In this document: positions 1 to 64,000 of the stretch, in pieces
How the letters are laid out: each line of letters starts with the position of its first letter
Position numbering within the stretch: position 1 is the stretch's first letter
NCBI RefSeq assembly: GCF_005405585.1
Contig: NZ_BJEQ01000018.1
Coordinates: forward strand, 1 to 64,000
From: Agarivorans sp. Toyoura001
GTDB taxonomy: Bacteria > Pseudomonadota > Gammaproteobacteria > Enterobacterales > Celerinatantimonadaceae
Reading direction: 5' to 3'
Length of the DNA stretch: 64,000 nt
Program-made: the position numbers and the translations under genes
Notes under the pieces: generated by a model
What the model saw: the letters and a program-made list of their open reading frames with translations, nothing else
What the model was told of the DNA's origin: nothing
The model's database searches: none

Positions 1-1
1 T

Positions 2-67
2 AGCGATATACAACACGATGAGACCGCACCTGAGTTTAAATATGGAAACGCCCAATCAGGTGCATAA
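2..67 (+). CDS. possible C-terminal end of a truncated upstream gene
   Basis: An open frame enters from the left edge and runs 21 codons to a TAA at 65-67. The residues (ending KYGNAQSGA) look protein-like, but the piece is too short to identify and no start is in the window. It is convergent with dsbB. It could equally be chance, so I claim only that the frame is open. Confidence 0.3.
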   Translation, partial: SDIQHDETAPEFKYGNAQSGA

Positions 68-70
68 TAG

Positions 71-100
71 AAAAGGCCAGCTACTGGAGCTGGCCTAAAA
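71..100 (-). terminator. intrinsic terminator after dsbB
   Basis: An inverted repeat at 75-95 (GGCCAGCT / AGCTGGCC, 5-base loop) is followed on the minus strand by a TTTT run. It lies just past the dsbB stop codon and fits a Rho-independent terminator for the nhaB-dsbB side. Confidence 0.75.
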
Positions 101-138
101 ACCGTCAACCTATTTTAGGACGGGTCAATCTTTTTAAT

Positions 139-648
139 CTATTTCTTGCGCCATTGCAGACCAAAGAACAAAACCCCGGCTGCTAAGAACACCGCAAATA
201 ATAGAATCAGCCACTGCGGCATAGACCAGCCTAAGAACATCCAAGAGATCTCGTCACAAAATCCATTTGGATTAAATAACCAAGGCACCCATTTATCTAG
301 CGGCGCCCATTCAGGGAAGTTGGCAAAGAAGTCGCAGGTGGCAAATGGGTTTGGATTCATTTGATAGTCGGTATGGGTTATTGCTAGCTGCAAACCCCAT
401 GCGGCACTGACGATCCATAATCCAAAAGCACTTAAACGAATGACGATATTTTTAGGTGCAATCCAACCTAGTAAACCTGCTGCCATTAAACCAAACATGG
501 CTACACGCTCATAAATGCACATAACGCAAGGGTCAAGCTTCATGACATGTTGGAAGAATAAAGCGCACAACTCAAGTGATAAGCTACCAATAAAAAGCAG
601 AAACCAAGGTTTACGTTGGTACGGCAAACTGCTTAAAAAATTGAGCAT
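139..648 (-). CDS. dsbB: disulfide bond formation protein B (DsbB)
   Basis: Inner-membrane quinone reductase that reoxidises periplasmic DsbA, so feeding electrons from new disulfides into the respiratory chain. The 169 residues show four hydrophobic segments, near 14-32, 47-62, 70-90 and 143-165. Both essential cysteine pairs are present: C41-V-M-C44 in the first periplasmic loop, and C105 and C131 in the second. Length matches the family (about 170). It lies downstream of nhaB on the same strand, an order also known in enterobacteria, but a terminator-like hairpin sits between the two. No anomaly is visible. Confidence 0.96.
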   Translation of the reverse strand: MLNFLSSLPYQRKPWFLLFIGSLSLELCALFFQHVMKLDPCVMCIYERVAMFGLMAAGLLGWIAPKNIVIRLSAFGLWIVSAAWGLQLAITHTDYQMNPNPFATCDFFANFPEWAPLDKWVPWLFNPNGFCDEISWMFLGWSMPQWLILLFAVFLAAGVLFFGLQWRKK

Positions 649-664
649 AATCAGAAACTCCTGT

Positions 665-697
665 TAAAAAAGGCGATGCAAGCATCGCCGTTTTTAA
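665..697 (-). terminator. hairpin terminator between nhaB and dsbB
   Basis: A perfect stem GGCGATGC / GCATCGCC with a 2-base loop (672-689) is followed on the minus strand by six T. It would end or attenuate nhaB transcripts before dsbB, so dsbB may depend on readthrough or its own promoter. Confidence 0.8.
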
Positions 698-699
698 AA

Positions 700-2271
700 T
701 TAATGTCCAGCAGAAACCGCTGACGCTGCGCCCGCAACGTGATGGCTAATCCATCCCATATCGTAGAAGTATTGAGTGGCAGGAATCAATGCAAATTCCA
801 CACACAATAAACCTACACCGGCTAGTACGATGGTGTAAGGAATGGCCATCCACACCATACGCCCGTAAGACAAACGTAAAAGCGGAGCAAGTGAAGAGGT
901 GAGCAAGAACAAGAATGCTGCTTGGCCATTTGGCGTTGCTACCGACGGCAAGTTAGTACCAGTGTTAATGGCAACGGCTAACATGTCGAATTGGTCACGA
1001 GTGATTTGGCCATCTAACCAAGCGGCTTTCACTTCGTTAATGTAAACAGTACCTACAAATACATTGTCACTCACCATCGAGAGCAAGCCATTGGCAATGT
1101 AGAAGGCGACCAGTTGCCCCTCATCTTCAATCGATAGCACCCAGTGAATAACTGGTTTGAATAGCTCTAGATCAATAATCACTGCCACAATCGAGAAGAA
1201 TACCGCTAGCAATGCCGTAAAGGGCAGGGCTTCTTCAAAGGCCTTTCCTAATTGATGTTCTTCGGTAATTCCGGTAAATGCAGTGGCGAGAATAATGACA
1301 GACAAACCAATTAAACCAACAGCCGCTAAGTGCATGGCTAAACCAATAATTAACCATACTGCGATAAAGGCTTGAACGATAAGTTTTGCACGGTCACGGT
1401 TAGTACGCTTCTCATCTTCGTACTTATCGTAGTCAGTAAGAATTTGCCTAACGTTGGCAGGTAGTTTAGTGCCATAACCAAACTTGCCCGCCTTCTCTAG
1501 TAAGAAACAGGTTAATAGACCAAATACGAGTACCGGTAAAGAGACCGGTGCCATGCGTAAGAAGAATTCGAAAAATTGCCATCCAGATTGGTCAGCAATA
1601 ATGAGGTTTTGTGGCTCACCTACCATGGTACATACGCCGCCAAGCGCGGTACCTACACCAGCATGCATCATTAAGCTGCGTAGAAAAGCGCGGAAGCCTT
1701 CTAAGTCATCGCTGCTTAAATCATCACCGGTGTGGTCATGCTTTTGGTGAAAGTCTTTTCCAGAGGCCACTTTGTGATAGATGCTATAAAAGCCGATAGC
1801 GACACTAATCACCACGGCAATAACGGTTAATGCATCAAGGAAGGCAGATAAAAATGCACCGGCTATACAAAAGGCTAAAGATAAAATCGCTTTATCTTTA
1901 ATCTTAATGAGCATTTTGGTGAACATAAATAAAAGCAGTTGCTTCATAAAGAAGATGCCCGCCACCATGAAGATCAATAGCAGCACTACTTCAAAGTTAT
2001 TCACTAACTCGTGCTTTACTGTTTCCGATGATGTCATCCCTATAGCTACTGCCTCAATGGCCAGTAAACCGCCCGGCTGTAATGGGTAACATTTTAAGGC
2101 CATAGCCAAAGTAAAAATGAACTCAATTACCAGCAACCAACCCGCAATGAAAGGGTCAATATAGAAAACGATGGGGTTAATAATTAGAAATAAAACAATG
2201 GCTTTTTTGTACCACAAAGGCGCATTGCCAAGAAAGTTCTTAGCAAAGGCACTGGATAGACTAGTATTCAT
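700..2271 (-). CDS. nhaB: Na+/H+ antiporter NhaB
   Basis: Electrogenic sodium/proton antiporter of the inner membrane, important for sodium and pH homeostasis in marine bacteria. The 523 residues contain about a dozen hydrophobic segments and characteristic NhaB stretches, such as [16 protein letters not shown] near the middle and [18 protein letters not shown] towards the C-terminus. Length is close to the enterobacterial protein (513). The start begins [22 protein letters not shown], a conserved NhaB N-terminus. It is divergent from fadR and upstream of dsbB. Confidence 0.95.
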
Positions 2272-2302
2272 CCTGAAATCTCATATTTGTTCGTATGGCA
2301 GG

Positions 2303-2327
2303 TCGAGTTTCCCCTACGAAAACTCGA
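2303..2327 (-). promoter_or_regulatory. inverted repeat in the nhaB leader
   Basis: TCGAGTTT (2303-2310) and AAACTCGA (2320-2327) form an 8-bp stem 32 bases upstream of the nhaB start. It could be an RNA hairpin or an operator. The rest of the 246-base nhaB/fadR gap is AT-rich and should hold both promoters, but I cannot assign them. Confidence 0.3.
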
Positions 2328-2517
2328 GCGTGATTGTATGTGATGTCACGCATCTTTGATAGCTGAACGTTCGAAAATATCAAAATTCTTCAAGTCATGA
2401 TAAAAAATGTCAATAGTTTTTAAAAACTGTAGGTTAGAGCCCGTACCACTTGCTTTTGCTTTAGTTAATGGTTTGTTATTATCATTTCAATAAAAACTAA
2501 AATAGACTGAGTAAATA

Positions 2518-3234
2518 ATGGTAATAAAAGCAAAAAGCCCAGCGGGATTCGCCGAACAGTACATCATCGAATCCATCTGGAATAACCGTTTTGCTCCTGG
2601 CACCATCCTCCCTGCCGAAAGAGAACTATCAGAACTTATTGGCGTTACCCGCACCACATTACGTGAGGTTCTTCAACGTTTAGCACGTGACGGTTGGTTA
2701 ACTATTCAACATGGAAAACCCACTAAGGTAAATAACTTTTGGGAAACCGCTGGACTGAATATTCTAGAAACCTTAGCTAAACTAGACAGCGACGGCGTAC
2801 CTGAACTTTTTGAACAGTTATTATCAGCAAGAACCAATATTAGTGTGATTTTTATTCGTGGTGCCTTAAAAAACAACCCGGAGAAAAGTCGCCAGTTAAT
2901 TGAACAATACAGGCAATTAGAACAAACCGGTGAAGCTTACGCTGAGTTTGATTATCAAGTGTTGCACGGCTTAGCTTTTGCCTCAGGTAATCCTTTATAT
3001 GCCTTGATTTTAAATGGTTTTAGAGGCATGTACCGTAGTGTAGGTAAGTATTACTTTGACGATCCCGTATCACGCCAATTGGTCGATAAGTTTTATGACG
3101 ACTTGATCGCCTTAGCGGACTCAGGAGAGCACGATAATGCGCTTCAAGTTGTGCGTAATTACGGTATTGCAACTAGTGAAGTCTGGAAGCGACTACGAGA
3201 TGTTATGCCAAGTGACATTATGGAAATTGACTAG
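2518..3234 (+). CDS. fadR: fatty acid metabolism regulator FadR
   Basis: GntR-family regulator that represses fatty-acid degradation genes and activates unsaturated fatty-acid synthesis; long-chain acyl-CoA releases it from DNA. The N-terminal winged helix covers about residues 10-75 ([20 protein letters not shown] is the recognition region). An all-helical acyl-CoA domain follows to residue 238. Length equals that of E. coli FadR (239). The divergent arrangement with nhaB is conserved across gammaproteobacteria and supports the name. The ATG at 2518 gives the usual short N-terminus ([16 protein letters not shown]). Confidence 0.95.
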
Positions 3235-3262
3235 CCTAAGGCTTCCAAGATCTTAGGTAAAT

Positions 3263-3292
3263 AAAAAAGCTCCTTACAAAAGGAGCTTTTTT
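3263..3292. terminator. bidirectional terminator fadR / glutaredoxin gene
   Basis: AAGCTCCTT and AAGGAGCTT form a stem with A-tract on the left and T-tract on the right, so it can act on both strands. It sits between the convergent fadR and glutaredoxin-like genes. Confidence 0.85.
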
Positions 3293-3313
3293 ATTACTGA
3301 GCAAAGCTGTGGT

Positions 3314-3673
3314 TTACGCCACTTTTTGCTCTAAGTAACGAATAATGTCATTTGACTCGTAAAGCCATTTTACGTTTTCGCCTTCGCTGATGCGCAAGCA
3401 AGGCACTTTTCGAGAACCCCCTTCGCTTACTAACTCATCAAGAAATTCTGGCTGGGCTTTTATATCACGTAATCCAATGGTGATGCCATTGCGCTTCATT
3501 GCGCGTCTTACCTTTACGCAGAAGGGGCAAGCGGCCAATTGGTAAAGGTGTAAGCCTTGTAGTTTCTGATCAACTGCAGCTTGTTCATCAGGACTACGCT
3601 TTATCGATTTTGGCGAAAATACCGCGTTAAGTAACAAAATAATACGGCCTAAAATCCAACGAATCACTTTCAT
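3314..3673 (-). CDS. glutaredoxin-family protein with N-terminal membrane anchor
   Basis: Thioredoxin-fold protein with the redox motif C49-P-F-C52 and the cis-proline loop KVPCLRI, both typical of glutaredoxins and GST N-domains. Residues 5-20 (WILGRIILLLNAVF) form one hydrophobic helix, suggesting tethering to the inner membrane with the redox domain facing the cytoplasm (positive residues follow the helix). At 119 residues it is longer than classic Grx (about 85) because of this anchor. Related small proteins are widespread in marine gammaproteobacteria. The substrate is unknown. It lies 66 bases downstream of the Mn exporter on the same strand, so cotranscription is possible. Confidence 0.8.
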   Translation of the reverse strand: MKVIRWILGRIILLLNAVFSPKSIKRSPDEQAAVDQKLQGLHLYQLAACPFCVKVRRAMKRNGITIGLRDIKAQPEFLDELVSEGGSRKVPCLRISEGENVKWLYESNDIIRYLEQKVA

Positions 3674-3739
3674 TTTTTACAACCCGAGTAACAATTTGCG
3701 GCAGAGTGTAACACAAACCTGCTAAAGCTTAAGCCTTGC

Positions 3740-4294
3740 TTAAAACAACAAGGTGCTTAAACCTAAGGCCAAAAATAGTATTGCTGTTAAGCGATGTATT
3801 AAGGTCATAGGCAGCTTTTCTACCCCTAGTTTACCGAGTAAAATAACTGGGATGTTTGCAATGCACATACCAATAGTGGTTCCTGCTATTACCATCCATA
3901 AGGCATCGTATTTAGCCGCTAAAATAACTGTAGCCACTTGGGTCTTGTCGCCAATTTCAGCAATAAAGAAAAGCACTAAGGACGCCATGAAAGGGCCATG
4001 TTTTAGCATCGCGCTGTCTAAGTCGTCTACTTTATCGGGAATCAGCACCCAAATAGCCATGGCAATAAACGACAGTCCAAGCAGCCAACGTAGCACATCA
4101 GGGTTTAACCAAGATTGCACCATTGCGCCAAACCAAGCGGCAGCGGCGTGATTCAGTAGGGTAGCGACAATGATGCCGGCAATAATGGGCAGTGGTTTAC
4201 GAAATTTGCATGCGAGTAACAGAGCAAGTAACTGAGTTTTGTCGCCAATTTCGGCAATGGCAACAGCGGTGATGGAGGTAACAAGGGCTTCCAT
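3740..4294 (-). CDS. mneA: manganese exporter, GDT1/TMEM165 (UPF0016) family
   Basis: Small inner-membrane cation transporter. The family signature E-x-G-D-(K/R)-(T/S) occurs twice, as AEIGDKTQLLALLL near residue 15 and AEIGDKTQVATVIL near residue 115, in two inverted halves of three helices each (184 residues in all). Bacterial members such as MneA of Vibrio export Mn2+. The yybP-ykoY Mn2+ riboswitch in its leader independently supports manganese as the substrate here. The start ATG at 4294 follows the SD-like AAGAG. The symbol follows the Vibrio name and is an inference. Confidence 0.9.
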   Translation of the reverse strand: MEALVTSITAVAIAEIGDKTQLLALLLACKFRKPLPIIAGIIVATLLNHAAAAWFGAMVQSWLNPDVLRWLLGLSFIAMAIWVLIPDKVDDLDSAMLKHGPFMASLVLFFIAEIGDKTQVATVILAAKYDALWMVIAGTTIGMCIANIPVILLGKLGVEKLPMTLIHRLTAILFLALGLSTLLF

Positions 4295-4334
4295 TAATAT
4301 CTCTTAATGAGGCGAGCAAATAAACCAATGCACA

Positions 4335-4482
4335 AACGCCGCTCACCTCTTAATAGCGTTAATGTGCAGTTGGTCTTGCCAGGCCTAACTAGGCTGCATT
4401 TACCATAGTGATTGTGCACTAAGTATGTTGATAAATGCCCCGCAACCAAAGTTACAGGCGGCTACTCCCCAAAAGCGCGCAG
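4335..4482 (-). promoter_or_regulatory. yybP-ykoY manganese riboswitch upstream of mneA
   Basis: Read on the minus strand, the leader contains the conserved class features in order: GGGGAGTAGC (4461-4470), the loop motif CAAGACC (4372-4378) and the closing strand GAGGTGAGCGGC (4338-4349). These are the two Mn2+-docking legs of the yybP-ykoY aptamer. Downstream, GCTCGCCTC (4309-4317) can pair over nine positions (one G-U) with GAGGTGAGC (4341-4349). The alternative helix would lie next to the ribosome site of mneA and is a plausible expression platform. Mn2+ would favour the aptamer and turn export on. The motif match is direct; the switching mechanism is inferred. Confidence 0.9.
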
Positions 4483-4516
4483 AAGATAGCGTGTAAGCAC
4501 TGGTTAGTCAAAAGGT

Positions 4517-4849
4517 TTAGCCACCAATGCGTTTAGTTTTGTAATCACGCTGCTTCAACCATGCTTCAAGCTTGTCGCGTTGGTCACCTTGAATTTCAAT
4601 CACATAGTCTTTTACGCTACCACCAACGCCACAGTGTTTTTTCATTTCTTTGCATAGGCTTTTTAATTCTGATTCTTCTAGCCCAAAGCCACTTAAGCAG
4701 GTTACTCCTTTGCCTTTTCGGCCTTTGGTTTCACGACGCATTTTAACAAAACCATCGCTGTCTGGAATATCTTCAGCTATGTCTTCAGGTTCAATGCGGC
4801 CTTGGTCGGTGGAGTAAACAAGTTGCGATAGTTGGTCTTTGAATGACAT
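4517..4849 (-). CDS. yciH: YciH, SUI1/eIF1-like translation factor
   Basis: Protein of the SUI1 family, related to eukaryotic initiation factor eIF1 and proposed to affect start-codon fidelity. The C-terminal SUI1 domain is clear (KGVTCLSGF, LKSLCKEMKKHCGVGGSVKD, IEIQGDQRDKLEAWL). I chose the internal ATG at 4849 (MSFKDQLSQLVYS), giving 110 residues, close to E. coli YciH (108). The upstream ATG at 4891 adds 14 residues not typical of the family and has no good ribosome site. It is transcribed away from feoA. Confidence 0.9.
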   Translation of the reverse strand: MSFKDQLSQLVYSTDQGRIEPEDIAEDIPDSDGFVKMRRETKGRKGKGVTCLSGFGLEESELKSLCKEMKKHCGVGGSVKDYVIEIQGDQRDKLEAWLKQRDYKTKRIGG

Positions 4850-4959
4850 CTTCAAGTTACCTTTGTTGAAATTGGCTAAATGGTAGCGCATTTAGTGAAA
4901 AGGTTTCAAAAATAACACCTAAAAATATCTCACAAAAATACCAAGCTATATAAACCTGC

Positions 4960-4973
4960 TTGATATAGATCAA
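4960..4973 (+). promoter_or_regulatory. FNR-binding site upstream of feoA
   Basis: TTGATATAGATCAA matches the FNR consensus TTGAT-N4-ATCAA at every conserved position. It lies about 80 bases before the feoA start, which suits anaerobic activation of ferrous iron uptake as in E. coli. Confidence 0.85.
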
Positions 4974-5004
4974 AGTTATATAGTGATGAGTGTCGCACAA
5001 TCAA

Positions 5005-5023
5005 CTAAATGAAAATCATTTCT
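5005..5023 (+). promoter_or_regulatory. Fur box upstream of feoA
   Basis: CTAAATGAAAATCATTTCT matches 12 of 19 positions of the Fur consensus by hand count, including an intact AAATCATT core. It lies between the FNR site and the feoA start, where Fur binding would block transcription when iron is plentiful. Confidence 0.7.
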
Positions 5024-5048
5024 ATTTAGAATTGTCGGGTGGGACTCT

Positions 5049-5276
5049 ATGTCATTGGATGAAATAGTCGCAGGTCAAAAAGCAAAGGTGCTAAGTTTGC
5101 AAAACTTGCCACGCGCTAATCGAAAAAAGCTAATGTCGTTAGGCATATTACCTAATACAACCTTAACCATAGTTAGGCGCGCCCCCTTAGGTGATCCGAT
5201 CCAGGTATCTGCCGCTGGCATTAACCTAGCCTTGAGTAATCTACAGGCAAAGGCGATTGAGGTGGAGTCGGTATGA
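5049..5276 (+). CDS. feoA: FeoA, SH3-like ferrous iron transport protein
   Basis: Small cytoplasmic SH3-fold protein (75 residues) needed for Feo ferrous-iron uptake, thought to bind the membrane protein FeoB. Typical features are GQKAKVLSL near the start, the LMSLGILPNT turn and the VRRAPLGDPIQVSAAGINLAL strand pair. The stop overlaps the feoB start (5273-5276), implying translational coupling. It is the first gene of feoABC, preceded by FNR and Fur sites. Confidence 0.95.
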   Translation: MSLDEIVAGQKAKVLSLQNLPRANRKKLMSLGILPNTTLTIVRRAPLGDPIQVSAAGINLALSNLQAKAIEVESV

Positions 5277-7531
5277 TTAAGCATAAAATTGCTACAGTAG
5301 GTAACCCGAATAGTGGCAAAAGTACCTTGTTTAATGCTTTGACGGGCAGTAAACAGAAAGTGGGTAACTTTAGTGGTATTACGGTTGATAAAAAGTCAGG
5401 TTGGATCCGCAAGGCCGATTGGCAATCTGAAGTGGTGGATCTCCCCGGCGTTTATAATATCGATCCTCAGTTAGACAATAGTTCTTTAGACGAGCGTATC
5501 GCTTGTGAGTTTTTACAGTCGGAACCTTTAGATCTAGTGATCAACGTGGTTGATGCCAGTGCAGTTGAACGTAGCTTATATTTGAGCATTCAACTTAAAG
5601 AACTGGGTTTACCGGTGGTGCTAGTACTAAACAAAATGGACACCGCTAAAGCAAAGCTGCTAAAAATTAAAGTACAGCAGTTTAGCGAGCGCTTTAAGTT
5701 GCCGCTGGTATGCCTGTCTGCTACCTCTAAAAAGCAGGTAGAAGATTTCAAAGATAATCTTCCCCAGATTATTGAGCAAGCCAAACAGAGTGAGCCTTTA
5801 GAGCTAGAATATTCAGCGCCCATCGAAGCATTTTCAACAAAATGGCAAGCAAGACTGGGCTTTAACAAAGGCCAAGTATTGCGCTTGATAGAGCAAGATC
5901 CTTGGCTGATTAAACAGCTTGAACCTCAGTTAGTGGCAGAGTTAGAACAAGATTTTGTGCAGTTTAACAATACTGATGTTGATTTAGAGCTCGCCAATAG
6001 CCGCTACAACTTTATCTACCAACTTACCCAAGATTGTGTTGGCAAAAAAGGCCACTTAAACCGAGATTACACGGCGATGATTGATAGCTTGTTGCTTAAT
6101 CGCTGGATTGGTATTCCTGCCTTTTTAGGCGTGATGTACCTAATGTTTATGTTTGCCATTAATGGCGGTGCGGTATTCATCGACTTTTTTGATATTACTG
6201 CTGGCACTATTTTTGTTGATGGTGTGGGTGAAGTGCTGAGTAATGTCGGCGCTCCCGAGTGGCTAACGGTGGTGTTAGCTAATGGCGTAGGCGTGGGCAT
6301 TCAAACCGTTGCTACCTTTATTCCCGTTATTGCTTGTTTGTATTTATTCTTAGCGTTACTGGAAAGCTCAGGTTATCTGGCGCGAGCGGCTTTTGTGGTT
6401 GACCGTGCTATGCAGGTGATTGGTTTACCGGGTAAAGCATTTGTTCCGATGTTAATGGGTTTTGGCTGTACCGTGCCTGCCATTATGGCGACCCGAGTAT
6501 TAGAAAAGCATCGCGAGCGGGTATTAACTTCAGCCATGAGCCCATTTATGTCTTGTGGTGCGCGCTTACCGGTTTACGCATTGTTTGTGGCAGCATTTTT
6601 CCCAGAGCAAGGCCAGAACATGGTATTTGGTTTGTATCTCATTGGCATATTGGCTGCGATTGTTACCGGCTTATTGCTTAAGTACACGTTGTTACCGGGC
6701 ACTGCGCAAGACTCGGTTCTTGAGTTGCCAGACTACCAGTTACCTACGGCTTTTGGCGTATTACTATTAACCTGGCAAAAAGTGCGTGGCTTTGTGGTTG
6801 GCGCAGGCAAAACCATTGTATTAGTGGTCGCTATTCTTAGCGTATTAAACAGCATCGGAACGGGTGGCGAGTTAGACGCCGAAGGCCAAGAACATTCAAT
6901 TTTGAGTCGAGCTAGCCAATTTGTTACACCAGTATTTGGCCCAATGGGGATTGAGCAAGACAACTGGCCAGCAACCGTAGGTATTGTTACTGGCTTATTC
7001 GCTAAAGAAGCGGTAATTGGCACTTTAAACAGCTTGTATGCCAATGCCAGTGAAGCAGACGAAGAGTGGACTTATCTAGGCCGTTTCCAAGAAGCTGGGC
7101 AAACCATTGTCGATAACTTTAATGACTTAAACTACGGTGACCCTCTAGGTATAGCGATTGAAGAAGCTGATAGCCTTGAAGCAGCAGCTGAAATGAACGA
7201 AGTTGATTTCAGCACTATGTCGCAGTTGGGCAAACACTTTACGCCTGAATCTGCTGTGTCATTTATGTTGTTTATTCTACTCTACATGCCTTGCGCAGCG
7301 GCAATGGGTGCATTGGTAAAAGAACTAGGTATGAAATGGGCGCGACTAATTGGCGTGTGGTCTACCTTACTAGCCTATAGCTCGGCCACTATTTACTACC
7401 AAGTAGCCACTTGGCAGCAAGCGCCAGTGTCTGCCAGCGTGTTGTTATTGGCAATGGTATTTATGTTGGCGGTTTGGGTACTATTTTTAAAACGTAAGCG
7501 GGCAGAGCATTTTGATATTACAAGCGCTTAA
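5273..7531 (+). CDS. feoB: FeoB ferrous iron permease
   Basis: Polytopic inner-membrane Fe2+ transporter with an N-terminal GTPase-like domain. G-motifs are visible: G1 GNPNSGKS at 10-17, G3 DLPG at 56-59 and G4 NKMD at 120-123. A helical spacer follows, then the membrane domain from about residue 270, with Gate motifs including the conserved cysteines in GCTVPAIMATR and MSCGARLPVYALF. Length (752) is normal for gammaproteobacteria. It overlaps feoA by 4 bases and feoC by 20 bases, so all three genes probably form one translationally coupled operon. Confidence 0.97.
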   Translation: MIKHKIATVGNPNSGKSTLFNALTGSKQKVGNFSGITVDKKSGWIRKADWQSEVVDLPGVYNIDPQLDNSSLDERIACEFLQSEPLDLVINVVDASAVERSLYLSIQLKELGLPVVLVLNKMDTAKAKLLKIKVQQFSERFKLPLVCLSATSKKQVEDFKDNLPQIIEQAKQSEPLELEYSAPIEAFSTKWQARLGFNKGQVLRLIEQDPWLIKQLEPQLVAELEQDFVQFNNTDVDLELANSRYNFIYQLTQDCVGKKGHLNRDYTAMIDSLLLNRWIGIPAFLGVMYLMFMFAINGGAVFIDFFDITAGTIFVDGVGEVLSNVGAPEWLTVVLANGVGVGIQTVATFIPVIACLYLFLALLESSGYLARAAFVVDRAMQVIGLPGKAFVPMLMGFGCTVPAIMATRVLEKHRERVLTSAMSPFMSCGARLPVYALFVAAFFPEQGQNMVFGLYLIGILAAIVTGLLLKYTLLPGTAQDSVLELPDYQLPTAFGVLLLTWQKVRGFVVGAGKTIVLVVAILSVLNSIGTGGELDAEGQEHSILSRASQFVTPVFGPMGIEQDNWPATVGIVTGLFAKEAVIGTLNSLYANASEADEEWTYLGRFQEAGQTIVDNFNDLNYGDPLGIAIEEADSLEAAAEMNEVDFSTMSQLGKHFTPESAVSFMLFILLYMPCAAAMGALVKELGMKWARLIGVWSTLLAYSSATIYYQVATWQQAPVSASVLLLAMVFMLAVWVLFLKRKRAEHFDITSA

Positions 7532-7754
7532 GGAATACATTGAAGCTAACCCTGGGGTTATGCTAAGCCAGCTAGCGAATCATTTCTCATTGAGTGATGA
7601 CGCCGCGCTAGCGATGTTGCAGCCTTGGGTAAAACGCCATCGACTCCGCTTGGTTAAACTGGGCTCTTGTTCAGGTGGCTGTGGCTGCGGAGTGAGCGAA
7701 GAACAGTGGCAGCTATATTGGCAAAATGAAAGCCAAATAGGGGTTACGTGTTAA
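7512..7754 (+). CDS. feoC: FeoC, small winged-helix Feo protein
   Basis: 80-residue protein with an N-terminal winged-helix fold (ILQALKEYIEANPG, LSQLANHFSLSDDAALAMLQPWV) and a cysteine cluster CSGGCGCG near residues 53-60. FeoC proteins use this cluster for an iron-sulfur centre or for protecting FeoB from proteolysis. The chosen start is TTG at 7512, which aligns with the E. coli FeoC N-terminus; the next ATG (7560) would cut the winged helix. It overlaps feoB by 20 bases, so coupling is likely. Cysteine spacing differs from the enterobacterial four-cysteine pattern. Confidence 0.88.
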   Translation: MILQALKEYIEANPGVMLSQLANHFSLSDDAALAMLQPWVKRHRLRLVKLGSCSGGCGCGVSEEQWQLYWQNESQIGVTC

Positions 7755-7778
7755 GCGGCGCAGTGGAAAAATAAAGTA

Positions 7779-7808
7779 AAAAGGACAGCGTATTCACTGT
7801 CCTTTTTT
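7779..7808. terminator. bidirectional terminator feoC / EAL gene
   Basis: AAGGACAG and CTGTCCTT with an 8-base loop, flanked by A and T tracts, sit between the convergent feo operon and the EAL-domain gene and can end both. Confidence 0.85.
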
Positions 7809-7849
7809 TGGTTTTGTTAGTGGGGTAATTAGCACTAAGGCTTTGTAAA

Positions 7850-9421
7850 TTAGTCTGTAGAACTGTTTGATTGCGTGTATTTTTCAACAAACTGGCTAAT
7901 AGGCATGGGCTTTCCAAACATCCAACCTTGCCCAAACTCTACATCTAAATCTTCTAATACTTTGCACTGCATTAGGTTTTCTACACCTTCGGCGATGACT
8001 TTTAAATCAGATTTCTTGGCAATTTCTACCATGTGCGGCACTAACGACGAGCGAATAGAGCCCGCCTCTAAATCGAATACAAAGCTCTTATCAATTTTTA
8101 GGTATTGGCAGCGGAAGTTTTTGAGTTGTTTAAGGTTTGAGTAGCCGGTGCCAAAATCATCAATCGCCACTTCAAAACCTTGTTGAATAATATGATTGAT
8201 GTGTTGATTAGCGACTAAGCTGTCGAGTTGCAGATCTTCTGTTATCTCGAGAGTAATGCCTCCTTTAAACTGTTGTACTTCTGGCAATGCTTGTAAATCA
8301 GCAATGTTGTTGTTTTCAACATCACAAGGGAAAATGTTAAAACTCACTTTCGTATCACTAGTTATTGCACCACTGGCTTGTAACTGACTCAGGGCATCTT
8401 TAATGATCATTAAGGTAAAAGGCCAAGTTAAGCGCAGTTTACGTATTTCGGGAATAAACTCATCGGGCATTAATTTGCCGTGTTGATCTTCGAAACGGGT
8501 TAATACTTCTCCACCAATAATCCGTTTAGATTTAAGATCGACAAGAGGTTGAATATGACAAACGAAGTAGCCTTTATTGATGCCTCGTCTTACGCGAGAG
8601 CTCATACTGCCATGGCGTTTGATTAGGGTGTCAGAACTGATGCTTATCAAAATGCCAAAGGCTGCACTAAACAATAACGAAAAGATTAAAAAACCGAACT
8701 TACTTTTAAGGAGGGTGTAGTTATACAAACTGAGCGCAATACAGAAATCGTAGGTCTGGCTACAACGATGAAAATAGTGATAGTTATCATCTACTTCTTC
8801 CATTTCATCTAGCTCAGCACGGCGAAACGTACCGGGTGTGCCTATTAAGTGGGTATAGTGTTCATCTACTCGATTTACCACTTCCCATTGGTTATCGCCG
8901 TATTCTAAGCTACTGAAGGTATTGTTGGCGATCACAACAGTAAAATTGCCTTTTCGGATGACCATGCCTGAATGCAGGTGATCAAATATAACCAACTGCT
9001 GGTTTAACCATACGTCGAAGTCTAAGTTAGTGGTGTAAGTTGGAGGGTCTAATTCCAAGGGAACCTCTAGTTCCCCTCCTGTAGTGGTACAAGCTAAGTG
9101 GTTATTTTGTACTAAACCTGCGTCTTTAATGTAATCACTGAGGAATACCGTTTGGCGCATTTTTAGTAAGGACGCTGGGCTACAGTCGTTAATGTTTAAG
9201 TTAGCTAAGTCATCTAAGGATTGTATGGTGCTATAAAACACCGACTGGGTGAGGCTTAAAGTATTATCTGCATGATAGCGTTGTGACTGGCTGATGTCGT
9301 GCGAAAGAAATTGTAGAGAAATGACAGTCATTAATGCACAAGACAATAGCCCCGCAGTAACGATAAGTATTTGTTGTGTAAAAACTCGCATAAGCTTACA
9401 TCCATGTACCTTAGTCGTCAT
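7850..9421 (-). CDS. CSS-motif EAL cyclic-di-GMP phosphodiesterase
   Basis: Inner-membrane c-di-GMP phosphodiesterase of the PdeC type. A signal-anchor helix lies near residues 14-36. A periplasmic CSS-motif domain follows with the signature cysteine in NDCSPASL and a second cysteine in LACTTTG; in PdeC such cysteines sense the periplasmic DsbA/DsbB redox state. A second helix lies near 245-262, then the EAL domain. Catalytic features look intact: GGEVLTRFE, the metal-binding DDFGTGYS, LEITED, LKIDKSF and VIAEGVE. No GGDEF is present. ATG codons at 9421 and 9391 are both possible; the second gives a more usual N-terminus (MRVFTQQILIV). dsbB in the same window makes redox input plausible. Confidence 0.88.
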   Translation of the reverse strand: MTTKVHGCKLMRVFTQQILIVTAGLLSCALMTVISLQFLSHDISQSQRYHADNTLSLTQSVFYSTIQSLDDLANLNINDCSPASLLKMRQTVFLSDYIKDAGLVQNNHLACTTTGGELEVPLELDPPTYTTNLDFDVWLNQQLVIFDHLHSGMVIRKGNFTVVIANNTFSSLEYGDNQWEVVNRVDEHYTHLIGTPGTFRRAELDEMEEVDDNYHYFHRCSQTYDFCIALSLYNYTLLKSKFGFLIFSLLFSAAFGILISISSDTLIKRHGSMSSRVRRGINKGYFVCHIQPLVDLKSKRIIGGEVLTRFEDQHGKLMPDEFIPEIRKLRLTWPFTLMIIKDALSQLQASGAITSDTKVSFNIFPCDVENNNIADLQALPEVQQFKGGITLEITEDLQLDSLVANQHINHIIQQGFEVAIDDFGTGYSNLKQLKNFRCQYLKIDKSFVFDLEAGSIRSSLVPHMVEIAKKSDLKVIAEGVENLMQCKVLEDLDVEFGQGWMFGKPMPISQFVEKYTQSNSSTD

Positions 9422-9501
9422 AATTAAAGCACAAAAAGTTAATCTAAACCTAGTGCTTAGCGCGGTGTATTACGCTTATTTTTTAAAACCTTAGCCTTAA
9501 C

Positions 9502-10731
9502 TTACTGTTCGATTTGTTGCGCTTTTTCGTTAATTAAGCGAATTAGCAAGCTCCCATTGAGTAAGGCGCGTTTTACTAAGGCTAATCCGCCCATGGTTGG
9601 GTTGTTTTGAAAGTGTGCCGCTTCAATCGGTAAGTCTTCGGCAAACGAGCTTAGTGCTTGATGTTCAATACACTGTTTAATGGTGGGTAATAAGATATTT
9701 TGTGCCGCCATTATTTCTCCCGCTAGAATGATTTTTTGCGGGTGAAATAAGTTAATAGTAATGGCGATGCTATTGCCGAGCATTTTACCTACACGATGCA
9801 ATACTTGGTGGCACAACATGTCACCTTGGTTGGCTGCTGCGCAGACATCTTCAATGCTAAAGTCACCCTGTAAAATAGACGGGCAACCTTGGCTAATCAG
9901 GGTTTTTAATCGCTCTACAATCGCGGTATTGGAAACAATGGTTTCTAGGCAACCTACATTGCCACATTGGCATTTGTCGCCCAAAGGATCGACCTGAATA
10001 TGACCTATTTCACCCACATCTCGATTCTGGCTCATAAATACTTGGCCATTCACGATAATGCCGGCACCTGTGCCGCTGTGCACACTAATCAAAATGGAAT
10101 CGAGCACATCCTTAGTTGCACCAAAGTAATGCTCAGCTAGTGCCATCGCACGGGTATCGTTTCCTACATAAGCTGGCAATGAGAATCGTGCTTCTATTAG
10201 GCTGGCTAGCGGGCAATCTCGTAACTGGTAGTGAGGAGTGTATACCACTGTGCCTTCGCCTGGATTCACCAAACCAGACAAGGTAACCGCAACCGCAATG
10301 AGGTTTTGTGAAGCTTCAAGGTGCTGCTGAATAAAGCTATCGATATTGTTGAGCAGGGTGTTGACTAGGGCGTCTTGTTCCACCTCTGGTACACCAAGAT
10401 TGCTGTGAGCATGAGATATTCCGCTTAAATCAAACAGCGAAATGTCCATGGTCCCACGGCCTAATCGCACCGAAATAAAGTAGTAATGGCTTTGCTCGGT
10501 CATTAAGGAAATAGCCCGGCGTCCTCCGGTAGAGGCCTGTTGGGCAACTTCTTTAATTAAACCGGTAGCTAATAGCTGGCGGGTGATTTTGGTCACGCTA
10601 GCAGGTGCCAATTGGCTTTGTTCTGCTACTTTTACGCGAGAGATCGGACCTAATTGGTCAATCATCCCATACACCGCTGCGGTGTTTACCTGTTTAACTT
10701 TATCTACGTTTACGATTAATTTGTCATTCAT
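9502..10731 (-). CDS. nagC: NagC, ROK-family N-acetylglucosamine repressor
   Basis: Transcriptional repressor of N-acetylglucosamine genes, released by GlcNAc-6-phosphate. Residues about 15-75 form the winged-helix domain (LGPISRVKVAEQSQLAPASVTKITRQL). The ROK sugar-binding domain follows, with the zinc signature GHIQVDPLGDKCQCGNVGCLE (HxxxD...CxCGxxGCLE). 409 residues matches E. coli NagC (406). It is the third gene of nagBAC, 11 bases after nagA, divergent as a block from nagE. It probably acts at the operators between nagB and nagE. Confidence 0.95.
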   Translation of the reverse strand: MNDKLIVNVDKVKQVNTAAVYGMIDQLGPISRVKVAEQSQLAPASVTKITRQLLATGLIKEVAQQASTGGRRAISLMTEQSHYYFISVRLGRGTMDISLFDLSGISHAHSNLGVPEVEQDALVNTLLNNIDSFIQQHLEASQNLIAVAVTLSGLVNPGEGTVVYTPHYQLRDCPLASLIEARFSLPAYVGNDTRAMALAEHYFGATKDVLDSILISVHSGTGAGIIVNGQVFMSQNRDVGEIGHIQVDPLGDKCQCGNVGCLETIVSNTAIVERLKTLISQGCPSILQGDFSIEDVCAAANQGDMLCHQVLHRVGKMLGNSIAITINLFHPQKIILAGEIMAAQNILLPTIKQCIEHQALSSFAEDLPIEAAHFQNNPTMGGLALVKRALLNGSLLIRLINEKAQQIEQ

Positions 10732-10742
10732 GCTTTGCTTGC

Positions 10743-11879
10743 TTAAAACTGAGTAAGTTGGCCGTCGCTAATACAGAGCGTGACATTAAAATCTTGGTCG
10801 AAGGCCGTTAAGTTGGCAGTGTAACCTGCTTTAATTCGACCAAAGTCCTTGTCTCTATTGATGGCGGTTGCTGGGTACAAAGAGGCCATTCTTAGGCTGT
10901 CGCGCATAGATAAACCTACTGATTGTACGCAGTTTTTTACTGCTTGAATCATGGTTAAAGCAGAGCCGCCGAGTGTACCATCATCACCAAAGCAAATCCC
11001 ATCCTGTACTGTGATTTTTCGCCCAACAAAATCAAAGCTAGTGATATCGGCACCTGCAGCAGCGGTGGCGTCGGTCACTAAACACAGTTTGTGGCGTAAT
11101 AATCGTTTAGCTATTCTCACATTGGCATCGTCTACATGATGGCCATCGACAATGATCCCAGCAAATAGGTTGTGATCAAAGATCGCGCCTACCACACCTG
11201 GCTCACGCCCGGTCATTGGACTCATGGCATTAAACAGGTGGGTTGCAAAACCAGCGCCCGCATTAATGGCTTCGCTAGCTTGTTGGTAATTGGCATTGGT
11301 GTGGCCAAGAGACACTAAAATACCCGCTTCTTTAAGCGCGGCTATAGTACTTAGCTCAACATGCTCTGGTGCCAGAGTGACCTTTTTAATGGCATCGCTG
11401 TTGTCTAACAAAAAACGCAAACGTTGTTGGTTTAGTTGTCTAATCAGTGCTTCGCTGTGAATGCCTTTTTTATCTACGCTAAGGTAGGGGCCTTCTAGGT
11501 GTAATCCTAGGTTAACTGAGCCATGGCTGCGTTGGTGAGCTCGTGATACTTCAACGGCTTGCTGCATCTCTTCGTCATCGGTAGTGATGAGGGTTGGCAT
11601 GAAGTTAGTGGTGCCGCTTTTAATATTAGACTGATGCATAATCTCTAAATTGCGGGTACTAAAGTCGCCATTTAGCATCACACCGCCACAACCGTTTAGT
11701 TGCAGATCTACAAACCCTGCACTTAGCACTGAACCATTTAGGTCAATGCTTCTTATTTGTGGCGATACTTGCTGGTTAGGAACCACCGATGTGATGTGGC
11801 CATTTTCAATCAGTACTGAATAGCCGTTTAACAATTCACTACCATCAAAAACCAGGGCATTGGTAAGGGCGTATATCAT
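10743..11879 (-). CDS. nagA: N-acetylglucosamine-6-phosphate deacetylase
   Basis: Cytoplasmic metalloenzyme that removes acetate from GlcNAc-6-P to give glucosamine-6-P for NagB. Amidohydrolase features appear in order: GFVDLQLNGCGG, metal-ligand HLEGPYL, SLGHTNANYQQA, ATHLFNAMSPM, VDGHHVD and catalytic aspartate VTDATAAAG. 378 residues is usual. The 10-base gap from nagB and 11-base gap to nagC support one operon. Confidence 0.96.
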   Translation of the reverse strand: MIYALTNALVFDGSELLNGYSVLIENGHITSVVPNQQVSPQIRSIDLNGSVLSAGFVDLQLNGCGGVMLNGDFSTRNLEIMHQSNIKSGTTNFMPTLITTDDEEMQQAVEVSRAHQRSHGSVNLGLHLEGPYLSVDKKGIHSEALIRQLNQQRLRFLLDNSDAIKKVTLAPEHVELSTIAALKEAGILVSLGHTNANYQQASEAINAGAGFATHLFNAMSPMTGREPGVVGAIFDHNLFAGIIVDGHHVDDANVRIAKRLLRHKLCLVTDATAAAGADITSFDFVGRKITVQDGICFGDDGTLGGSALTMIQAVKNCVQSVGLSMRDSLRMASLYPATAINRDKDFGRIKAGYTANLTAFDQDFNVTLCISDGQLTQF

Positions 11880-11889
11880 TCTGTTGTTC

Positions 11890-12687
11890 CTAAATGTTCT
11901 TTATATTGTTGGCTTCAAGCTCTTGAAAGTAGCGTACTGTTTTTACTTTCAATTCCATGGTTGAAGGTTCGTCGCATACTATCATTCCTTTGGGATGTAG
12001 TTGTAGCGCAGAAATGGTCCATAAATGATTTACACTGCCTTCTACCGCTGCCTGTAGGGCCTGCGCTTTGTTATGTCCGGTCACTAATATTAAAATCTCT
12101 TCCGCATCAAGAAGGGTGCCTACGCCAACCGTAAGTGCTAAACGCGGTACTTCATCAATGTTGTTGAAGAAGCGCGAATTAACCATGCGCGTATCTTCGG
12201 TAAGGGTTTTTACTCGTGTGCGCGACGCCAACGAAGAGGCGGGTTCGTTAAATGCGATGTGGCCATCTACACCAACACCACCCATAAACAAGTTTATTTT
12301 CCCATAGTGCCTAATTTTAGCTTCGTAATTGGCGCACTCTGCTTCCAAATCTTCGGCATTGCCGTCTAGCAAATTTATATTTTCTGGCTTGATGTCTATA
12401 TGTGAGAAAAAGTTGTTGTGCATAAAGCTGTAGTAGCTTTCAGGGTGGTCACTTGGAATACCTACATATTCATCCATGTTGAAGGTAACCACATGCTCAA
12501 AGCTCACCATGCCTTGTTTGTGCAGCTCAATAAGATGTTTATAGGTGGTTAGGGGAGTTCCGCCGGTAGGGCATCCCAATACAAAGGGTTTGTCTTCGCT
12601 AGGATTAAACGACTTAATTTTCTCTGCGATATAAAGTGCAGACCAGCGTCCTACTTGTTCTTTGTCGAGTAAAGGTATGAGTCTCAT
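11890..12687 (-). CDS. nagB: glucosamine-6-phosphate deaminase
   Basis: Converts glucosamine-6-P to fructose-6-P and ammonia, the last step of GlcNAc use before glycolysis. Conserved motifs include [12 protein letters not shown] (phosphate loop), TFNMDEYVG with the catalytic aspartate, and [13 protein letters not shown] with the catalytic histidine. 265 residues equals the E. coli hexameric enzyme (266). It is first in nagBAC; ribosome site GGAGAA lies before the ATG at 12687. Confidence 0.97.
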
Positions 12688-12724
12688 CGGTATTCTCCAC
12701 GTAATTTTAAATTAGCTTAGCAGT

Positions 12725-12745
12725 TTAATTTTAGTCGCGAAATAA
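12725..12745. promoter_or_regulatory. candidate NagC operator next to nagB
   Basis: An imperfect palindrome (TTAATTTTAGTCGCGAAATAA) with AT-rich arms around a CG-containing centre resembles NagC sites as I recall them from E. coli nagB/nagE. It lies 38 bases before nagB. The match was judged by eye. Confidence 0.45.
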
Positions 12746-12835
12746 GATTTGGATAAAATGTGACTAAAAGCGACATAAAAGCAATTTATGAATGTTTTGA
12801 TCACACTTTTGGAAGGCTTTATTTGCGAAGGAAAT

Positions 12836-12859
12836 TTAATTATTTACACTGCGAATTAA
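12836..12859. promoter_or_regulatory. candidate NagC operator next to nagE
   Basis: Perfect six-base arms TTAATT (12836-12841) and AATTAA (12854-12859) with GCG before the right arm resemble a NagC half-site. Together with the first candidate, about 110 bases away, it could support the repression loop known from the E. coli nagB/nagE region. A TTATTTGCGA half-site lies just upstream at 12819-12828, and a CRP-like half-site GATCACA near 12799-12805. Confidence 0.45.
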
Positions 12860-12973
12860 GTTCTTGGTGGAACATTAAACGAAACACGCTGTGAATTTGA
12901 ACACCAAGGTCGAGTTGGCAGATGCCGCTGATAAATTTGAATTTGGTTAATAATAGCCATAAAGAGGGACACT

Positions 12974-14416
12974 ATGTTTAGCTATTTACAGAAGATTGGT
13001 CGCGCCTTAATGGTACCGGTAGCGGTACTACCCGCAGCCGCTATTTTAATGGGCATAGGTTACTGGATTGACCCAAACGGCTGGGGTGGCAATAGTGCAC
13101 TGGCGGCTTTTTTAATTAAGTCTGGTGCGGCCATTATCGACAACATGTCGGTACTGTTTGCCATTGGTATTGCCTACGGCATGTCTCGGGATAAAGACGG
13201 TGCCGCGGCCTTAGCAGGCTTTGTTGGCTACATGGTGGTTACTACTTTGCTGTCGCCGGGTGCGGTAGAGCAAATTGGTTTAGTGGTACTAAACGATTCT
13301 AGCACCTTGGCGTTTTCAAAAATTGAAAACCAGTTTGTAGGTATTATTAGCGGGATTATGGCGGCTGAGTTATACAACCGTTTCTACCAAGTAGAATTGC
13401 ATAAAGCCTTATCATTTTTTAGTGGTAAGCGTTTAGTGCCTATTCTTACGTCGGTGGCCGGTATCGGTGTTGCCTTTGTATTAATGTACTTGTGGCCAAT
13501 TATTTTTGGTGGCTTGGTTCACTTTGGCGAAAGCATCACTGGCTTAGGGTCGGTTGGCGCCGGTATCTATGGTTTCTTCAACCGCTTGCTTATTCCTGTC
13601 GGTTTGCACCACGCACTCAATGCTGTGTTCTGGTTTGATATGGCTGGAATTAACGACCTTGGTAAGTTTTTGAGTGTATCGGCTGACGCCGTACCGGGTG
13701 AAACAGGGCGTTACATGGCGGGTTTCTTCCCAGTGATGATGTTTGGTTTACCTGGCGCAGCCTTGGCTATTTACCACACCGCTAAAGCAGAAAACAAATC
13801 TAAGGTTGCCTCAATCATGATTGCTGCAGCAACGGCGTCTTTCTTTACTGGTGTTACCGAGCCACTAGAGTTCGCCTTCATGTTTGTAGCGCCTGTGCTA
13901 TATGTAGTACATGCCTTACTCACCGGTATTTCAGTATTTATTGCGGCGTCTATGCAGTGGATGGCAGGCTTTGGCTTTAGTGCTGGTTTGGTTGATATGG
14001 TGTTGTCGTCACGTAACCCATTAGCCACTAATTGGTACATGCTTATCCCACAAGGTTTAGTGTTCTTTGCAGTTTACTACTTCGTGTTTAAAACCATGAT
14101 TATTAAAATGAACCTTAAAACACCAGGTCGTGAAGACGCTGACGAAGGTGAAGAAACCTTAAGTGTTGGTGGCAGCCATGCAGAAACTGCTGGTTTAGTA
14201 TTAACAATGTTAGGTGGAACAGACAACGTAGTACTTGTAGACAACTGTGCTACACGCCTTCGCTTAGAAGTAAAAGACAGCGATCGTGTTGATGTAAGCG
14301 GGCTTAAAAAACATGTACCTGGTGTAATTGTGCCAAGTAAAACGGCAATACAGGTAGTGATTGGTCCACACGTGGAATTTGTAGCCAACGAGCTAAAAAT
14401 TCTCGCCGCCAAGTAG
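12974..14416 (+). CDS. nagE: PTS N-acetylglucosamine transporter, IICB components
   Basis: Phosphotransferase permease that imports and phosphorylates GlcNAc. The IIC membrane domain covers about residues 1-370 and includes GLHHALNAVFWFD and VTEPLEFAFMF, typical of the glucose/GlcNAc family. The IIB domain near 400-480 contains the phospho-cysteine motif DNCATRLRLEVKDS. At 480 residues it lacks the C-terminal IIA domain found in E. coli NagE (648), so IIA must come from another protein (Crr-like or separate). Divergent from nagBAC. SD AGAGGGA precedes the ATG. Confidence 0.94.
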   Translation: MFSYLQKIGRALMVPVAVLPAAAILMGIGYWIDPNGWGGNSALAAFLIKSGAAIIDNMSVLFAIGIAYGMSRDKDGAAALAGFVGYMVVTTLLSPGAVEQIGLVVLNDSSTLAFSKIENQFVGIISGIMAAELYNRFYQVELHKALSFFSGKRLVPILTSVAGIGVAFVLMYLWPIIFGGLVHFGESITGLGSVGAGIYGFFNRLLIPVGLHHALNAVFWFDMAGINDLGKFLSVSADAVPGETGRYMAGFFPVMMFGLPGAALAIYHTAKAENKSKVASIMIAAATASFFTGVTEPLEFAFMFVAPVLYVVHALLTGISVFIAASMQWMAGFGFSAGLVDMVLSSRNPLATNWYMLIPQGLVFFAVYYFVFKTMIIKMNLKTPGREDADEGEETLSVGGSHAETAGLVLTMLGGTDNVVLVDNCATRLRLEVKDSDRVDVSGLKKHVPGVIVPSKTAIQVVIGPHVEFVANELKILAAK

Positions 14417-14468
14417 GATATTAAAGAAAGAATAACGCTCTGTAACTGTCGTTATAACTGTACTGTTT

Positions 14469-14492
14469 GGCCCTCTGGAGAGGGCCTTTTTT
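14469..14492 (+). terminator. intrinsic terminator after nagE
   Basis: A compact stem GGCCCTCT / AGAGGGCC with a two-base loop is followed by six T. It lies 53 bases past the nagE stop. Confidence 0.9.
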
Positions 14493-14515
14493 ATATCTGT
14501 TATTTGTTTAACAAC

Positions 14516-14986
14516 TTATTGAGTCGCTTCTATCTGCGAGCTGTAAGCTTGAGTCCCCCACAGAGGTACCGTAGACAAACTATGTTTGTAACTGCCCGAG
14601 GTTTCTTTAGTGGAATAAGATAAATACATTAAGGTTTGTGATTCAGCATCGTAAATTCGGCGTATTTTAAGTGACTTAAATAGTATGCTTTTCGACTTTT
14701 TAAACACCACTTCTCCCGATTTCGATTTATCGATGCTAGTAATCATAGCCGACGTAATTTCACCCGTTTGGCGACAAGAAATAGACATATCACTGGGGTC
14801 AGCAAAATCTAAATCCGCTTCTACATTGGCAATATGACAAGTTACTCCGCTAACAATGGGATCTTTAAGCACGCTAATTTTAATATCTTTAGTGGTTAGT
14901 AAGCCTAGAGAGACATCGGCAACTTCATTGCTATCACAAGCAACCAACAGGCTACTGGCAAGGAGCAGGGCGAGGGCATTTTTCAT
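14516..14986 (-). CDS. creA: CreA family lipoprotein/periplasmic protein
   Basis: Conserved protein of unknown biochemical role, first named from the E. coli cre region. The family core is visible: IKISVLKDPIVSGVTCHI, then PSDMSISCRQTGEI and the C-terminal LMYLSYSTKETSGSYKHSLSTVPLWG. I moved the start to the ATG at 14986 (MKNALALLLASSLLVACDS), which has an AGAGAA ribosome site and gives 156 residues against 157 in E. coli. The LLVAC lipobox suggests lipid attachment here. It is convergent with nagE. Confidence 0.88.
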   Translation of the reverse strand: MKNALALLLASSLLVACDSNEVADVSLGLLTTKDIKISVLKDPIVSGVTCHIANVEADLDFADPSDMSISCRQTGEITSAMITSIDKSKSGEVVFKKSKSILFKSLKIRRIYDAESQTLMYLSYSTKETSGSYKHSLSTVPLWGTQAYSSQIEATQ

Positions 14987-15120
14987 TATAAGTTTCTCTA
15001 AATAAGTGACTAATTGTTTAGGTCTTTGGTCTACGCTACTGGTCTTAAAGGTAATTATCAATTAGCGTGAGTAAATTAATTCTAAACTTTAATTCGGTTC
15101 TTGCTAACGTATGGCGCGTA

Positions 15121-15152
15121 GTGGTTTAACAGCTAAGTGGTTTAACAGCTAA
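15121..15152. repeat. 16-bp tandem duplication before the cupin gene
   Basis: The unit GTGGTTTAACAGCTAA occurs twice head to tail (15121-15136, 15137-15152), and its first five bases start a third partial copy. It ends about 20 bases before the cupin start. It may be replication slippage; no known operator is recognised. Confidence 0.8.
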
Positions 15153-15174
15153 GTGGTGTTAAGAGGAAAGTAGA

Positions 15175-15567
15175 ATGAGCAAAGCAACGGTTATTGCCTT
15201 AAACCAACAGTTCGAGCATTTGCAGTTTGTGGGTAACCGCACACCAGATTCTAGCGAGGCTGAATTAGCGGGAGCGTTTAGTGAACTGTGCCACTACCGA
15301 AACGGTGCAATTTATATTGGGCATTATGCGGGTAGTAGCGAGTGGGAACGGCACAGCCAAGGTGACGAGATTGTGCAGGTGATTGAAGGGGCAACAAATC
15401 TGGTTTTATTAACGAAAGACGGTGAAACAAGCTTAAGCCTTAATGCCGGTGAGTTAATGGTTGTACCGCAAAATACATGGCATCGCTTTGAAACACCAAA
15501 AGGAGTGAAGGTAATGACCGTAACGCCGCAACCCACGGATCACCAAGTTGATAAGCCAAGCTTTTAA
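15175..15567 (+). CDS. small single-domain cupin protein
   Basis: 130-residue protein with one cupin beta-barrel. The C-terminal conserved part reads GDEIVQVIEGATNLVLLT followed by GELMVVPQNTWHRFETPKGVKVMTVTPQ. Metal-ligand-like residues (E in the first motif, H in NTWHRF) are present. Substrate unknown. The ribosome site AAGAGGAAAG is strong. The next gene, an AraC regulator 141 bases on, has the same orientation, but cotranscription is uncertain. Confidence 0.8.
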   Translation: MSKATVIALNQQFEHLQFVGNRTPDSSEAELAGAFSELCHYRNGAIYIGHYAGSSEWERHSQGDEIVQVIEGATNLVLLTKDGETSLSLNAGELMVVPQNTWHRFETPKGVKVMTVTPQPTDHQVDKPSF

Positions 15568-15708
15568 CGGAAAATTTTTAACGGCAAGTTTATAACGGTA
15601 AGCAGTAATAAGCGCACTTTAAGACCTTGGTTGCAGCTAGGTCGTATTAATCGAAACCGCGCAAATAGGCCTACTAGCAAACACCTATTAACACTAAATG
15701 AATGAGAC

Positions 15709-16533
15709 ATGGAAAAGTTACTGGTTAGTATTCAAAAAGCAGTGAGCCAAATGGACGTAAAGGAATTGCCATTTTCAGTTTACTCTTCGGTTCACGAGCA
15801 AATGTTGCTTAATGTACCCATCTCGAAACCCTTATTAATTGTGGTGATCAATGGCAATAAACAACTGGGCGAAAATGCTTCAATAGCATGTCCTAGTGAC
15901 CACTTCATTTTCTTAAGTGACAGCCCCGCCATCAATATGCGAAACATTCCTAAGGGTAACTCTTATTTTGCATTGTTGATTGAGTTTGATTACCAAGACT
16001 TTAACGATTTACCCAGCAACGTTGCAGCGGCTAGCGAGGTAAAGCCTGATTATTTTGTGGCTAAAACCAACGCTGTTTTAAAACAGTGTTTACAGCAATT
16101 TGTAGAATGCAGCTTGTGGGCGCCTAAAGCGCTTCAAAGCTCAAGAAAGAGAGAAATACTAAGCTTGCTTTATTCGCTTGGGCATCGGCAAATCATCACG
16201 ATGATGGGCAAGCCTAAAGTTAGCCATCGCTTGCACGAGCTATTTCGCGATAAACACTTCAATGACTTATCAATCGCAACTATCTGCGAGCACCTTGCAA
16301 TGAGCGAATCTACCTTACGCCGAAAGCTAAACGCAGAAGGAACCAGCGTACAAGAAGTGAAAGACCGAGCGCGGCTGGGGCTTGGCTTACATTTGTTGCA
16401 AACGAGTGATGAACCCATCGGCTTAATTGCTGAGAAATGCGGTTATCATTCCCCCTCGCGATTTACCGACCGCTTTAAAAGCCACTTTGGTTTAACCCCT
16501 TCCGAGCTAAGAAAAACCAGAATGACCGAATAA
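15709..16533 (+). CDS. AraC-family transcriptional regulator
   Basis: 274-residue regulator. The N-terminal half (about 1-150) is an AraC_N-type sensory domain (LPFSVYSSVHEQMLLNVPISKPLLIVVINGNKQ). The C-terminal half carries two helix-turn-helix motifs: LSIATICEHLAMSESTLRRKL near 188-208 and IGLIAEKCGYHSPSRFTDRFKSHFGLTPSELR near 240-270. Effector and targets are unknown. The flanking cupin and PEBP genes are the nearest candidate targets. The ribosome site (GAGAC) is weak. Confidence 0.88.
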   Translation: MEKLLVSIQKAVSQMDVKELPFSVYSSVHEQMLLNVPISKPLLIVVINGNKQLGENASIACPSDHFIFLSDSPAINMRNIPKGNSYFALLIEFDYQDFNDLPSNVAAASEVKPDYFVAKTNAVLKQCLQQFVECSLWAPKALQSSRKREILSLLYSLGHRQIITMMGKPKVSHRLHELFRDKHFNDLSIATICEHLAMSESTLRRKLNAEGTSVQEVKDRARLGLGLHLLQTSDEPIGLIAEKCGYHSPSRFTDRFKSHFGLTPSELRKTRMTE

Positions 16534-16617
16534 GGCGAATAGTTGGGGGTTTAAGGGCTAATTACGCTTAAGCGTGCGCGCTAGCATAGTGACTCGTTGA
16601 TTAAACAAGGATCTATC

Positions 16618-17175
16618 ATGCGTTTGTTACCTATTTGCTGTTTTACTTTTTCACTACTTGGCACTTTACCCGCAGTAGCTAACACCTTCACCTTAACCAG
16701 TACAGATATTGCTCAAGGTAAAACGATGAATAAGCAACAAGAGTTCACGGGTTTTGGCTGCTCTGGCGCTAATGTTTCGCCGCAACTTAGCTGGCTTAAT
16801 CCTCCAGCTGGCACTAAAAGCTTTGCCATTACGGTATACGACCCGGATGCACCTACTGGCAGCGGCTGGTGGCATTGGCAAGTGGTCAATATCCCTGCAA
16901 CCATAAACTCTCTCGCCTCCGATGCGGGGAATGTAGAAGGGCAAAATCTGCCTATGGGTAGCGAAATGGTAGGCAATGATTATGGCTACAAAGGATTTGG
17001 CGGCGCTTGCCCGCCACAAGGGCATGGTGTTCATCACTACCAATTTACAGTACATGCGTTGTCGGTAGAGAAGCTTGATTTACCACAACATGCATCTGGT
17101 GCGTTGGCAGGGTATATGATCAATGCCAATACCATTGCATCGAGTACCCTAGAAGCTTTATATAAACGCGACTAA
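16618..17175 (+). CDS. secreted YbhB/YbcL-type PEBP-family protein
   Basis: Phosphatidylethanolamine-binding-protein family member. I chose the ATG at 16618 (MRLLPICCFTFSLLG), which follows AAGGA at good spacing, rather than 16597. Residues 1-22 form a signal peptide, cleaved near AVANT, so the 185-residue product is periplasmic. Family motifs are conserved: YDPDAPTGSGWWHW and GFGGACPPQGHGVHHYQF, including the anion-pocket D-P-D and G-x-H-H-Y. Bacterial relatives have no firmly known ligand. Confidence 0.87.
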   Translation: MRLLPICCFTFSLLGTLPAVANTFTLTSTDIAQGKTMNKQQEFTGFGCSGANVSPQLSWLNPPAGTKSFAITVYDPDAPTGSGWWHWQVVNIPATINSLASDAGNVEGQNLPMGSEMVGNDYGYKGFGGACPPQGHGVHHYQFTVHALSVEKLDLPQHASGALAGYMINANTIASSTLEALYKRD

Positions 17176-17244
17176 TACCCAACTAGCGTGTAGTGCGGTA
17201 AACCTTGGCGTAACAGCTTGGGTCTACTGCATTAGCTAATGCTT

Positions 17245-17787
17245 TTAGCAGCTTTTACAGCCTGGTTTTTTGGGAGCAAATTCTACCAATCGGCCCTCTG
17301 CATCTATCGAAAACTGACAGCAAGATTGAAACAGTTGTAATACTTTCTCGCGACTTTTTTGTACGCGCGATTTTAATGTTGAATATTTAATCTGGTGTTG
17401 TGCTGCGTAGTCTCTCTGGCCCATGCCTTCTAGTTCAATACTCACCAACATGTCTGCTTCATCACTGGGTAAGGCATGAATAAAAGGCGAGATACAGCTA
17501 GCCAGTTGTTGGTGCACACTTTCATCGGCCTCGGTGTACCAAAGCTCATTGTTTTCAAGCTTATCGGCTTGGCCGCGCTGGCGGTAAAAATCAATAATGC
17601 TGCGATTGGCAATTTGAAATAGCCACGATTTTACCTTGCTGTGATCTTGTAGTTGGCTAAAGTTTTGATAGGTTTTAATTAAGATTTCTTGCAGAAGATC
17701 GTCTACATCGGCAGGGTTAGAAACATTAGCGTGTAAAAACGCTTTCAGGCTTTGTCGATATTGTTGCCACACCTGCTCAATCTTCAT
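17245..17787 (-). CDS. sigZ: SigZ-type ECF sigma factor with cysteine tail
   Basis: Extracytoplasmic-function sigma factor of 180 residues. Region 2 covers about 5-75 (DVDDLLQEILIKTYQNF, KVKSWLFQIANRSIIDFYRQ). Region 4 covers about 100-155 (EGMGQRDYAAQHQIKYSTLKSRVQKSREKV). A C-terminal extension after residue 155 carries a CC pair and ends GCKSC. Such cysteines could bind metal or sense redox state. No anti-sigma gene is adjacent. It lies 98 bases downstream of the GST gene on the same strand. Confidence 0.87.
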   Translation of the reverse strand: MKIEQVWQQYRQSLKAFLHANVSNPADVDDLLQEILIKTYQNFSQLQDHSKVKSWLFQIANRSIIDFYRQRGQADKLENNELWYTEADESVHQQLASCISPFIHALPSDEADMLVSIELEGMGQRDYAAQHQIKYSTLKSRVQKSREKVLQLFQSCCQFSIDAEGRLVEFAPKKPGCKSC

Positions 17788-17885
17788 ATATTTGCTCTGC
17801 CGTATATAGAAATCACTAAACCCTTAGCATGAAGTATACAAACTGAGGGTTGTTTTCTTAAGTGTAATTACACTTGCTAACTAGA

Positions 17886-18581
17886 CTAACCGCAGCAAGA
17901 GCTTGTGCCACACGCCACTTTTTCTTCAGCTTCATTACCACCCAAATAGGTATTGGTAAGGTAGAAGTCAGTGAACAAGGCTGCAAAATCGTCTGAAACA
18001 GTTTTCTCAGCAAGGCCAGTGGCTAATACATTGTTTTGCCAAGCTTGCGCTTTAGGCAGGCCACATAAAAAGTCGAAGCCAGTATGTTGCTTAACAATGT
18101 TAGCGCGATGTAATAGTGGTAACCATGCAATATCTACATTGCTCAGCTGGTTAGACTTAAAGAACATAGTCGTGCCAGATAGCTGCGCTTCTACTTTTAC
18201 AAAGGCTTTAAACAGCTTTTCAGTACGCTCTTCAAAGGTGGCTTTAACTTTACTGCTCATAGTGCTGCATTGCGCTAAATAATGTTTAGAACCTAAGTAA
18301 CTCCATGCTCTGTCCATGGCGCGCTGTTCGTTAGTTACGTCTGCTTCTATTGGGCCAAACTCATCTTCGATGTATTCGATAATCGCGTCAGACTCAAACA
18401 AAGCAGTGTTGTTTTCGGTAATCAATATCGGCACTTGGCCATTTGGCGACATGTCTAAAAACCACTGAGGTTTGTCTTTTAAACTAATGTATTCAATCTC
18501 GTAAGGAACCTTTTTAGTTTCTAAAGCGGCGGTTACGCGTTGAACAAATGGGCAAATTTTAAAGCTAACAATCTTAATCAT
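17886..18581 (-). CDS. glutathione S-transferase family protein with Cys-rich tail
   Basis: 231 residues with an N-terminal thioredoxin fold: C10-P-F (FKICPFVQRV) places a cysteine at the omega/beta-class active site, GQVPIL holds the cis-proline and ESDAIIEYIEDEF contacts glutathione. An all-helical C-terminal domain follows. The last residues read ACGTSSCCG, an unusual three-cysteine tail absent from standard GSTs. Together with the cysteine tail of the adjacent SigZ this suggests thiol or metal stress, but the substrate is unknown. Confidence 0.85.
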   Translation of the reverse strand: MIKIVSFKICPFVQRVTAALETKKVPYEIEYISLKDKPQWFLDMSPNGQVPILITENNTALFESDAIIEYIEDEFGPIEADVTNEQRAMDRAWSYLGSKHYLAQCSTMSSKVKATFEERTEKLFKAFVKVEAQLSGTTMFFKSNQLSNVDIAWLPLLHRANIVKQHTGFDFLCGLPKAQAWQNNVLATGLAEKTVSDDFAALFTDFYLTNTYLGGNEAEEKVACGTSSCCG

Positions 18582-18952
18582 GATGGTCTCATTGTATTAG
18601 TGAATTACCTATAAGACGAACCAGATAAGAAAAAGACGAAACTAATTTTAAAAAGTTTTTGTGGCATAGATAAATGAAGGAGGGAGCGGGGGAGGTATCA
18701 GTTGCAAAGCTTGCGGGAGCTATGTGATTCAGCTCGATAACGCATTACTGCTTTCTCGAAAGTCCTCCCGACCATCCAACTTTGATTAGGCGAGTGAACC
18801 GCAATTTCCCTGTGATTGTATACAGGTAAACGGCCATTCCTCCTTTCCCAAGTATTTGCATCCTTTTCTGCTGATGTTTTTGTTGATTGTTGTCTTAGGT
18901 CGCTGATGATACGAGGGGAAAGTGTTAATCTTCACTTCATTAAATGCGTAAA
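18582..18952. other. gene-free stretch upstream of the integron cassette
   Basis: No credible gene is seen. The only open frame (18816-19007, 63 codons) has no ribosome site, has unusual composition and runs through the palindrome at 18953-18994, so I reject it. The stretch should contain the promoter of the minus-strand GST gene at its left end. A purine-rich patch near 18676-18695 resembles one near 29449-29477. Confidence 0.6.
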
Positions 18953-18994
18953 AAGAGGAAAAATGCCTTGTTTAAACAAGGCATTTTTCCTCTT
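18953..18994. terminator. 42-bp perfect palindrome, bidirectional terminator-like
   Basis: Bases 18953-18973 and 18974-18994 are exact reverse complements. The core is AATGCCTTGTTT with A5 on the left and T5 on the right, so each strand reads as a strong hairpin followed by T. No gene clearly ends here on either strand. The element stops 9 bases before the left end of the integron cassette. Confidence 0.75.
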
Positions 18995-19003
18995 AATAAG
19001 TTG

Positions 19004-19945
19004 TTAGAGCTACACCAGAGGTCGGAGTTAAATGGCACTATATCAAAGCTATGCTAAAGAGCTAATGAGTAAGTTAGGGCGATTAAACGATCTTGTTGGT
19101 CATGCTCCTTCCATCGGCACATATCACGAAAACATCGTTGGAAATTACTTAAGAAATTTTATCTCTCGACGGTTCTCAATCAAAACAGGGTTTGTTTACA
19201 ACTCAGTAAGCAATGAAGTAAGTCCTCAAATGGACATATTGGTGATTGATGAAAATGTACCTTCAGCCTATCTCTTTCAAGATGATGATTTTGTAGTTGC
19301 TGTTCCAGATGCTGTTGTATGCGCTATAGAAGTAAAAACAAATTTTGATAAAGAGGCTTTTCTAGATATAGCAAAAAAATCAGAGCAGTATAGAAAATCA
19401 AACCCAACAGGATTTAATATTTTAGCGCTATGTTTTAAAGCTAAAGTGGTACAGATTGAAACAGTGGCTAGTTGGTTTGAAAGTGTAGACATTAAAGATT
19501 CGTGGCTTAATTATCCTAAGAGCATCACAATATTGGATGATTGCTTAATTGAATCATTTCCTCCTCAATCGGTTCAGCCCTCTGGGGCATGTCGCACTGT
19601 ATGTAATGATGATGTCGAGGAGAAATCCGAAGCATTGTTAACGCATTTTTTGTTTTCGGTATTGAAGCTCTGTGAATTAAAAGCGGGAGTAAATAGCGAC
19701 AGAACAATTGGCGCTATATTTTCAGGGGATTTTGATAAATTATTTACGTTAAAGCACAAAGTGTTTAAGTATGGGTCAGGTATGCTTGAACTAGAAAAAC
19801 TAAATCGTTCTGACGGTTCAAATATTTATTCCAGACCTGAAGAAAAGTAGCTCTAACAAGTCATTTCAGCAGGACAAAAAACAGTTGGTTTTTGCTCGTG
19901 CCTCGCTTATTTTAACCAACTATTTTATTGCCTCTGAATGAGGCG
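19004..19945 (+). mobile_element. solitary integron gene cassette
   Basis: The left junction is G^TTAGAGC (19003-19010). The exact reverse complement GCTCTAAC (19850-19857) starts the attC that follows the single gene, as expected when a circular cassette recombines inside its own attC. The right junction is GCG^TTGAT at 19943-19950. The cassette is 942 bp, holds one gene in the usual orientation starting 28 bases from its left end, and is more AT-rich than its neighbours. No integrase, attI or second attC is seen here, so it is an isolated cassette rather than a working integron. Confidence 0.85.
19032..19850 (+). CDS. DUF6602-like protein, possible PD-(D/E)XK nuclease fold
   Basis: 272-residue cassette-borne protein without a signal peptide. 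The first 105 residues fit a restriction-endonuclease-like core: helix with E33 (YHENIVGNYLRNFI), then D68 (SPQMDILVID), then E100-x-K102 (CAIEVKT). This spacing of acid, acid, E-x-K is the PD-(D/E)XK signature; similar N-terminal domains are annotated DUF6602. Residues 110-272 are helical and unassigned, ending in a cassette-typical short tail. A GGAG ribosome site precedes the ATG. Stop codon and attC overlap by one base. A defence or DNA-processing role is plausible but not shown. Fold assignment is by eye. Confidence 0.75.
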   Translation: MALYQSYAKELMSKLGRLNDLVGHAPSIGTYHENIVGNYLRNFISRRFSIKTGFVYNSVSNEVSPQMDILVIDENVPSAYLFQDDDFVVAVPDAVVCAIEVKTNFDKEAFLDIAKKSEQYRKSNPTGFNILALCFKAKVVQIETVASWFESVDIKDSWLNYPKSITILDDCLIESFPPQSVQPSGACRTVCNDDVEEKSEALLTHFLFSVLKLCELKAGVNSDRTIGAIFSGDFDKLFTLKHKVFKYGSGMLELEKLNRSDGSNIYSRPEEK

Positions 19946-19951
19946 TTGATA
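19850..19951 (+). other. attC recombination site of the cassette
   Basis: Features in order: R'' GCTCTAAC (19850-19857); L'' TCATTTCAG, which pairs with L' CTGAATGA (19934-19941) leaving one extra base, the extrahelical base characteristic of attC; an inner stem GTTGGTT / AACCAAC (19884-19890 and 19914-19920) around a variable loop; R' GCGTTGAT at the right end. Length of about 100 bases is typical of Vibrio-like sites. Folding and pairing were checked by hand. Confidence 0.88.
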
Positions 19952-20190
19952 TGATCCCCGCTGTCAACTCGCACAAGTCTATTCCTACCGATTGACATCT
20001 GCATAGAAAAACTCAATGAGAGGCCCATGGCAAGCATGTGTCGCGATGCTTCTTGTTGATATTGGAGAAAGAGTGCGAGCTTGGTTACCCGCAACTCATT
20101 GTTGAAATAGTTTGCTTCTGCACTGGATTGAGCTGCTTTGCCTCCGTTTAGGTACGCGATTTTTTTTCCAATAAACCTCACCACAATCTA
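19952..20190. other. gene-free stretch right of attC
   Basis: No convincing gene. The minus-strand frame 19912-20184 (90 codons) crosses the attC site and lacks a good ribosome site, so it is treated as spurious. I found no second R'' matching the right junction (ATATCAAC), so the stretch is not an obvious second cassette. Confidence 0.6.
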
Positions 20191-20221
20191 TTGACCTCAA
20201 GCTAGCTTGAGGTCTTACCTT
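20191..20221 (+). promoter_or_regulatory. SoxR-type operator inside a 19-bp-spacer promoter
   Basis: The 18-base CCTCAAGCTAGCTTGAGG core (20195-20212) differs from the E. coli soxS SoxR box only at the two positions flanking its centre on each side (GCTAGC for GTTAAC). The surrounding palindrome spans 20193-20214. It is embedded between TTGACC (20191-20196) and TACCTT (20216-20221) with a 19-base spacer, the stretched spacing used by MerR-family activators. It lies 26 bases before the epimerase start. Confidence 0.82.
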
Positions 20222-20246
20222 GGTGCTTTTCAAAAGGAGATTGCAA

Positions 20247-21104
20247 ATGAAGGTTTTACTACTTGGGGCAACGGGAACCATTGGCAGTGCGATATTGACA
20301 GATCTATTACAGCATGGGCATTCGGTGCTTGCATTGGCGCGGTCTGATTATGCAGCGCAGACCATTACAGCTAAAGGTGCAGATGTTTTGCGGGGGGACT
20401 TACGTGAGCCTCAGTTATGGTCGACCGCTATTCATAGGGTTGATGCTGTTATTCATGTCGCCGCAACATTTTGTGAAGATATGGGAAATATTGATTTACG
20501 AGTGGTTAATGAACTAATCGCCCAAGCTAATGCTAAGGGCGGAACAACGCGATTTATCTACACCGGAGGTGTTTGGCTATACGGGGAAACAGGGGATATT
20601 GCAGCCACAGAGCAAAGCCCATTTAAGCCAATATCTAGCTTTAGTTGGATGATTGAGAATAGTTCTTTAGTTTTGAACGCGCCTAGTTTGCATACCAATA
20701 TTATTCACCCAGCAGTGGTTTACGCTAAAGATGCTGGGGTGTTGTCTAGCTTTGTTCCCCAGAATGGCCAAGTAGAAGTATGGGGCTCGCTCGACACTCG
20801 TTGGCCGGTAGTTCATACAGATGATCTTGCATCAGCCTATAGGCTTGTTTTAGAAAATGGTAGGTCAGGCATGTCATACAATGTGTGTGGTGAACAAGCG
20901 GTAACAGTGGGAGATATTGCTCACTCGTATATAAGAAAAAGTCGATTACCAACCGAGCTATTAGTGCGTTCTGTTGATGAGGTGGTTGCTGAAAATGGTG
21001 CTTGGGCTTTAGGGCCAACATTAGATCAATGTATGAACGCAGATAAGATAAAAAGGGAGTTGGACTGGACGCCTACCCATCAGAATATTCTTTCCGAATT
21101 GTAA
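20247..21104 (+). CDS. NAD(P)-dependent epimerase/reductase (extended SDR)
   Basis: 285-residue Rossmann-fold protein with the nucleotide-binding GATGTIGSAIL at residues 7-17 and a D-V-L-R-G-D-L strand end that contacts adenine. It belongs to the extended short-chain dehydrogenase group. The usual catalytic YxxxK is not obvious; the equivalent region reads SSFSWMIENSS, so activity may be atypical. I chose the ATG at 20247, directly after a strong AAAAGGAG, over 20220. The SoxR-type promoter implies induction by redox-cycling compounds. Confidence 0.85.
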   Translation: MKVLLLGATGTIGSAILTDLLQHGHSVLALARSDYAAQTITAKGADVLRGDLREPQLWSTAIHRVDAVIHVAATFCEDMGNIDLRVVNELIAQANAKGGTTRFIYTGGVWLYGETGDIAATEQSPFKPISSFSWMIENSSLVLNAPSLHTNIIHPAVVYAKDAGVLSSFVPQNGQVEVWGSLDTRWPVVHTDDLASAYRLVLENGRSGMSYNVCGEQAVTVGDIAHSYIRKSRLPTELLVRSVDEVVAENGAWALGPTLDQCMNADKIKRELDWTPTHQNILSEL

Positions 21105-21151
21105 TTATTTTTGCATTGGCTGGCGGTATTAACTGGGTTTAGCAGCTAAAT

Positions 21152-21178
21152 AAAAAGACGTCTTCAAACGTCTTTTTT
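21152..21178. terminator. terminator after the epimerase gene
   Basis: AAAAAGACGT / ACGTCTTTTT with a six-base loop and T-tract on both strands lies between the convergent epimerase and LysE-family genes. Confidence 0.85.
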
Positions 21179-21258
21179 GATTGAGTTAAGCCTCTGCATA
21201 TTAATGAGTAACGATGCTAAGTACTTTGTCTTGATGACTCGCTACTTAGCAAACTCTA

Positions 21259-21876
21259 TTAACGTTCTACACGTGCTAGTGCTAAACCCATCATAATAAA
21301 TAGCGAACCAAATATGCGATTTTGTAGCGCCATAAACTTAGCTTTACCTAGCCAAGGTTTAGCTGCGCTAGCTAAGGTGGCGTAACTAAACATGACTGCA
21401 CAATCGATCAGCACTACGGTGAAACCTAATATTAAGTACTGGCTAGAAAGGTCACTGTTCGGGCTTATAAATTGAGGCAAAAAAGCCGCGAGAAAGATAA
21501 TAGATTTTGGGTTCATTAGATTAACAATGAAGCCTTGTTTAACTAACTGAGAGCTGCTTTTTTTTGCTTGTGGCTCGGTGCTAAAAGCTTGGCTTTTCTC
21601 AAAAAATTTAGTCACTCCCAAATAGAGTAGGTAGGCGGCACCTAGATATTTAATGATGGTGAACGCCAGTGCCGAAGACGCCAGCAGGGCGCCTAAACCA
21701 ACAGATACAATAAGCACATGGCCTATTAGTGCTAGCTGCAAACCCGCAATATTTTTACAGGCTTGTTTGAAGCCGCCACTTAAAGAGTGGCTAATGGTAG
21801 CCACTGCGCCTGCGCCGGGCGATAAACTAAATACAATGCAAGCGGCAACAAACGTAAGCCAAACGCTAAACAACAT
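21259..21876 (-). CDS. LysE/RhtB-family amino acid exporter
   Basis: 205-residue inner-membrane exporter with about six hydrophobic segments and the family signature SPGAGAVATISHSLSGGFKQA near residues 19-38. NLMNPKSIIFLAAFLPQF (near 119-136) is the second conserved motif of the RhtB group. Relatives export homoserine, threonine or other amino acids; the substrate cannot be read from sequence. It is a single gene convergent with the epimerase gene. Confidence 0.88.
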   Translation of the reverse strand: MLFSVWLTFVAACIVFSLSPGAGAVATISHSLSGGFKQACKNIAGLQLALIGHVLIVSVGLGALLASSALAFTIIKYLGAAYLLYLGVTKFFEKSQAFSTEPQAKKSSSQLVKQGFIVNLMNPKSIIFLAAFLPQFISPNSDLSSQYLILGFTVVLIDCAVMFSYATLASAAKPWLGKAKFMALQNRIFGSLFIMMGLALARVER

Positions 21877-21952
21877 TGGTAATTCCTTGGTATTGCTAGG
21901 TGATTAACGCAATATCGCAGAATTACCCAGAGTTCGTCTAGCCTTTGTTGCC

Positions 21953-23152
21953 TTAGCTTTGTCTTTTACTGCTTAAAATGGGTACGTATACCACCAAAAA
22001 CAGCACGCTGGCGGTAATCCAAAGCCCTGCGCTTATGTTCCAAGCTTGAAGTGGGTCTGTAATCGCCATAAATGTTCTAATTAAGGTAGCGGCCACCAAG
22101 AGTAAAAACGCCAGCGTAATCACCGGTTTTATCACTAATGTTCTGCCTGTGTGGCCTAAAGATACACGGCTCATCATGGCGAAGATCATTAACCCTATGG
22201 CGCCAATGGTAATGAGGTGAAGGGCATTACTAAAAGTAAGTTGCGGTAAGTCGTAACTGGCGCCGAGTAATATTAAGCCTAGTGCCATGAGTAGGTAGGA
22301 TAAGTGCAATGACCATAACAAAGGCACTTTTACCGTTTTTATCGAGCGCCAGTAAGCTAGGCGCAGCAAATGCAGCAGACCTAAAGCCATCAGGGCTATT
22401 GGCACTATGCCAAAGGTAGCGGTGAAGTAGTCGCTAATAAATACAAGCACCGTGGCAATAGCAAATGGGCCTACTAGTTGGTTTATCCAAGCTGGGCATT
22501 CAATGGCCTCAGTTTTTGCGCCGCGCACCGTGAAGAAAGGAATAACTCTGCCGCCTACTAAGGCCATCATTATGGTGAATAGCAATACCATAGTGCGGCT
22601 TAAATGTAAGGCGAGGGCGCTGTTGCCGTTTAAATCGGCAATTAACATACCGAGGTTGATTAAGGTCATTACGCTGAGTAAAGCGATGAATATGTAATTG
22701 CGGCGGTTTTGCGCTTTAAAGACTAACTTACTGTAAATCACAACAACACTTAGCCACCAAAGACCTTGCAGTGCAGTAGCGGCTATTGCGCTGTTGGCGT
22801 CGTTTATATAAAACCCAATACGAGCCAAACACCACAGCAATACTAAGCCTGCTAATGCCTTGCCCTTAATACTGGGCTGGCCAGTCCAGGTTTGTACGGC
22901 GGTTAAAATAAACCCCACCGCTACCGTTGTGCCAAAGCCAATTAGCATTTCATGAGCGTGCCACACATGTGGGCTTAAGCCTTGGCTACCTATTAACATA
23001 TTGCCATTAAGCAGCAGGATCCATAAACCAATACTAATAGCAGAGCTTAAAGTAGCCAGTAAAAAGAACGGCCTAAAGGCGAGCTCTAAAATAGCTTGCT
23101 GATGCCAATGTTGGGATTGGTCTGTGGCGTTCGGCTCACCAATTTTAATCAC
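21953..23152 (-). CDS. nnrS: NnrS family heme/copper membrane protein
   Basis: 399-residue polytopic protein with about twelve hydrophobic segments. NnrS proteins protect against nitric-oxide damage to iron metabolism and are made under NO control. Conserved features include ELAFRPFFLLATLSSAISIG at the start, WHAHEMLIGFG with metal-ligand histidines, and the late HLITIGAIGLMIFAMMSRVSLGHTGR. The start is a GTG at 23152 following GAGGT, directly after the stop of the small membrane gene. The sigma-54 promoter and NorR sites upstream make the NO link explicit. Confidence 0.93.
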   Translation of the reverse strand: MIKIGEPNATDQSQHWHQQAILELAFRPFFLLATLSSAISIGLWILLLNGNMLIGSQGLSPHVWHAHEMLIGFGTTVAVGFILTAVQTWTGQPSIKGKALAGLVLLWCLARIGFYINDANSAIAATALQGLWWLSVVVIYSKLVFKAQNRRNYIFIALLSVMTLINLGMLIADLNGNSALALHLSRTMVLLFTIMMALVGGRVIPFFTVRGAKTEAIECPAWINQLVGPFAIATVLVFISDYFTATFGIVPIALMALGLLHLLRLAYWRSIKTVKVPLLWSLHLSYLLMALGLILLGASYDLPQLTFSNALHLITIGAIGLMIFAMMSRVSLGHTGRTLVIKPVITLAFLLLVAATLIRTFMAITDPLQAWNISAGLWITASVLFLVVYVPILSSKRQS

Positions 23153-23422
23153 TTATAATACCTCTTGGCCTAGTTCGTTTAATCCTACACAGCGTAGCAC
23201 GTAACCTACTTTTAAAATGCCAGCAAAAACAATGGTAGAGATGTGTGCTGTAATTTGCATGGGAATAGAAAAGCTTTGTGCTAAGGGGTAGGAGATAACA
23301 ATGGATGAAATGATAATGCTGAGTGAAAGCAACATTAGCCAGTTACCGCCTACTACGCAGCGCATGTATTGTTTTGCTGTTTGGGTGTAAGTGGAGCTTA
23401 CTAGTAATGGGAATACGGTCAT
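23153..23422 (-). CDS. small membrane protein in the nnrS operon
   Basis: 89 residues with two clear hydrophobic segments (about 27-48 and 53-75); the family is not recognised by name. It is the first gene behind the NorR/sigma-54 promoter and abuts nnrS with no gap, so it should be made with NnrS in response to nitric oxide. A GAGGAAAG ribosome site precedes the ATG. It carries two cysteines (MRCVVGG, VLRCVGL), which could bind metal or haem, but this is speculation. Confidence 0.8.
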   Translation of the reverse strand: MTVFPLLVSSTYTQTAKQYMRCVVGGNWLMLLSLSIIISSIVISYPLAQSFSIPMQITAHISTIVFAGILKVGYVLRCVGLNELGQEVL

Positions 23423-23482
23423 TGTGCTTTCCTCTTTGAAGTAGTGGCGAACTTTAGGTTCTTCACCGTTGTTTTAGAAATA

Positions 23483-23497
23483 GCAAACGCTGTGCCA
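23483..23497 (-). promoter_or_regulatory. sigma-54 (RpoN) promoter of the nnrS operon
   Basis: On the minus strand TGGCAC-N5-TTGC is an exact match to the -24/-12 consensus. It points towards the small membrane gene and nnrS, 61 bases from the start codon, with NorR sites 54 to 90 bases behind it. Confidence 0.9.
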
Positions 23498-23550
23498 AAC
23501 GCTCAAAGCCAGGTTTAATGGCGTTTAACGGGATGATTTTTGTTGGAGGT

Positions 23551-23561
23551 GTCAATATGAC
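23551..23561. promoter_or_regulatory. NorR enhancer site 1
   Basis: GTCAATATGAC is an exact match to the NorR core GTCA-N3-TGAC. It lies upstream of the sigma-54 promoter and before norR, so NorR could activate nnrS and also affect its own gene. Confidence 0.85.
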
Positions 23562-23576
23562 TTCTTGATAAAAAGT

Positions 23577-23587
23577 GTCAATTAGAC
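23577..23587. promoter_or_regulatory. NorR enhancer site 2
   Basis: GTCAATTAGAC matches the GTCA-N3-TGAC core except for one base. Centre-to-centre spacing from site 1 is 26 bases. E. coli norV has three sites; I see only two here. Confidence 0.75.
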
Positions 23588-23615
23588 TACTTTGAATTTA
23601 AATGACGGAGGTGAT

Positions 23616-25187
23616 ATGTCAGACATTTCTTCAAAGGCACTGATTGAACTGGCTTTAGATTTAGCCCAAAGCCTTAGTACTAAAGATCGCTTTGATCGTT
23701 TATTAGACACGGTACGCAAAACCATTAGTTGTGACGCGGTGGCTCTTTTAGCTTTACGCGGCGAAGTACTTAGCCCCTTAACTTTGCAAGGTTTGAGCCG
23801 CGATACTTTGGGCCGGCGTTTTGTTTTATCGGAGCATCCTCGCTTTCAGCAAATATGCAGCTCCAATACGCCGGTACGTTTCCCTGCCGATAGCAATTTG
23901 CCCGACCCCTACGATGGTTTGTTAATTGATCGTGAAGGTGATTTACCAGTGCATGCGTGTATGGGCTTGCCTTTGTATTTCGATCATAAACTGATTGGCG
24001 TGCTTACTTTAGATAGCTTTACACCCAAGGTATTTGACGATATTCCAAGTCGCACATTAGAAGTTATTTCGGCGATGGCGGCAGCCAGTTTAAATACTGC
24101 GCTCACCTTAGATTTGTTAGAGCAGCAAGCACATCATTCACAGCAAGTATTAGAAGAATTAAACCAAGCAGCCTGGCAAACCGCCAGTGAAGAACTGATT
24201 GGCGAAAGCCCAGAGATGCAGCGCTTAAAACAAGAGATAGCTTTAGTCGCGCCGTCTGATTTTACTATCTTAATTCAAGGTGAAACAGGGGTGGGTAAAG
24301 AGCTGGTTGCGCGTTCTCTTCACATGCAATCGGGTCGATTTAAAGCACCTATTGTTCACGTTAACTGTGCGGCCTTGCCCGAGAACTTAATTGAAAGCGA
24401 GTTGTTTGGCCATGTAAAAGGCGCATTTACCGGCGCGGATAAAACCAGAGCCGGTAAGTTTAGCGTGGCAGACGGCGGCACTATTTTTTTAGATGAGATT
24501 GGCGAGTTACCTTTAGCGGCGCAAAGTAAATTGCTAAGGGTACTGCAAAATAAAGAGATTCAAGCGCTAGGCCAAGACAAGATCCAAACAGTAGATGTAC
24601 GAGTGATTGCCGCCACCAATCGAGATTTAGCCGAGGAAGTAGAGCAAGGGCGTTTTAGAGCAGATTTGTATCATCGCTTAACGGTGTATCCAGTTACGGT
24701 ACCTGCTTTGCGTTTACGCGCAGGTGATGTACAGCTACTAGCGGGTTACTTTGTAGAAGTACTTAAACGTAAATTAGGAATTGGCCAGTTAAAACTGCAA
24801 GCCGATTTGGTGAGTTATCTTAATCAATATGATTGGCCCGGCAATGTGCGGGAATTAGAGCACCTTATTAGCCGCGCAGCTTTAAAAGCAAGGTCTCGCC
24901 AGCAACGCCAAGAAATAGTGCGCATAAGCATAGACGATTGCGGCGAGTTAGCACCTAGTGAATATGTTGCGGCGGAACCCGTTGCCGTGAGCCACGCATT
25001 AACGAGCCAAGGGCTAAGCCTGCGTGAAGCTACAGACAACTATCAGCGTGACATTATTGCAAATACTCTTGAAAAGCATGGTGGCAGTTGGGCAGCGGCA
25101 GCGCGTGAGTTATCGACCGACAGAGCCAACTTAAACCGCTTAGCGAAACGTTTAGGCTTAACTGTGAGCAAAGTGATTAGCCGTTAA
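23616..25187 (+). CDS. norR: NorR, nitric oxide-responsive sigma-54 activator
   Basis: 523-residue activator. The N-terminal GAF domain (about 20-175) keeps residues aligned with the mononuclear iron ligands of E. coli NorR: an arginine in HPRFQQI, D97 and D100 in LPDPYDG, C115 in VHAC and D133 in TLD. The AAA+ domain has Walker A GETGVGKE and the sigma-54 contact loop GAFTGAD. A Fis-type helix-turn-helix ends the protein. I chose the ATG at 23616 after GGAGGTG over one 24 bases upstream. Divergent from its target operon. Confidence 0.95.
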   Translation: MSDISSKALIELALDLAQSLSTKDRFDRLLDTVRKTISCDAVALLALRGEVLSPLTLQGLSRDTLGRRFVLSEHPRFQQICSSNTPVRFPADSNLPDPYDGLLIDREGDLPVHACMGLPLYFDHKLIGVLTLDSFTPKVFDDIPSRTLEVISAMAAASLNTALTLDLLEQQAHHSQQVLEELNQAAWQTASEELIGESPEMQRLKQEIALVAPSDFTILIQGETGVGKELVARSLHMQSGRFKAPIVHVNCAALPENLIESELFGHVKGAFTGADKTRAGKFSVADGGTIFLDEIGELPLAAQSKLLRVLQNKEIQALGQDKIQTVDVRVIAATNRDLAEEVEQGRFRADLYHRLTVYPVTVPALRLRAGDVQLLAGYFVEVLKRKLGIGQLKLQADLVSYLNQYDWPGNVRELEHLISRAALKARSRQQRQEIVRISIDDCGELAPSEYVAAEPVAVSHALTSQGLSLREATDNYQRDIIANTLEKHGGSWAAAARELSTDRANLNRLAKRLGLTVSKVISR

Positions 25188-25248
25188 TCTTTAATATGGT
25201 GTGTTGCGTACTATTGTTATTAAACAGTAGTTAAGCAAGGGAATGTAT

Positions 25249-26058
25249 ATGAGGCTTTTATTTAATGGACTAGTCGTTGTTACTGCGAGTTTGCTGGTGA
25301 GTGCAGGGCTGCAAGCCGCCCAATATGCGCGAATCAACACCGATGACGGTGTAGTGTGGGTAGAGCGTAAGGGAGAAACCCTGCATCACTTAAGTGATTC
25401 GCCGTTAGCGGGTGGTGAGATAAAGGCTAACTCTACGCCTGTTAACAAGGCTGAGTTTGTATTGCCGGTTGAGCCTGCCACGGTATTTGCAGTCGGTTTG
25501 AACTACCGCAGCCATGCCGGTAATGCTGGCGCTAGTAAACCAGAGATATTTTATAAATCAGCTAGCTCGTTGAGCATAGGGGGCGAGCTAGACTTACCAG
25601 CTGATGCTAATAACGTACATTTTGAAGGTGAACTCGTGGTGGTGATAGGCAAACCATGTGCAAAAGTGACTAAGCAGCAGGCTAGCAATTGCATATTTGC
25701 CTATACCGCTGGCAACGATCTCACCGAGCGCTCTTGGCAAGGGCAAGATTTGCAATGGTGGAGAGCCAAAGGCGCTAATGGCTTTGCACCAATATCTCCT
25801 TGGTTAACCACGGTAAGTGGAGAGAACACCTTTACTGTGACGACTACACTCAACGGTAAAGTGGTTCAGCAAGAATCAAGCAGCAATATGATTCATTCGG
25901 TTGAGGATATTGTTAGCTACATTAGCCAATACGTTACTTTGCAGCCTTGGGATGTGATTTTTACGGGGACACCTGGGCGAACTCAAGCATTAAAAAGTGG
26001 CGATAAGGTTAGTGTGAGTATTGCAGGCTTGGGCGAGGTGCTTACTCAAATCAAGTAA
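25249..26058 (+). CDS. secreted fumarylacetoacetate hydrolase-family protein
   Basis: FAH-superfamily enzyme of about 269 residues. The catalytic region shows FAVGLNYRSHAGNAG, a metal-ligand cluster in FEGELVVVIG (E-x-E) and the downstream D in AGNDLTERSWQ. The C-terminal IHSVEDIVSYISQYVTLQPWDVIFTGTPG is diagnostic. Unlike most members it begins with a signal peptide (MRLLFNGLVVVTASLLVSAGLQA), so it is probably periplasmic. The ATG at 25249 has AAGGGA at correct spacing; the ATG at 25243 directly abuts it. Substrate unknown. Confidence 0.85.
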   Translation: MRLLFNGLVVVTASLLVSAGLQAAQYARINTDDGVVWVERKGETLHHLSDSPLAGGEIKANSTPVNKAEFVLPVEPATVFAVGLNYRSHAGNAGASKPEIFYKSASSLSIGGELDLPADANNVHFEGELVVVIGKPCAKVTKQQASNCIFAYTAGNDLTERSWQGQDLQWWRAKGANGFAPISPWLTTVSGENTFTVTTTLNGKVVQQESSSNMIHSVEDIVSYISQYVTLQPWDVIFTGTPGRTQALKSGDKVSVSIAGLGEVLTQIK

Positions 26059-26084
26059 GCACCAGAGTGGTTTACAGCGTGTGT

Positions 26085-26486
26085 TTACTTAACCGGGGTT
26101 AAGCCTTTATCTCGGTTTTTCTTAGCGCCGTCTAAGTCGAAGTCTGCTGAGGCCCAAGCTGCGGCTTCTTCAAAGCTGAATTTGTTAGCGGCCCAGTCTT
26201 TGGCGGCGGTTAAATCGAAACCAGAATCTATCCAGCCTCTGGCGTCAATGGCAGTAAAGGTTTGCCCCCAAGAAGTAATTTTAGCAGGGTCAGTAAATTT
26301 CTGGTCAATAAACTCTTTTACTTGTGGCTGACTCATTCCTGCTCGCACATAGGTTTGAACTTGTTCTACATTTACGCCTATTTCTTTCCAAGCTGCGATT
26401 TCAGATTCCGACATACCATCCCAAGTGGGAGTGCTGGAACAAGCCACTAATAACAGCAATCCAAATGCAACGCTTAATATACGCAT
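26085..26486 (-). CDS. lipoprotein with short aromatic helical repeats
   Basis: 133 residues with a type II signal peptide ending LLVAC (C16), so lipid-anchored. The mature part contains about three units of 13-14 residues in which W, then F, then A-x-x-W recur (WIDSGFDLTAAKDW, WAANKFSFEEAAAW, WASADFDLDGAKKN). They suggest a stack of short helices. I do not recognise a named family. It is convergent with the FAH gene. Confidence 0.8.
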   Translation of the reverse strand: MRILSVAFGLLLLVACSSTPTWDGMSESEIAAWKEIGVNVEQVQTYVRAGMSQPQVKEFIDQKFTDPAKITSWGQTFTAIDARGWIDSGFDLTAAKDWAANKFSFEEAAAWASADFDLDGAKKNRDKGLTPVK

Positions 26487-26715
26487 ATTTTATTCCCTTA
26501 ATTATCAACAATAGCCTTCTAGAAATATAAACCATAACCACGAAACTGCCATTTGTTAGGGCTGTTGTAAGGCTAAAGTGGTAAGGAAAACGGCTGAGTT
26601 TAAGTGCGGGTAGGCTATCTTTTCAACGCTTGATTGATGGTTGCTTGTGCTGAGCTGAATAATCAGTGATTATACGGGATTAAATTAGATATTCGGTATA
26701 TATAGGTAGGCTGGT

Positions 26716-28380
26716 ATGAGTGAGGCGGACAATCGCCCTAGCAATTTCATTCGTCATATTATTGATGAAGATCTTCAATCGGGAAAACATACAAGTGTGC
26801 ATACACGTTTTCCTCCTGAGCCAAACGGCTATTTGCACATCGGCCATGCTAAGTCGATTTGTTTAAATTTTGGAATTGCTCAAGACTACCAGGGTGCATG
26901 TAACCTACGCTTTGACGACACCAACCCAGAAAAAGAAGACATTGATTACGTTAACTCTATTCAGCAAGACGTTAAATGGCTGGGCTTTGAGTGGAACGAT
27001 GAGGTGTGTTATTCATCAAACTATTTTGATCAGCTACACGCTTATGCAGTAGAGCTGATTGAGAAAGGTTTGGCGTTTGTATGTTTCTTAAATGCAGAAG
27101 AGTCTCGCGAGTATCGTGGCACCTTAAGCCAACCGGGTAAAAATAGCCCTTACCGAGATACCTCAGTAGAAGAAAATTTAGCCTTGTTCGAGAAAATGCG
27201 AGCGGGCGAGTTTAAAGAAGGTGAGTGTTCGTTACGCGCTAAAATAGACATGAGTTCTTCGTTCATGTGTATGCGTGACCCAGTGATTTATCGTATTCGT
27301 TTTGCTCACCACCACCAAACCGGTGATAAGTGGTGCATTTACCCAATGTACGATTTTACTCACTGTATTTCTGATGCTATCGAAGGCATTACTCATTCTT
27401 TGTGTACCTTAGAGTTTCAAGATAACCGCCGTTTATACGACTGGGTATTAGAGAACATCACTATTGATACGGTACCGCATCAATATGAGTTTTCACGCTT
27501 AAACCTTGAATACACGGTTATGTCTAAGCGTAAGTTAAATACCTTAGTCACCGATGGCCATGTAAATGGTTGGAATGACCCACGTATGTTGACCATTGCC
27601 GGTTTACGCCGCCGTGGTTATACCGCTGGTTCTATTGTTGAGTTTTGTAAGCGTATTGGCGTGACCAAAATGGAAAACATGGTAGAAATGCCAATGTTAG
27701 AAGCCTGTATTCGTGAAGACTTAAATGCCAATGCGCCACGTGCTATGGCGGTATTAGATCCGATTAAAGTAGTTATCGAAAACTATCCAGCTGATAAAGT
27801 AGAGCAACTAAGTGCGCCGCTTCACCCAAGTGAAGATATGGGCGAGCGTGATGTACCGTTTAGTCGTGAACTGTACATTGAAGCAGAAGACTTCCGTGAA
27901 GAAGCCAACAAGAAGTTTAAACGCTTGGTAATTGGTAAAGAAGTTCGTTTACGTAACGCTTATATGATTAAAGCTGAGCGTTGCGACAAAGATGAAAACG
28001 GCAATGTAACTACGGTTTACTGTACTTACGACACCACCACCTTGGGTAAAAACCCTGAAGACGGTCGCAAACCTAAAGGTGTTATTCACTGGGTATCGGC
28101 TGACCATGCTAAGCCTGCTGAAATTCGTTTGTACGATCGTTTGTTCACAGTACCTAACCCAGCTGCTGAAGAAGACTTTACCCAAGTGCTTAACCCTGAA
28201 TCTTTAGTGGTTAAACAAGGTTTTGTTGAACCTAGCTTAGTGACTGCGCAAGCAGAGCATGCGCATCAGTTTGAGCGTCAAGGTTACTTCTGTGTAGACA
28301 GCCAAGATTCAAGCCCAGAAAAGCTAGTATTTAACCGTACTGTGGGTTTGCGTGATACCTGGGCAAAAATAGGCGACTAG
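26716..28380 (+). CDS. glnS: glutaminyl-tRNA synthetase
   Basis: Class I aminoacyl-tRNA synthetase charging tRNA-Gln. The Rossmann domain holds HIGH at residues 41-44 ([14 protein letters not shown]). The KMSKS-equivalent is VMSKRKL near 268. The C-terminal beta-barrel anticodon-binding domains follow to residue 554, matching the E. coli length. Typical GlnS stretches include [11 protein letters not shown] and [17 protein letters not shown]. It is followed 44 bases later by msrA on the same strand. Confidence 0.98.
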
Positions 28381-28423
28381 ATCGTCAGTTACCGCCTTTA
28401 TCGAGATTAATGGAGTTGTATCG

Positions 28424-29059
28424 ATGAGCAAAACGGACATGGTAAGTGAGCAAGACGCATTAGTGGGTCGCGATACTGCGATTACTCTTGATGGTGTTCA
28501 TGCGGTAAACGGCAGTAACTATTTGCAAGCAACTGCGGGCTTAACAACCGCTTACTTTGGATTAGGCTGCTTTTGGGGAGCAGAGCGTTTGTTTTGGCAG
28601 CAAAATGGTGTGGTATCTACCGCGGTAGGATATGCAGGTGGTTACACCGCTAATCCTAGTTACGAGGAAGTGTGCACCGGCCTTACCGGTCACACCGAAG
28701 CGGTAAAAGTCGTATACGACCCAAGTGTGATTAGTTATCAGCAGTTGTTAGCGTGTTTTTTTGAGCAGCATGATCCTACTCAAGGAATGCGTCAAGGCGG
28801 CGATGTTGGCACTCAGTATCGCTCAATGATTTTCACGAGTAATAGTGAGCAAGCCAGTCTTGCTCAGCAGGCTCAACAGGCCTACCAGAAAGCCTTGCAA
28901 GGCGAAGGGTTAGCGCGAGCGATTAGTACAGAGATAGTTGATTTTGAGGAGTTTTACTATGCCGAACTTAATCATCAGCAGTACTTACATAAAAACCCTA
29001 ACGGCTATTGCGGACTAGGTGGCTTAGGTGTTTGTTTACCGCCTTGGTTACAAGACTAA
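28424..29059 (+). CDS. msrA: peptide methionine sulfoxide reductase MsrA
   Basis: Repairs methionine-S-sulfoxide in oxidised proteins. The active-site motif GLGCFWGAERLFW is present, with the nucleophilic cysteine. GTQYRSMIF and the C-terminal NPNGYCGLGG hold the recycling cysteine. At 211 residues, with an N-terminal extension of about 40, it is the long form like E. coli MsrA (212). Confidence 0.96.
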   Translation: MSKTDMVSEQDALVGRDTAITLDGVHAVNGSNYLQATAGLTTAYFGLGCFWGAERLFWQQNGVVSTAVGYAGGYTANPSYEEVCTGLTGHTEAVKVVYDPSVISYQQLLACFFEQHDPTQGMRQGGDVGTQYRSMIFTSNSEQASLAQQAQQAYQKALQGEGLARAISTEIVDFEEFYYAELNHQQYLHKNPNGYCGLGGLGVCLPPWLQD

Positions 29060-29071
29060 TTCGTCTTTCAT

Positions 29072-29100
29072 AAAAAAAGCAGCCTACGGGCTGCTTTTTT
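29072..29100. terminator. terminator after msrA
   Basis: AAGCAGCC / GGCTGCTT with a 3-base loop, preceded by A7 and followed by T6. It can serve msrA and the convergent DUF6482 gene. Confidence 0.9.
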
Positions 29101-29126
29101 GTTGGTTTATCTTTAACAAAACCGGA

Positions 29127-29369
29127 TTAATGCTTTGACCAATCGAGTTCAATTTTCATTTCTGAATGACTGCTAGGTAATCCGCACATCTCGTCGTACG
29201 CCGAATGGTGTATTAACCACACTTTATCTGGATGCTGTTGCTGGTAGTGCTGCTTAACGCTTGAAAGGCTGTTAAATCGTTTTGGATGGCTCTTGCTCTG
29301 AGCAGGGTTAAGGTTCTGCTCGCAAACTAGGTAAATATCGCCTTCGTGAGAATTAATAACGAGTTCCAT
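29127..29369 (-). CDS. DUF6482 family small protein
   Basis: 80-residue protein. The diagnostic end reads VWLIHHSAYDEMCGLPSS, the hallmark H...DEMCGLP of the DUF6482 family seen in Vibrio and Pseudomonas. I chose the ATG at 29369 (MELVINSHEG), which has TAGGAAAC in front, over 29393. Function unknown; the conserved cysteine and acidic residues are exposed candidates for metal or redox chemistry. Confidence 0.8.
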   Translation of the reverse strand: MELVINSHEGDIYLVCEQNLNPAQSKSHPKRFNSLSSVKQHYQQQHPDKVWLIHHSAYDEMCGLPSSHSEMKIELDWSKH

Positions 29370-29494
29370 TTTGTTTCCTAACCGTGATTGCACTTAATAG
29401 TGAATACGTAGCAAAGATCAAAATAGATGAGTGGCCAGGATAATAAAGGAAGAGGGAACTGGGGGAGGGTAAATCCACCCCCAAGATTTCTAAG

Positions 29495-29722
29495 CTAGCG
29501 GCGTAACTTTAAGATACTAATTGGGCAGCTTATGCCTAATTTTTCAGCGGCTTGCTTAAAACCGGCCTCTAAATTCTCAAAACTCAAGTTTGAGGTAAAT
29601 TCCATGCATAACATGTCTCGCTCTTTTTCGATGTTCCATAATACGGCTTCATCAGAAGTGGCGGTTTGGATCAGCGGTAGTGCTTGTGTTATTGCTGCGC
29701 TTATTTTTGCTTTATATCTCAT
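29495..29722 (-). CDS. small protein of unknown function
   Basis: 75 residues, not recognised. A good ribosome site (AAAGGTGA) precedes the ATG, and the reading frame has normal codon use for the neighbourhood, so I think it is real. It is predicted mostly helical, with no signal peptide or membrane segment. Confidence 0.6.
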   Translation of the reverse strand: MRYKAKISAAITQALPLIQTATSDEAVLWNIEKERDMLCMEFTSNLSFENLEAGFKQAAEKLGISCPISILKLRR

Positions 29723-30023
29723 GAATCACCTTTAAGAAAGTCAGGGTCGCAGATCACTCACTTTCAAACTACTAGATATTTAATGTTCCAAGGGTATTAG
29801 GGCAGTAGTGCAATTGGACGCCGCCGTACGGCATTTAACTACTGCTCCTTAATCATCATCCATGACAAAGCCATCTTAAAGCACTTTTGATTACAAGACT
29901 GTGTAAAAGTTCGCAAAATACGATAAATATGACTTTTTTGAGTTAATTATAAGTTTTTAGTGCTGAAAATTGACATTAAACTTAGCGATTAATTGGTCAA
30001 GATGTAATCGCTATATATTTCAG
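29723..30023. other. intergenic region with an inverted repeat
   Basis: No gene seen. GCAGTAGT (29802-29809) and ACTACTGC (29838-29845) form an 8-bp stem enclosing a small GCCG-TAC-GGC hairpin-like core. No T-tract follows, so it is not a clear terminator; it could be part of a small RNA or leader. The right half is very AT-rich. Confidence 0.4.
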
Positions 30024-30596
30024 TTACCTAGCATCTATTGTTATTTCAGACACTAGTTGATGTACTAAGTTATCTAGGGTATTAAAGTCGTCTTCGTTTA
30101 AAATTTGGTTCTTTGCATTGCTCGAAAACGGCAGTAACTCTAACCAACGAGATACCACCCAACTTTCGTCGTCGTAGGCAAAAAAATCGGGGTGTTGTTC
30201 GTACAAGCTGTGTTGCACTAAAACTTGCTGTAATTTCTCACTGAGATCATCTTCAATAGGATTTGCTTGTTCAAGTGACCAAGCAGGTTTGTTTTTTGTT
30301 AGCGCACTATAGAGTTTATCATCCGCTTGATTAGTATCGCTGAGTTCGACGCGCTCTAAGCCTCTAATTGTTATGCCTAACATGCCATCTTCAAGCTGCT
30401 CAAAATCTTCAATTATGCAATGCACACCAATGTTGAATTGAGGGAAGTCTTCATTACTGGGCTGGCATAGCACAAAGCCTTTGGCTTCTTCACTGGCGAT
30501 AGATACCAGACGTAAATAACGAGGCTCAAAAATTCTTAGCTGGCTTAAGCCACCAGGCAGTACCAGTAGATCTAGTGGAAACAAGGGTAATCGCAT
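30024..30596 (-). CDS. Lon N-terminal-domain (LON substrate-binding) protein
   Basis: 190-residue stand-alone LON domain without ATPase or protease domain. The start MRLPLFPLDLLVLPGGLSQLRIFEPRYLRLV is the typical motif (FPL...LPG...L.IFE.RY). GMLGITIRGLERVEL is the second. Such proteins are common in gammaproteobacteria; the role may be substrate recognition but is unproven. It lies downstream of miaE on the same strand. Confidence 0.88.
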   Translation of the reverse strand: MRLPLFPLDLLVLPGGLSQLRIFEPRYLRLVSIASEEAKGFVLCQPSNEDFPQFNIGVHCIIEDFEQLEDGMLGITIRGLERVELSDTNQADDKLYSALTKNKPAWSLEQANPIEDDLSEKLQQVLVQHSLYEQHPDFFAYDDESWVVSRWLELLPFSSNAKNQILNEDDFNTLDNLVHQLVSEITIDAR

Positions 30597-30680
30597 AGTT
30601 CACCTTATCTTAATCAAACTATGTATTTAACTACGTGAGTAAATCGGTAGTTGATCAATGTTGATGGTGCTTTATCAATA

Positions 30681-31619
30681 TTAGCTGATAGGAATGCCGC
30701 TGTGAAAGCGAAAAATAGGATCTGTTTGTTGTATAAGCTCGGCCTCTGCTTGGCCAATTTGCTGTATGCGAGATTCTAGTTGCTCTTGCGGGAGAATACT
30801 GGCGGCTAAACTTAGGTAATCTTGATAATGTCTGGCTTCTGAGCGAAGCAAGGATTGATAAAACTTACCGATGTCTTGGGGTAAGTGGGGCGCTAATAAG
30901 GCGAAACGCTCACATGAACGGGCTTCTATATATGCACCAACGATAAGTTTATCGGCTAATGCTTGTGGCTCAAAGTGGCGTACTTGGCGAATTAAGGCTT
31001 TTGCGTAACCGCCCGCACTGATGTTTTTATAAGACACTTGGTGGCTGTTCATTATTGCGCAGACTTGTTCGAAATGATGTAACTCTTCTCTAATCAGTAG
31101 TCGCATTTTTTCTATTAATTGAGCTTGAAAAGCGCTTAAGCCGGCGTTTACCCCGCGCTGGCTATCTCGGCTAAGTGCTGAATATTGGTTTGCCATGCTG
31201 CGGTTGTTAAGGTTTAGCTCTTGGCTTAATTGCTCTACTAATGAAGGTAGTATGTAGCATCTAGTCATTATGTTTAGTGTGGCGTGCGCTAAATCTTGTT
31301 GTTCTTTACTCGCTTGCCGAATGCCTTGAGGAAAAAACCACTGCTTAAAACCTTCAACAGACCATTTTCCTGCTCTAAATATTAGGTACTCGTAGGGCGC
31401 GAGTAGGTTTTTTAGCTCTTGCTGTAACTCGGGCGCGCTATTTGTTACATATTTGCTGATCAGTTTGCTAGCAGTAGCGGCTGCTTTCCATTCAGCATTT
31501 GCATGGTCGGTAAGCAGTAAACTGAGGTTCTCTGATTTACGAGCTTGCTCTATCCAAGCTTGAGGAGTTGAGCAAAATAAGAATTGATTGGTCGGTGCGA
31601 GTAGAGAGCTATATGGCAT
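30681..31619 (-). CDS. miaE: tRNA 2-methylthio-N6-isopentenyladenosine hydroxylase MiaE, enlarged
   Basis: Di-iron monooxygenase that hydroxylates ms2i6A37 of tRNA. Family motifs are clear: LLAPTNQFLFCSTP at the start, LLTDHANAEWKAA with a ligand glutamate, REELHHFEQV, AYIEARSCERFALLAP, LLRSEARHYQDYL and the end IFRFHSGIP. I chose the ATG at 31619 by alignment with Salmonella MiaE (MNYPELLAPINAFL). The upstream GTG at 31664 has no ribosome site. At 312 residues it exceeds Salmonella MiaE (about 270). The extra material lies at about 84-155, between the first glutamate and the EELHH helix. Confidence 0.9.
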   Translation of the reverse strand: MPYSSLLAPTNQFLFCSTPQAWIEQARKSENLSLLLTDHANAEWKAAATASKLISKYVTNSAPELQQELKNLLAPYEYLIFRAGKWSVEGFKQWFFPQGIRQASKEQQDLAHATLNIMTRCYILPSLVEQLSQELNLNNRSMANQYSALSRDSQRGVNAGLSAFQAQLIEKMRLLIREELHHFEQVCAIMNSHQVSYKNISAGGYAKALIRQVRHFEPQALADKLIVGAYIEARSCERFALLAPHLPQDIGKFYQSLLRSEARHYQDYLSLAASILPQEQLESRIQQIGQAEAELIQQTDPIFRFHSGIPIS

Positions 31620-31733
31620 AGTGGTAAAAAAGAGTCCGTTTTCTGTCACTTCGCGCAGTTTCACCCATTTGGAGGCTTGTTTTCAAGTACTTGATGCGTA
31701 CACTTAACGCTTCTTAAAAGATGAGATGGTGTT

Positions 31734-31916
31734 ATGGAACACATTAGCCAACAGTTTGATCAACTGCTAGCCCCACTAGAGCAGCTAAGTAGTTTATGTA
31801 GAAAACTACCTAGCGGCGAAAAGAAAAACGCCTTAGAAAAGCAAATCGCGTTAATTAAAGAACAAAATGAACAAGCTAAGTTAGAGGCTTATCAGTTAAT
31901 CAAGAATCCGGTTTAA
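31734..31916 (+). CDS. small coiled-coil protein of unknown function
   Basis: 60 residues, highly charged and helical (LAPLEQLSSLCRKLPSGEKKNALEKQIALIKEQNEQAKLEAYQL), likely a short coiled coil. A GATGAGATGGTG ribosome-site-like sequence precedes the ATG. The 3' end overlaps the convergent J-protein gene by 17 bases. Not recognised by family. Confidence 0.55.
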   Translation: MEHISQQFDQLLAPLEQLSSLCRKLPSGEKKNALEKQIALIKEQNEQAKLEAYQLIKNPV

Positions 31917-32820
31917 CCTCTTCACCGCTTTGTTGTTCGGCATCTTCCTCAATAAGTACTGCTTTATCGTCCTGAGAGCTAACATTTAGGCTCGTAGCTT
32001 GGTCTAAGGCAAGCTCGGGGTCTTTGTCTAAAACATGGTCTAACGCCTGCTCTTCAATGGGTTCTTGCTCAATACCTTGCTCTGTTTGTTCAGTCTGTAG
32101 TTCGTTTAGCAACGCTTCAAATGTGTTTACGGCAATGAGGGGAGGCGCGGGGACTAAGGCAATATTCTGTTGAAGTAAAAACTGTTGCTGCTGAACACTT
32201 AGTTGTTCAGTATTACTATTAAGCAGCAATCCTTGAATCACCTCTAAACTAGTGGCTAAATCAGACTCTAAGTATTGCTGCCTAGCGCTGGTTAAACGCA
32301 GTTTTTGTTTTAGTTCCCAAGTTTTATACCCTTGTTCTGGGTTGAGCGAATTGGGGACTGGCAACACTGGGGCTGGCGTTATGATTGATGGTGCAGGTTG
32401 TTGGCTAATCAATGCGTTTAGCTTTTTCTCACTTTGGTACCAATTAGATGCCAAAATCATAATCGCGATCAGCAACACACTGGTTACCGCAGGAAATACT
32501 ACTTTTTGTAATTGTTTGGTTTCTTTTTGTTGAGCTTTTTTAGCGACGGCTACACTGAGCTTTTGAATATAAAATTGCTGCTGGTGGATGGTTTTCCTTA
32601 GCGCTAAAACTTGTTTGTTACTGCTATCCAGAGGTTGATTTATTGCTAGAGAGCCTTCTCCAATCATGAGTTTTTGATAGCTATTTTTAATCATCACCAT
32701 CAACTCAGCAGAGCCGCCTTTATCGGGGTGGCAGCGTGAGGCAAGTTGTTTGTAACGAGATTTTATTTGTTCTTCTGTAGCATCTTCATGAAGATCAAAA
32801 AGCTTAAAATGCGTAGTCAT
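31900..32820 (-). CDS. membrane-anchored J-domain protein
   Basis: 306 residues. An N-terminal J domain (about 1-55) with the essential H31-P-D33 stimulates an Hsp70 partner. A linker, then one membrane helix (about 107-126, FPAVTSVLLIAIMILASNW), and a long acidic, Gln/Glu-rich C-terminal region (about 180-306) follow. With the J domain first, it would lie in the cytoplasm and the acidic part in the periplasm, or the protein is inserted the other way. I chose the ATG at 32820 (MTTHFKLFDLHEDAT). It differs from DnaJ, CbpA and DjlA. Confidence 0.85.
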   Translation of the reverse strand: MTTHFKLFDLHEDATEEQIKSRYKQLASRCHPDKGGSAELMVMIKNSYQKLMIGEGSLAINQPLDSSNKQVLALRKTIHQQQFYIQKLSVAVAKKAQQKETKQLQKVVFPAVTSVLLIAIMILASNWYQSEKKLNALISQQPAPSIITPAPVLPVPNSLNPEQGYKTWELKQKLRLTSARQQYLESDLATSLEVIQGLLLNSNTEQLSVQQQQFLLQQNIALVPAPPLIAVNTFEALLNELQTEQTEQGIEQEPIEEQALDHVLDKDPELALDQATSLNVSSQDDKAVLIEEDAEQQSGEEVKPDS

Positions 32821-32961
32821 GGTGCGTGTAACTTTCCCTGTATTTCTGTGAATAAGCATACAAACTTTTAATGCTTTTGTCTTAATTAATCACCGTTAAG
32901 CAATGCAAACTTTGATGCCTTTATCGGGTACAATCGTGCTGCTTAACAAGAGGTAAAGTGC

Positions 32962-34119
32962 ATGCAATATCAAGTCGCGTTTAATATTGAAGATTTTATG
33001 GCCAATTATTGGCAGCAACAGCCATGTTTACTTAAACAAGGGATGCAGGCATTTATTGATCCATTAAGTGCTGAAGAATTGGCTGGATTGGCAATGGAGC
33101 CTGAAATTCAGTCGCGCTTGGTAACCTCTAGGGGCCAGCAGTGGCAAGCTGAATTAGGCCCTTTTGAAAACTTTGATCTGCTCGGTGATTCTCATAGCTC
33201 GTTGTTAGTGCAGGGTGTTGACCATTGGCACCCCGAGGTGGCGAAACTGGCTGAAGCATTTCAGTTTATTCCTAACTGGCGTTTTGATGATGTAATGGTC
33301 TCTTATTCAACGCCGGAAGGCGGGGTGGGACCGCATATCGATCAGTATTGCGTGTTTATTATTCAAGGTGAGGGCAAGCGCCATTGGCGGGTGGGTAAAA
33401 AGCAAATGCTTAAAGAGTTTGCTCCTCATGCCAAACTTAAACACTGTGAAGCTTTTGACGCTGAGATTGATGTCATTCTAGAGCCTGGTGACGTACTTTA
33501 TATTCCACCAGGTTGCCCACATGAAGGTTATGCAGTCGAACCGGCCATTAATTACTCCATTGGCTTTAGAGCGCCTAATGCTAAAGATTTATTGTCAGGA
33601 TTTGCTGACTATCTATTACGCCATGACTTAAGCTCTAAACGTTTTGCTGACCCGAAACGCTCTGCGACTCAAGAGTTTGGACGGATCGCTGAAAACGACA
33701 GCTTAGCACTAAATAAGTTAATGCAAGGATTACTTAATTCGCCAGAAGCCACCGCGCAGTTTTTGGGTGAGCACTTAAGCGAAAACGCCCACAGTTCGGA
33801 TATTGTGGTACTGATCGGTAGCGAAGATGAACTAGGGTACTCAGAATTACATGCCTGTATGGAGCAAGGCATTGCTTTAACTCGCTGTGCAGGTATTAAG
33901 GCGCTTTATCTGGATGTACTGCCTTATCAAATATTTGTTGATGGCCAAGCTTATGCAATACCTAATTGCTCGTGGGCATTAGCTAAAACGATGTGTGATA
34001 AGTCGGTTGTGGATAGTTACTCTTTGCGTGCTTTTGATAAAGATAGTAAACAACTCGATTGGCTTATCGATTTAGTTAATGCGGGTTACTGGTATTTTGA
34101 TGGGCAATGCGATGAGTAA
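32962..34119 (+). CDS. roxA: ribosomal oxygenase RoxA (YcfD), L16 arginine hydroxylase
   Basis: Fe(II)/2-oxoglutarate JmjC-type dioxygenase that hydroxylates an arginine of ribosomal protein L16. The metal-binding triad is visible: H-x-D in GPHIDQYCVF and a distal histidine in PPGCPHEGYAVEP. The winged-helix dimerisation and C-terminal domains follow to residue 385 (E. coli YcfD 373). Ribosome site GAGGTAA. Not clearly linked to its neighbours. Confidence 0.93.
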   Translation: MQYQVAFNIEDFMANYWQQQPCLLKQGMQAFIDPLSAEELAGLAMEPEIQSRLVTSRGQQWQAELGPFENFDLLGDSHSSLLVQGVDHWHPEVAKLAEAFQFIPNWRFDDVMVSYSTPEGGVGPHIDQYCVFIIQGEGKRHWRVGKKQMLKEFAPHAKLKHCEAFDAEIDVILEPGDVLYIPPGCPHEGYAVEPAINYSIGFRAPNAKDLLSGFADYLLRHDLSSKRFADPKRSATQEFGRIAENDSLALNKLMQGLLNSPEATAQFLGEHLSENAHSSDIVVLIGSEDELGYSELHACMEQGIALTRCAGIKALYLDVLPYQIFVDGQAYAIPNCSWALAKTMCDKSVVDSYSLRAFDKDSKQLDWLIDLVNAGYWYFDGQCDE

Positions 34120-34429
34120 ATTACAAACTGTTATAACGCAAACAAGGTAGGAACAAACTGGCAGCAAGAGCGCGGCTGCCGTTTAAGTGTACTTTTTTGC
34201 GCTGTTACACGTGTATTCGCCAATGCAAAAAGCTTTAAACATCCCTTGGTTTCTGAAATCAAAGGATCGAAAGCTATTGCAGTGAGGAATTGCTGTATGA
34301 ACGGGGGAATGGCTAGCAGTTGTGATACTTTCTGGTAAAATCCCTCAGCAAATGAATGTTCCCCGTTAAATCAGCATGTAAGCAATCATAATTTGCTGAT
34401 TTTTCGCTTTAAATATAGGACTGTTTACC
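34120..34429 (+). promoter_or_regulatory. purC leader with paired segments and a terminator-like hairpin
   Basis: No gene. A stem AAATCAGCA (34368-34376) / TGCTGATTT (34394-34402) is followed by TTTT-C-G-CTTT, only about 25 bases before the purC ATG, so it looks like an attenuator. ACGGGGGAA (34301-34309) can pair with TTCCCCGT (34359-34366) just upstream of it, with one bulge. No known riboswitch class is recognised. A weak GGCAG / CTGCC stem near 34160-34179 may end roxA. Confidence 0.5.
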
Positions 34430-35536
34430 ATGAGTCTTGCTGATAAAGTATTAGCAGTGAATAACGATTTACCCATTCGCACCGACAGCCCAGTACATAG
34501 CGGTAAAGTACGCTCCGTATATTGGTTAACCGAAGCCGACAGCAAACGACTCATTAAAGAAAAAGGCTATAACGTAGCAGCTGATACACCGTTAGCCATT
34601 ATGGTGATAAGCGATCGTATCTCTGCCTTTGACTGCATTTGGCATGGTGAAGACGGCCTAAAAGGCGTTCCAGGTAAAGGCGCTGCCTTGAATGCGATAT
34701 CTAATCACTGGTTTAAGCTGTTCAAAGAGCAGGGCTTAGCCGATAGCCACATTCTAGACATTCCTCATCCTTTTGTATGGATTGTACAAAAAGCCCGTCC
34801 GGTAATGATTGAAGCCATTTGTCGCCAATACATTACCGGTTCTATGTGGCGAGCTTACGATAAGGGCGAACGTAACTTTTGTGGTATTGATTTACCAGAA
34901 GGGTTAAAGCGTGATCAAAAGCTGCCTGAGTTGCTCATTACTCCTTCTACTAAAGGCATTCTAAAAGATATTCCTGGTGTACCAGAAGCTGATGATGTGA
35001 ACGTAACTCGCAACAATATTGAAGATAACTATGCGGCCTTCAAGTTTACCTCGGCCTCTGATATAGACGTATACGAGAACCTATTAAAGCAAGGTTTCGA
35101 TGTTATTAGTAAAGCGTTAAGTGATATCGACCAAGTGTTTGTTGATACTAAATTTGAGTTTGGTTATGTCACCGATGCGCAGGGTAACGATAAACTAATC
35201 TACATGGATGAAGTGGGGACACCTGATTCATCACGCATTTGGGATGGCCCGCAGTACCGCCAAGGTAAAGTGGTTGAAAACTCGAAAGAAGATTTCCGCC
35301 AAACCTTGCTTAGCTACTTCCCTGATCCAGATATTTTGTTAAACAAAAATCGTATGCCTGAACGTGAAGCATTGGCTCGCGATAATAAATTACCAGTAGA
35401 AGTGTTAATGAAAATCTCTAGCACCTATATTGGTATTGCTGAGAAGATCACCGGCTCAAAAATTGTTATGGGTGATAACCCTAAACAAGAGGTGGTGGAT
35501 ATTCTCCGTCGAGACTACGACTTAATCGCCGACTAG
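34430..35536 (+). CDS. purC: phosphoribosylaminoimidazole-succinocarboxamide synthase, long form
   Basis: SAICAR synthase, joining CAIR and aspartate with ATP in purine synthesis. This is the long type of about 368 residues found in Vibrio and Shewanella rather than the short E. coli type (237). Conserved stretches include [39 protein letters not shown] and [13 protein letters not shown]. It sits behind a long structured leader. Confidence 0.95.
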
Positions 35537-35538
35537 AT

Positions 35539-35574
35539 AAAAAAGAACAAGGCAAATATGCCTTGTTCTTTTTT
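35539..35574. terminator. bidirectional terminator after purC
   Basis: AAAAAAGAACAAGGCA / TGCCTTGTTCTTTTTT is a near-perfect 16-bp stem with A and T tracts on either side, between the convergent purC and sensor-kinase genes. Confidence 0.9.
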
Positions 35575-35605
35575 GCTCGACTTAACTTTAAGCACTAACT
35601 TAACG

Positions 35606-38503
35606 TTAACTGACTAAACTGCTTAAGGCATCTTTAACCGCTAATTCATTTTGTTGAATACAGGCTTGGTTTAGCTCATTCAAGCTTTTCTCTAGTGGTG
35701 CTAAAGAAAACTTCCCAGCGTCGCGCGCAATATGGTTTATATGTTGTTGTATTTCAGGCCAGCGCTGTTCTCCAACATAGCCATTGATTAGGCTCGCTCT
35801 ATTTTTGGTTTCAATAGTAAATACCCGATACAACTCATTTAAGTAGCTTTCTTTGAAACTATGTTGAGTCAAGCTAGCACCCGTTTTACTGGTCAAAGTA
35901 GCGCAATCTGTACCCTTTAAGTCATTGGAATTTAGCTCACTCAGTGATTTGATCAGGCTTAAGTAATTAAATTCAGAAAGCTGATGCGTATGTAATAACT
36001 GCTCATCGTCGCAGATTGATTCAAAGCCCTGACCAAATTGTTGATCGAGTTGAATGGCATTCACTAACTGTTGCTGAGTGAGAGGGCCAACTAAAGGGTA
36101 GTAATTTACGCCTTGAAGTTGCTCTGCTAATAGTGCTGAATTTGACTCTGTATCTGTTACTACTAATAAAGAAGGGCGCTGACTGCGCTGTTTAACTTGC
36201 TGAATACGTTTTGAATTAAGGTCTTCAGCCTTAATCAGCAGGTAGTCCACTTGGTACAAGTTTTTGATTTGGTTATAGGCTTCTTGCCACACTCGATGTT
36301 GCCAATTAAATTGCAGTTGACTTGTTTTAAGTTCTTCAAAGTCATGTTTGGACTGACTAAACGAGGCTATGCTTAAGTTTGTTCTAGTCGTCTGTAGTTC
36401 TAGATCTTCTGCTTTAATAATTGCTTGAGCAATATCGCTAAGATTCTGCTGTTCTTCGCTTTCTTCTTTCAACGATAACGTGGCCATTAAGTAGCTATTC
36501 GCTTTTGCCCTAAGGCAAGTTAGATGAGAGTGGTTAGTTTGTTGTATCTGAGAATCATCTTCAAGTAGTTGCAGAGTTTTGATTTGGTTAAGGTTTAGCT
36601 CATCAAGCTCTGTTGGCAATTGTTTATCTGTGCTGATGTATACCACCTCGCGGCTATCATCTATCTGAGTATATTGCGCTTGCTCTATTACTTCTATGCC
36701 TAGCAGTTGTAATTGCAGGCTAAGACAGCGCTGAACAAACGGATCAGGTAAGGCGACGACGCACTGGGTTGTTTGAGGCTTGTCTTGAGCCGAAAACAAT
36801 ACTTGATCGTTTAAGGCCGCAAAATCAAAGGTTAAACTTAAGGTATCTTGGCTTTGTTGTTGCCTAGCATTAACTTGCTTGGTTAGTGCAGCGCTGCAGC
36901 CAATGATTGATTGTTGTAACTCGCTTAAAACCGGCGCATTCTCGCTGTCTATGCTAAACACCAATTGCTCTTGTTCAGTGGTAAGTTGAAACAGCACCTG
37001 TGAGCCCTTTGGGTACAAAGACACTAAATACAACTGAAGATGTAAAATGGCACTTAGATGTTCGCTGTTGACAAAATACTGCTGTTTTACTTCAGGGCTC
37101 ACCACTAACGACCAACTCAAGCTTTTTGACCTGTACAAGGGGCTGAAGGTGAGTAAATGACTTTCTAACTCGACTAATATAGACCTAGCTTGAAGGGCAA
37201 TATCAGCTTTATGCGCTTGTTCCCAAGGTAAGCACTTCATAAGAGTACTTAAGCGAAGTTGTGCGTCTAACGCTTGGTAATTAAGCGTGTGTGAAAATGC
37301 TAATTGGCTAGCATTGTTTAACTGATTTAAGGCTTCTATACAGCCTGCTTTTAACGGTGTGTAGAGCGAAGCAAGTTGTAATTGTTCAATGCGTTGCTCA
37401 CGTTTTTGCTTACTCGCCAGGTCGCTTTTATGTTCAGGGATCGGACTCAGACTAACTAAATAAAGACTGTCTTCATTAAAAGGTAAGGCTACGTGGGTTG
37501 CCGCATAGGCTTGTTGATTCTGTTTGCTTGATGCCAGCATACAGAAGCTCTCGGGGAAGGATACTAGTAGCTCCATAAAATCAGCAGGCTCATAATCCTG
37601 ATTGTTTACCGTATGAAAATAATTATTTAGGTTTATTTTAATCAGTTTATTTTTATCTACTCCTAAAAATGCCAAGCCTATCGGACTAGATTCAATGATG
37701 TGATTATGCTCATCAACAATGAAGGTGGCATTGTCAGCATGTTCAAGCAAGGCTTGTTTTAAACTGTTCGCTCGACTAGATAACTCAACCAGTTGCTTTA
37801 ACTTGGTTTTATCTTTTTCGTGTTTAGATTTAGTACGAGTGAGCTCTTTCTGTAGTTTAGTATTGGCCATTTCCAAGGCGGTTTTAGAGCTAGTGACTAA
37901 AGGCTTTTGCTCCCCCATACTGGGCTCTTTTTGGATTTTGGTATCATTCTTTGAAGGGGGTTTGTGCTTATTTAACAAACTACTAGCGATAAGGCTTAAG
38001 GCAAGCTGTATTAAAAGTATCGCAATAATTAAATTGATAAGTGCTAAACGATGAGGGTAAAGCCAATAGTAAACATTGCTGGGAGTGGCAAACTCTATTT
38101 CTACCCAAGCAACAGGGTTTATTTGGCTGGCTGGCCGTTGTTGGTTATCAACTTGTGCGGCTAATTTATTGGTTTTTTGGGCGTCTGATTGGTTTGATTT
38201 ACGCGCTTCACCTGCCTCTGCCATTAATTGCTTAGAACTTTGATCAGTCACTTTTACGTAGTTAATGCTTGGTGATTTAAGGAGTTGCTGAGCTAAGTCG
38301 GTAAGGATATTTTTGTTTTGTGTATTCACCGCTCGGCGCGCGCTTATTTCAAATAAGCTGAGAGCGGTGTTAACTTCTGCTTCAATTGCTGCGGTGTGCT
38401 GCTTATAAAGAAAAGGTAAGCTAATTGCTGCTAAGCTGGCAATAACGATGATGCTTAATAAGTTAAACAGTAATGTAGATTTCAAACGCGTTCTCACGGG
38501 CAT
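35606..38503 (-). CDS. degenerate hybrid sensor kinase-like protein
   Basis: 965 residues. Membrane helices at about 11-33 and 153-177 enclose a periplasmic domain; a coiled coil follows (205-250), then a PAS domain (250-340). The next region is placed and folded like a histidine kinase, but the H-box (H-E-x-R-T-P) and N/G boxes are missing, and two later segments resemble receivers without a clear phospho-aspartate. The C-terminal 100 residues are helical like an HPt domain, with H924 where the phospho-histidine would be but without the usual K-G after it. The architecture recalls BarA/ArcB-type sensors that have lost kinase activity. Role unknown. Confidence 0.7.
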   Translation of the reverse strand: MPVRTRLKSTLLFNLLSIIVIASLAAISLPFLYKQHTAAIEAEVNTALSLFEISARRAVNTQNKNILTDLAQQLLKSPSINYVKVTDQSSKQLMAEAGEARKSNQSDAQKTNKLAAQVDNQQRPASQINPVAWVEIEFATPSNVYYWLYPHRLALINLIIAILLIQLALSLIASSLLNKHKPPSKNDTKIQKEPSMGEQKPLVTSSKTALEMANTKLQKELTRTKSKHEKDKTKLKQLVELSSRANSLKQALLEHADNATFIVDEHNHIIESSPIGLAFLGVDKNKLIKINLNNYFHTVNNQDYEPADFMELLVSFPESFCMLASSKQNQQAYAATHVALPFNEDSLYLVSLSPIPEHKSDLASKQKREQRIEQLQLASLYTPLKAGCIEALNQLNNASQLAFSHTLNYQALDAQLRLSTLMKCLPWEQAHKADIALQARSILVELESHLLTFSPLYRSKSLSWSLVVSPEVKQQYFVNSEHLSAILHLQLYLVSLYPKGSQVLFQLTTEQEQLVFSIDSENAPVLSELQQSIIGCSAALTKQVNARQQQSQDTLSLTFDFAALNDQVLFSAQDKPQTTQCVVALPDPFVQRCLSLQLQLLGIEVIEQAQYTQIDDSREVVYISTDKQLPTELDELNLNQIKTLQLLEDDSQIQQTNHSHLTCLRAKANSYLMATLSLKEESEEQQNLSDIAQAIIKAEDLELQTTRTNLSIASFSQSKHDFEELKTSQLQFNWQHRVWQEAYNQIKNLYQVDYLLIKAEDLNSKRIQQVKQRSQRPSLLVVTDTESNSALLAEQLQGVNYYPLVGPLTQQQLVNAIQLDQQFGQGFESICDDEQLLHTHQLSEFNYLSLIKSLSELNSNDLKGTDCATLTSKTGASLTQHSFKESYLNELYRVFTIETKNRASLINGYVGEQRWPEIQQHINHIARDAGKFSLAPLEKSLNELNQACIQQNELAVKDALSSLVS

Positions 38504-38552
38504 CCTTGCTAGCTAAAGCTCAAAAATTTGGGCGCTTAATGCGCCCGAGTCA

Positions 38553-39782
38553 TTAAAATGCGTAACCTAGTCGTAGATAAATGCTGTCAAACTCAACCTT
38601 TCTAAAGGTTTTAGCATTGTCTTGGTCGCGCTTATAGTAATTGTAACCACCGCCAATGTCCCAACGTTGGTTAAAGGCATAATTTACACTTAAATCAGAA
38701 GATACAACTTCACCGTCTCCATTGTTGCCGTACTCACCGGCCAAAGCTAGGTTTACGCTTGGGGTAAAATAGTAACCAACAGTGGCGTTGACTAAAGGAT
38801 AAAATAGCCATTCTTCTTCGCCAGAAAGCTCGCTAGAAAAGCTAGAGTCTGGGTAAAGGGATGCTTGGGCATATTGCACTAATAAGCCTAAACCTGCTTT
38901 GGCAATCCACTGTTTGTCTAGTTGTAGGTCATATTGCCAGTTTACCGCGTTATCCCACACTTGGTATTGGGCATAAACATCAGTGCTACCTTCTACTTTA
39001 CCTTGGTCACGAGCTTCGTAAGGTTGAGTCTGGTAGCTAAAGCTATGTTGGTCGCTAGCAAACCAGGTCCAGCGCGCTGCGGCAGTGGTTACTGTATCCT
39101 CTTGGCCAAATTCAATATTTTGGTCGTTGGCAAAACTACCGATATCATTTGATTTTAAGCGGGTAGGGCCAAGTAAAAAATCGAATTTGAATTGCGGATC
39201 AAAAGTAGTTGTCGGCTTTTTAGAGCGTGTCCCCCCTTCAAAAAAGCCATTAGACAGGGATATTTTTAAACCTTTCGCGTCGCCGTCAACCATGGGGCTT
39301 ACGCGAATGTCTTCATCAATAGGGTTAACGAAAAATAGGTTACTTAAGGTGGCGATACTAGCTCCGGCGACCACGTCATCCCAATAGTGTTTGTCGCCAT
39401 GTACTCTGCTCCAACCTGTGTAAGCCGCTAAGGCATAAGCAGGAACGCCCCATGCTGAGCCATAACGTGTTTGAAAAAATGACGCGCCGCTGAATGCTGC
39501 TGCAGTGTGCCCTGAAGGGAAGGAGTTATTAGTGGTGAAATTAGGTCTGCGTTTATCTACCGCAAATTTAATACCGTGGGTAAATACCATCGTCGTTGCA
39601 AAAGACTTAGTAAGCTGAAGGCTACCGGCATAATCTTCTTTCATTAAACTTACTGCTAAACCGCCTAATGGCAGCAATATTTGAGTGTAATCACCAATTT
39701 GGACATAGGTTTCTTCGGCCATAGAGTTGGCACTGAGTGTTGCGAGCACGGCGGCTGCAACTAGGCTTGTTTTCAGCTTCAT
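38553..39782 (-). CDS. PAP2 phosphatase fused to a predicted outer-membrane barrel
   Basis: 409 residues with a signal peptide (cleavage near NSMAEE). Residues 60-150 form a PAP2 domain with all three motifs: K72-x6-R79-P80, P89-S-G-H92, and S125-R126-x5-H132-x3-D136. Residues about 165-409 show alternating amphipathic strands rich in Y, F and W, and the chain ends YLRLGYAF. A C-terminal phenylalanine is the usual signal for beta-barrel insertion. The protein would carry a lipid or pyrophosphate phosphatase at the outer membrane. Barrel prediction is from pattern only. Confidence 0.85.
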   Translation of the reverse strand: MKLKTSLVAAAVLATLSANSMAEETYVQIGDYTQILLPLGGLAVSLMKEDYAGSLQLTKSFATTMVFTHGIKFAVDKRRPNFTTNNSFPSGHTAAAFSGASFFQTRYGSAWGVPAYALAAYTGWSRVHGDKHYWDDVVAGASIATLSNLFFVNPIDEDIRVSPMVDGDAKGLKISLSNGFFEGGTRSKKPTTTFDPQFKFDFLLGPTRLKSNDIGSFANDQNIEFGQEDTVTTAAARWTWFASDQHSFSYQTQPYEARDQGKVEGSTDVYAQYQVWDNAVNWQYDLQLDKQWIAKAGLGLLVQYAQASLYPDSSFSSELSGEEEWLFYPLVNATVGYYFTPSVNLALAGEYGNNGDGEVVSSDLSVNYAFNQRWDIGGGYNYYKRDQDNAKTFRKVEFDSIYLRLGYAF

Positions 39783-39979
39783 TGTTCTTCCTTGTTTTAT
39801 TTGGTGATTAATCCGTAATCACCAATACTGCTTTACACATTTTATAATACGCAGGCTACCGCTGTTAGGCTAGTAAACAGCTTAACTAAATACCGCATAA
39901 ATATTTGCTGAGTTAAGATGAATTTTGTAAATCACACTGTTACATTAGCCTCGCTTAAATAGAGTTTAGTGGAAGTTTA

Positions 39980-40582
39980 ATGAAATATAGCCCTAGTATT
40001 GACCAACTGATTAAATCGCTACAGGTTTTACCTGGGGTTGGCCCCCGCAGTGCGCAACGTATGGCGTTTCACTTGTTAGAAAGAAAACGTCGAGATGGTT
40101 TGCAATTAGCCGAGCATCTCACGAAGGCGATGGACGCTGTTGGCCACTGCGAGGTGTGCCGAAATTTTGCAGAAGAAGACTTATGCCCAATTTGCCAATC
40201 GCCAAAGCGTACCAGCAAAGGGGTGATTTGTGTGGTTGAAACGCCAGCCGATGTAGCCGCAATTGAACAAACTGCGCAGTTTTATGGTAGTTATTTTGTG
40301 CTTATGGGCCATCTATCGCCATTAGACGGCATTGGCCCCAGTGAACTGCATTTAGATAAGCTAGAACGGCGTTTAGCTAATGAAGATGTTTCAGAATTGA
40401 TACTTGCAACCAACCCAACTGTAGAAGGTGAGGCGACTGCTTATTACATCGCCGATATGGCAAAGCGCTATAAAGTCAAAGTATCGCGTATCGCCCACGG
40501 AGTGCCGCTTGGTGGTGAATTAGATAGCGTGGATGGAACAACGTTGTCTCACTCCCTCATTGGCCGCCAGCAGTTCGATTAA
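39980..40582 (+). CDS. recR: recombination mediator RecR
   Basis: DNA-repair protein that with RecF and RecO loads RecA. Helix-hairpin-helix near the start ([17 protein letters not shown]), four-cysteine zinc finger ([16 protein letters not shown] near 57-72), and Toprim domain ([15 protein letters not shown] to [13 protein letters not shown]). 200 residues equals E. coli RecR (201). htpG follows, but the usual upstream genes dnaX and ybaB are absent here. Confidence 0.97.
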
Positions 40583-40604
40583 ATGAGTGGTTAACACTAA
40601 GCAC

Positions 40605-40633
40605 AAAGCTCACTAACGTTAGTGAGCTTTTTT
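40605..40633 (+). terminator. intrinsic terminator after recR
   Basis: A 26-base perfect palindrome (AAAGCTCACT...AGTGAGCTTT) followed by T-tract lies 22 bases past recR. Confidence 0.88.
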
Positions 40634-40665
40634 ATTTGTGGTAGATAATTTTTTTTAGTGCATTG

Positions 40666-40694
40666 CTTGAAATCAAAATTGCTTACCCCCATAT
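40666..40694 (+). promoter_or_regulatory. sigma-32 heat-shock promoter of htpG
   Basis: CTTGAAA (40666-40672) and CCCCATAT (40687-40694) with a 14-base spacer match the sigma-32 consensus. They lie 46 bases before the htpG start. Confidence 0.85.
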
Positions 40695-40739
40695 CGTTTA
40701 TCAACTAAAGAAGTATGTTTAAAGCAAGGATATAACTCG

Positions 40740-42650
40740 ATGACTGATGCAGCTCATGCAGAAACACATGGCTTTCAAACTGAAGTAAAACAATTACTGC
40801 AGTTGATGATTCACTCACTTTATTCTAATAAAGAAATTTTCCTTCGTGAGTTGGTGTCTAACGCCGCCGATGCCGCAGATAAACTGCGTTTCAGAGCATT
40901 AGAAGATAACGCGTTGTTTGAAAACGACGGTGATTTACGTGTTCGTGTTAGTTTTAACCAAGATGCTAAAACGATTACCTTGTCTGATAACGGCATTGGT
41001 ATGACACGCGATGACGTGATTGAGCATTTGGGTACGATTGCTAAGTCAGGTACTAAAGAATTTTTTGGCCAGTTAAGCGGCGATAGCGCGAAAGACTCAC
41101 AACTGATTGGTCAATTTGGTGTAGGTTTCTATTCAGCCTTTATTGTTGCCGATAAAGTGACAGTAGAAACACGCGCAGCTGGCGCAGAAACAAGCCAAGG
41201 CGTGCGTTGGGAAAGTGCTGGTGAGGGTGACTACACGGTTGCCGACATTACTAAAGAAGGTCGCGGCACAGACATTATTCTACACCTGCGCGAAGACGAG
41301 CAAGAGTTTCTAGATAGCTGGAAAGTTCGTTCAATTATCACTAAGTACTCTGATCACATCTCTATTCCAGTACAAATGTGGAAAGATGAAACCCCAGAGT
41401 CTGAAGGCCCTGAAGGCGAAAAAGTTGAAGCTATCTCTGGTGAATGGGAAGCGATTAACAAAGCGACTGCATTATGGACTCGTGGTAAAAACGATATCTC
41501 TAAAGAAGAGTACAACGAGTTTTACAAGCATATCTCTCACGACTTTGCCGATCCACTAAGCTGGGCGCACAATAAGGTTGAAGGCAAGCAAGATTACACC
41601 AGCTTGTTGTACATCCCGAGCAAAGCCCCATTTGATATGTGGAACCGCGAGCGCCAGCACGGCCTTAAGCTTTATGTACAACGTGTATTCATTATGGATG
41701 ACGCTGACGAGTTTATGCCGGGTTACATGCGTTTCGTTAAGGGTGTGTTAGATTCAAACGATTTACCGCTTAACGTTTCTCGCGAAATTCTGCAAGACAC
41801 CAAAACCACCGCTAATTTACGTAGTGCATGTACTAAACGTGTACTAACTATGCTTGAGCGCATGGCGAAAAACGATGCTGAGAAGTACCAATCGTTCTGG
41901 GCTGAGTTTGGCCAAGTGTTGAAAGAAGGCCCAGCAGAAGACATGGCGAATAAAGACCAAATCGCCAAGCTATTGCGCTTTGCCTCTACTAACAGTGATA
42001 GCGCTGAACAGAATGTTTCATTTGCCGATTACATCGAGCGCATGAAAGAAGGACAAGACAAGATTTACTACGTAACGGCCGATGGTTACGCCGCTGCAGC
42101 AAACAGCCCGCACCTAGAAATCTTCAAGCGTAAAGGCATTGAAGTTCTGCTTATGCACGACCGTGTAGATGAGTGGTTGATTAGCCACTTGCCAGAAGCA
42201 GAAGGTAAAACGCTAGTATCTGTGACTAAAGGTGACTTGGATTTAGGCGACTTAGATGATGAAGAAACTAAGAAGCAAAAAGAGCAAGATGAAAGCGAAT
42301 ACGCAAGCTTTGTTACTCGAGTAAAAGAAAGTCTTGGTGATAAAGTTAAAGATGTACGTTTAACTTACCGTTTAACCGACACGCCTTCGTGTATTGTGGT
42401 TGATGACAACGACATGAGTACCCAAATGCAGAAGTTGATGCAAGCGGTGGGTCAAGATGTTCCTGAGCAAAAGTACATTTTTGAGCTTAACCCACAGCAT
42501 GCTTTAGTTAAGCGCGTAGCAGACGAACAAGATGAAGAGAAGTTTGCCGAGTGGTCTAATGTATTGTTTGATCAAGCAACCTTGGCAGAGCGCGGTAGCC
42601 TAGAAAACCCTTCAGAGTTTATTAAGCGTATTAACCAACTATTAGCCTAA
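40740..42650 (+). CDS. htpG: chaperone HtpG (Hsp90)
   Basis: Cytoplasmic Hsp90. The N-terminal ATP-binding domain has [25 protein letters not shown] and GQFGVGFYS. The middle domain has the catalytic-loop region NVSREILQ, and the C-terminal dimerisation domain runs to residue 636 (E. coli 624). It has its own sigma-32 promoter between recR and a terminator, so it is a single heat-shock unit. Confidence 0.98.
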
Positions 42651-42665
42651 ACGCTAATATGGGGT

Positions 42666-42695
42666 AAAAAGGCAGCACTACGTGCTGCCTTTTTT
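42666..42695 (+). terminator. intrinsic terminator after htpG
   Basis: AAAAAGGCAGCAC / GTGCTGCCTTTTTT with a short TA-containing loop lies 16 bases past htpG. Confidence 0.9.
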
Positions 42696-42841
42696 GTATT
42701 TTAAGTCGCTGATTGATGAACGATTATACAAACTATTAAACTGATCCGAGCACTTGTCAGTGAGGGCAGCGTGTAAGCTCACAGTTAAAGCGATAATTCA
42801 TTGCTACACTAAAAAAAAATAAAAAACATTAGGTAGCTAAC

Positions 42842-44014
42842 ATGCGCACATGGTTACTTGTTTTGGGCTTTACGTGTTTTGCCGTTCTAGCCGATACAAA
42901 GGTGTCATTGTGGAATGCACATAACCCATCTCAATATCTCGATAACGCGATTGCTGAATTTGAAAAACAAAGCGGCGCTACCGTTGAGAAAAACAATTTT
43001 CTTTCAGAGCGTTTACGCGAAGAAGTGCTTAATCAAGCGCGTACTAATACCTTGCCGGATATTCTGTATGTACCCAGTGATTTTGTGGGCATGCATGATC
43101 TTATTTCATTGGCTCCAGTACCTGAAGACTGGATTATTCCGCAGCTTGAACAACGGGTATTAGGTGCTGGGTATACGGATGGTGAGCAATACGGTATTCC
43201 TTTGTTTCAAGGCAATCACTTAGTACTTTATTACAATAAAGATTTGGTGAAGCAACCAGTGAAAAGCTGGGCTGAGTTATTAGAGCAGCAAACACTGCTG
43301 AGTGCCGATGGGCGTGATGCTATTGTTTGGAATTATCGAGAAATGTATTGGTTCATTCCTTTCCTAACCGCCTATCAAGGTTGGTTAATGGAGAACGGTA
43401 ACATCACTCTTGATACGCCTGAAATGCAAAAGGCATTAAGTTATTACAAGCAGCTGAAAGATATAGGTCTCGTTGATTCAAGTTGTAATCATGATTGTAG
43501 CGTTGAACGTTTTAAAAATGGAGACGCGGCTTACATGATCAATGGCGATTGGATATACAAAGAACTCAAGCAAAGCGTGGGCGATAAACTCGGCGTGAGT
43601 GTATTACCTAGCATAGCGGGTAAACCTATGTTGCCAATGTTTTCTGGTTACGTTCTGGCTTTTCCTCGTTTGGCGGAAACAGACGCTAATTATGAACAGA
43701 TAAAACAATTTAGTTTATTTATGCAGCAATCCACATCGCAAGATATTATTTATGAGCAAGGTGGCTTAATTCCTGCCAATCTGGATGTGCTTGAGCAAAA
43801 AATAAATAGTGATACCGAGAACGACCAACAAATGCTGCAACAAATGGCAGAAACCAAGGCTATGCCCAGTGATGCTGAAATGACAATTGTATGGTTGGCT
43901 ATGGAACGCGGGTTTAATCGCTATATTGACCATAGTTATTCGGTCGAACAAGCCACCAAATTTATGCAAAATGTTGCCGATAAAGAAGTTCGTAAACGCG
44001 GAAGCAAAAAATGA
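42842..44014 (+). CDS. family 1 (MalE-like) periplasmic solute-binding protein
   Basis: 390 residues with a signal peptide (MRTWLLVLGFTCFAVLA). The mature protein has the maltodextrin-binding pattern: VSLWNAHNPSQYLDNAIAEFEKQSG, then LPDILYVPSDFVGM, YGIPLFQGNHLVLYYNKDLV, and AAYMINGDWIYKEL near the ligand cleft. No ABC permease or ATPase is nearby. Instead its stop overlaps the start of a diguanylate cyclase gene by 4 bases (44011-44014). This suggests it works as the ligand-binding partner of that receptor. Ligand unknown; an oligosaccharide is plausible for the family. Confidence 0.9.
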   Translation: MRTWLLVLGFTCFAVLADTKVSLWNAHNPSQYLDNAIAEFEKQSGATVEKNNFLSERLREEVLNQARTNTLPDILYVPSDFVGMHDLISLAPVPEDWIIPQLEQRVLGAGYTDGEQYGIPLFQGNHLVLYYNKDLVKQPVKSWAELLEQQTLLSADGRDAIVWNYREMYWFIPFLTAYQGWLMENGNITLDTPEMQKALSYYKQLKDIGLVDSSCNHDCSVERFKNGDAAYMINGDWIYKELKQSVGDKLGVSVLPSIAGKPMLPMFSGYVLAFPRLAETDANYEQIKQFSLFMQQSTSQDIIYEQGGLIPANLDVLEQKINSDTENDQQMLQQMAETKAMPSDAEMTIVWLAMERGFNRYIDHSYSVEQATKFMQNVADKEVRKRGSKK

Positions 44015-46131
44015 CCATTAGGCTTCGGTCTATCACTTTTATATTGTTAATCTTTGTTGCCATTATCCCGGTAACCGTGCTGTCGTTTACGCTCTATAAG
44101 CAAATGTATAGTTTTGTTTATAAGTCGGTAGACAGTCGTTTGGTGGCGTCTGCTAATCAAATCACCGCGGAGTTGTCGCACAGCAACGAGATTTTAACTA
44201 ATGGCTTACGCTTGTTGTCAGAACAAGACAGCATAGTGAAAGGCATTGATGATCTGCTGTTTTCAATTCACCTGCCAGACGTACTCGCTAATTTTGTATT
44301 GGATACACCGTTGATTGAATCACTGTATTTGGTGGAAGCTGATGGATATGTGATTGAGTCCTATGGCGGAAATATTCTTGCGTTAGAGCAATCTAATATT
44401 CTTCACAATCGTTTCGAGTCACCCTTCAAAATCAAAGATATCGACTCAAAAAGCAAAGTTTACCTAATCGACAATTACTCACTGGTAAACAAAGGTGGGC
44501 GTCACCATAGTTTGGTGCATGTGGTGCCAATTTACTCCGACAAAGCCATCGATCATATACATGTGAGAGGCTATCTGATTGCTGTTGTGCCCATTTATAA
44601 ACTGGGTTCAACGGTAGAGAAAGAGCTACAAGCCGATGAAAGCCTAGCGGTGTTTTACCGTGAAGAGCAGTTAGAAGGTAACTTGATTGGTGATGATGAG
44701 TATGATGTTACGCATTCAAGCAGATTGATTATTAGTGGGCGCAATTACCAAAACTCTGTATGGCTTAAGATTAAAGTTGGCCAGCGCTTAGACAGCTTAA
44801 CTCATCAAGTAAAAGAGGCCATGGCACCCGGTATGGCAACCAGCGTAGTGGTGATTGTGGCCATTATTCTCGTTGTAATGCTATTTGCCCACTTGGTCGC
44901 CAAAGCCTTTGGCCAATTGTACGCGCTGATCCGGGACTTTGAAAAAGGCCGAGAAGCCGACTGGGTTGCCGACGGGAAAGTGACTATTCGTGAATTTGCC
45001 GATGTTGCTAACTTACTCGCTGAAATGAAATCAACAATTGGTGAACAGCTTCGTACGGTAAATCAAAAGAACGAAGAACTGGCCAAAGTAGATAAACTGC
45101 GGGCAGGCTACTTAGAAGAAGTACAAACACTTAACAGCCAGTTAGAGTTTAAGGTGGAAGAGCGCACAAGGGATTTAGAAGAATCCATGGATAACCTGGC
45201 TCAAAGTAACTTCTTCTTCCAACAATTGGTGCAATTTAGACGAGTGCTTGAAGCCAGTGTTGGCAATCGGCAAATCTCTCGAGATGCATTGCGTATCCTT
45301 GCGATGTGCTTTCCCAATATGGGTTTGATAATCCATTTGCCTAAATCGCGGGGCCATCGCACAGTTTATGAAAGATTGTCGCTAGAGATTGATAGTTTTG
45401 AGGTATTGCAAAACCGCGTATCAGAAAAATCTCGGCAACGTTGGGATCGCTTTAGCATTGAGTTTAAGCAACAACTGGTGAATGTTTTTGGTATTCGTTG
45501 TGGCGGTGGTGAAATGGGTTGGCTATTGGTTAATGAACCAAAACTTAGTGAAGAGTACAGCAATCGCATTTTGTTGTTTATTACTGAGCTGAGCGCTTTT
45601 TTGGAAAACCGAACTCTGAACGAAGAGTTAGATCATGTTGCCAGAACCGATTCATTAACTGGGATCCGCAATCGTCAAGCCTTTGACGAGCTTCAATTTA
45701 CCTTGGAAACCCAATTAGATGCCGAAGTAGGATTGTTCATTATAGATGTAAATGGTTTAAAACAAATGAATGATGAAAAGGGCCATGAAAAAGGCGACCA
45801 ATTGATTATTTCGGTCGCTAAAGTTATGGCGGAGTGCTGCCAAGGTATCACCTCTGATTTTTACCGCATTGGTGGTGACGAGTTTGCCATTGTGTTGGTA
45901 GGAGAGCAGTTGGTTAATGCTGAATTGTTAGAGCAAACCTTGCAAAACAAACAAAATAACCAGGTAGGGATCGACCTAAATAGCTTCGGCGGAGAGCCTG
46001 TAGTGAGTTTCTCTTTGGGTTATGCCTCAACCGGTGATGTTGATTTTAGCGGCTTATATAAACTGGCTGACCAAAACATGTACAGCAATAAACAACGCTA
46101 CTACGCGCAGCTTCGTCAAACTCAACTTTAG
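44011..46131 (+). CDS. membrane receptor diguanylate cyclase (GGDEF)
   Basis: 706 residues. Membrane helices at about 8-28 and 276-297 enclose a large periplasmic sensor of about 245 residues. A HAMP-like/coiled-coil linker (330-395) and a middle region (395-530, possibly GAF-like) lead to a GGDEF domain. Its active site R-I-G-G-D-E-F (GGDEF at 621-625) is intact, as are DSLTGIRNRQAF and DVNGLKQMND. The usual RxxD inhibitory site before GGDEF is absent, so product inhibition may be weak. Translational overlap with the binding-protein gene suggests ligand-bound protein controls c-di-GMP synthesis. Confidence 0.9.
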   Translation: MTIRLRSITFILLIFVAIIPVTVLSFTLYKQMYSFVYKSVDSRLVASANQITAELSHSNEILTNGLRLLSEQDSIVKGIDDLLFSIHLPDVLANFVLDTPLIESLYLVEADGYVIESYGGNILALEQSNILHNRFESPFKIKDIDSKSKVYLIDNYSLVNKGGRHHSLVHVVPIYSDKAIDHIHVRGYLIAVVPIYKLGSTVEKELQADESLAVFYREEQLEGNLIGDDEYDVTHSSRLIISGRNYQNSVWLKIKVGQRLDSLTHQVKEAMAPGMATSVVVIVAIILVVMLFAHLVAKAFGQLYALIRDFEKGREADWVADGKVTIREFADVANLLAEMKSTIGEQLRTVNQKNEELAKVDKLRAGYLEEVQTLNSQLEFKVEERTRDLEESMDNLAQSNFFFQQLVQFRRVLEASVGNRQISRDALRILAMCFPNMGLIIHLPKSRGHRTVYERLSLEIDSFEVLQNRVSEKSRQRWDRFSIEFKQQLVNVFGIRCGGGEMGWLLVNEPKLSEEYSNRILLFITELSAFLENRTLNEELDHVARTDSLTGIRNRQAFDELQFTLETQLDAEVGLFIIDVNGLKQMNDEKGHEKGDQLIISVAKVMAECCQGITSDFYRIGGDEFAIVLVGEQLVNAELLEQTLQNKQNNQVGIDLNSFGGEPVVSFSLGYASTGDVDFSGLYKLADQNMYSNKQRYYAQLRQTQL

Positions 46132-46201
46132 TCGAGCTTCCCTTGTAGTATTGGCCCCATCAGTGTAAATTCACGTCTCTTGTAAAAGCACTAAAAACTA
46201 G

Positions 46202-46864
<663 letters not shown>

Positions 46865-46881
46865 TTGCTCATCGTGATAAG

Positions 46882-46908
46882 AAAAAAGCGGCTCTTGCCG
46901 CTTTTTTT
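46882..46908 (+). terminator. intrinsic terminator after adk
   Basis: AAGCGGC / GCCGCTT with a 4-base loop, followed by eight T. Confidence 0.9.
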
Positions 46909-46959
46909 TATGCCTAAAAATGCCGTACACTGTGTCATCTATATATAGGGAATAGTTGA

Positions 46960-47946
46960 ATGCAGCAAAACGACAGCGAATTAAAATGTGCCGTAATTAT
47001 GGTAAACCTAGGTACCCCAGACGAAGCTACGCCAAACGCCGTTGCTAAATTCTTAGGTCGATTTTTATCAGATAAACGCGTGGTTAATCTGCCCAGAATA
47101 CTCTGGTTGCCCTTGTTGTATTGTGTCATCTTGCCACTGCGTTCACGCAGAGTAGCTAAGCTGTATCAGCAAATTTGGCTAAAAAATGGCTCCCCGCTAA
47201 AAGTCATTAGTGAGCAAATTCATCAAAAAGTGTCAGCCAAACTTCGTGGCAAGGTTGAAGTGTTCCTAGCCATGACGTATAGCTCACCTGATATTCAGGA
47301 GGCTGTTAATGAGGTGCTCAAGGCTGGCCATCAAAAAGTATTGTTGTTGCCTATGTACCCGCAATATTCGGTTTCTACTACTGCCCCAGTATTTGATGCT
47401 TACGCAAAAAGTGTAAAGAATACCTATAACTTGCCCGAGTTACGTATGGTGAAAGAGTACTATGCTGAGCCCGCTTACATTGAAGCATTAGCCAACTCAA
47501 TTAAGCAACATTGGGAGCTCACAGCGCGCGGCGAGGTATTACTGTTTTCATTCCATGGCATTCCCGAACGTTATGCTAGAAATGGCGACCCTTATCCACA
47601 ACAATGTGAAGATACCGCGGCTAAAGTGGCAGGCTTGTTGGGGTTAAAACAAAACCAATGGCGTTTATGTTATCAGTCGCGCTTTGGTAAAGATCCTTGG
47701 GTGAAACCTTACACCGATCAGCTGCTTCATCAACTAGCCGAGCAAGGGGTTAAATCGGTAGATGTTATTTCGCCTGCTTTTTCAGCAGACTGCTTAGAAA
47801 CCATTGAAGAAGTATCTTGTGAGTTACGTGACGAGTTTTTAGAGGCGGGCGGTGAACAGTATCACTATATATCTGCTTTGAACGATAACCCTGAGCAAGT
47901 AGAGTTATATTGCCAACTTATTGAAAAACATACTCAGGGTTGGTAA
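46960..47946 (+). CDS. hemH: ferrochelatase
   Basis: Inserts Fe2+ into protoporphyrin IX, the last step of haem synthesis. Conserved parts: VNLGTPD near the start, VFLAMTYSSPDIQEAV, FSFHGIPERY with the catalytic histidine, and SPAFSADCLETIEE. 328 residues is typical of the bacterial soluble form (E. coli 320). The adk-hemH order is conserved. Confidence 0.96.
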   Translation: MQQNDSELKCAVIMVNLGTPDEATPNAVAKFLGRFLSDKRVVNLPRILWLPLLYCVILPLRSRRVAKLYQQIWLKNGSPLKVISEQIHQKVSAKLRGKVEVFLAMTYSSPDIQEAVNEVLKAGHQKVLLLPMYPQYSVSTTAPVFDAYAKSVKNTYNLPELRMVKEYYAEPAYIEALANSIKQHWELTARGEVLLFSFHGIPERYARNGDPYPQQCEDTAAKVAGLLGLKQNQWRLCYQSRFGKDPWVKPYTDQLLHQLAEQGVKSVDVISPAFSADCLETIEEVSCELRDEFLEAGGEQYHYISALNDNPEQVELYCQLIEKHTQGW

Positions 47947-47965
47947 ATCGTTAACGATTGATAAA

Positions 47966-48007
47966 ATAAAGCCTCGCAATAGTTGAACACTATACGAGGC
48001 TTTATTG
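47966..48007. terminator. bidirectional terminator hemH / DUF2750 gene
   Basis: AATAAAGCCTCG / CGAGGCTTTATT form a 12-bp stem between convergent genes, with an 18-base loop that can itself pair weakly. Confidence 0.8.
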
Positions 48008-48009
48008 TT

Positions 48010-48372
48010 TTAACGCCCTTTTCCTAGCGCGTCTTCAAATTCGTAAGGCGACAATATAAGCCCTTCTTCTAGCTCGTTCGGGAATACAGCCACGTATAGT
48101 TCGTCACCCGTTAACCCTTCTGTCCATCGGCTTCGCCACTTGTTCAGTGAAATAGCTTCTGCTTTACAGTGTGCCCAATCTCCAGTGGCCCAGTCTTCGG
48201 CAAATTCTTTACTTGGCCAAACAGGAACACAGTCTTCGTCTTCAGAGTTAAGCATAACGCAGCCGTCATCATCAATTAAGATCCACAGCTGATTCTGAGC
48301 TTTGCTTTCTTTAATCAAGTATTGCAGGCGTGATTGACTGTCAGACTTAGCGACAGAGTTTGCTTCAGACAT
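48010..48372 (-). CDS. DUF2750 family protein
   Basis: 120 residues, acidic and soluble. The family pattern is clear: QLWILIDDDGCVMLNSEDEDCVPVWPSKEFAEDWA followed by LSLNKWRSRW-like text and VAVFPNELEEGLILSPYEFEDAL. I chose the ATG at 48372 (MSEANSVAKSD), which has GAGGACG in front, over an upstream ATG at 48432. Function unknown. Confidence 0.85.
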   Translation of the reverse strand: MSEANSVAKSDSQSRLQYLIKESKAQNQLWILIDDDGCVMLNSEDEDCVPVWPSKEFAEDWATGDWAHCKAEAISLNKWRSRWTEGLTGDELYVAVFPNELEEGLILSPYEFEDALGKGR

Positions 48373-48625
48373 AAATCGTCCTCGGTTGCGGTGATTTATG
48401 ATTAGAATAATCCAAATAAAGCTAGGCGTCATATAAAAGGGCTAAGCGCTTGGTTGAGTGCTTAATATTCAAACGAGAAATGACTTAGTCGCTACACTTA
48501 TGTGCTCGTTGTCGTTAAATGTGCGATGTTTAGTCAAGTTGTGGCATAATGCGCGACCAAACTTTTTAGCAAAGTGATTACACGGCATATTGGCCGCGGT
48601 CACTAAACCATGCGGAATATTTACA

Positions 48626-50215
48626 TTGCTTACTTCTTCTAATATCACCATGCAATTTGGCGCTAAGCCATTATTTGAAAATGTCTCAGTTAAATTTGGC
48701 GAGGGTAATCGTTATGGCCTAATTGGGGCAAACGGTTGTGGTAAATCGACCTTTATGAAGATTTTGGGTGGTGATTTAGAGCCAAGTGGCGGTAATGTTT
48801 CTAAAGATCCCAACGAGCGCATCGGTAAACTAAAACAAGACCAATTCGCCTACGAAAATAATGCGGTTATCGATACCGTGATTATGGGCTATGAAGAGCT
48901 GTGGGCAGTTAAGTCTGAGCGCGATGCTATTTATGATAACCCTGAAATGACCGAAGAAGACGGTATTCGTGCCGCTGAGCTAGAAGCCGAGTTTGCCGAA
49001 ATGGACGGTTACACCGCTGAAGCACGTGCAGGCGAGTTATTATTGGGTGTAGGTATTCCCATTGAACAGCATTATGGTCCAATGAGTGAAGTTGCGCCGG
49101 GCTGGAAGCTACGTGTATTGCTAGCCCAAGTATTGTTTGGTGACCCAGACATTATGTTACTCGACGAACCTACCAACAACTTGGATATTAATACTATTCG
49201 CTGGTTGGAAGGTGTGTTGAACGAGCGTAACTGCACCATGATCATCATTTCGCACGACCGTCACTTTCTAAATAGTGTATGTACTCACATGGCTGATTTA
49301 GATTACGGCGAACTACGCACATTCCCTGGCTCGTACGACGAGTACATGACCGCTGCAACCCAAGCACGTGATCAAATGCTGTCTGATAATGCCAAGAAAA
49401 AAGCGCAAATTGCTGAGCTTAAAACCTTTGTTAGCCGTTTCTCTGCAAACGCCTCTAAATCTAAGCAAGCTACGTCTCGTGCTAAGCAAATTGATAAAAT
49501 CCAATTGGCCGAAGTGAAACCTTCAAGTCGTCAAAATCCATATATTCGTTTTGAAGAAGAGAAAAAGTTACACCGTTTAGCAGTACAAATCGAAGGTTTA
49601 GAGAAAACTTACGAAGAGACCTTATTTAAAGATTTAGATCTAATGGTTGAAGTGGGTGAGCGTATTGCAGTTATCGGCCCTAACGGCATTGGTAAAACTA
49701 CGTTCTTAAAGTGTTTGATGGGCGACACAGAATTTGGCGGCAGCATTAAATGGTCTGAAAATGCGCAGCTTGGCTACTATGCACAGGATCACTCAGCTGA
49801 CTTTGAAGAAGATAAAAACTTGATTGACTGGATGTGGCAGTGGGGCAAAGAGGGCGACGACGAGCAAGTAATGCGTGGCACTCTGGGGCGTTTATTATTC
49901 TCACAAAATGATATTAAAAAGTCAGTAAAAGTCATTTCTGGTGGTGAACAAGGCCGTATGTTGTTTGGCAAAATGATTTTACAAAAACCAAATGTAATGG
50001 TGATGGACGAACCAACCAACCACTTGGATATGGAATCTATCGAATCATTAAACTTAGCCTTAGAAAACTACCCTGGCACGTTAATCTTTGTAAGCCACGA
50101 CCGAGAATTTGTATCAAGTTTGGCTACACGTGTGATTGAGATGACGCCAGAAGGTATTGTCGATTTCCATGGCACTTACGAAGAGTACTTAGCGAGCCAA
50201 GGCCTAACGGCTTAA
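48626..50215 (+). CDS. ybiT: ABC-F ATPase YbiT
   Basis: Soluble ABC-F protein with two ATPase domains and no membrane part; relatives act on ribosomes. Domain 1: Walker [13 protein letters not shown] signature region [11 protein letters not shown], Walker [12 protein letters not shown]. Domain 2: [33 protein letters not shown] chose the TTG at 48626, which gives [12 protein letters not shown] and aligns with E. coli YbiT (MLVSSNVTMQFG), 529 residues against 530. GGAATATT precedes it. An in-frame upstream ATG at 48590 adds 12 residues unlike the family. Confidence 0.92.
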
Positions 50216-50239
50216 GTTTGCTTTGAATCCTTAAACAAG

Positions 50240-50265
50240 AAAGCAGCCATTGGCTGCTTTTTTTA
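50240..50265. terminator. terminator after ybiT
   Basis: AAAGCAGCC / GGCTGCTTT with a short loop and T7, between the convergent ybiT and LysR genes. Confidence 0.9.
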
Positions 50266-50279
50266 TTCCAAAAATATAC

Positions 50280-51209
50280 TTATTGTTTTGCACAAGACTT
50301 GGTGAGTGCATTTAACCATTGTATTAAAGCTGTATGATTAGCTGAGCGTGGATAGCAGGCATTAAGCCAGTAATGCTTACTGTATTTGCTTTGCTCAATA
50401 TCTAACTCCACTAAACGGTTTTTTTTGGTGGCAAGAGAGCGACAACCACCGCTAACGAAGGGGTGCTGTTGAAGCATGCTAATTAAGTTCTCCACTGAGT
50501 CGGTTTCTGCCAATTGCTTAAAAGGTAAACCTTGCTCGCTCATCAGTTGCTTAATTTTGCTATAAGTATCGTTCCAACCAACCACCGAAAACTTTATAAA
50601 AGACCAGTGTTGTAATTCTTCTAAGCGAATTTTTCGCTGTAGTTTAGCGAGAGGGTGATCTTCGCCTGCTAGCATCACCATGGTTTGCTGGCTAATGGGT
50701 TCTTGATGAATAGTGGATGGAAACTCGTTGTTATGGTATTGAATGCCATAAGATATACGGTTATGTTGAATATCAACTTCAGCGCCTGGATACCACGTTT
50801 TAAAACACCAAGTAGCATTGGGAGCCTGAGTTAATATTGCTTTGGAAAAAGCGCTTCCGTATTGATGGCCAAAAGTACTGTTTAGTGCAATTGAGTACTG
50901 TTCAGTTAACTGCTCTGGTAAAAATTCTGCTTGTGTAGAAATAGTCGACAATAAGGCATCTAATAAATGGGGGACTCTTAAGTAAATTCGCTGACAATAT
51001 GGTGTAGCAATGAGTTGATTATTGCTTCTTACAAATAAGGGATCGTTTAGTATTTGTCGTAGCTTATCTAATCCCCTGGCTACCGCCGATTGAGATACGT
51101 ACAACTGTTGTGCCGCTTTGTAGGTACTGGATGTTTCATATACCGCACGTAATATTCTAAGTAGTTTTAATGACAACTGGTCATAAGCTCTGGTGTCTAA
51201 TTTTTGCAA
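50280..51209 (-). CDS. LysR-family transcriptional regulator
   Basis: 309 residues. N-terminal winged helix (KLLRILRAVYETSSTYKAAQQLYVSQSAVARGLDKLRQ, about 13-52) and LysR effector-binding domain (about 95-300). The effector is unknown. It is divergent from the large lipoprotein gene across a 325-base gap, the usual position for a LysR target, so that gene is the first candidate. Confidence 0.88.
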   Translation of the reverse strand: MQKLDTRAYDQLSLKLLRILRAVYETSSTYKAAQQLYVSQSAVARGLDKLRQILNDPLFVRSNNQLIATPYCQRIYLRVPHLLDALLSTISTQAEFLPEQLTEQYSIALNSTFGHQYGSAFSKAILTQAPNATWCFKTWYPGAEVDIQHNRISYGIQYHNNEFPSTIHQEPISQQTMVMLAGEDHPLAKLQRKIRLEELQHWSFIKFSVVGWNDTYSKIKQLMSEQGLPFKQLAETDSVENLISMLQQHPFVSGGCRSLATKKNRLVELDIEQSKYSKHYWLNACYPRSANHTALIQWLNALTKSCAKQ

Positions 51210-51534
51210 AATCTCTCCTAATATTGCCGCGCACTATAAGTCGCAAACCGACTTAATTGAAGTCTTATTTAGCGTTAACTTGTCTTAGGGCAAATAAGTA
51301 GAATTAGCGCGATTTTTTAATGACTTAACGCTCGTTTTTACGACAACTTCTGAACAGTGTTTAACCGCCAGGTTATTTGTTAGTCATTGTTAATCACTCG
51401 ATTATCCAAAGCTCAAATTTGAGATTAAGTCTGCCGGTAGGGTATGGCTTAGTGGCGTTTTTGGCTTGTATAGACCCGTAAACCCTCGAGTTAGAAAACT
51501 TGAGGTAATCTGATCCTATAACAAGGTTGTATTA
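51210..51534. other. divergent intergenic region, LysR / large lipoprotein
   Basis: No gene. An imperfect inverted repeat CCTCGAGTT (51484-51492) / AACTTGAGG (51497-51505) lies about 30 bases before the lipoprotein ATG, and could be an operator or leader hairpin. Promoters for both genes are expected but not assigned. Confidence 0.4.
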
Positions 51535-54500
51535 ATGAAGAAAGTTAGTTTGCTAACGGCTGCAGTGGCCTTAGCGTTGTCTGGTTGTGGCAGTGATTCA
51601 AATGATTCACCGAACAGTCCTTCGCTGTTCACCGTGACCGCTATTGATGGCTATTTAGCCAATGCAGATGTGTACGCTGGAGATAGTTGTGAGTTAAGAG
51701 TGGGCGCAACAGATGACAAGGGAGAACTGTCATTATCGGTAGAGCATGCAGACAAAACCATTTGTATAAAAGCGATTGCTGGCGTAACCGTTGATTCCAA
51801 CCGAGGGGTAGTGGTAGATGAGTTTGAATTAGCGGCTCCAGCGGGTTCTGCAGTAGTTAGTCCAATGACTAACCTAGTGGTTGAGCAAATGATTGCAGAC
51901 GACAGCTTAAGCCAAGAGCAAGCTGAAGCCGCTGTGGTCGATTCGTTCAATAGCGAAGACTCTGACGTGGTGTATACCGAACAAGACATTTTTGGAGACT
52001 ACATTGAAGCGGCTGAAAGCGGGGACGAAAAGGCTGAAGCGGTTAACATTGTAGGTGAAACTTTAGTTGATAATGATGATGTTTTAGATCCGTCTGAGCA
52101 GCTAAAAGTAATTGAAGATGTGTCAAAAGAGACATCAGAAATTATTGCTGACCCAGCGAAAGATTTAGAGCATTACTCTCCGGTTGTAGTGGTTGACCCA
52201 ACAAATGGCTACGAGAAAGTAGAAACAAATTACCGCCCATATGTAGATCTGGAGCAGTTACCCGCTCCGGTTAGCATTGAGCTAGGTGAAAGCGTTGATC
52301 AAGACGTAAGCCTTTATTTTAACGATGCTAACGAAGCAGATGTACTTAGCTATTCAATGGATGCCTTTGATAGTGGTTTAAGTATCGATTCTGACTCAGG
52401 CATTATTAGCGGCACGCCTCAAGTCGCAGGGCAGTTTACTTTATATGTCTATGCTAGCGATCAAAAAACACGCTCATACCCCTTGGTCCTTGAGTTAAAT
52501 GTTAGTTCGCCTAACCAAGCACCAATAGTTAATACTGCCACGCAACAACAAATTCAAGAGCAGTTACTCAAACTTGAGCTTAGAGCTAATGAGCAAGTAA
52601 ACGAAACAATCGATCTAACGCAACTATTTGAAGATGATGATGCACTGATTATTTCTGCAGACTCTAATGTACCGGGATTAACACTAAGGGTTGAACAAGA
52701 GCAGTTACTATTGGGTGGTACACCGACCACACGCGGTGACTTTGTGTTGTCTATTGGCGCCAGTGATTCAATTAATGCTGAAGTAAGAGCTCACTTTGCT
52801 ATCGCTGTAGCAAAAGCGTTTAACCACGCCCCTGAAGTCAACAAAACCGCTCAAGCCCTAGTACAAGAGCAGCTAAATGCATTAGAGCTTAAAGTAGCTA
52901 CATCGGTTGACTCTGTTATTTCGCTGAGTGACCTGTTTACCGATAATGAAGATTTCACGTTAACGGTAAGCACCGACGTGCTTGGCTTAAGTGCAAGCTT
53001 GGAAGCAGATAACTTACTACTAGTTGGCACTCCAACTAAGCAGCAAACAGGCCGTTTAACGGTATCTGCGACTGACAGTGAAAACCCAACAGTAGATAGT
53101 AATTTTGCTTTAGTGGTTGCCGCAGCAGATCTACCGGTAGATCCCGTTGAACCAGTGGTTCCGGTAAAGTACCGATTTAAAGAAGAGCACTTTGCTAAGG
53201 CCGGCGCGTGGCGCATGGGCGAAGTAGGCATGGATAATGATGGGATTGAATTTGGTTGGGTTTCGCTGCGTATCGTTGACGGTGAAAAACAATTTTGTTG
53301 GAACCCTCATGAGCATGACATTAAAGATGCCGCCGATTTAGTTGACGTAGAAGCAAATCCACCCGCTGAAGAAGAGTGGCGTTGTGACCCGGTTACCTTG
53401 AATCAAGATGGTAGTTTAAGCATGGCTGGAGATGACGAAGGAGATGCTGACTTCTCTTTAGTCGCGACCTTTGAATATGCCAAAGACAACCATTACCAGA
53501 TCATGTTTGCTATGGATAATGAGTTATTCTGGCTCGACAGTAATGATACACCGTTTACTCACACTGCAGCAGTGCCTGTCGCTAACAATACTTTATATCA
53601 AGCAATTGAAGATCACCCCGATGGGACTGATGTATTTTTGCAGCAAGTTGTTTACAAGCAAACTAGCCAAAATATTTATGTAAACTCGGCGCTTAAAGCG
53701 GGTAGCTTCGAAGCAACGTGGCCCGATCATAATTGGGGCGAACAAGGGTTTAGTGGTGATTGGACTGTTACTGCTGAAAATGAGATACAACGATTAAACC
53801 TAAGTAGCTCAGATGAAGGTGATTTCACTTGGGTTTACATGCGTACATTTGGTGAGGGTGAGCAGGCGTTAAGTATCATTTATGACCAAGCTGAGGGGGA
53901 ATCGCTTTTCACTTTGCTGGAGTCAGAAAACTTGACGCTTATCGAAAGTACCATTCAACAATGGGACCCTTCACAAAACCCCGAACACAATGTCGAAGCG
54001 TTGATTGGTATGAATTGGTACTACACCGAATATGGTAGTGACGATGGTGATGATTCTACCAGCAACTTCACCCGTATTTGGTGTGATACAGCGTTGTTTG
54101 AAGACGGTAAGATGTTTATGAACCGTCGTAGTCCAGAAAACTTAACCTCTTGTGATACACAAGCAGACGTTGAAGTGGGCGAGTACAAAATTGTAAACAA
54201 TAAACTGTCTATCCGTATTACGGCTGATGTTGACGATACAATAAGTGCAACGCAATTTGAGTACACCGAGCTATTTATTCAAGCCCTTGCTGATGATCTA
54301 TCAGAGGGCGCGTTTATGGTTGAAGCGTTCGGAGGCGAACGTTATGCCTATTATAGTGATTTGCAAGAAGCTGAAAAACGCTTACAAAGTAAATCAAGTG
54401 ATGCTTGGTTCAAACGTGCATTCGATTTTTACTTGCCTAAAAGTGAAGCATTACAGTATCAGCTAGGTACGGTGTCACTATCGATGAAAAAAGACACTAG

Positions 54501-54816
54501 TGACCTAGGAGCGTTGTACGATGCGGATCTTTACTTTGATCCTGCGAATGGTGAAAGTATTAGCTGCTCTACGATAAGAGAATTTTACAGTGCTTTTACC
54601 TTAAACGGCCCGGATGGCTTTAGCGTTACCAGTACTGAATGCTTCGATTTAGTTGAAAATGGCGTGCAATCAGCGGCATATGACTTTGATTTTAGTCGAG
54701 CTCTGAATGATGGAGATACTTATAGCTTCATTGGTAAGGTAAAAGACGACCAAAGTCAGTTTATGGAAGCGGTTAAATACAATATGCAATGGGTAGAGAC
54801 TAATTCTGCAAATTAA
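51535..54816 (+). CDS. large lipoprotein with Ig-like (He_PIG) repeats
   Basis: 1093 residues. Lipoprotein signal with lipobox ALSGC (C18), followed by a Ser/Asn/Asp-rich linker. Residues about 32-130 form a conserved N-terminal module (VTAIDGYLANADVYAGDSC). Three cadherin/Ig-like units lie at about 240-545; the first carries the He_PIG signature LSIDSDSGIISGTPQVAGQF. Units 2 and 3 resemble each other (both NQAP/NHAP...EQL...LEL). The last 540 residues hold cysteine-poor, aromatic-rich beta modules that I do not recognise. Highly acidic, consistent with a secreted marine protein. Likely surface adhesin or polymer-binding protein; function unproven. Confidence 0.82.
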   Translation: MKKVSLLTAAVALALSGCGSDSNDSPNSPSLFTVTAIDGYLANADVYAGDSCELRVGATDDKGELSLSVEHADKTICIKAIAGVTVDSNRGVVVDEFELAAPAGSAVVSPMTNLVVEQMIADDSLSQEQAEAAVVDSFNSEDSDVVYTEQDIFGDYIEAAESGDEKAEAVNIVGETLVDNDDVLDPSEQLKVIEDVSKETSEIIADPAKDLEHYSPVVVVDPTNGYEKVETNYRPYVDLEQLPAPVSIELGESVDQDVSLYFNDANEADVLSYSMDAFDSGLSIDSDSGIISGTPQVAGQFTLYVYASDQKTRSYPLVLELNVSSPNQAPIVNTATQQQIQEQLLKLELRANEQVNETIDLTQLFEDDDALIISADSNVPGLTLRVEQEQLLLGGTPTTRGDFVLSIGASDSINAEVRAHFAIAVAKAFNHAPEVNKTAQALVQEQLNALELKVATSVDSVISLSDLFTDNEDFTLTVSTDVLGLSASLEADNLLLVGTPTKQQTGRLTVSATDSENPTVDSNFALVVAAADLPVDPVEPVVPVKYRFKEEHFAKAGAWRMGEVGMDNDGIEFGWVSLRIVDGEKQFCWNPHEHDIKDAADLVDVEANPPAEEEWRCDPVTLNQDGSLSMAGDDEGDADFSLVATFEYAKDNHYQIMFAMDNELFWLDSNDTPFTHTAAVPVANNTLYQAIEDHPDGTDVFLQQVVYKQTSQNIYVNSALKAGSFEATWPDHNWGEQGFSGDWTVTAENEIQRLNLSSSDEGDFTWVYMRTFGEGEQALSIIYDQAEGESLFTLLESENLTLIESTIQQWDPSQNPEHNVEALIGMNWYYTEYGSDDGDDSTSNFTRIWCDTALFEDGKMFMNRRSPENLTSCDTQADVEVGEYKIVNNKLSIRITADVDDTISATQFEYTELFIQALADDLSEGAFMVEAFGGERYAYYSDLQEAEKRLQSKSSDAWFKRAFDFYLPKSEALQYQLGTVSLSMKKDTSDLGALYDADLYFDPANGESISCSTIREFYSAFTLNGPDGFSVTSTECFDLVENGVQSAAYDFDFSRALNDGDTYSFIGKVKDDQSQFMEAVKYNMQWVETNSAN

Positions 54817-54852
54817 TTGTTAGTGTTTTTCTAGTATAGATACTTTTACACC

Positions 54853-54881
54853 AATCCCTGCCTCTATGGCGGGGATTTTTC
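54853..54881 (+). terminator. terminator after the large lipoprotein gene
   Basis: AATCCCTGCC / GGCGGGGATT with a 5-base loop and one internal mismatch, followed by TTT-C-TTTTT. Confidence 0.85.
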
Positions 54882-54910
54882 TTTTTGGTGTTTTAAAAGC
54901 CTTTAGATAC

Positions 54911-54941
54911 AAAAAAGCCAGTAGCGTTGCTACTGGCTTTT
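54911..54941 (-). terminator. terminator after purB
   Basis: AAAGCCAGTAGC / GCTACTGGCTTT with a 3-base loop; on the minus strand six T follow. It ends the mnmA-hflD-purB unit. Confidence 0.9.
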
Positions 54942-54958
54942 GATAGTGAGCCTAGCGT

Positions 54959-56335
<1,377 letters not shown>

Positions 56336-56344
56336 CTAAATTAA

Positions 56345-56971
56345 CTAATCAATGGTGTGTAAAAGTGTTGATGTTTGCTGTAAATAATTCTTTCTTGAAA
56401 ACAGTAGTTGGCGGCGTTGTCCGCCTAATTGGCGCCACAGTACACAAGCACGAATACCGGCTAAGAGTAATGCACGCACTTTGTGTTGAACCACCGGCTG
56501 TTGTAAATAGCTCACGTTACCTGCAACTTGAATGCGTGGCCCTAGCGGGCTAATAATGTCGCTATAGATATCAGCTATGCCGCCTAATACTTGTTGGTCG
56601 AGTAAGTTAAAATGCTGTAACTGGCGATCGAGTTGGGTAATCCGCTCGCCCATCATATTCATAAGGTCAGGACGTTTATTTAAACGCCGTTCTAACGCTA
56701 ATAGGCTAACCAAGTAACGAGTGATTTCGGCGTTGCGCTTTTCTTGTTGGCTACTAAGCTGAGCGTTCATTACGCCTAAACCTAGTTTTAGCTCTTCCAG
56801 TGAACCAAACACTTCAACCGTTTGATCAGGGTTGGTCACCAAAATACTGTTGAGGCAGGTACTTAAACCGGCTTCTTCACAGTTACTGGTGCGAGCAACG
56901 TCTTGTACCAGCTTGGCCGCTTGGCAAATGCCTGCAAAGGCAATAACACGATCAGATAGAGGATTACTCAT
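56345..56971 (-). CDS. hflD: HflD, lysogenization regulator homologue
   Basis: 208-residue helical protein of the HflD family, known in E. coli for binding phage lambda CII at the membrane. Matches in position (between mnmA and purB), length (213 in E. coli) and sequence (LSDRVIAFAGICQAAKLVQDVAR near the start). In a marine bacterium the native role is unknown. It follows mnmA by 5 bases. Confidence 0.93.
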   Translation of the reverse strand: MSNPLSDRVIAFAGICQAAKLVQDVARTSNCEEAGLSTCLNSILVTNPDQTVEVFGSLEELKLGLGVMNAQLSSQQEKRNAEITRYLVSLLALERRLNKRPDLMNMMGERITQLDRQLQHFNLLDQQVLGGIADIYSDIISPLGPRIQVAGNVSYLQQPVVQHKVRALLLAGIRACVLWRQLGGQRRQLLFSRKNYLQQTSTLLHTID

Positions 56972-56976
56972 AAGCG

Positions 56977-58080
56977 CTATAGGCCAATTTTCTGTTCAAT
57001 GATACCGCCACCTAAACATACTTCGTCTAAGTAAAATACCGCAGATTGACCTGGTGTAACGGCAATTTGAGGCTCATCGAAAACGACTTTAATTTCATCA
57101 TCACCTTGCGGGATAATGGTGCAGGCTACGTCTTGCTGGCGGTAACGGATCTTAACGCTGCAACGCAACTCCTGCTTAATCACTTTGCGGTCAACCCAAT
57201 GCAGTTGCGCGGCGATTAAAGCTTGTGATTTAAGGCGAGGGTGGTCATGACCTTGGCCAACAATAAGCACATTACGCTCAATGTCTTTATCTACTGTGTA
57301 CCATGGCGTTTCGTCACCGTCTTTGGTGCCGCCAATACCCAAACCTTTACGTTGGCCTAGGGTGTGGTACATCAAACCTTGGTGAGTACCAATTACTTTG
57401 CCTTCGCACGTTTCTATATCACCTGGTTGAGCGGGTAAGTACTGAGCCAAAAAGTCAGTAAACTTACGCTCACCAATAAAGCATATTCCGGTGGAATCTT
57501 TTTTATTGGCGGTGATCAAACCTTGTTCTTCGGCGATTCGGCGAACCTCTGGTTTTTCGATTTCACCAACAGGGAACAACGTTTGTGCCACGTGCTTCTC
57601 TTCTAGAGTATACAAAAAGTAGCTTTGGTCTTTGTTGCTGTCTAAGCCACGTAACATTTGCCAATGACCGTCTTTAAAGCGACGTTGTACGTAGTGACCG
57701 GTTGCGATGTAATCGGCAGACAATTCTTCTGCGGCAAATTCCAAGAATGCCTTAAACTTAATTTCCTTGTTACACATAATGTCTGGATTTGGCGTGCGAC
57801 CCGCTTTGTACTCTTCTAAGAAGTGTTCAAATACGTTATCCCAGTATTCCGCTGAGAAGTTTATGGTATGAAGTTTAATACCTAATTTGTCACACACAGC
57901 TTGGGCATCGGCTAAATCTTCAGCCGCTGCACAGTATTCGCTGTTATCGTCTTCTTCCCAGTTCTTCATAAAAAGACCTTCAACCTGATAGCCTTGCTGA
58001 ATAAGCAAGTAGGCTGAAACTGAGGAATCAACGCCGCCGGACATACCGACAATCACTTTTTTAGTGTTGTTTGAGTTCAT
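56977..58080 (-). CDS. mnmA: tRNA-specific 2-thiouridylase MnmA
   Basis: Adds sulfur to U34 of tRNAs for Lys, Glu and Gln. PP-loop [15 protein letters not shown] at residues 13-27, catalytic cysteines in [14 protein letters not shown] and [13 protein letters not shown], and a C-terminal beta-barrel. 367 residues is normal. First gene of mnmA-hflD-purB. Confidence 0.97.
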
Positions 58081-58156
58081 GCTAACTAGTTGGAAAAAAT
58101 TTGGGGCGAATTCTACCAGAAAATCTGTGATGAAAACAGCATTTCACATAGCCAAA

Positions 58157-58789
58157 CTATGCTATCTGATCACCAATTAATTGTTGGTACTCACCATTGT
58201 TGATGCCATCTAAGGTATAGCTACCAATTTGATAACGTACCAAGCGTAGAGTAGGGAAACCAATCGCTGCTGTCATGCGCCTTACTTGCCTATTTCTACC
58301 TTCTTTAATGCTAATGCTGAGCCAAGTAGTGGGAATAGATTTACGCTCTCTAACGGGAGGATTGCGTGGCCAAAGGTTTGGCTCGGCTATTATTTTTACT
58401 TTGGCGGGTAAACAAGGACCGTCTTTGAGCGTTACACCGCTACGTAGCGGCGCTAAATCTTGCTCTGTTGGCGCACCTTCTACTTGTGCCCAATAGGTTT
58501 TGCTGGTTTTGGCTTTAGGGTTCGCTAATTGATGTTGCAGCTTTCCGTCGTTTGTTAATAGCAATAACCCCTCGCTGTCTCTATCTAAACGGCCAGCGGC
58601 ATACACTTCTGGAATATCAATAAAGTCTTTTAAGGTGGCTCGGCCCTGGCCATCGGTAAATTGGCTGAGTACGTCAAAAGGTTTGTTAAATAAAACTAAA
58701 CGGCGTGGGCCGTTGAGCGGTTTAATGGGTTTAGCTTCAGCCTTTCGTTTAAAACGGCGCGGCTTTGGCGCTTTTGCAAACTTATTCAT
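58157..58789 (-). CDS. rluE: 23S rRNA pseudouridine synthase RluE
   Basis: RsuA-family pseudouridine synthase, which in E. coli modifies U2457 of 23S rRNA. Catalytic motif [19 protein letters not shown] holds the aspartate. [22 protein letters not shown] is the second family motif. I chose the ATG at 58789 ([13 protein letters not shown]), giving 210 residues; the GTG at 58822 is less likely. It is divergent from icd. Confidence 0.92.
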
Positions 58790-58850
58790 AACGTCGATTG
58801 TAACAGCTAATGCATGTACCACTAGTAAAACAATGTTAATGCGTTTGTAA

Positions 58851-61226
<2,376 letters not shown>

Positions 61227-61248
61227 TTTCGAGCTAAGCCATTTCAAT

Positions 61249-61276
61249 AAGCCGGTGCATTGTTATCGGCTTTTTT
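61249..61276 (+). terminator. terminator after icd
   Basis: AAGCCG / CGGCTT with a 12-base loop, followed by T6. The stem is short but well placed 22 bases after the stop. Confidence 0.7.
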
Positions 61277-61315
61277 GTATCTGTTGATAAATGAGAGTGG
61301 GGGAGCTAGAAAATA

Positions 61316-61342
61316 AAATGCCAGTCATTAAGACTGGCATTT
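61316..61342 (-). terminator. terminator after cspD
   Basis: AAATGCCAGTC / GACTGGCATTT with a 5-base loop; T-rich on the minus strand. It ends cspD. Confidence 0.88.
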
Positions 61343-61370
61343 GGCCTAGCAGAGTATTGCTATTTAAAGG

Positions 61371-61586
61371 TCATTGCTGACTATCGTCAAAGACAATGCT
61401 AACAGCATGACTACCTTTCGGCCCTTGCTGGGTTTCAAATTGGACTGGCTGACCAGCTTTAAGAGTGCGATACCCTTCCATTTGAATTGTCGAATAGTGA
61501 GCGAAGATATCTTCTCCGCCTGTATCCGGGCAAATAAAACCAAATCCTTTTGCGTTGTTAAACCATTTAACTGTACCGTTTGGCAT
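61371..61586 (-). CDS. cspD: cold-shock-like protein CspD
   Basis: 71-residue cold-shock-domain protein. RNP1 KGFGFI and RNP2 DIFAHY are both intact. CspD is a stationary-phase replication inhibitor in E. coli rather than a cold-induced protein. Position next to clpS and clpA, divergent, supports CspD over other Csp members. Confidence 0.93.
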   Translation of the reverse strand: MPNGTVKWFNNAKGFGFICPDTGGEDIFAHYSTIQMEGYRTLKAGQPVQFETQQGPKGSHAVSIVFDDSQQ

Positions 61587-61778
61587 ACGACATTTCCCTA
61601 TTAAATTTATCTACCAAACCAACTTGTTGGTCATTTTTGACGCAACTTTAAGTCAGCTGTTTAACAATTTAGTAAAATATTTACTACAGTCAAGTTTTCA
61701 AGGCATTTTTCTACTAGCCTTGTTAACTCAAAGCGGTTATGTTGAATACAGAAACGCGTTTTTACTACTATAGTTTTT

Positions 61779-62096
61779 ATGAGCAAATTATCTGACTGGC
61801 TAGATGTTGAAGAATTCACCAAAGAGGCCAAAAGCGAGACGGCACCGCCACCAATGTATAAGGTGGTATTAAATAATGATGACTATACTCCTATGGAGTT
61901 TGTTATCGAAGTGTTGCAGTTGTTTTTTAATATGGATTTAGATAAAGCAACACAAATAATGTTAACCATTCATTATAAAGGTAAAGGAGTTTGTGGGGTT
62001 TTCACGGCCGAAGTAGCTGAAACAAAAGCTGCACAAGTAAATAGTTATGCTAAACAAAATGACCATCCCTTGATGTGCACCATGGAGAAAGCATAG
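61779..62096 (+). CDS. clpS: ClpS, N-end-rule adaptor of ClpAP
   Basis: Binds proteins with N-terminal Leu, Phe, Tyr or Trp and delivers them to ClpAP. The conserved part reads [21 protein letters not shown]...[15 protein letters not shown], with the acidic ND-D ligand pocket. 105 residues matches E. coli (106). clpA follows after 35 bases. Confidence 0.97.
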
Positions 62097-62131
62097 CTAC
62101 GTAGTATTGATTGTCTTTAGGGGGCCTATGC

Positions 62132-64000
62132 ATGCTAAATAAAGAGTTGGAACAAACTTTAAACCAAGCGTTTAAAGAAGCGAGACAACAGCAACACGAA
62201 TTCATGACGGTAGAACACCTGTTGTTGGGTTTACTAGAAAATTCTGCCGCAAAAGAAGCCCTAGTCGCGTGTGGGGCTAATCTCAATCAACTTAACCAAG
62301 AGTTAAGTAGTTTCATTGAACAAACCACCCCAATCATTCCAGAGGACGACGGCGAGCGCGAGACTCAGCCTACTCTAGGTTTTCAACGTGTGCTGCAACG
62401 TGCAGTGTTTCATGTTCAATCATCAGGCAACAGTGAAGTTAGCGGGGCTAACGTATTAGTCGCTATCTTTAGTGAGCAAGAGAGCCAAGCGGTTTACTTC
62501 CTTAAAAAAGCGGATATTAGCCGCTTAGACGTGGTTAACTTTATATCGCATGGTATTCGCAAAGATGATGAACCAAGTGCTGAACAAGGCCCTGCAGCGG
62601 ATACTGAAGCGCAATCTGAAGAAACTAAACAACTAGAGAGTTTTGCTAGCAACCTAAATCATTTAGTGTTGAAAGGTAAAATCGATCCTCTTATTGGTCG
62701 TGACAAAGAACTGTCGCGTACTATTCAAGTATTATGTCGTCGTCGTAAAAACAATCCGTTGTTAGTGGGTGAAGCAGGGGTAGGTAAAACCGCTATTGCT
62801 GAAGGACTTGCTTACAGAATTGTTCACGAAGACGTCCCCGATGTAATTAAAGACGCTACTATTTATTCTTTAGACATTGGCTCTTTGCTTGCCGGAACTA
62901 AGTATCGCGGTGATTTTGAGAAGCGTTTTAAGTCGTTACTAAAACAGCTAGAAAATGCTGAAAACGCCATTTTGTTTATCGACGAAATTCACACCATTAT
63001 TGGCGCAGGTGCAGCATCAGGCGGTCAACTTGACGCCGCTAACTTGATTAAACCTCTACTAAGCAATGGTTTATTGCGTTGTGTTGGCTCAACAACTTAC
63101 CAAGAATACAATCAGATCTTTGAGAAAGATCGAGCGTTGGCTCGCCGTTTCCAAAAAATTGATGTGGTGGAACCAACAGTTGAGGATACCACTAAGATCT
63201 TGATGGGTTTGAAGAGTCGTTATGAAGCTCACCACGACGTACGTTATACCAAACAAGCAATGCGCAGCGCTGCAGAATTAGCAGCCAAGTATATTAATGA
63301 GCGTCATTTACCTGATAAAGCCATTGATGTCATCGATGAAGCGGGTGCTAGTATGCGAATGCTGCCGGTAAGTCGCCGTAAAAAAACCATTGGTGCCGGT
63401 GATATCGAAGCGATTGTTGCAAAAATTGCGCGTATTCCTGAAGCCAAAGTATCGTCTTCTGATCGAGAAACCTTACGCGGCTTAAACGATACCCTTAAAA
63501 TGGTGGTGTTTGGGCAAGATCCAGCCATTGATGTATTAGTGGATGCGATTCGCTTAAACCGCTCAGGATTAGGTGCAGAACAAAAACCAGTGGGTTCATT
63601 CTTGTTTGCAGGGCCAACTGGTGTCGGTAAAACTGAGGTTACTCAACAGTTAGCCAAAGCTATGGGCGTAGAGCTTATTCGTTTTGACATGTCAGAGTAT
63701 ATGGAACGCCATGCTGTTTCTCGCTTGATTGGAGCGCCTCCTGGCTATGTTGGTTTCGACCAAGGTGGTTTGTTAACGGATGCAGTACTCAAACATCCTC
63801 ATTGTGTGGTATTGCTCGATGAGATTGAAAAAGCACACGAAGACGTATTTAACCTGTTATTGCAAGTAATGGATCACGGTACGCTTACCGACAACAACGG
63901 CCGTCATGCAGATTTCCGCAACGTTATTTTGGTTATGACCAGTAACGCTGGTGTTAAAGAAACTCAACGTTCAGCGATTGGTTTTAAAGAGCAGGATATG
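62132..64000 (+). CDS. clpA: ClpA, AAA+ unfoldase of ClpAP (cut by window end)
   Basis: The frame runs 623 codons to the right edge with no stop; full-length ClpA is about 755 residues. Start ATG at 62132 with AGGGGG in front; the protein begins [14 protein letters not shown]. The N-domain binds ClpS ([12 protein letters not shown]). D1 Walker A is [10 protein letters not shown]2 Walker A is GPTGVGKTE, and Walker B motifs ([18 protein letters not shown]) are visible. It pairs with clpS; clpP is not in the window. Confidence 0.97.

Follow-up and report, generated by a model that had tools for sequence, protein, structure and literature searches.

The integron cassette found in this stretch of Agarivorans sp. 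Toyoura001 DNA (64,000 nucleotides, analyzed in full and called the window below) appears to sit on an orphan platform: an attI site that has no adjoining integrase gene, holds one cassette, and belongs to a dispersed family of sites that would be loaded in trans and would have spread through loss of intI. We give this reading a probability of roughly 0.8. It is carried by the attC site of the cassette, by the identity of the left flank as attI and the dispersal of that attI through the genus, by differences in cassette content between orthologous sites, and by one cassette whose copies at an orphan site and in an integrase-bearing array do not differ.

Seven genomes of the genus were compared (G000, the window genome, which has 4.65 Mb in 54 contigs, to G006; L numbers label loci). 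G007 is a genome from the sister genus. Five family genomes outside the genus were also searched. A search in the seven genus genomes shows that the window region is built of dispersed repeats, namely, repeat A, found genus-wide (about 18804 to 19006), the attC, and repeat C (about 19946 to 20163), all in window numbering. The features are listed in Table 1.

Table 1. Features of the cassette locus, in window numbering
Feature	Position	Strand	Basis
attI-alpha copy, orphan (without adjoining intI), repeat A	18804..19003	+	Genus-wide copies; adjoins intI-alpha in G002 and G006
LexA-box-like CTGT-N8-ACAG, left end of attI region	18810..18825		Sequence; same place as the box upstream of intI
42-bp perfect palindrome, end nine bases before crossover	18953..18994		Sequence; covariation in 18 copies
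attI crossover G^TTA, left cassette boundary	19003..19004	+	Homology among copies ends; complement of R''
Integron gene cassette	19004..19945	+	Boundary complementarity, attC model match, comparison with other copies
Cassette ORF, 272 aa, DUF6602, PD-(D/E)XK/NucC-like nuclease domain	19032..19850	+	Pfam, PADLOC
attC site, R'' 19850-19857 to R' G19945^TT	19850..19952	+	Covariance model, 85.1 bits; fold z, -3.2
Remnant of IS110-family IS end, R' side of attC	19946..20163	+	Repeat at seven other aligned places

One cassette and one attC site in the window

The left junction of the cassette reads G19003^T19004TAGAGC and the right junction reads G19945^TTGATAT. The R'' box GCTCTAAC (19850 to 19857) is the exact reverse complement of GTTAGAGC at the cassette start, and the claim of the initial annotation that G^TTAGAGC is exactly complementary to R'' is therefore borne out by direct reading. 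Since Rfam at its thresholds gave no attC match in the window, we trained our own covariance model on 13 attC sites taken from related loci, leaving out the window attC. Across the whole 64 kb, at E values up to 1, this model returned a single match, which is the window attC (85.1 bits; E of 1.4e-20, where E values are rough). The bottom-strand fold of this 103-base site (-15.5 kcal/mol; z of -3.2) has an outer stem and an inner stem as well as unpaired bases, and 1 of 200 shuffles folds equally well. The sole Rfam match in the window is a manganese (yybP-ykoY) riboswitch at 4309 to 4472 on the minus strand (61.4 bits).

The covariance-model check that the initial annotation had proposed thus recovered the window attC, and the model match and the fold agree with its description of a genuine attC with paired arms and an inner stem. 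It had also stated that the window holds neither an integrase nor a second attC; in our searches, the covariance model found no second attC in the 64 kb, and profile search found no integron integrase there. For the rest of the genome, where a check for intI had been suggested, the answer differs: an integron integrase is encoded at G000:C23:2197-3129 (439.7 bits), the only one in this genome above the integron cutoff of 265. The description of the cassette as solitary is misleading: although the window holds one attC, the site is one of 13 attI copies listed in the genome, several of them partial.

The cassette ORF starts 28 bases past the crossover. It matches Pfam PF20247 (E of 3.9e-18) and the PADLOC profiles PD_DExK (4.4e-21) and NucC (4.1e-13), and no NCBIfam match was found at 0.01.

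Right flank of the cassette

Repeat C occurs at seven other aligned places, is 77 to 84% identical there, and in every case starts with TTGATATG after GGCG. GGCG thus precedes repeat C in all eight aligned copies, as it would at an attC R' box, and the window copy is a remnant that contains no ORF. In G006, the ORF that follows repeat C carries PF02371 and PF01548. We considered and rejected this repeat as the end of the integron itself, because the PF02371/PF01548 ORF in G006 marks it as an IS110-type end. Other sequences that start right after attC R', GTTGGTATGACTCCCC and GTTGAACAAGCCCGATGC, recur at several sites in the genus (L089, L120, and L129) and are perhaps further attC-targeting IS elements.

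Clean edges had been predicted at 19003 and 19945. The left edge does fall at the crossover, but on the right an IS110-type remnant stands at the attC end. A clean empty site lacking exactly 19004 to 19945, which had been proposed as a comparison in close relatives, was not found, and the stretch absent from G001, G002, and G006 is larger. These three genomes carry the same GST gene as the window, without attI-alpha beside it; for the GST-gene flank, no match was found in G003 or G005 and a weak one in G004. The window attI copy is a member of no ortholog group.

Left flank of the cassette

All seven genus genomes carry copies of repeat A (5 to 11 entries each), and a single copy occurs in one of the five other family genomes. 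The aligned copies are alike over about 200 bases that end in ...AATAAGYTG^TTA and diverge beyond that point, with the exceptions of L130 and L139, which also have their cassettes in common. In G002 and G006, the A block sits directly between intI-alpha and the first cassette, whereas intI-alpha and the A block of G004 and G005 are split by an element that encodes an ISL3-type transposase. Among 295 genomes of the order, at least two outside the family match A at E <= 1e-8 across the palindrome and the junction; with two candidates scored per genome, sites may be missed. In one of these, Thalassotalea algicola (G233), the A core TAATAAGCTG^TTA immediately adjoins intI, and the second (G291) has a similar palindrome and a LexA-like box. 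In a Colwellia metagenome-assembled genome (MAG) whose integrase is 58% identical, TAATAAGCTG^TTA occurs at the same place beside intI, without the palindrome. Because A adjoins intI in the genus and its core adjoins intI in Thalassotalea and in the Colwellia MAG, we conclude from these homologies that repeat A is attI-alpha and not a secondary site. The window platform therefore has an attI homologous to intI-adjoining sites, yet no intI lies beside it. The idea that the flanking repeat is a plain terminator was rejected, since the repeat adjoins intI.

The palindrome was aligned in 18 copies (17 from the genus and 1 from Thalassotalea). In this alignment 91.4% of cells pair, 5 of 18 pairs are changed on both sides, and the covariation score was reached by 0 of 500 shuffles, which ignore relatedness. 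The palindrome is an add-on of some lineages. The CTGT-N8-ACAG box was recognized by its likeness to the LexA consensus. The intI genes of G002 and G006, and those of the beta type described below, have an upstream box at the same position. Among 50 alpha copies, the box is exact in 22, has at most one substitution in 30, and has two or more in 20. At L120 and L128 (in G004 and G005), an ISL3-type IS interrupts the LexA-like box between intI-alpha and attI, and the integrase promoter may have been lost through this IS in both genomes.

A second attI type and the integrases of the genus

The attI of the beta integrase, which is the window genome's own, is distinct in sequence from alpha, and neither search recovers the other type. 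Beta copies without intI are found in G000 (two), G003 (four), G004 (one), and G005 (four, one of them partial), and beta copies adjoining intI are found in G000, G002, and G005. Beta copies have a palindrome just before G^TTA as well, in two main versions with matched changes.

At E <= 1e-60, ten integron integrase genes were detected in 6 of the 7 genus genomes, and none was detected in G001. Alpha integrases, which are 97 to 98% identical to one another, are encoded by G002, G004, G005, and G006, and beta integrases (93 to 99% identical) are encoded by G000 (one), G002 (one), and G005 (two). Two further types, one each in G003 and G006, are 41 to 47% identical to the rest. Among the integrases found, the alpha type is absent from G000 and G003.

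Census of attI sites, cassettes, and attC sites

The seven genus genomes have 72 listed attI copies of the two sequence types, partial ones included, and 8 of these belong to intI. Each genome has 8 to 13 listed copies (again including partial ones), most of them without intI. Two partial copies, G000 C23:45005 and C4:79306, were counted only in the list of 72, and a beta locus that bears two labels, L140 and L184, was counted once. The 6 of 56 alpha entries that do not reach the junction were excluded from the cassette test, which starts at the G^TTA crossover and requires an exact R'' octamer and at least 10 outer stem pairs. A cassette was recognized in this way at 33 of 50 attI-alpha copies (window included) and at 10 of 14 attI-beta copies, versus 54 of 1312 control GTTA positions. 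The test failed at 17 alpha and 4 beta copies; the junction at L131, which was misparsed in this loosened version, counts among the failures. The stricter version used first, and later loosened, recognized a cassette at 25 of the 50 alpha copies and 9 of the 14 beta copies versus 11 of 1314 controls. Alpha copies empty of any cassette were looked for by eye, but at none of the 50 that reach the junction does right-end sequence follow directly. A cassette chain finder, which allowed one mismatch and stopped at eight cassettes, counted 2, 3, 5, and 8 cassettes in the four intI-alpha arrays. At the 46 orphan alpha sites, it counted none at 13, one at 13, two at 14, three at 4, five at 1, and eight at 1.

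The attC model recovered at least 118 attC sites from the seven genomes, where 150 of about 1600 to 1850 candidates per genome were scored and sites may be missed. Among the matches listed, 75 of these 118 have an attI on the same strand no more than 8 kb upstream (about 1 is expected by chance), and there is no attC whose only attI within 8 kb is on the wrong side or strand. The 13 training sites are all among both the 118 and the 75; when they are set aside, the corresponding figure is 62 of 105 among the matches listed. On the same basis, no listed attI is near 43 of the 118 attC sites, and no modeled attC is within 8 kb of 31 of the 72 attI copies. In the window genome, 8 of the 15 modeled attC sites among the matches listed are downstream of an attI, on the same strand, and within 8 kb. 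The other 7 of these 15 matches (G000:C36, C8, C5, and C23:58223) have no listed attI nearby, and the context of the C36 attC is cut off because C36 is a 4-kb contig.

First-cassette ORFs number 62, including that of the window, and 44 of them were scanned; the other 18 comprise 8 on the other strand, 6 with an unclear attC, 3 that are short and far from the junction, and 1 duplicate. Pfam recognizes 21 families in at most 22 of the 44 proteins, including AbiH (2), HEPN_AbiU2, DndB, and DUF6602. PtuA, dCTPase, PDC-S21, and PD-Lambda-1 are among the 25 of 128 PADLOC families listed for these ORFs.

Cassettes differ between orthologous sites

Ten groups of orthologous alpha sites were built from conserved flanks, giving 42 pairs. 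Both flanks are kept in 33 of the 42 pairs, with 68 to 96% identity on the left and 82 to 96% on the right; in at least one such pair, L102/L121, the right block is probably a repeated element, and 8 of the 33 pairs come from a locus that carries intI-alpha in four of five species. The first cassette is common to none of these 33 pairs. Among 40 copies, attI identity is 0.895 between orthologous copies (23 pairs) versus 0.784 between copies in the same genome (97 pairs). The higher identity between orthologs argues that the sites descend vertically while the cassettes change. Between G001 and G002, the conserved right flank picks up again at the R' box (GGCGT[C/T]AATAAACAATAG).

One 510-bp cassette of G006 is present both at an orphan site (C2, first position) and in the intI-alpha array (C1, second position), and the two copies are identical from G to TTA and not beyond. 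The 8 attI-alpha copies of G001 hold cassettes that differ from those in its relatives, yet this genome is integrase-free at E <= 1e-60. Since G001 has no integrase at this threshold and G000 and G003 have no alpha integrase, present-day genomes do not all show the means for service in trans.

Shared ends and proposed spread of the platforms

G005 has two intI-beta units that lie in unrelated flanks and are 99% identical between positions -1385 and +4 relative to the crossover. At the left, these units end in TAACTCGAAATTGCCCC; some orphan copies have a similar left end (TAACTCGTTTATGCCCC, L125), and an inverted TAACTCGAAATTGCCCC-like sequence is seen at right ends past the last attC (TAACTCATTTTTGGAC in L096, L129, L130, and L179). 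The 16-base end pattern occurs 10 times in the seven genomes, and its reversed control occurs once. Of the 10 occurrences, 5 are at ends of listed attI units, and a sixth, in G003, was judged by eye to end another attC array. G005 and the sister genus genome G007 have in common, within unrelated flanks, an A unit complete with cassettes and both ends, at about 96% identity (left end 88%). At G000 locus L090, which is orthologous to the intI-alpha locus, the flank blocks and attI are kept and intI is lost. By tblastn, no intI remnants were found at orphan copies; at L127 and L187, it detected distant recombinases (27 to 31% identity) further off. In the window, a search that allowed up to 3 mismatches found no end repeat. 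The few copies in which both ends are present show, by eye, no target duplication. At L130 and L129, which were searched for empty sites and target duplications, the flanks are too variable for a clear reading, and no clean empty site was found. The shared end motifs suggest that the platform spread as a terminal-repeat element with intI-less derivatives. This step has only moderate support, because neither a target duplication nor a transposase was identified.

Several attI-alpha copies are preceded by R260, a tandem repeat of about 260 bp that contains inverted repeats; it is found at L110 (G003) at about 2120 to 2870 and also at L096, L112, L113, and L119. R260 has the end motif TTTTTGCCCC...GTGTTA as well and is perhaps another derivative of the same element family. 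By eye, the rare end motif is also present without a recognized attI at L191 (G000:C1:199014), L192 (G000:C21:59620), and L194 (G006:C5:39411), where it may mark further elements. At L193 (G006:C3:337087), also by eye, an end motif stands by the right flank of L096 (G001), with different cargo. The left and right flanks of L129 (G005) match different places in relatives, which suggests a rearrangement between dispersed platforms.

Discussion

We propose that the dispersed alpha and beta attI copies serve as fixed docking sites, at which an integron integrase encoded elsewhere on the chromosome would insert and exchange cassettes in trans. Judging from its LexA-like box, the integrase is probably SOS controlled. 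The copies may have spread, after loss of intI, as derivatives of a platform that consists of an end repeat, intI, attI, the array, and a second end repeat. The window genome has lost the alpha integrase and keeps only a beta integrase, and the window site may therefore be frozen. The fullest version of this account is a distributed integron, in which intI-less derivatives of a terminal-repeat platform seeded one chromosome with many attI sites, of two types, that are trans-loaded by one or two SOS-controlled integrases; we judge that it could with equal chance prove right or wrong.

Complete units might instead have been acquired repeatedly, each then losing its intI, with the cassettes arriving separately, which would amount to CALINs (clusters of attC sites lacking an integrase) with a leftover attI. 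The clear loss of intI at L090, the two complete intI-beta units in G005, and the A unit common to G005 and G007 in unrelated flanks are all compatible with such decay. We nevertheless consider it unlikely, given that tblastn finds no intI remnants at orphan copies and that an identical cassette is present at two sites of G006. Moreover, orthologous copies whose flanks are 94 to 96% identical differ in their first cassette, which argues that cassettes changed after the sites were in place. The initial annotation had offered a remnant of a larger array or the edge of a CALIN as explanations. These came nearer to the present reading but missed the presence of attI and the turnover of cassettes between species at orphan sites.

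Its remaining suggestion, insertion at a secondary site, is unsupported because the left boundary copies a genus-wide attI. Stated in full, this alternative places an attG-like insertion after a terminator-like repeat that belongs to a small RNA or terminator family. That repeat A is dispersed and ends in a strong palindrome resembling an intrinsic terminator would fit, but A adjoins intI in two genomes and its core adjoins intI in two other genera, the cassettes begin at an identical base across copies, and the second attI type behaves alike; we regard this alternative as very improbable. Least probable of all, in our judgment, is that homologous recombination between attI repeats or array segments made the cassette differences, with little role for IntI. 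Although the 200-bp repeats supply homology and the L129 flanks come from different places of relatives, the two copies of the cassette common to two sites of G006 agree completely between the G and the TTA of its junctions and not beyond, and cassettes start at the same base in aligned copies. We therefore prefer the orphan platform loaded in trans.

Integrons are usually described as having one integrase, one attI, and one array. Sedentary chromosomal integrons share with the present system an intI with a LexA-like box, an attI, attC cassettes, and the G^TTA crossover, whereas here there are many chromosomal attI sites, most of them without intI. In attG-type integration, a cassette enters a secondary site far from intI. 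The window cassette is likewise distant from intI, but its left junction is a conserved attI homologue. MITE-like nonautonomous elements have end repeats and include shorter copies without the gene of the longer copies. Here too, at several sites outside the window, end repeats flank shorter copies that lack a gene carried by longer ones; unlike in MITE-like elements, no target duplication or transposase was identified, and the core is a recombination site.

The name attG is used in PMC12901181. CALINs, as presented in PMC9024848, resemble the window in having attC without an integrase nearby, but the present system includes an attI, and its cassettes vary between orthologous sites. By default, IntegronFinder 2.0 reports a CALIN from two attC sites up (PMC9024848), and the window, with one attC in 64 kb, is below this threshold. 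According to PMC11187229, the IS1111 family elements ISKpn4 and ISPst6 target attC. The right flank of the window is similar to these in involving an IS110-family transposase and an insertion at one attC end; it differs in holding a remnant end only, and the likeness is drawn at the IS110/IS1111 level.

The cassette, attC, attI, LexA-controlled intI, CALINs, and IS elements at attC are already known parts. Among titles and abstract openings from the open-licence literature, we found no prior account of dispersed orphan attI sites as separate platforms. If trans action is confirmed, a genome with many dispersed attI sites that serve as separate platforms would apparently be new. Software that seeks intI and attC clusters would be expected to report only fragments of such a system. 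If this reading is true, integrase-free single cassettes would be explained as attI borne rather than as accidents, attI x attC exchange in trans would become testable in nature, and the system would show a route to cassette placement at many fixed loci instead of one array.
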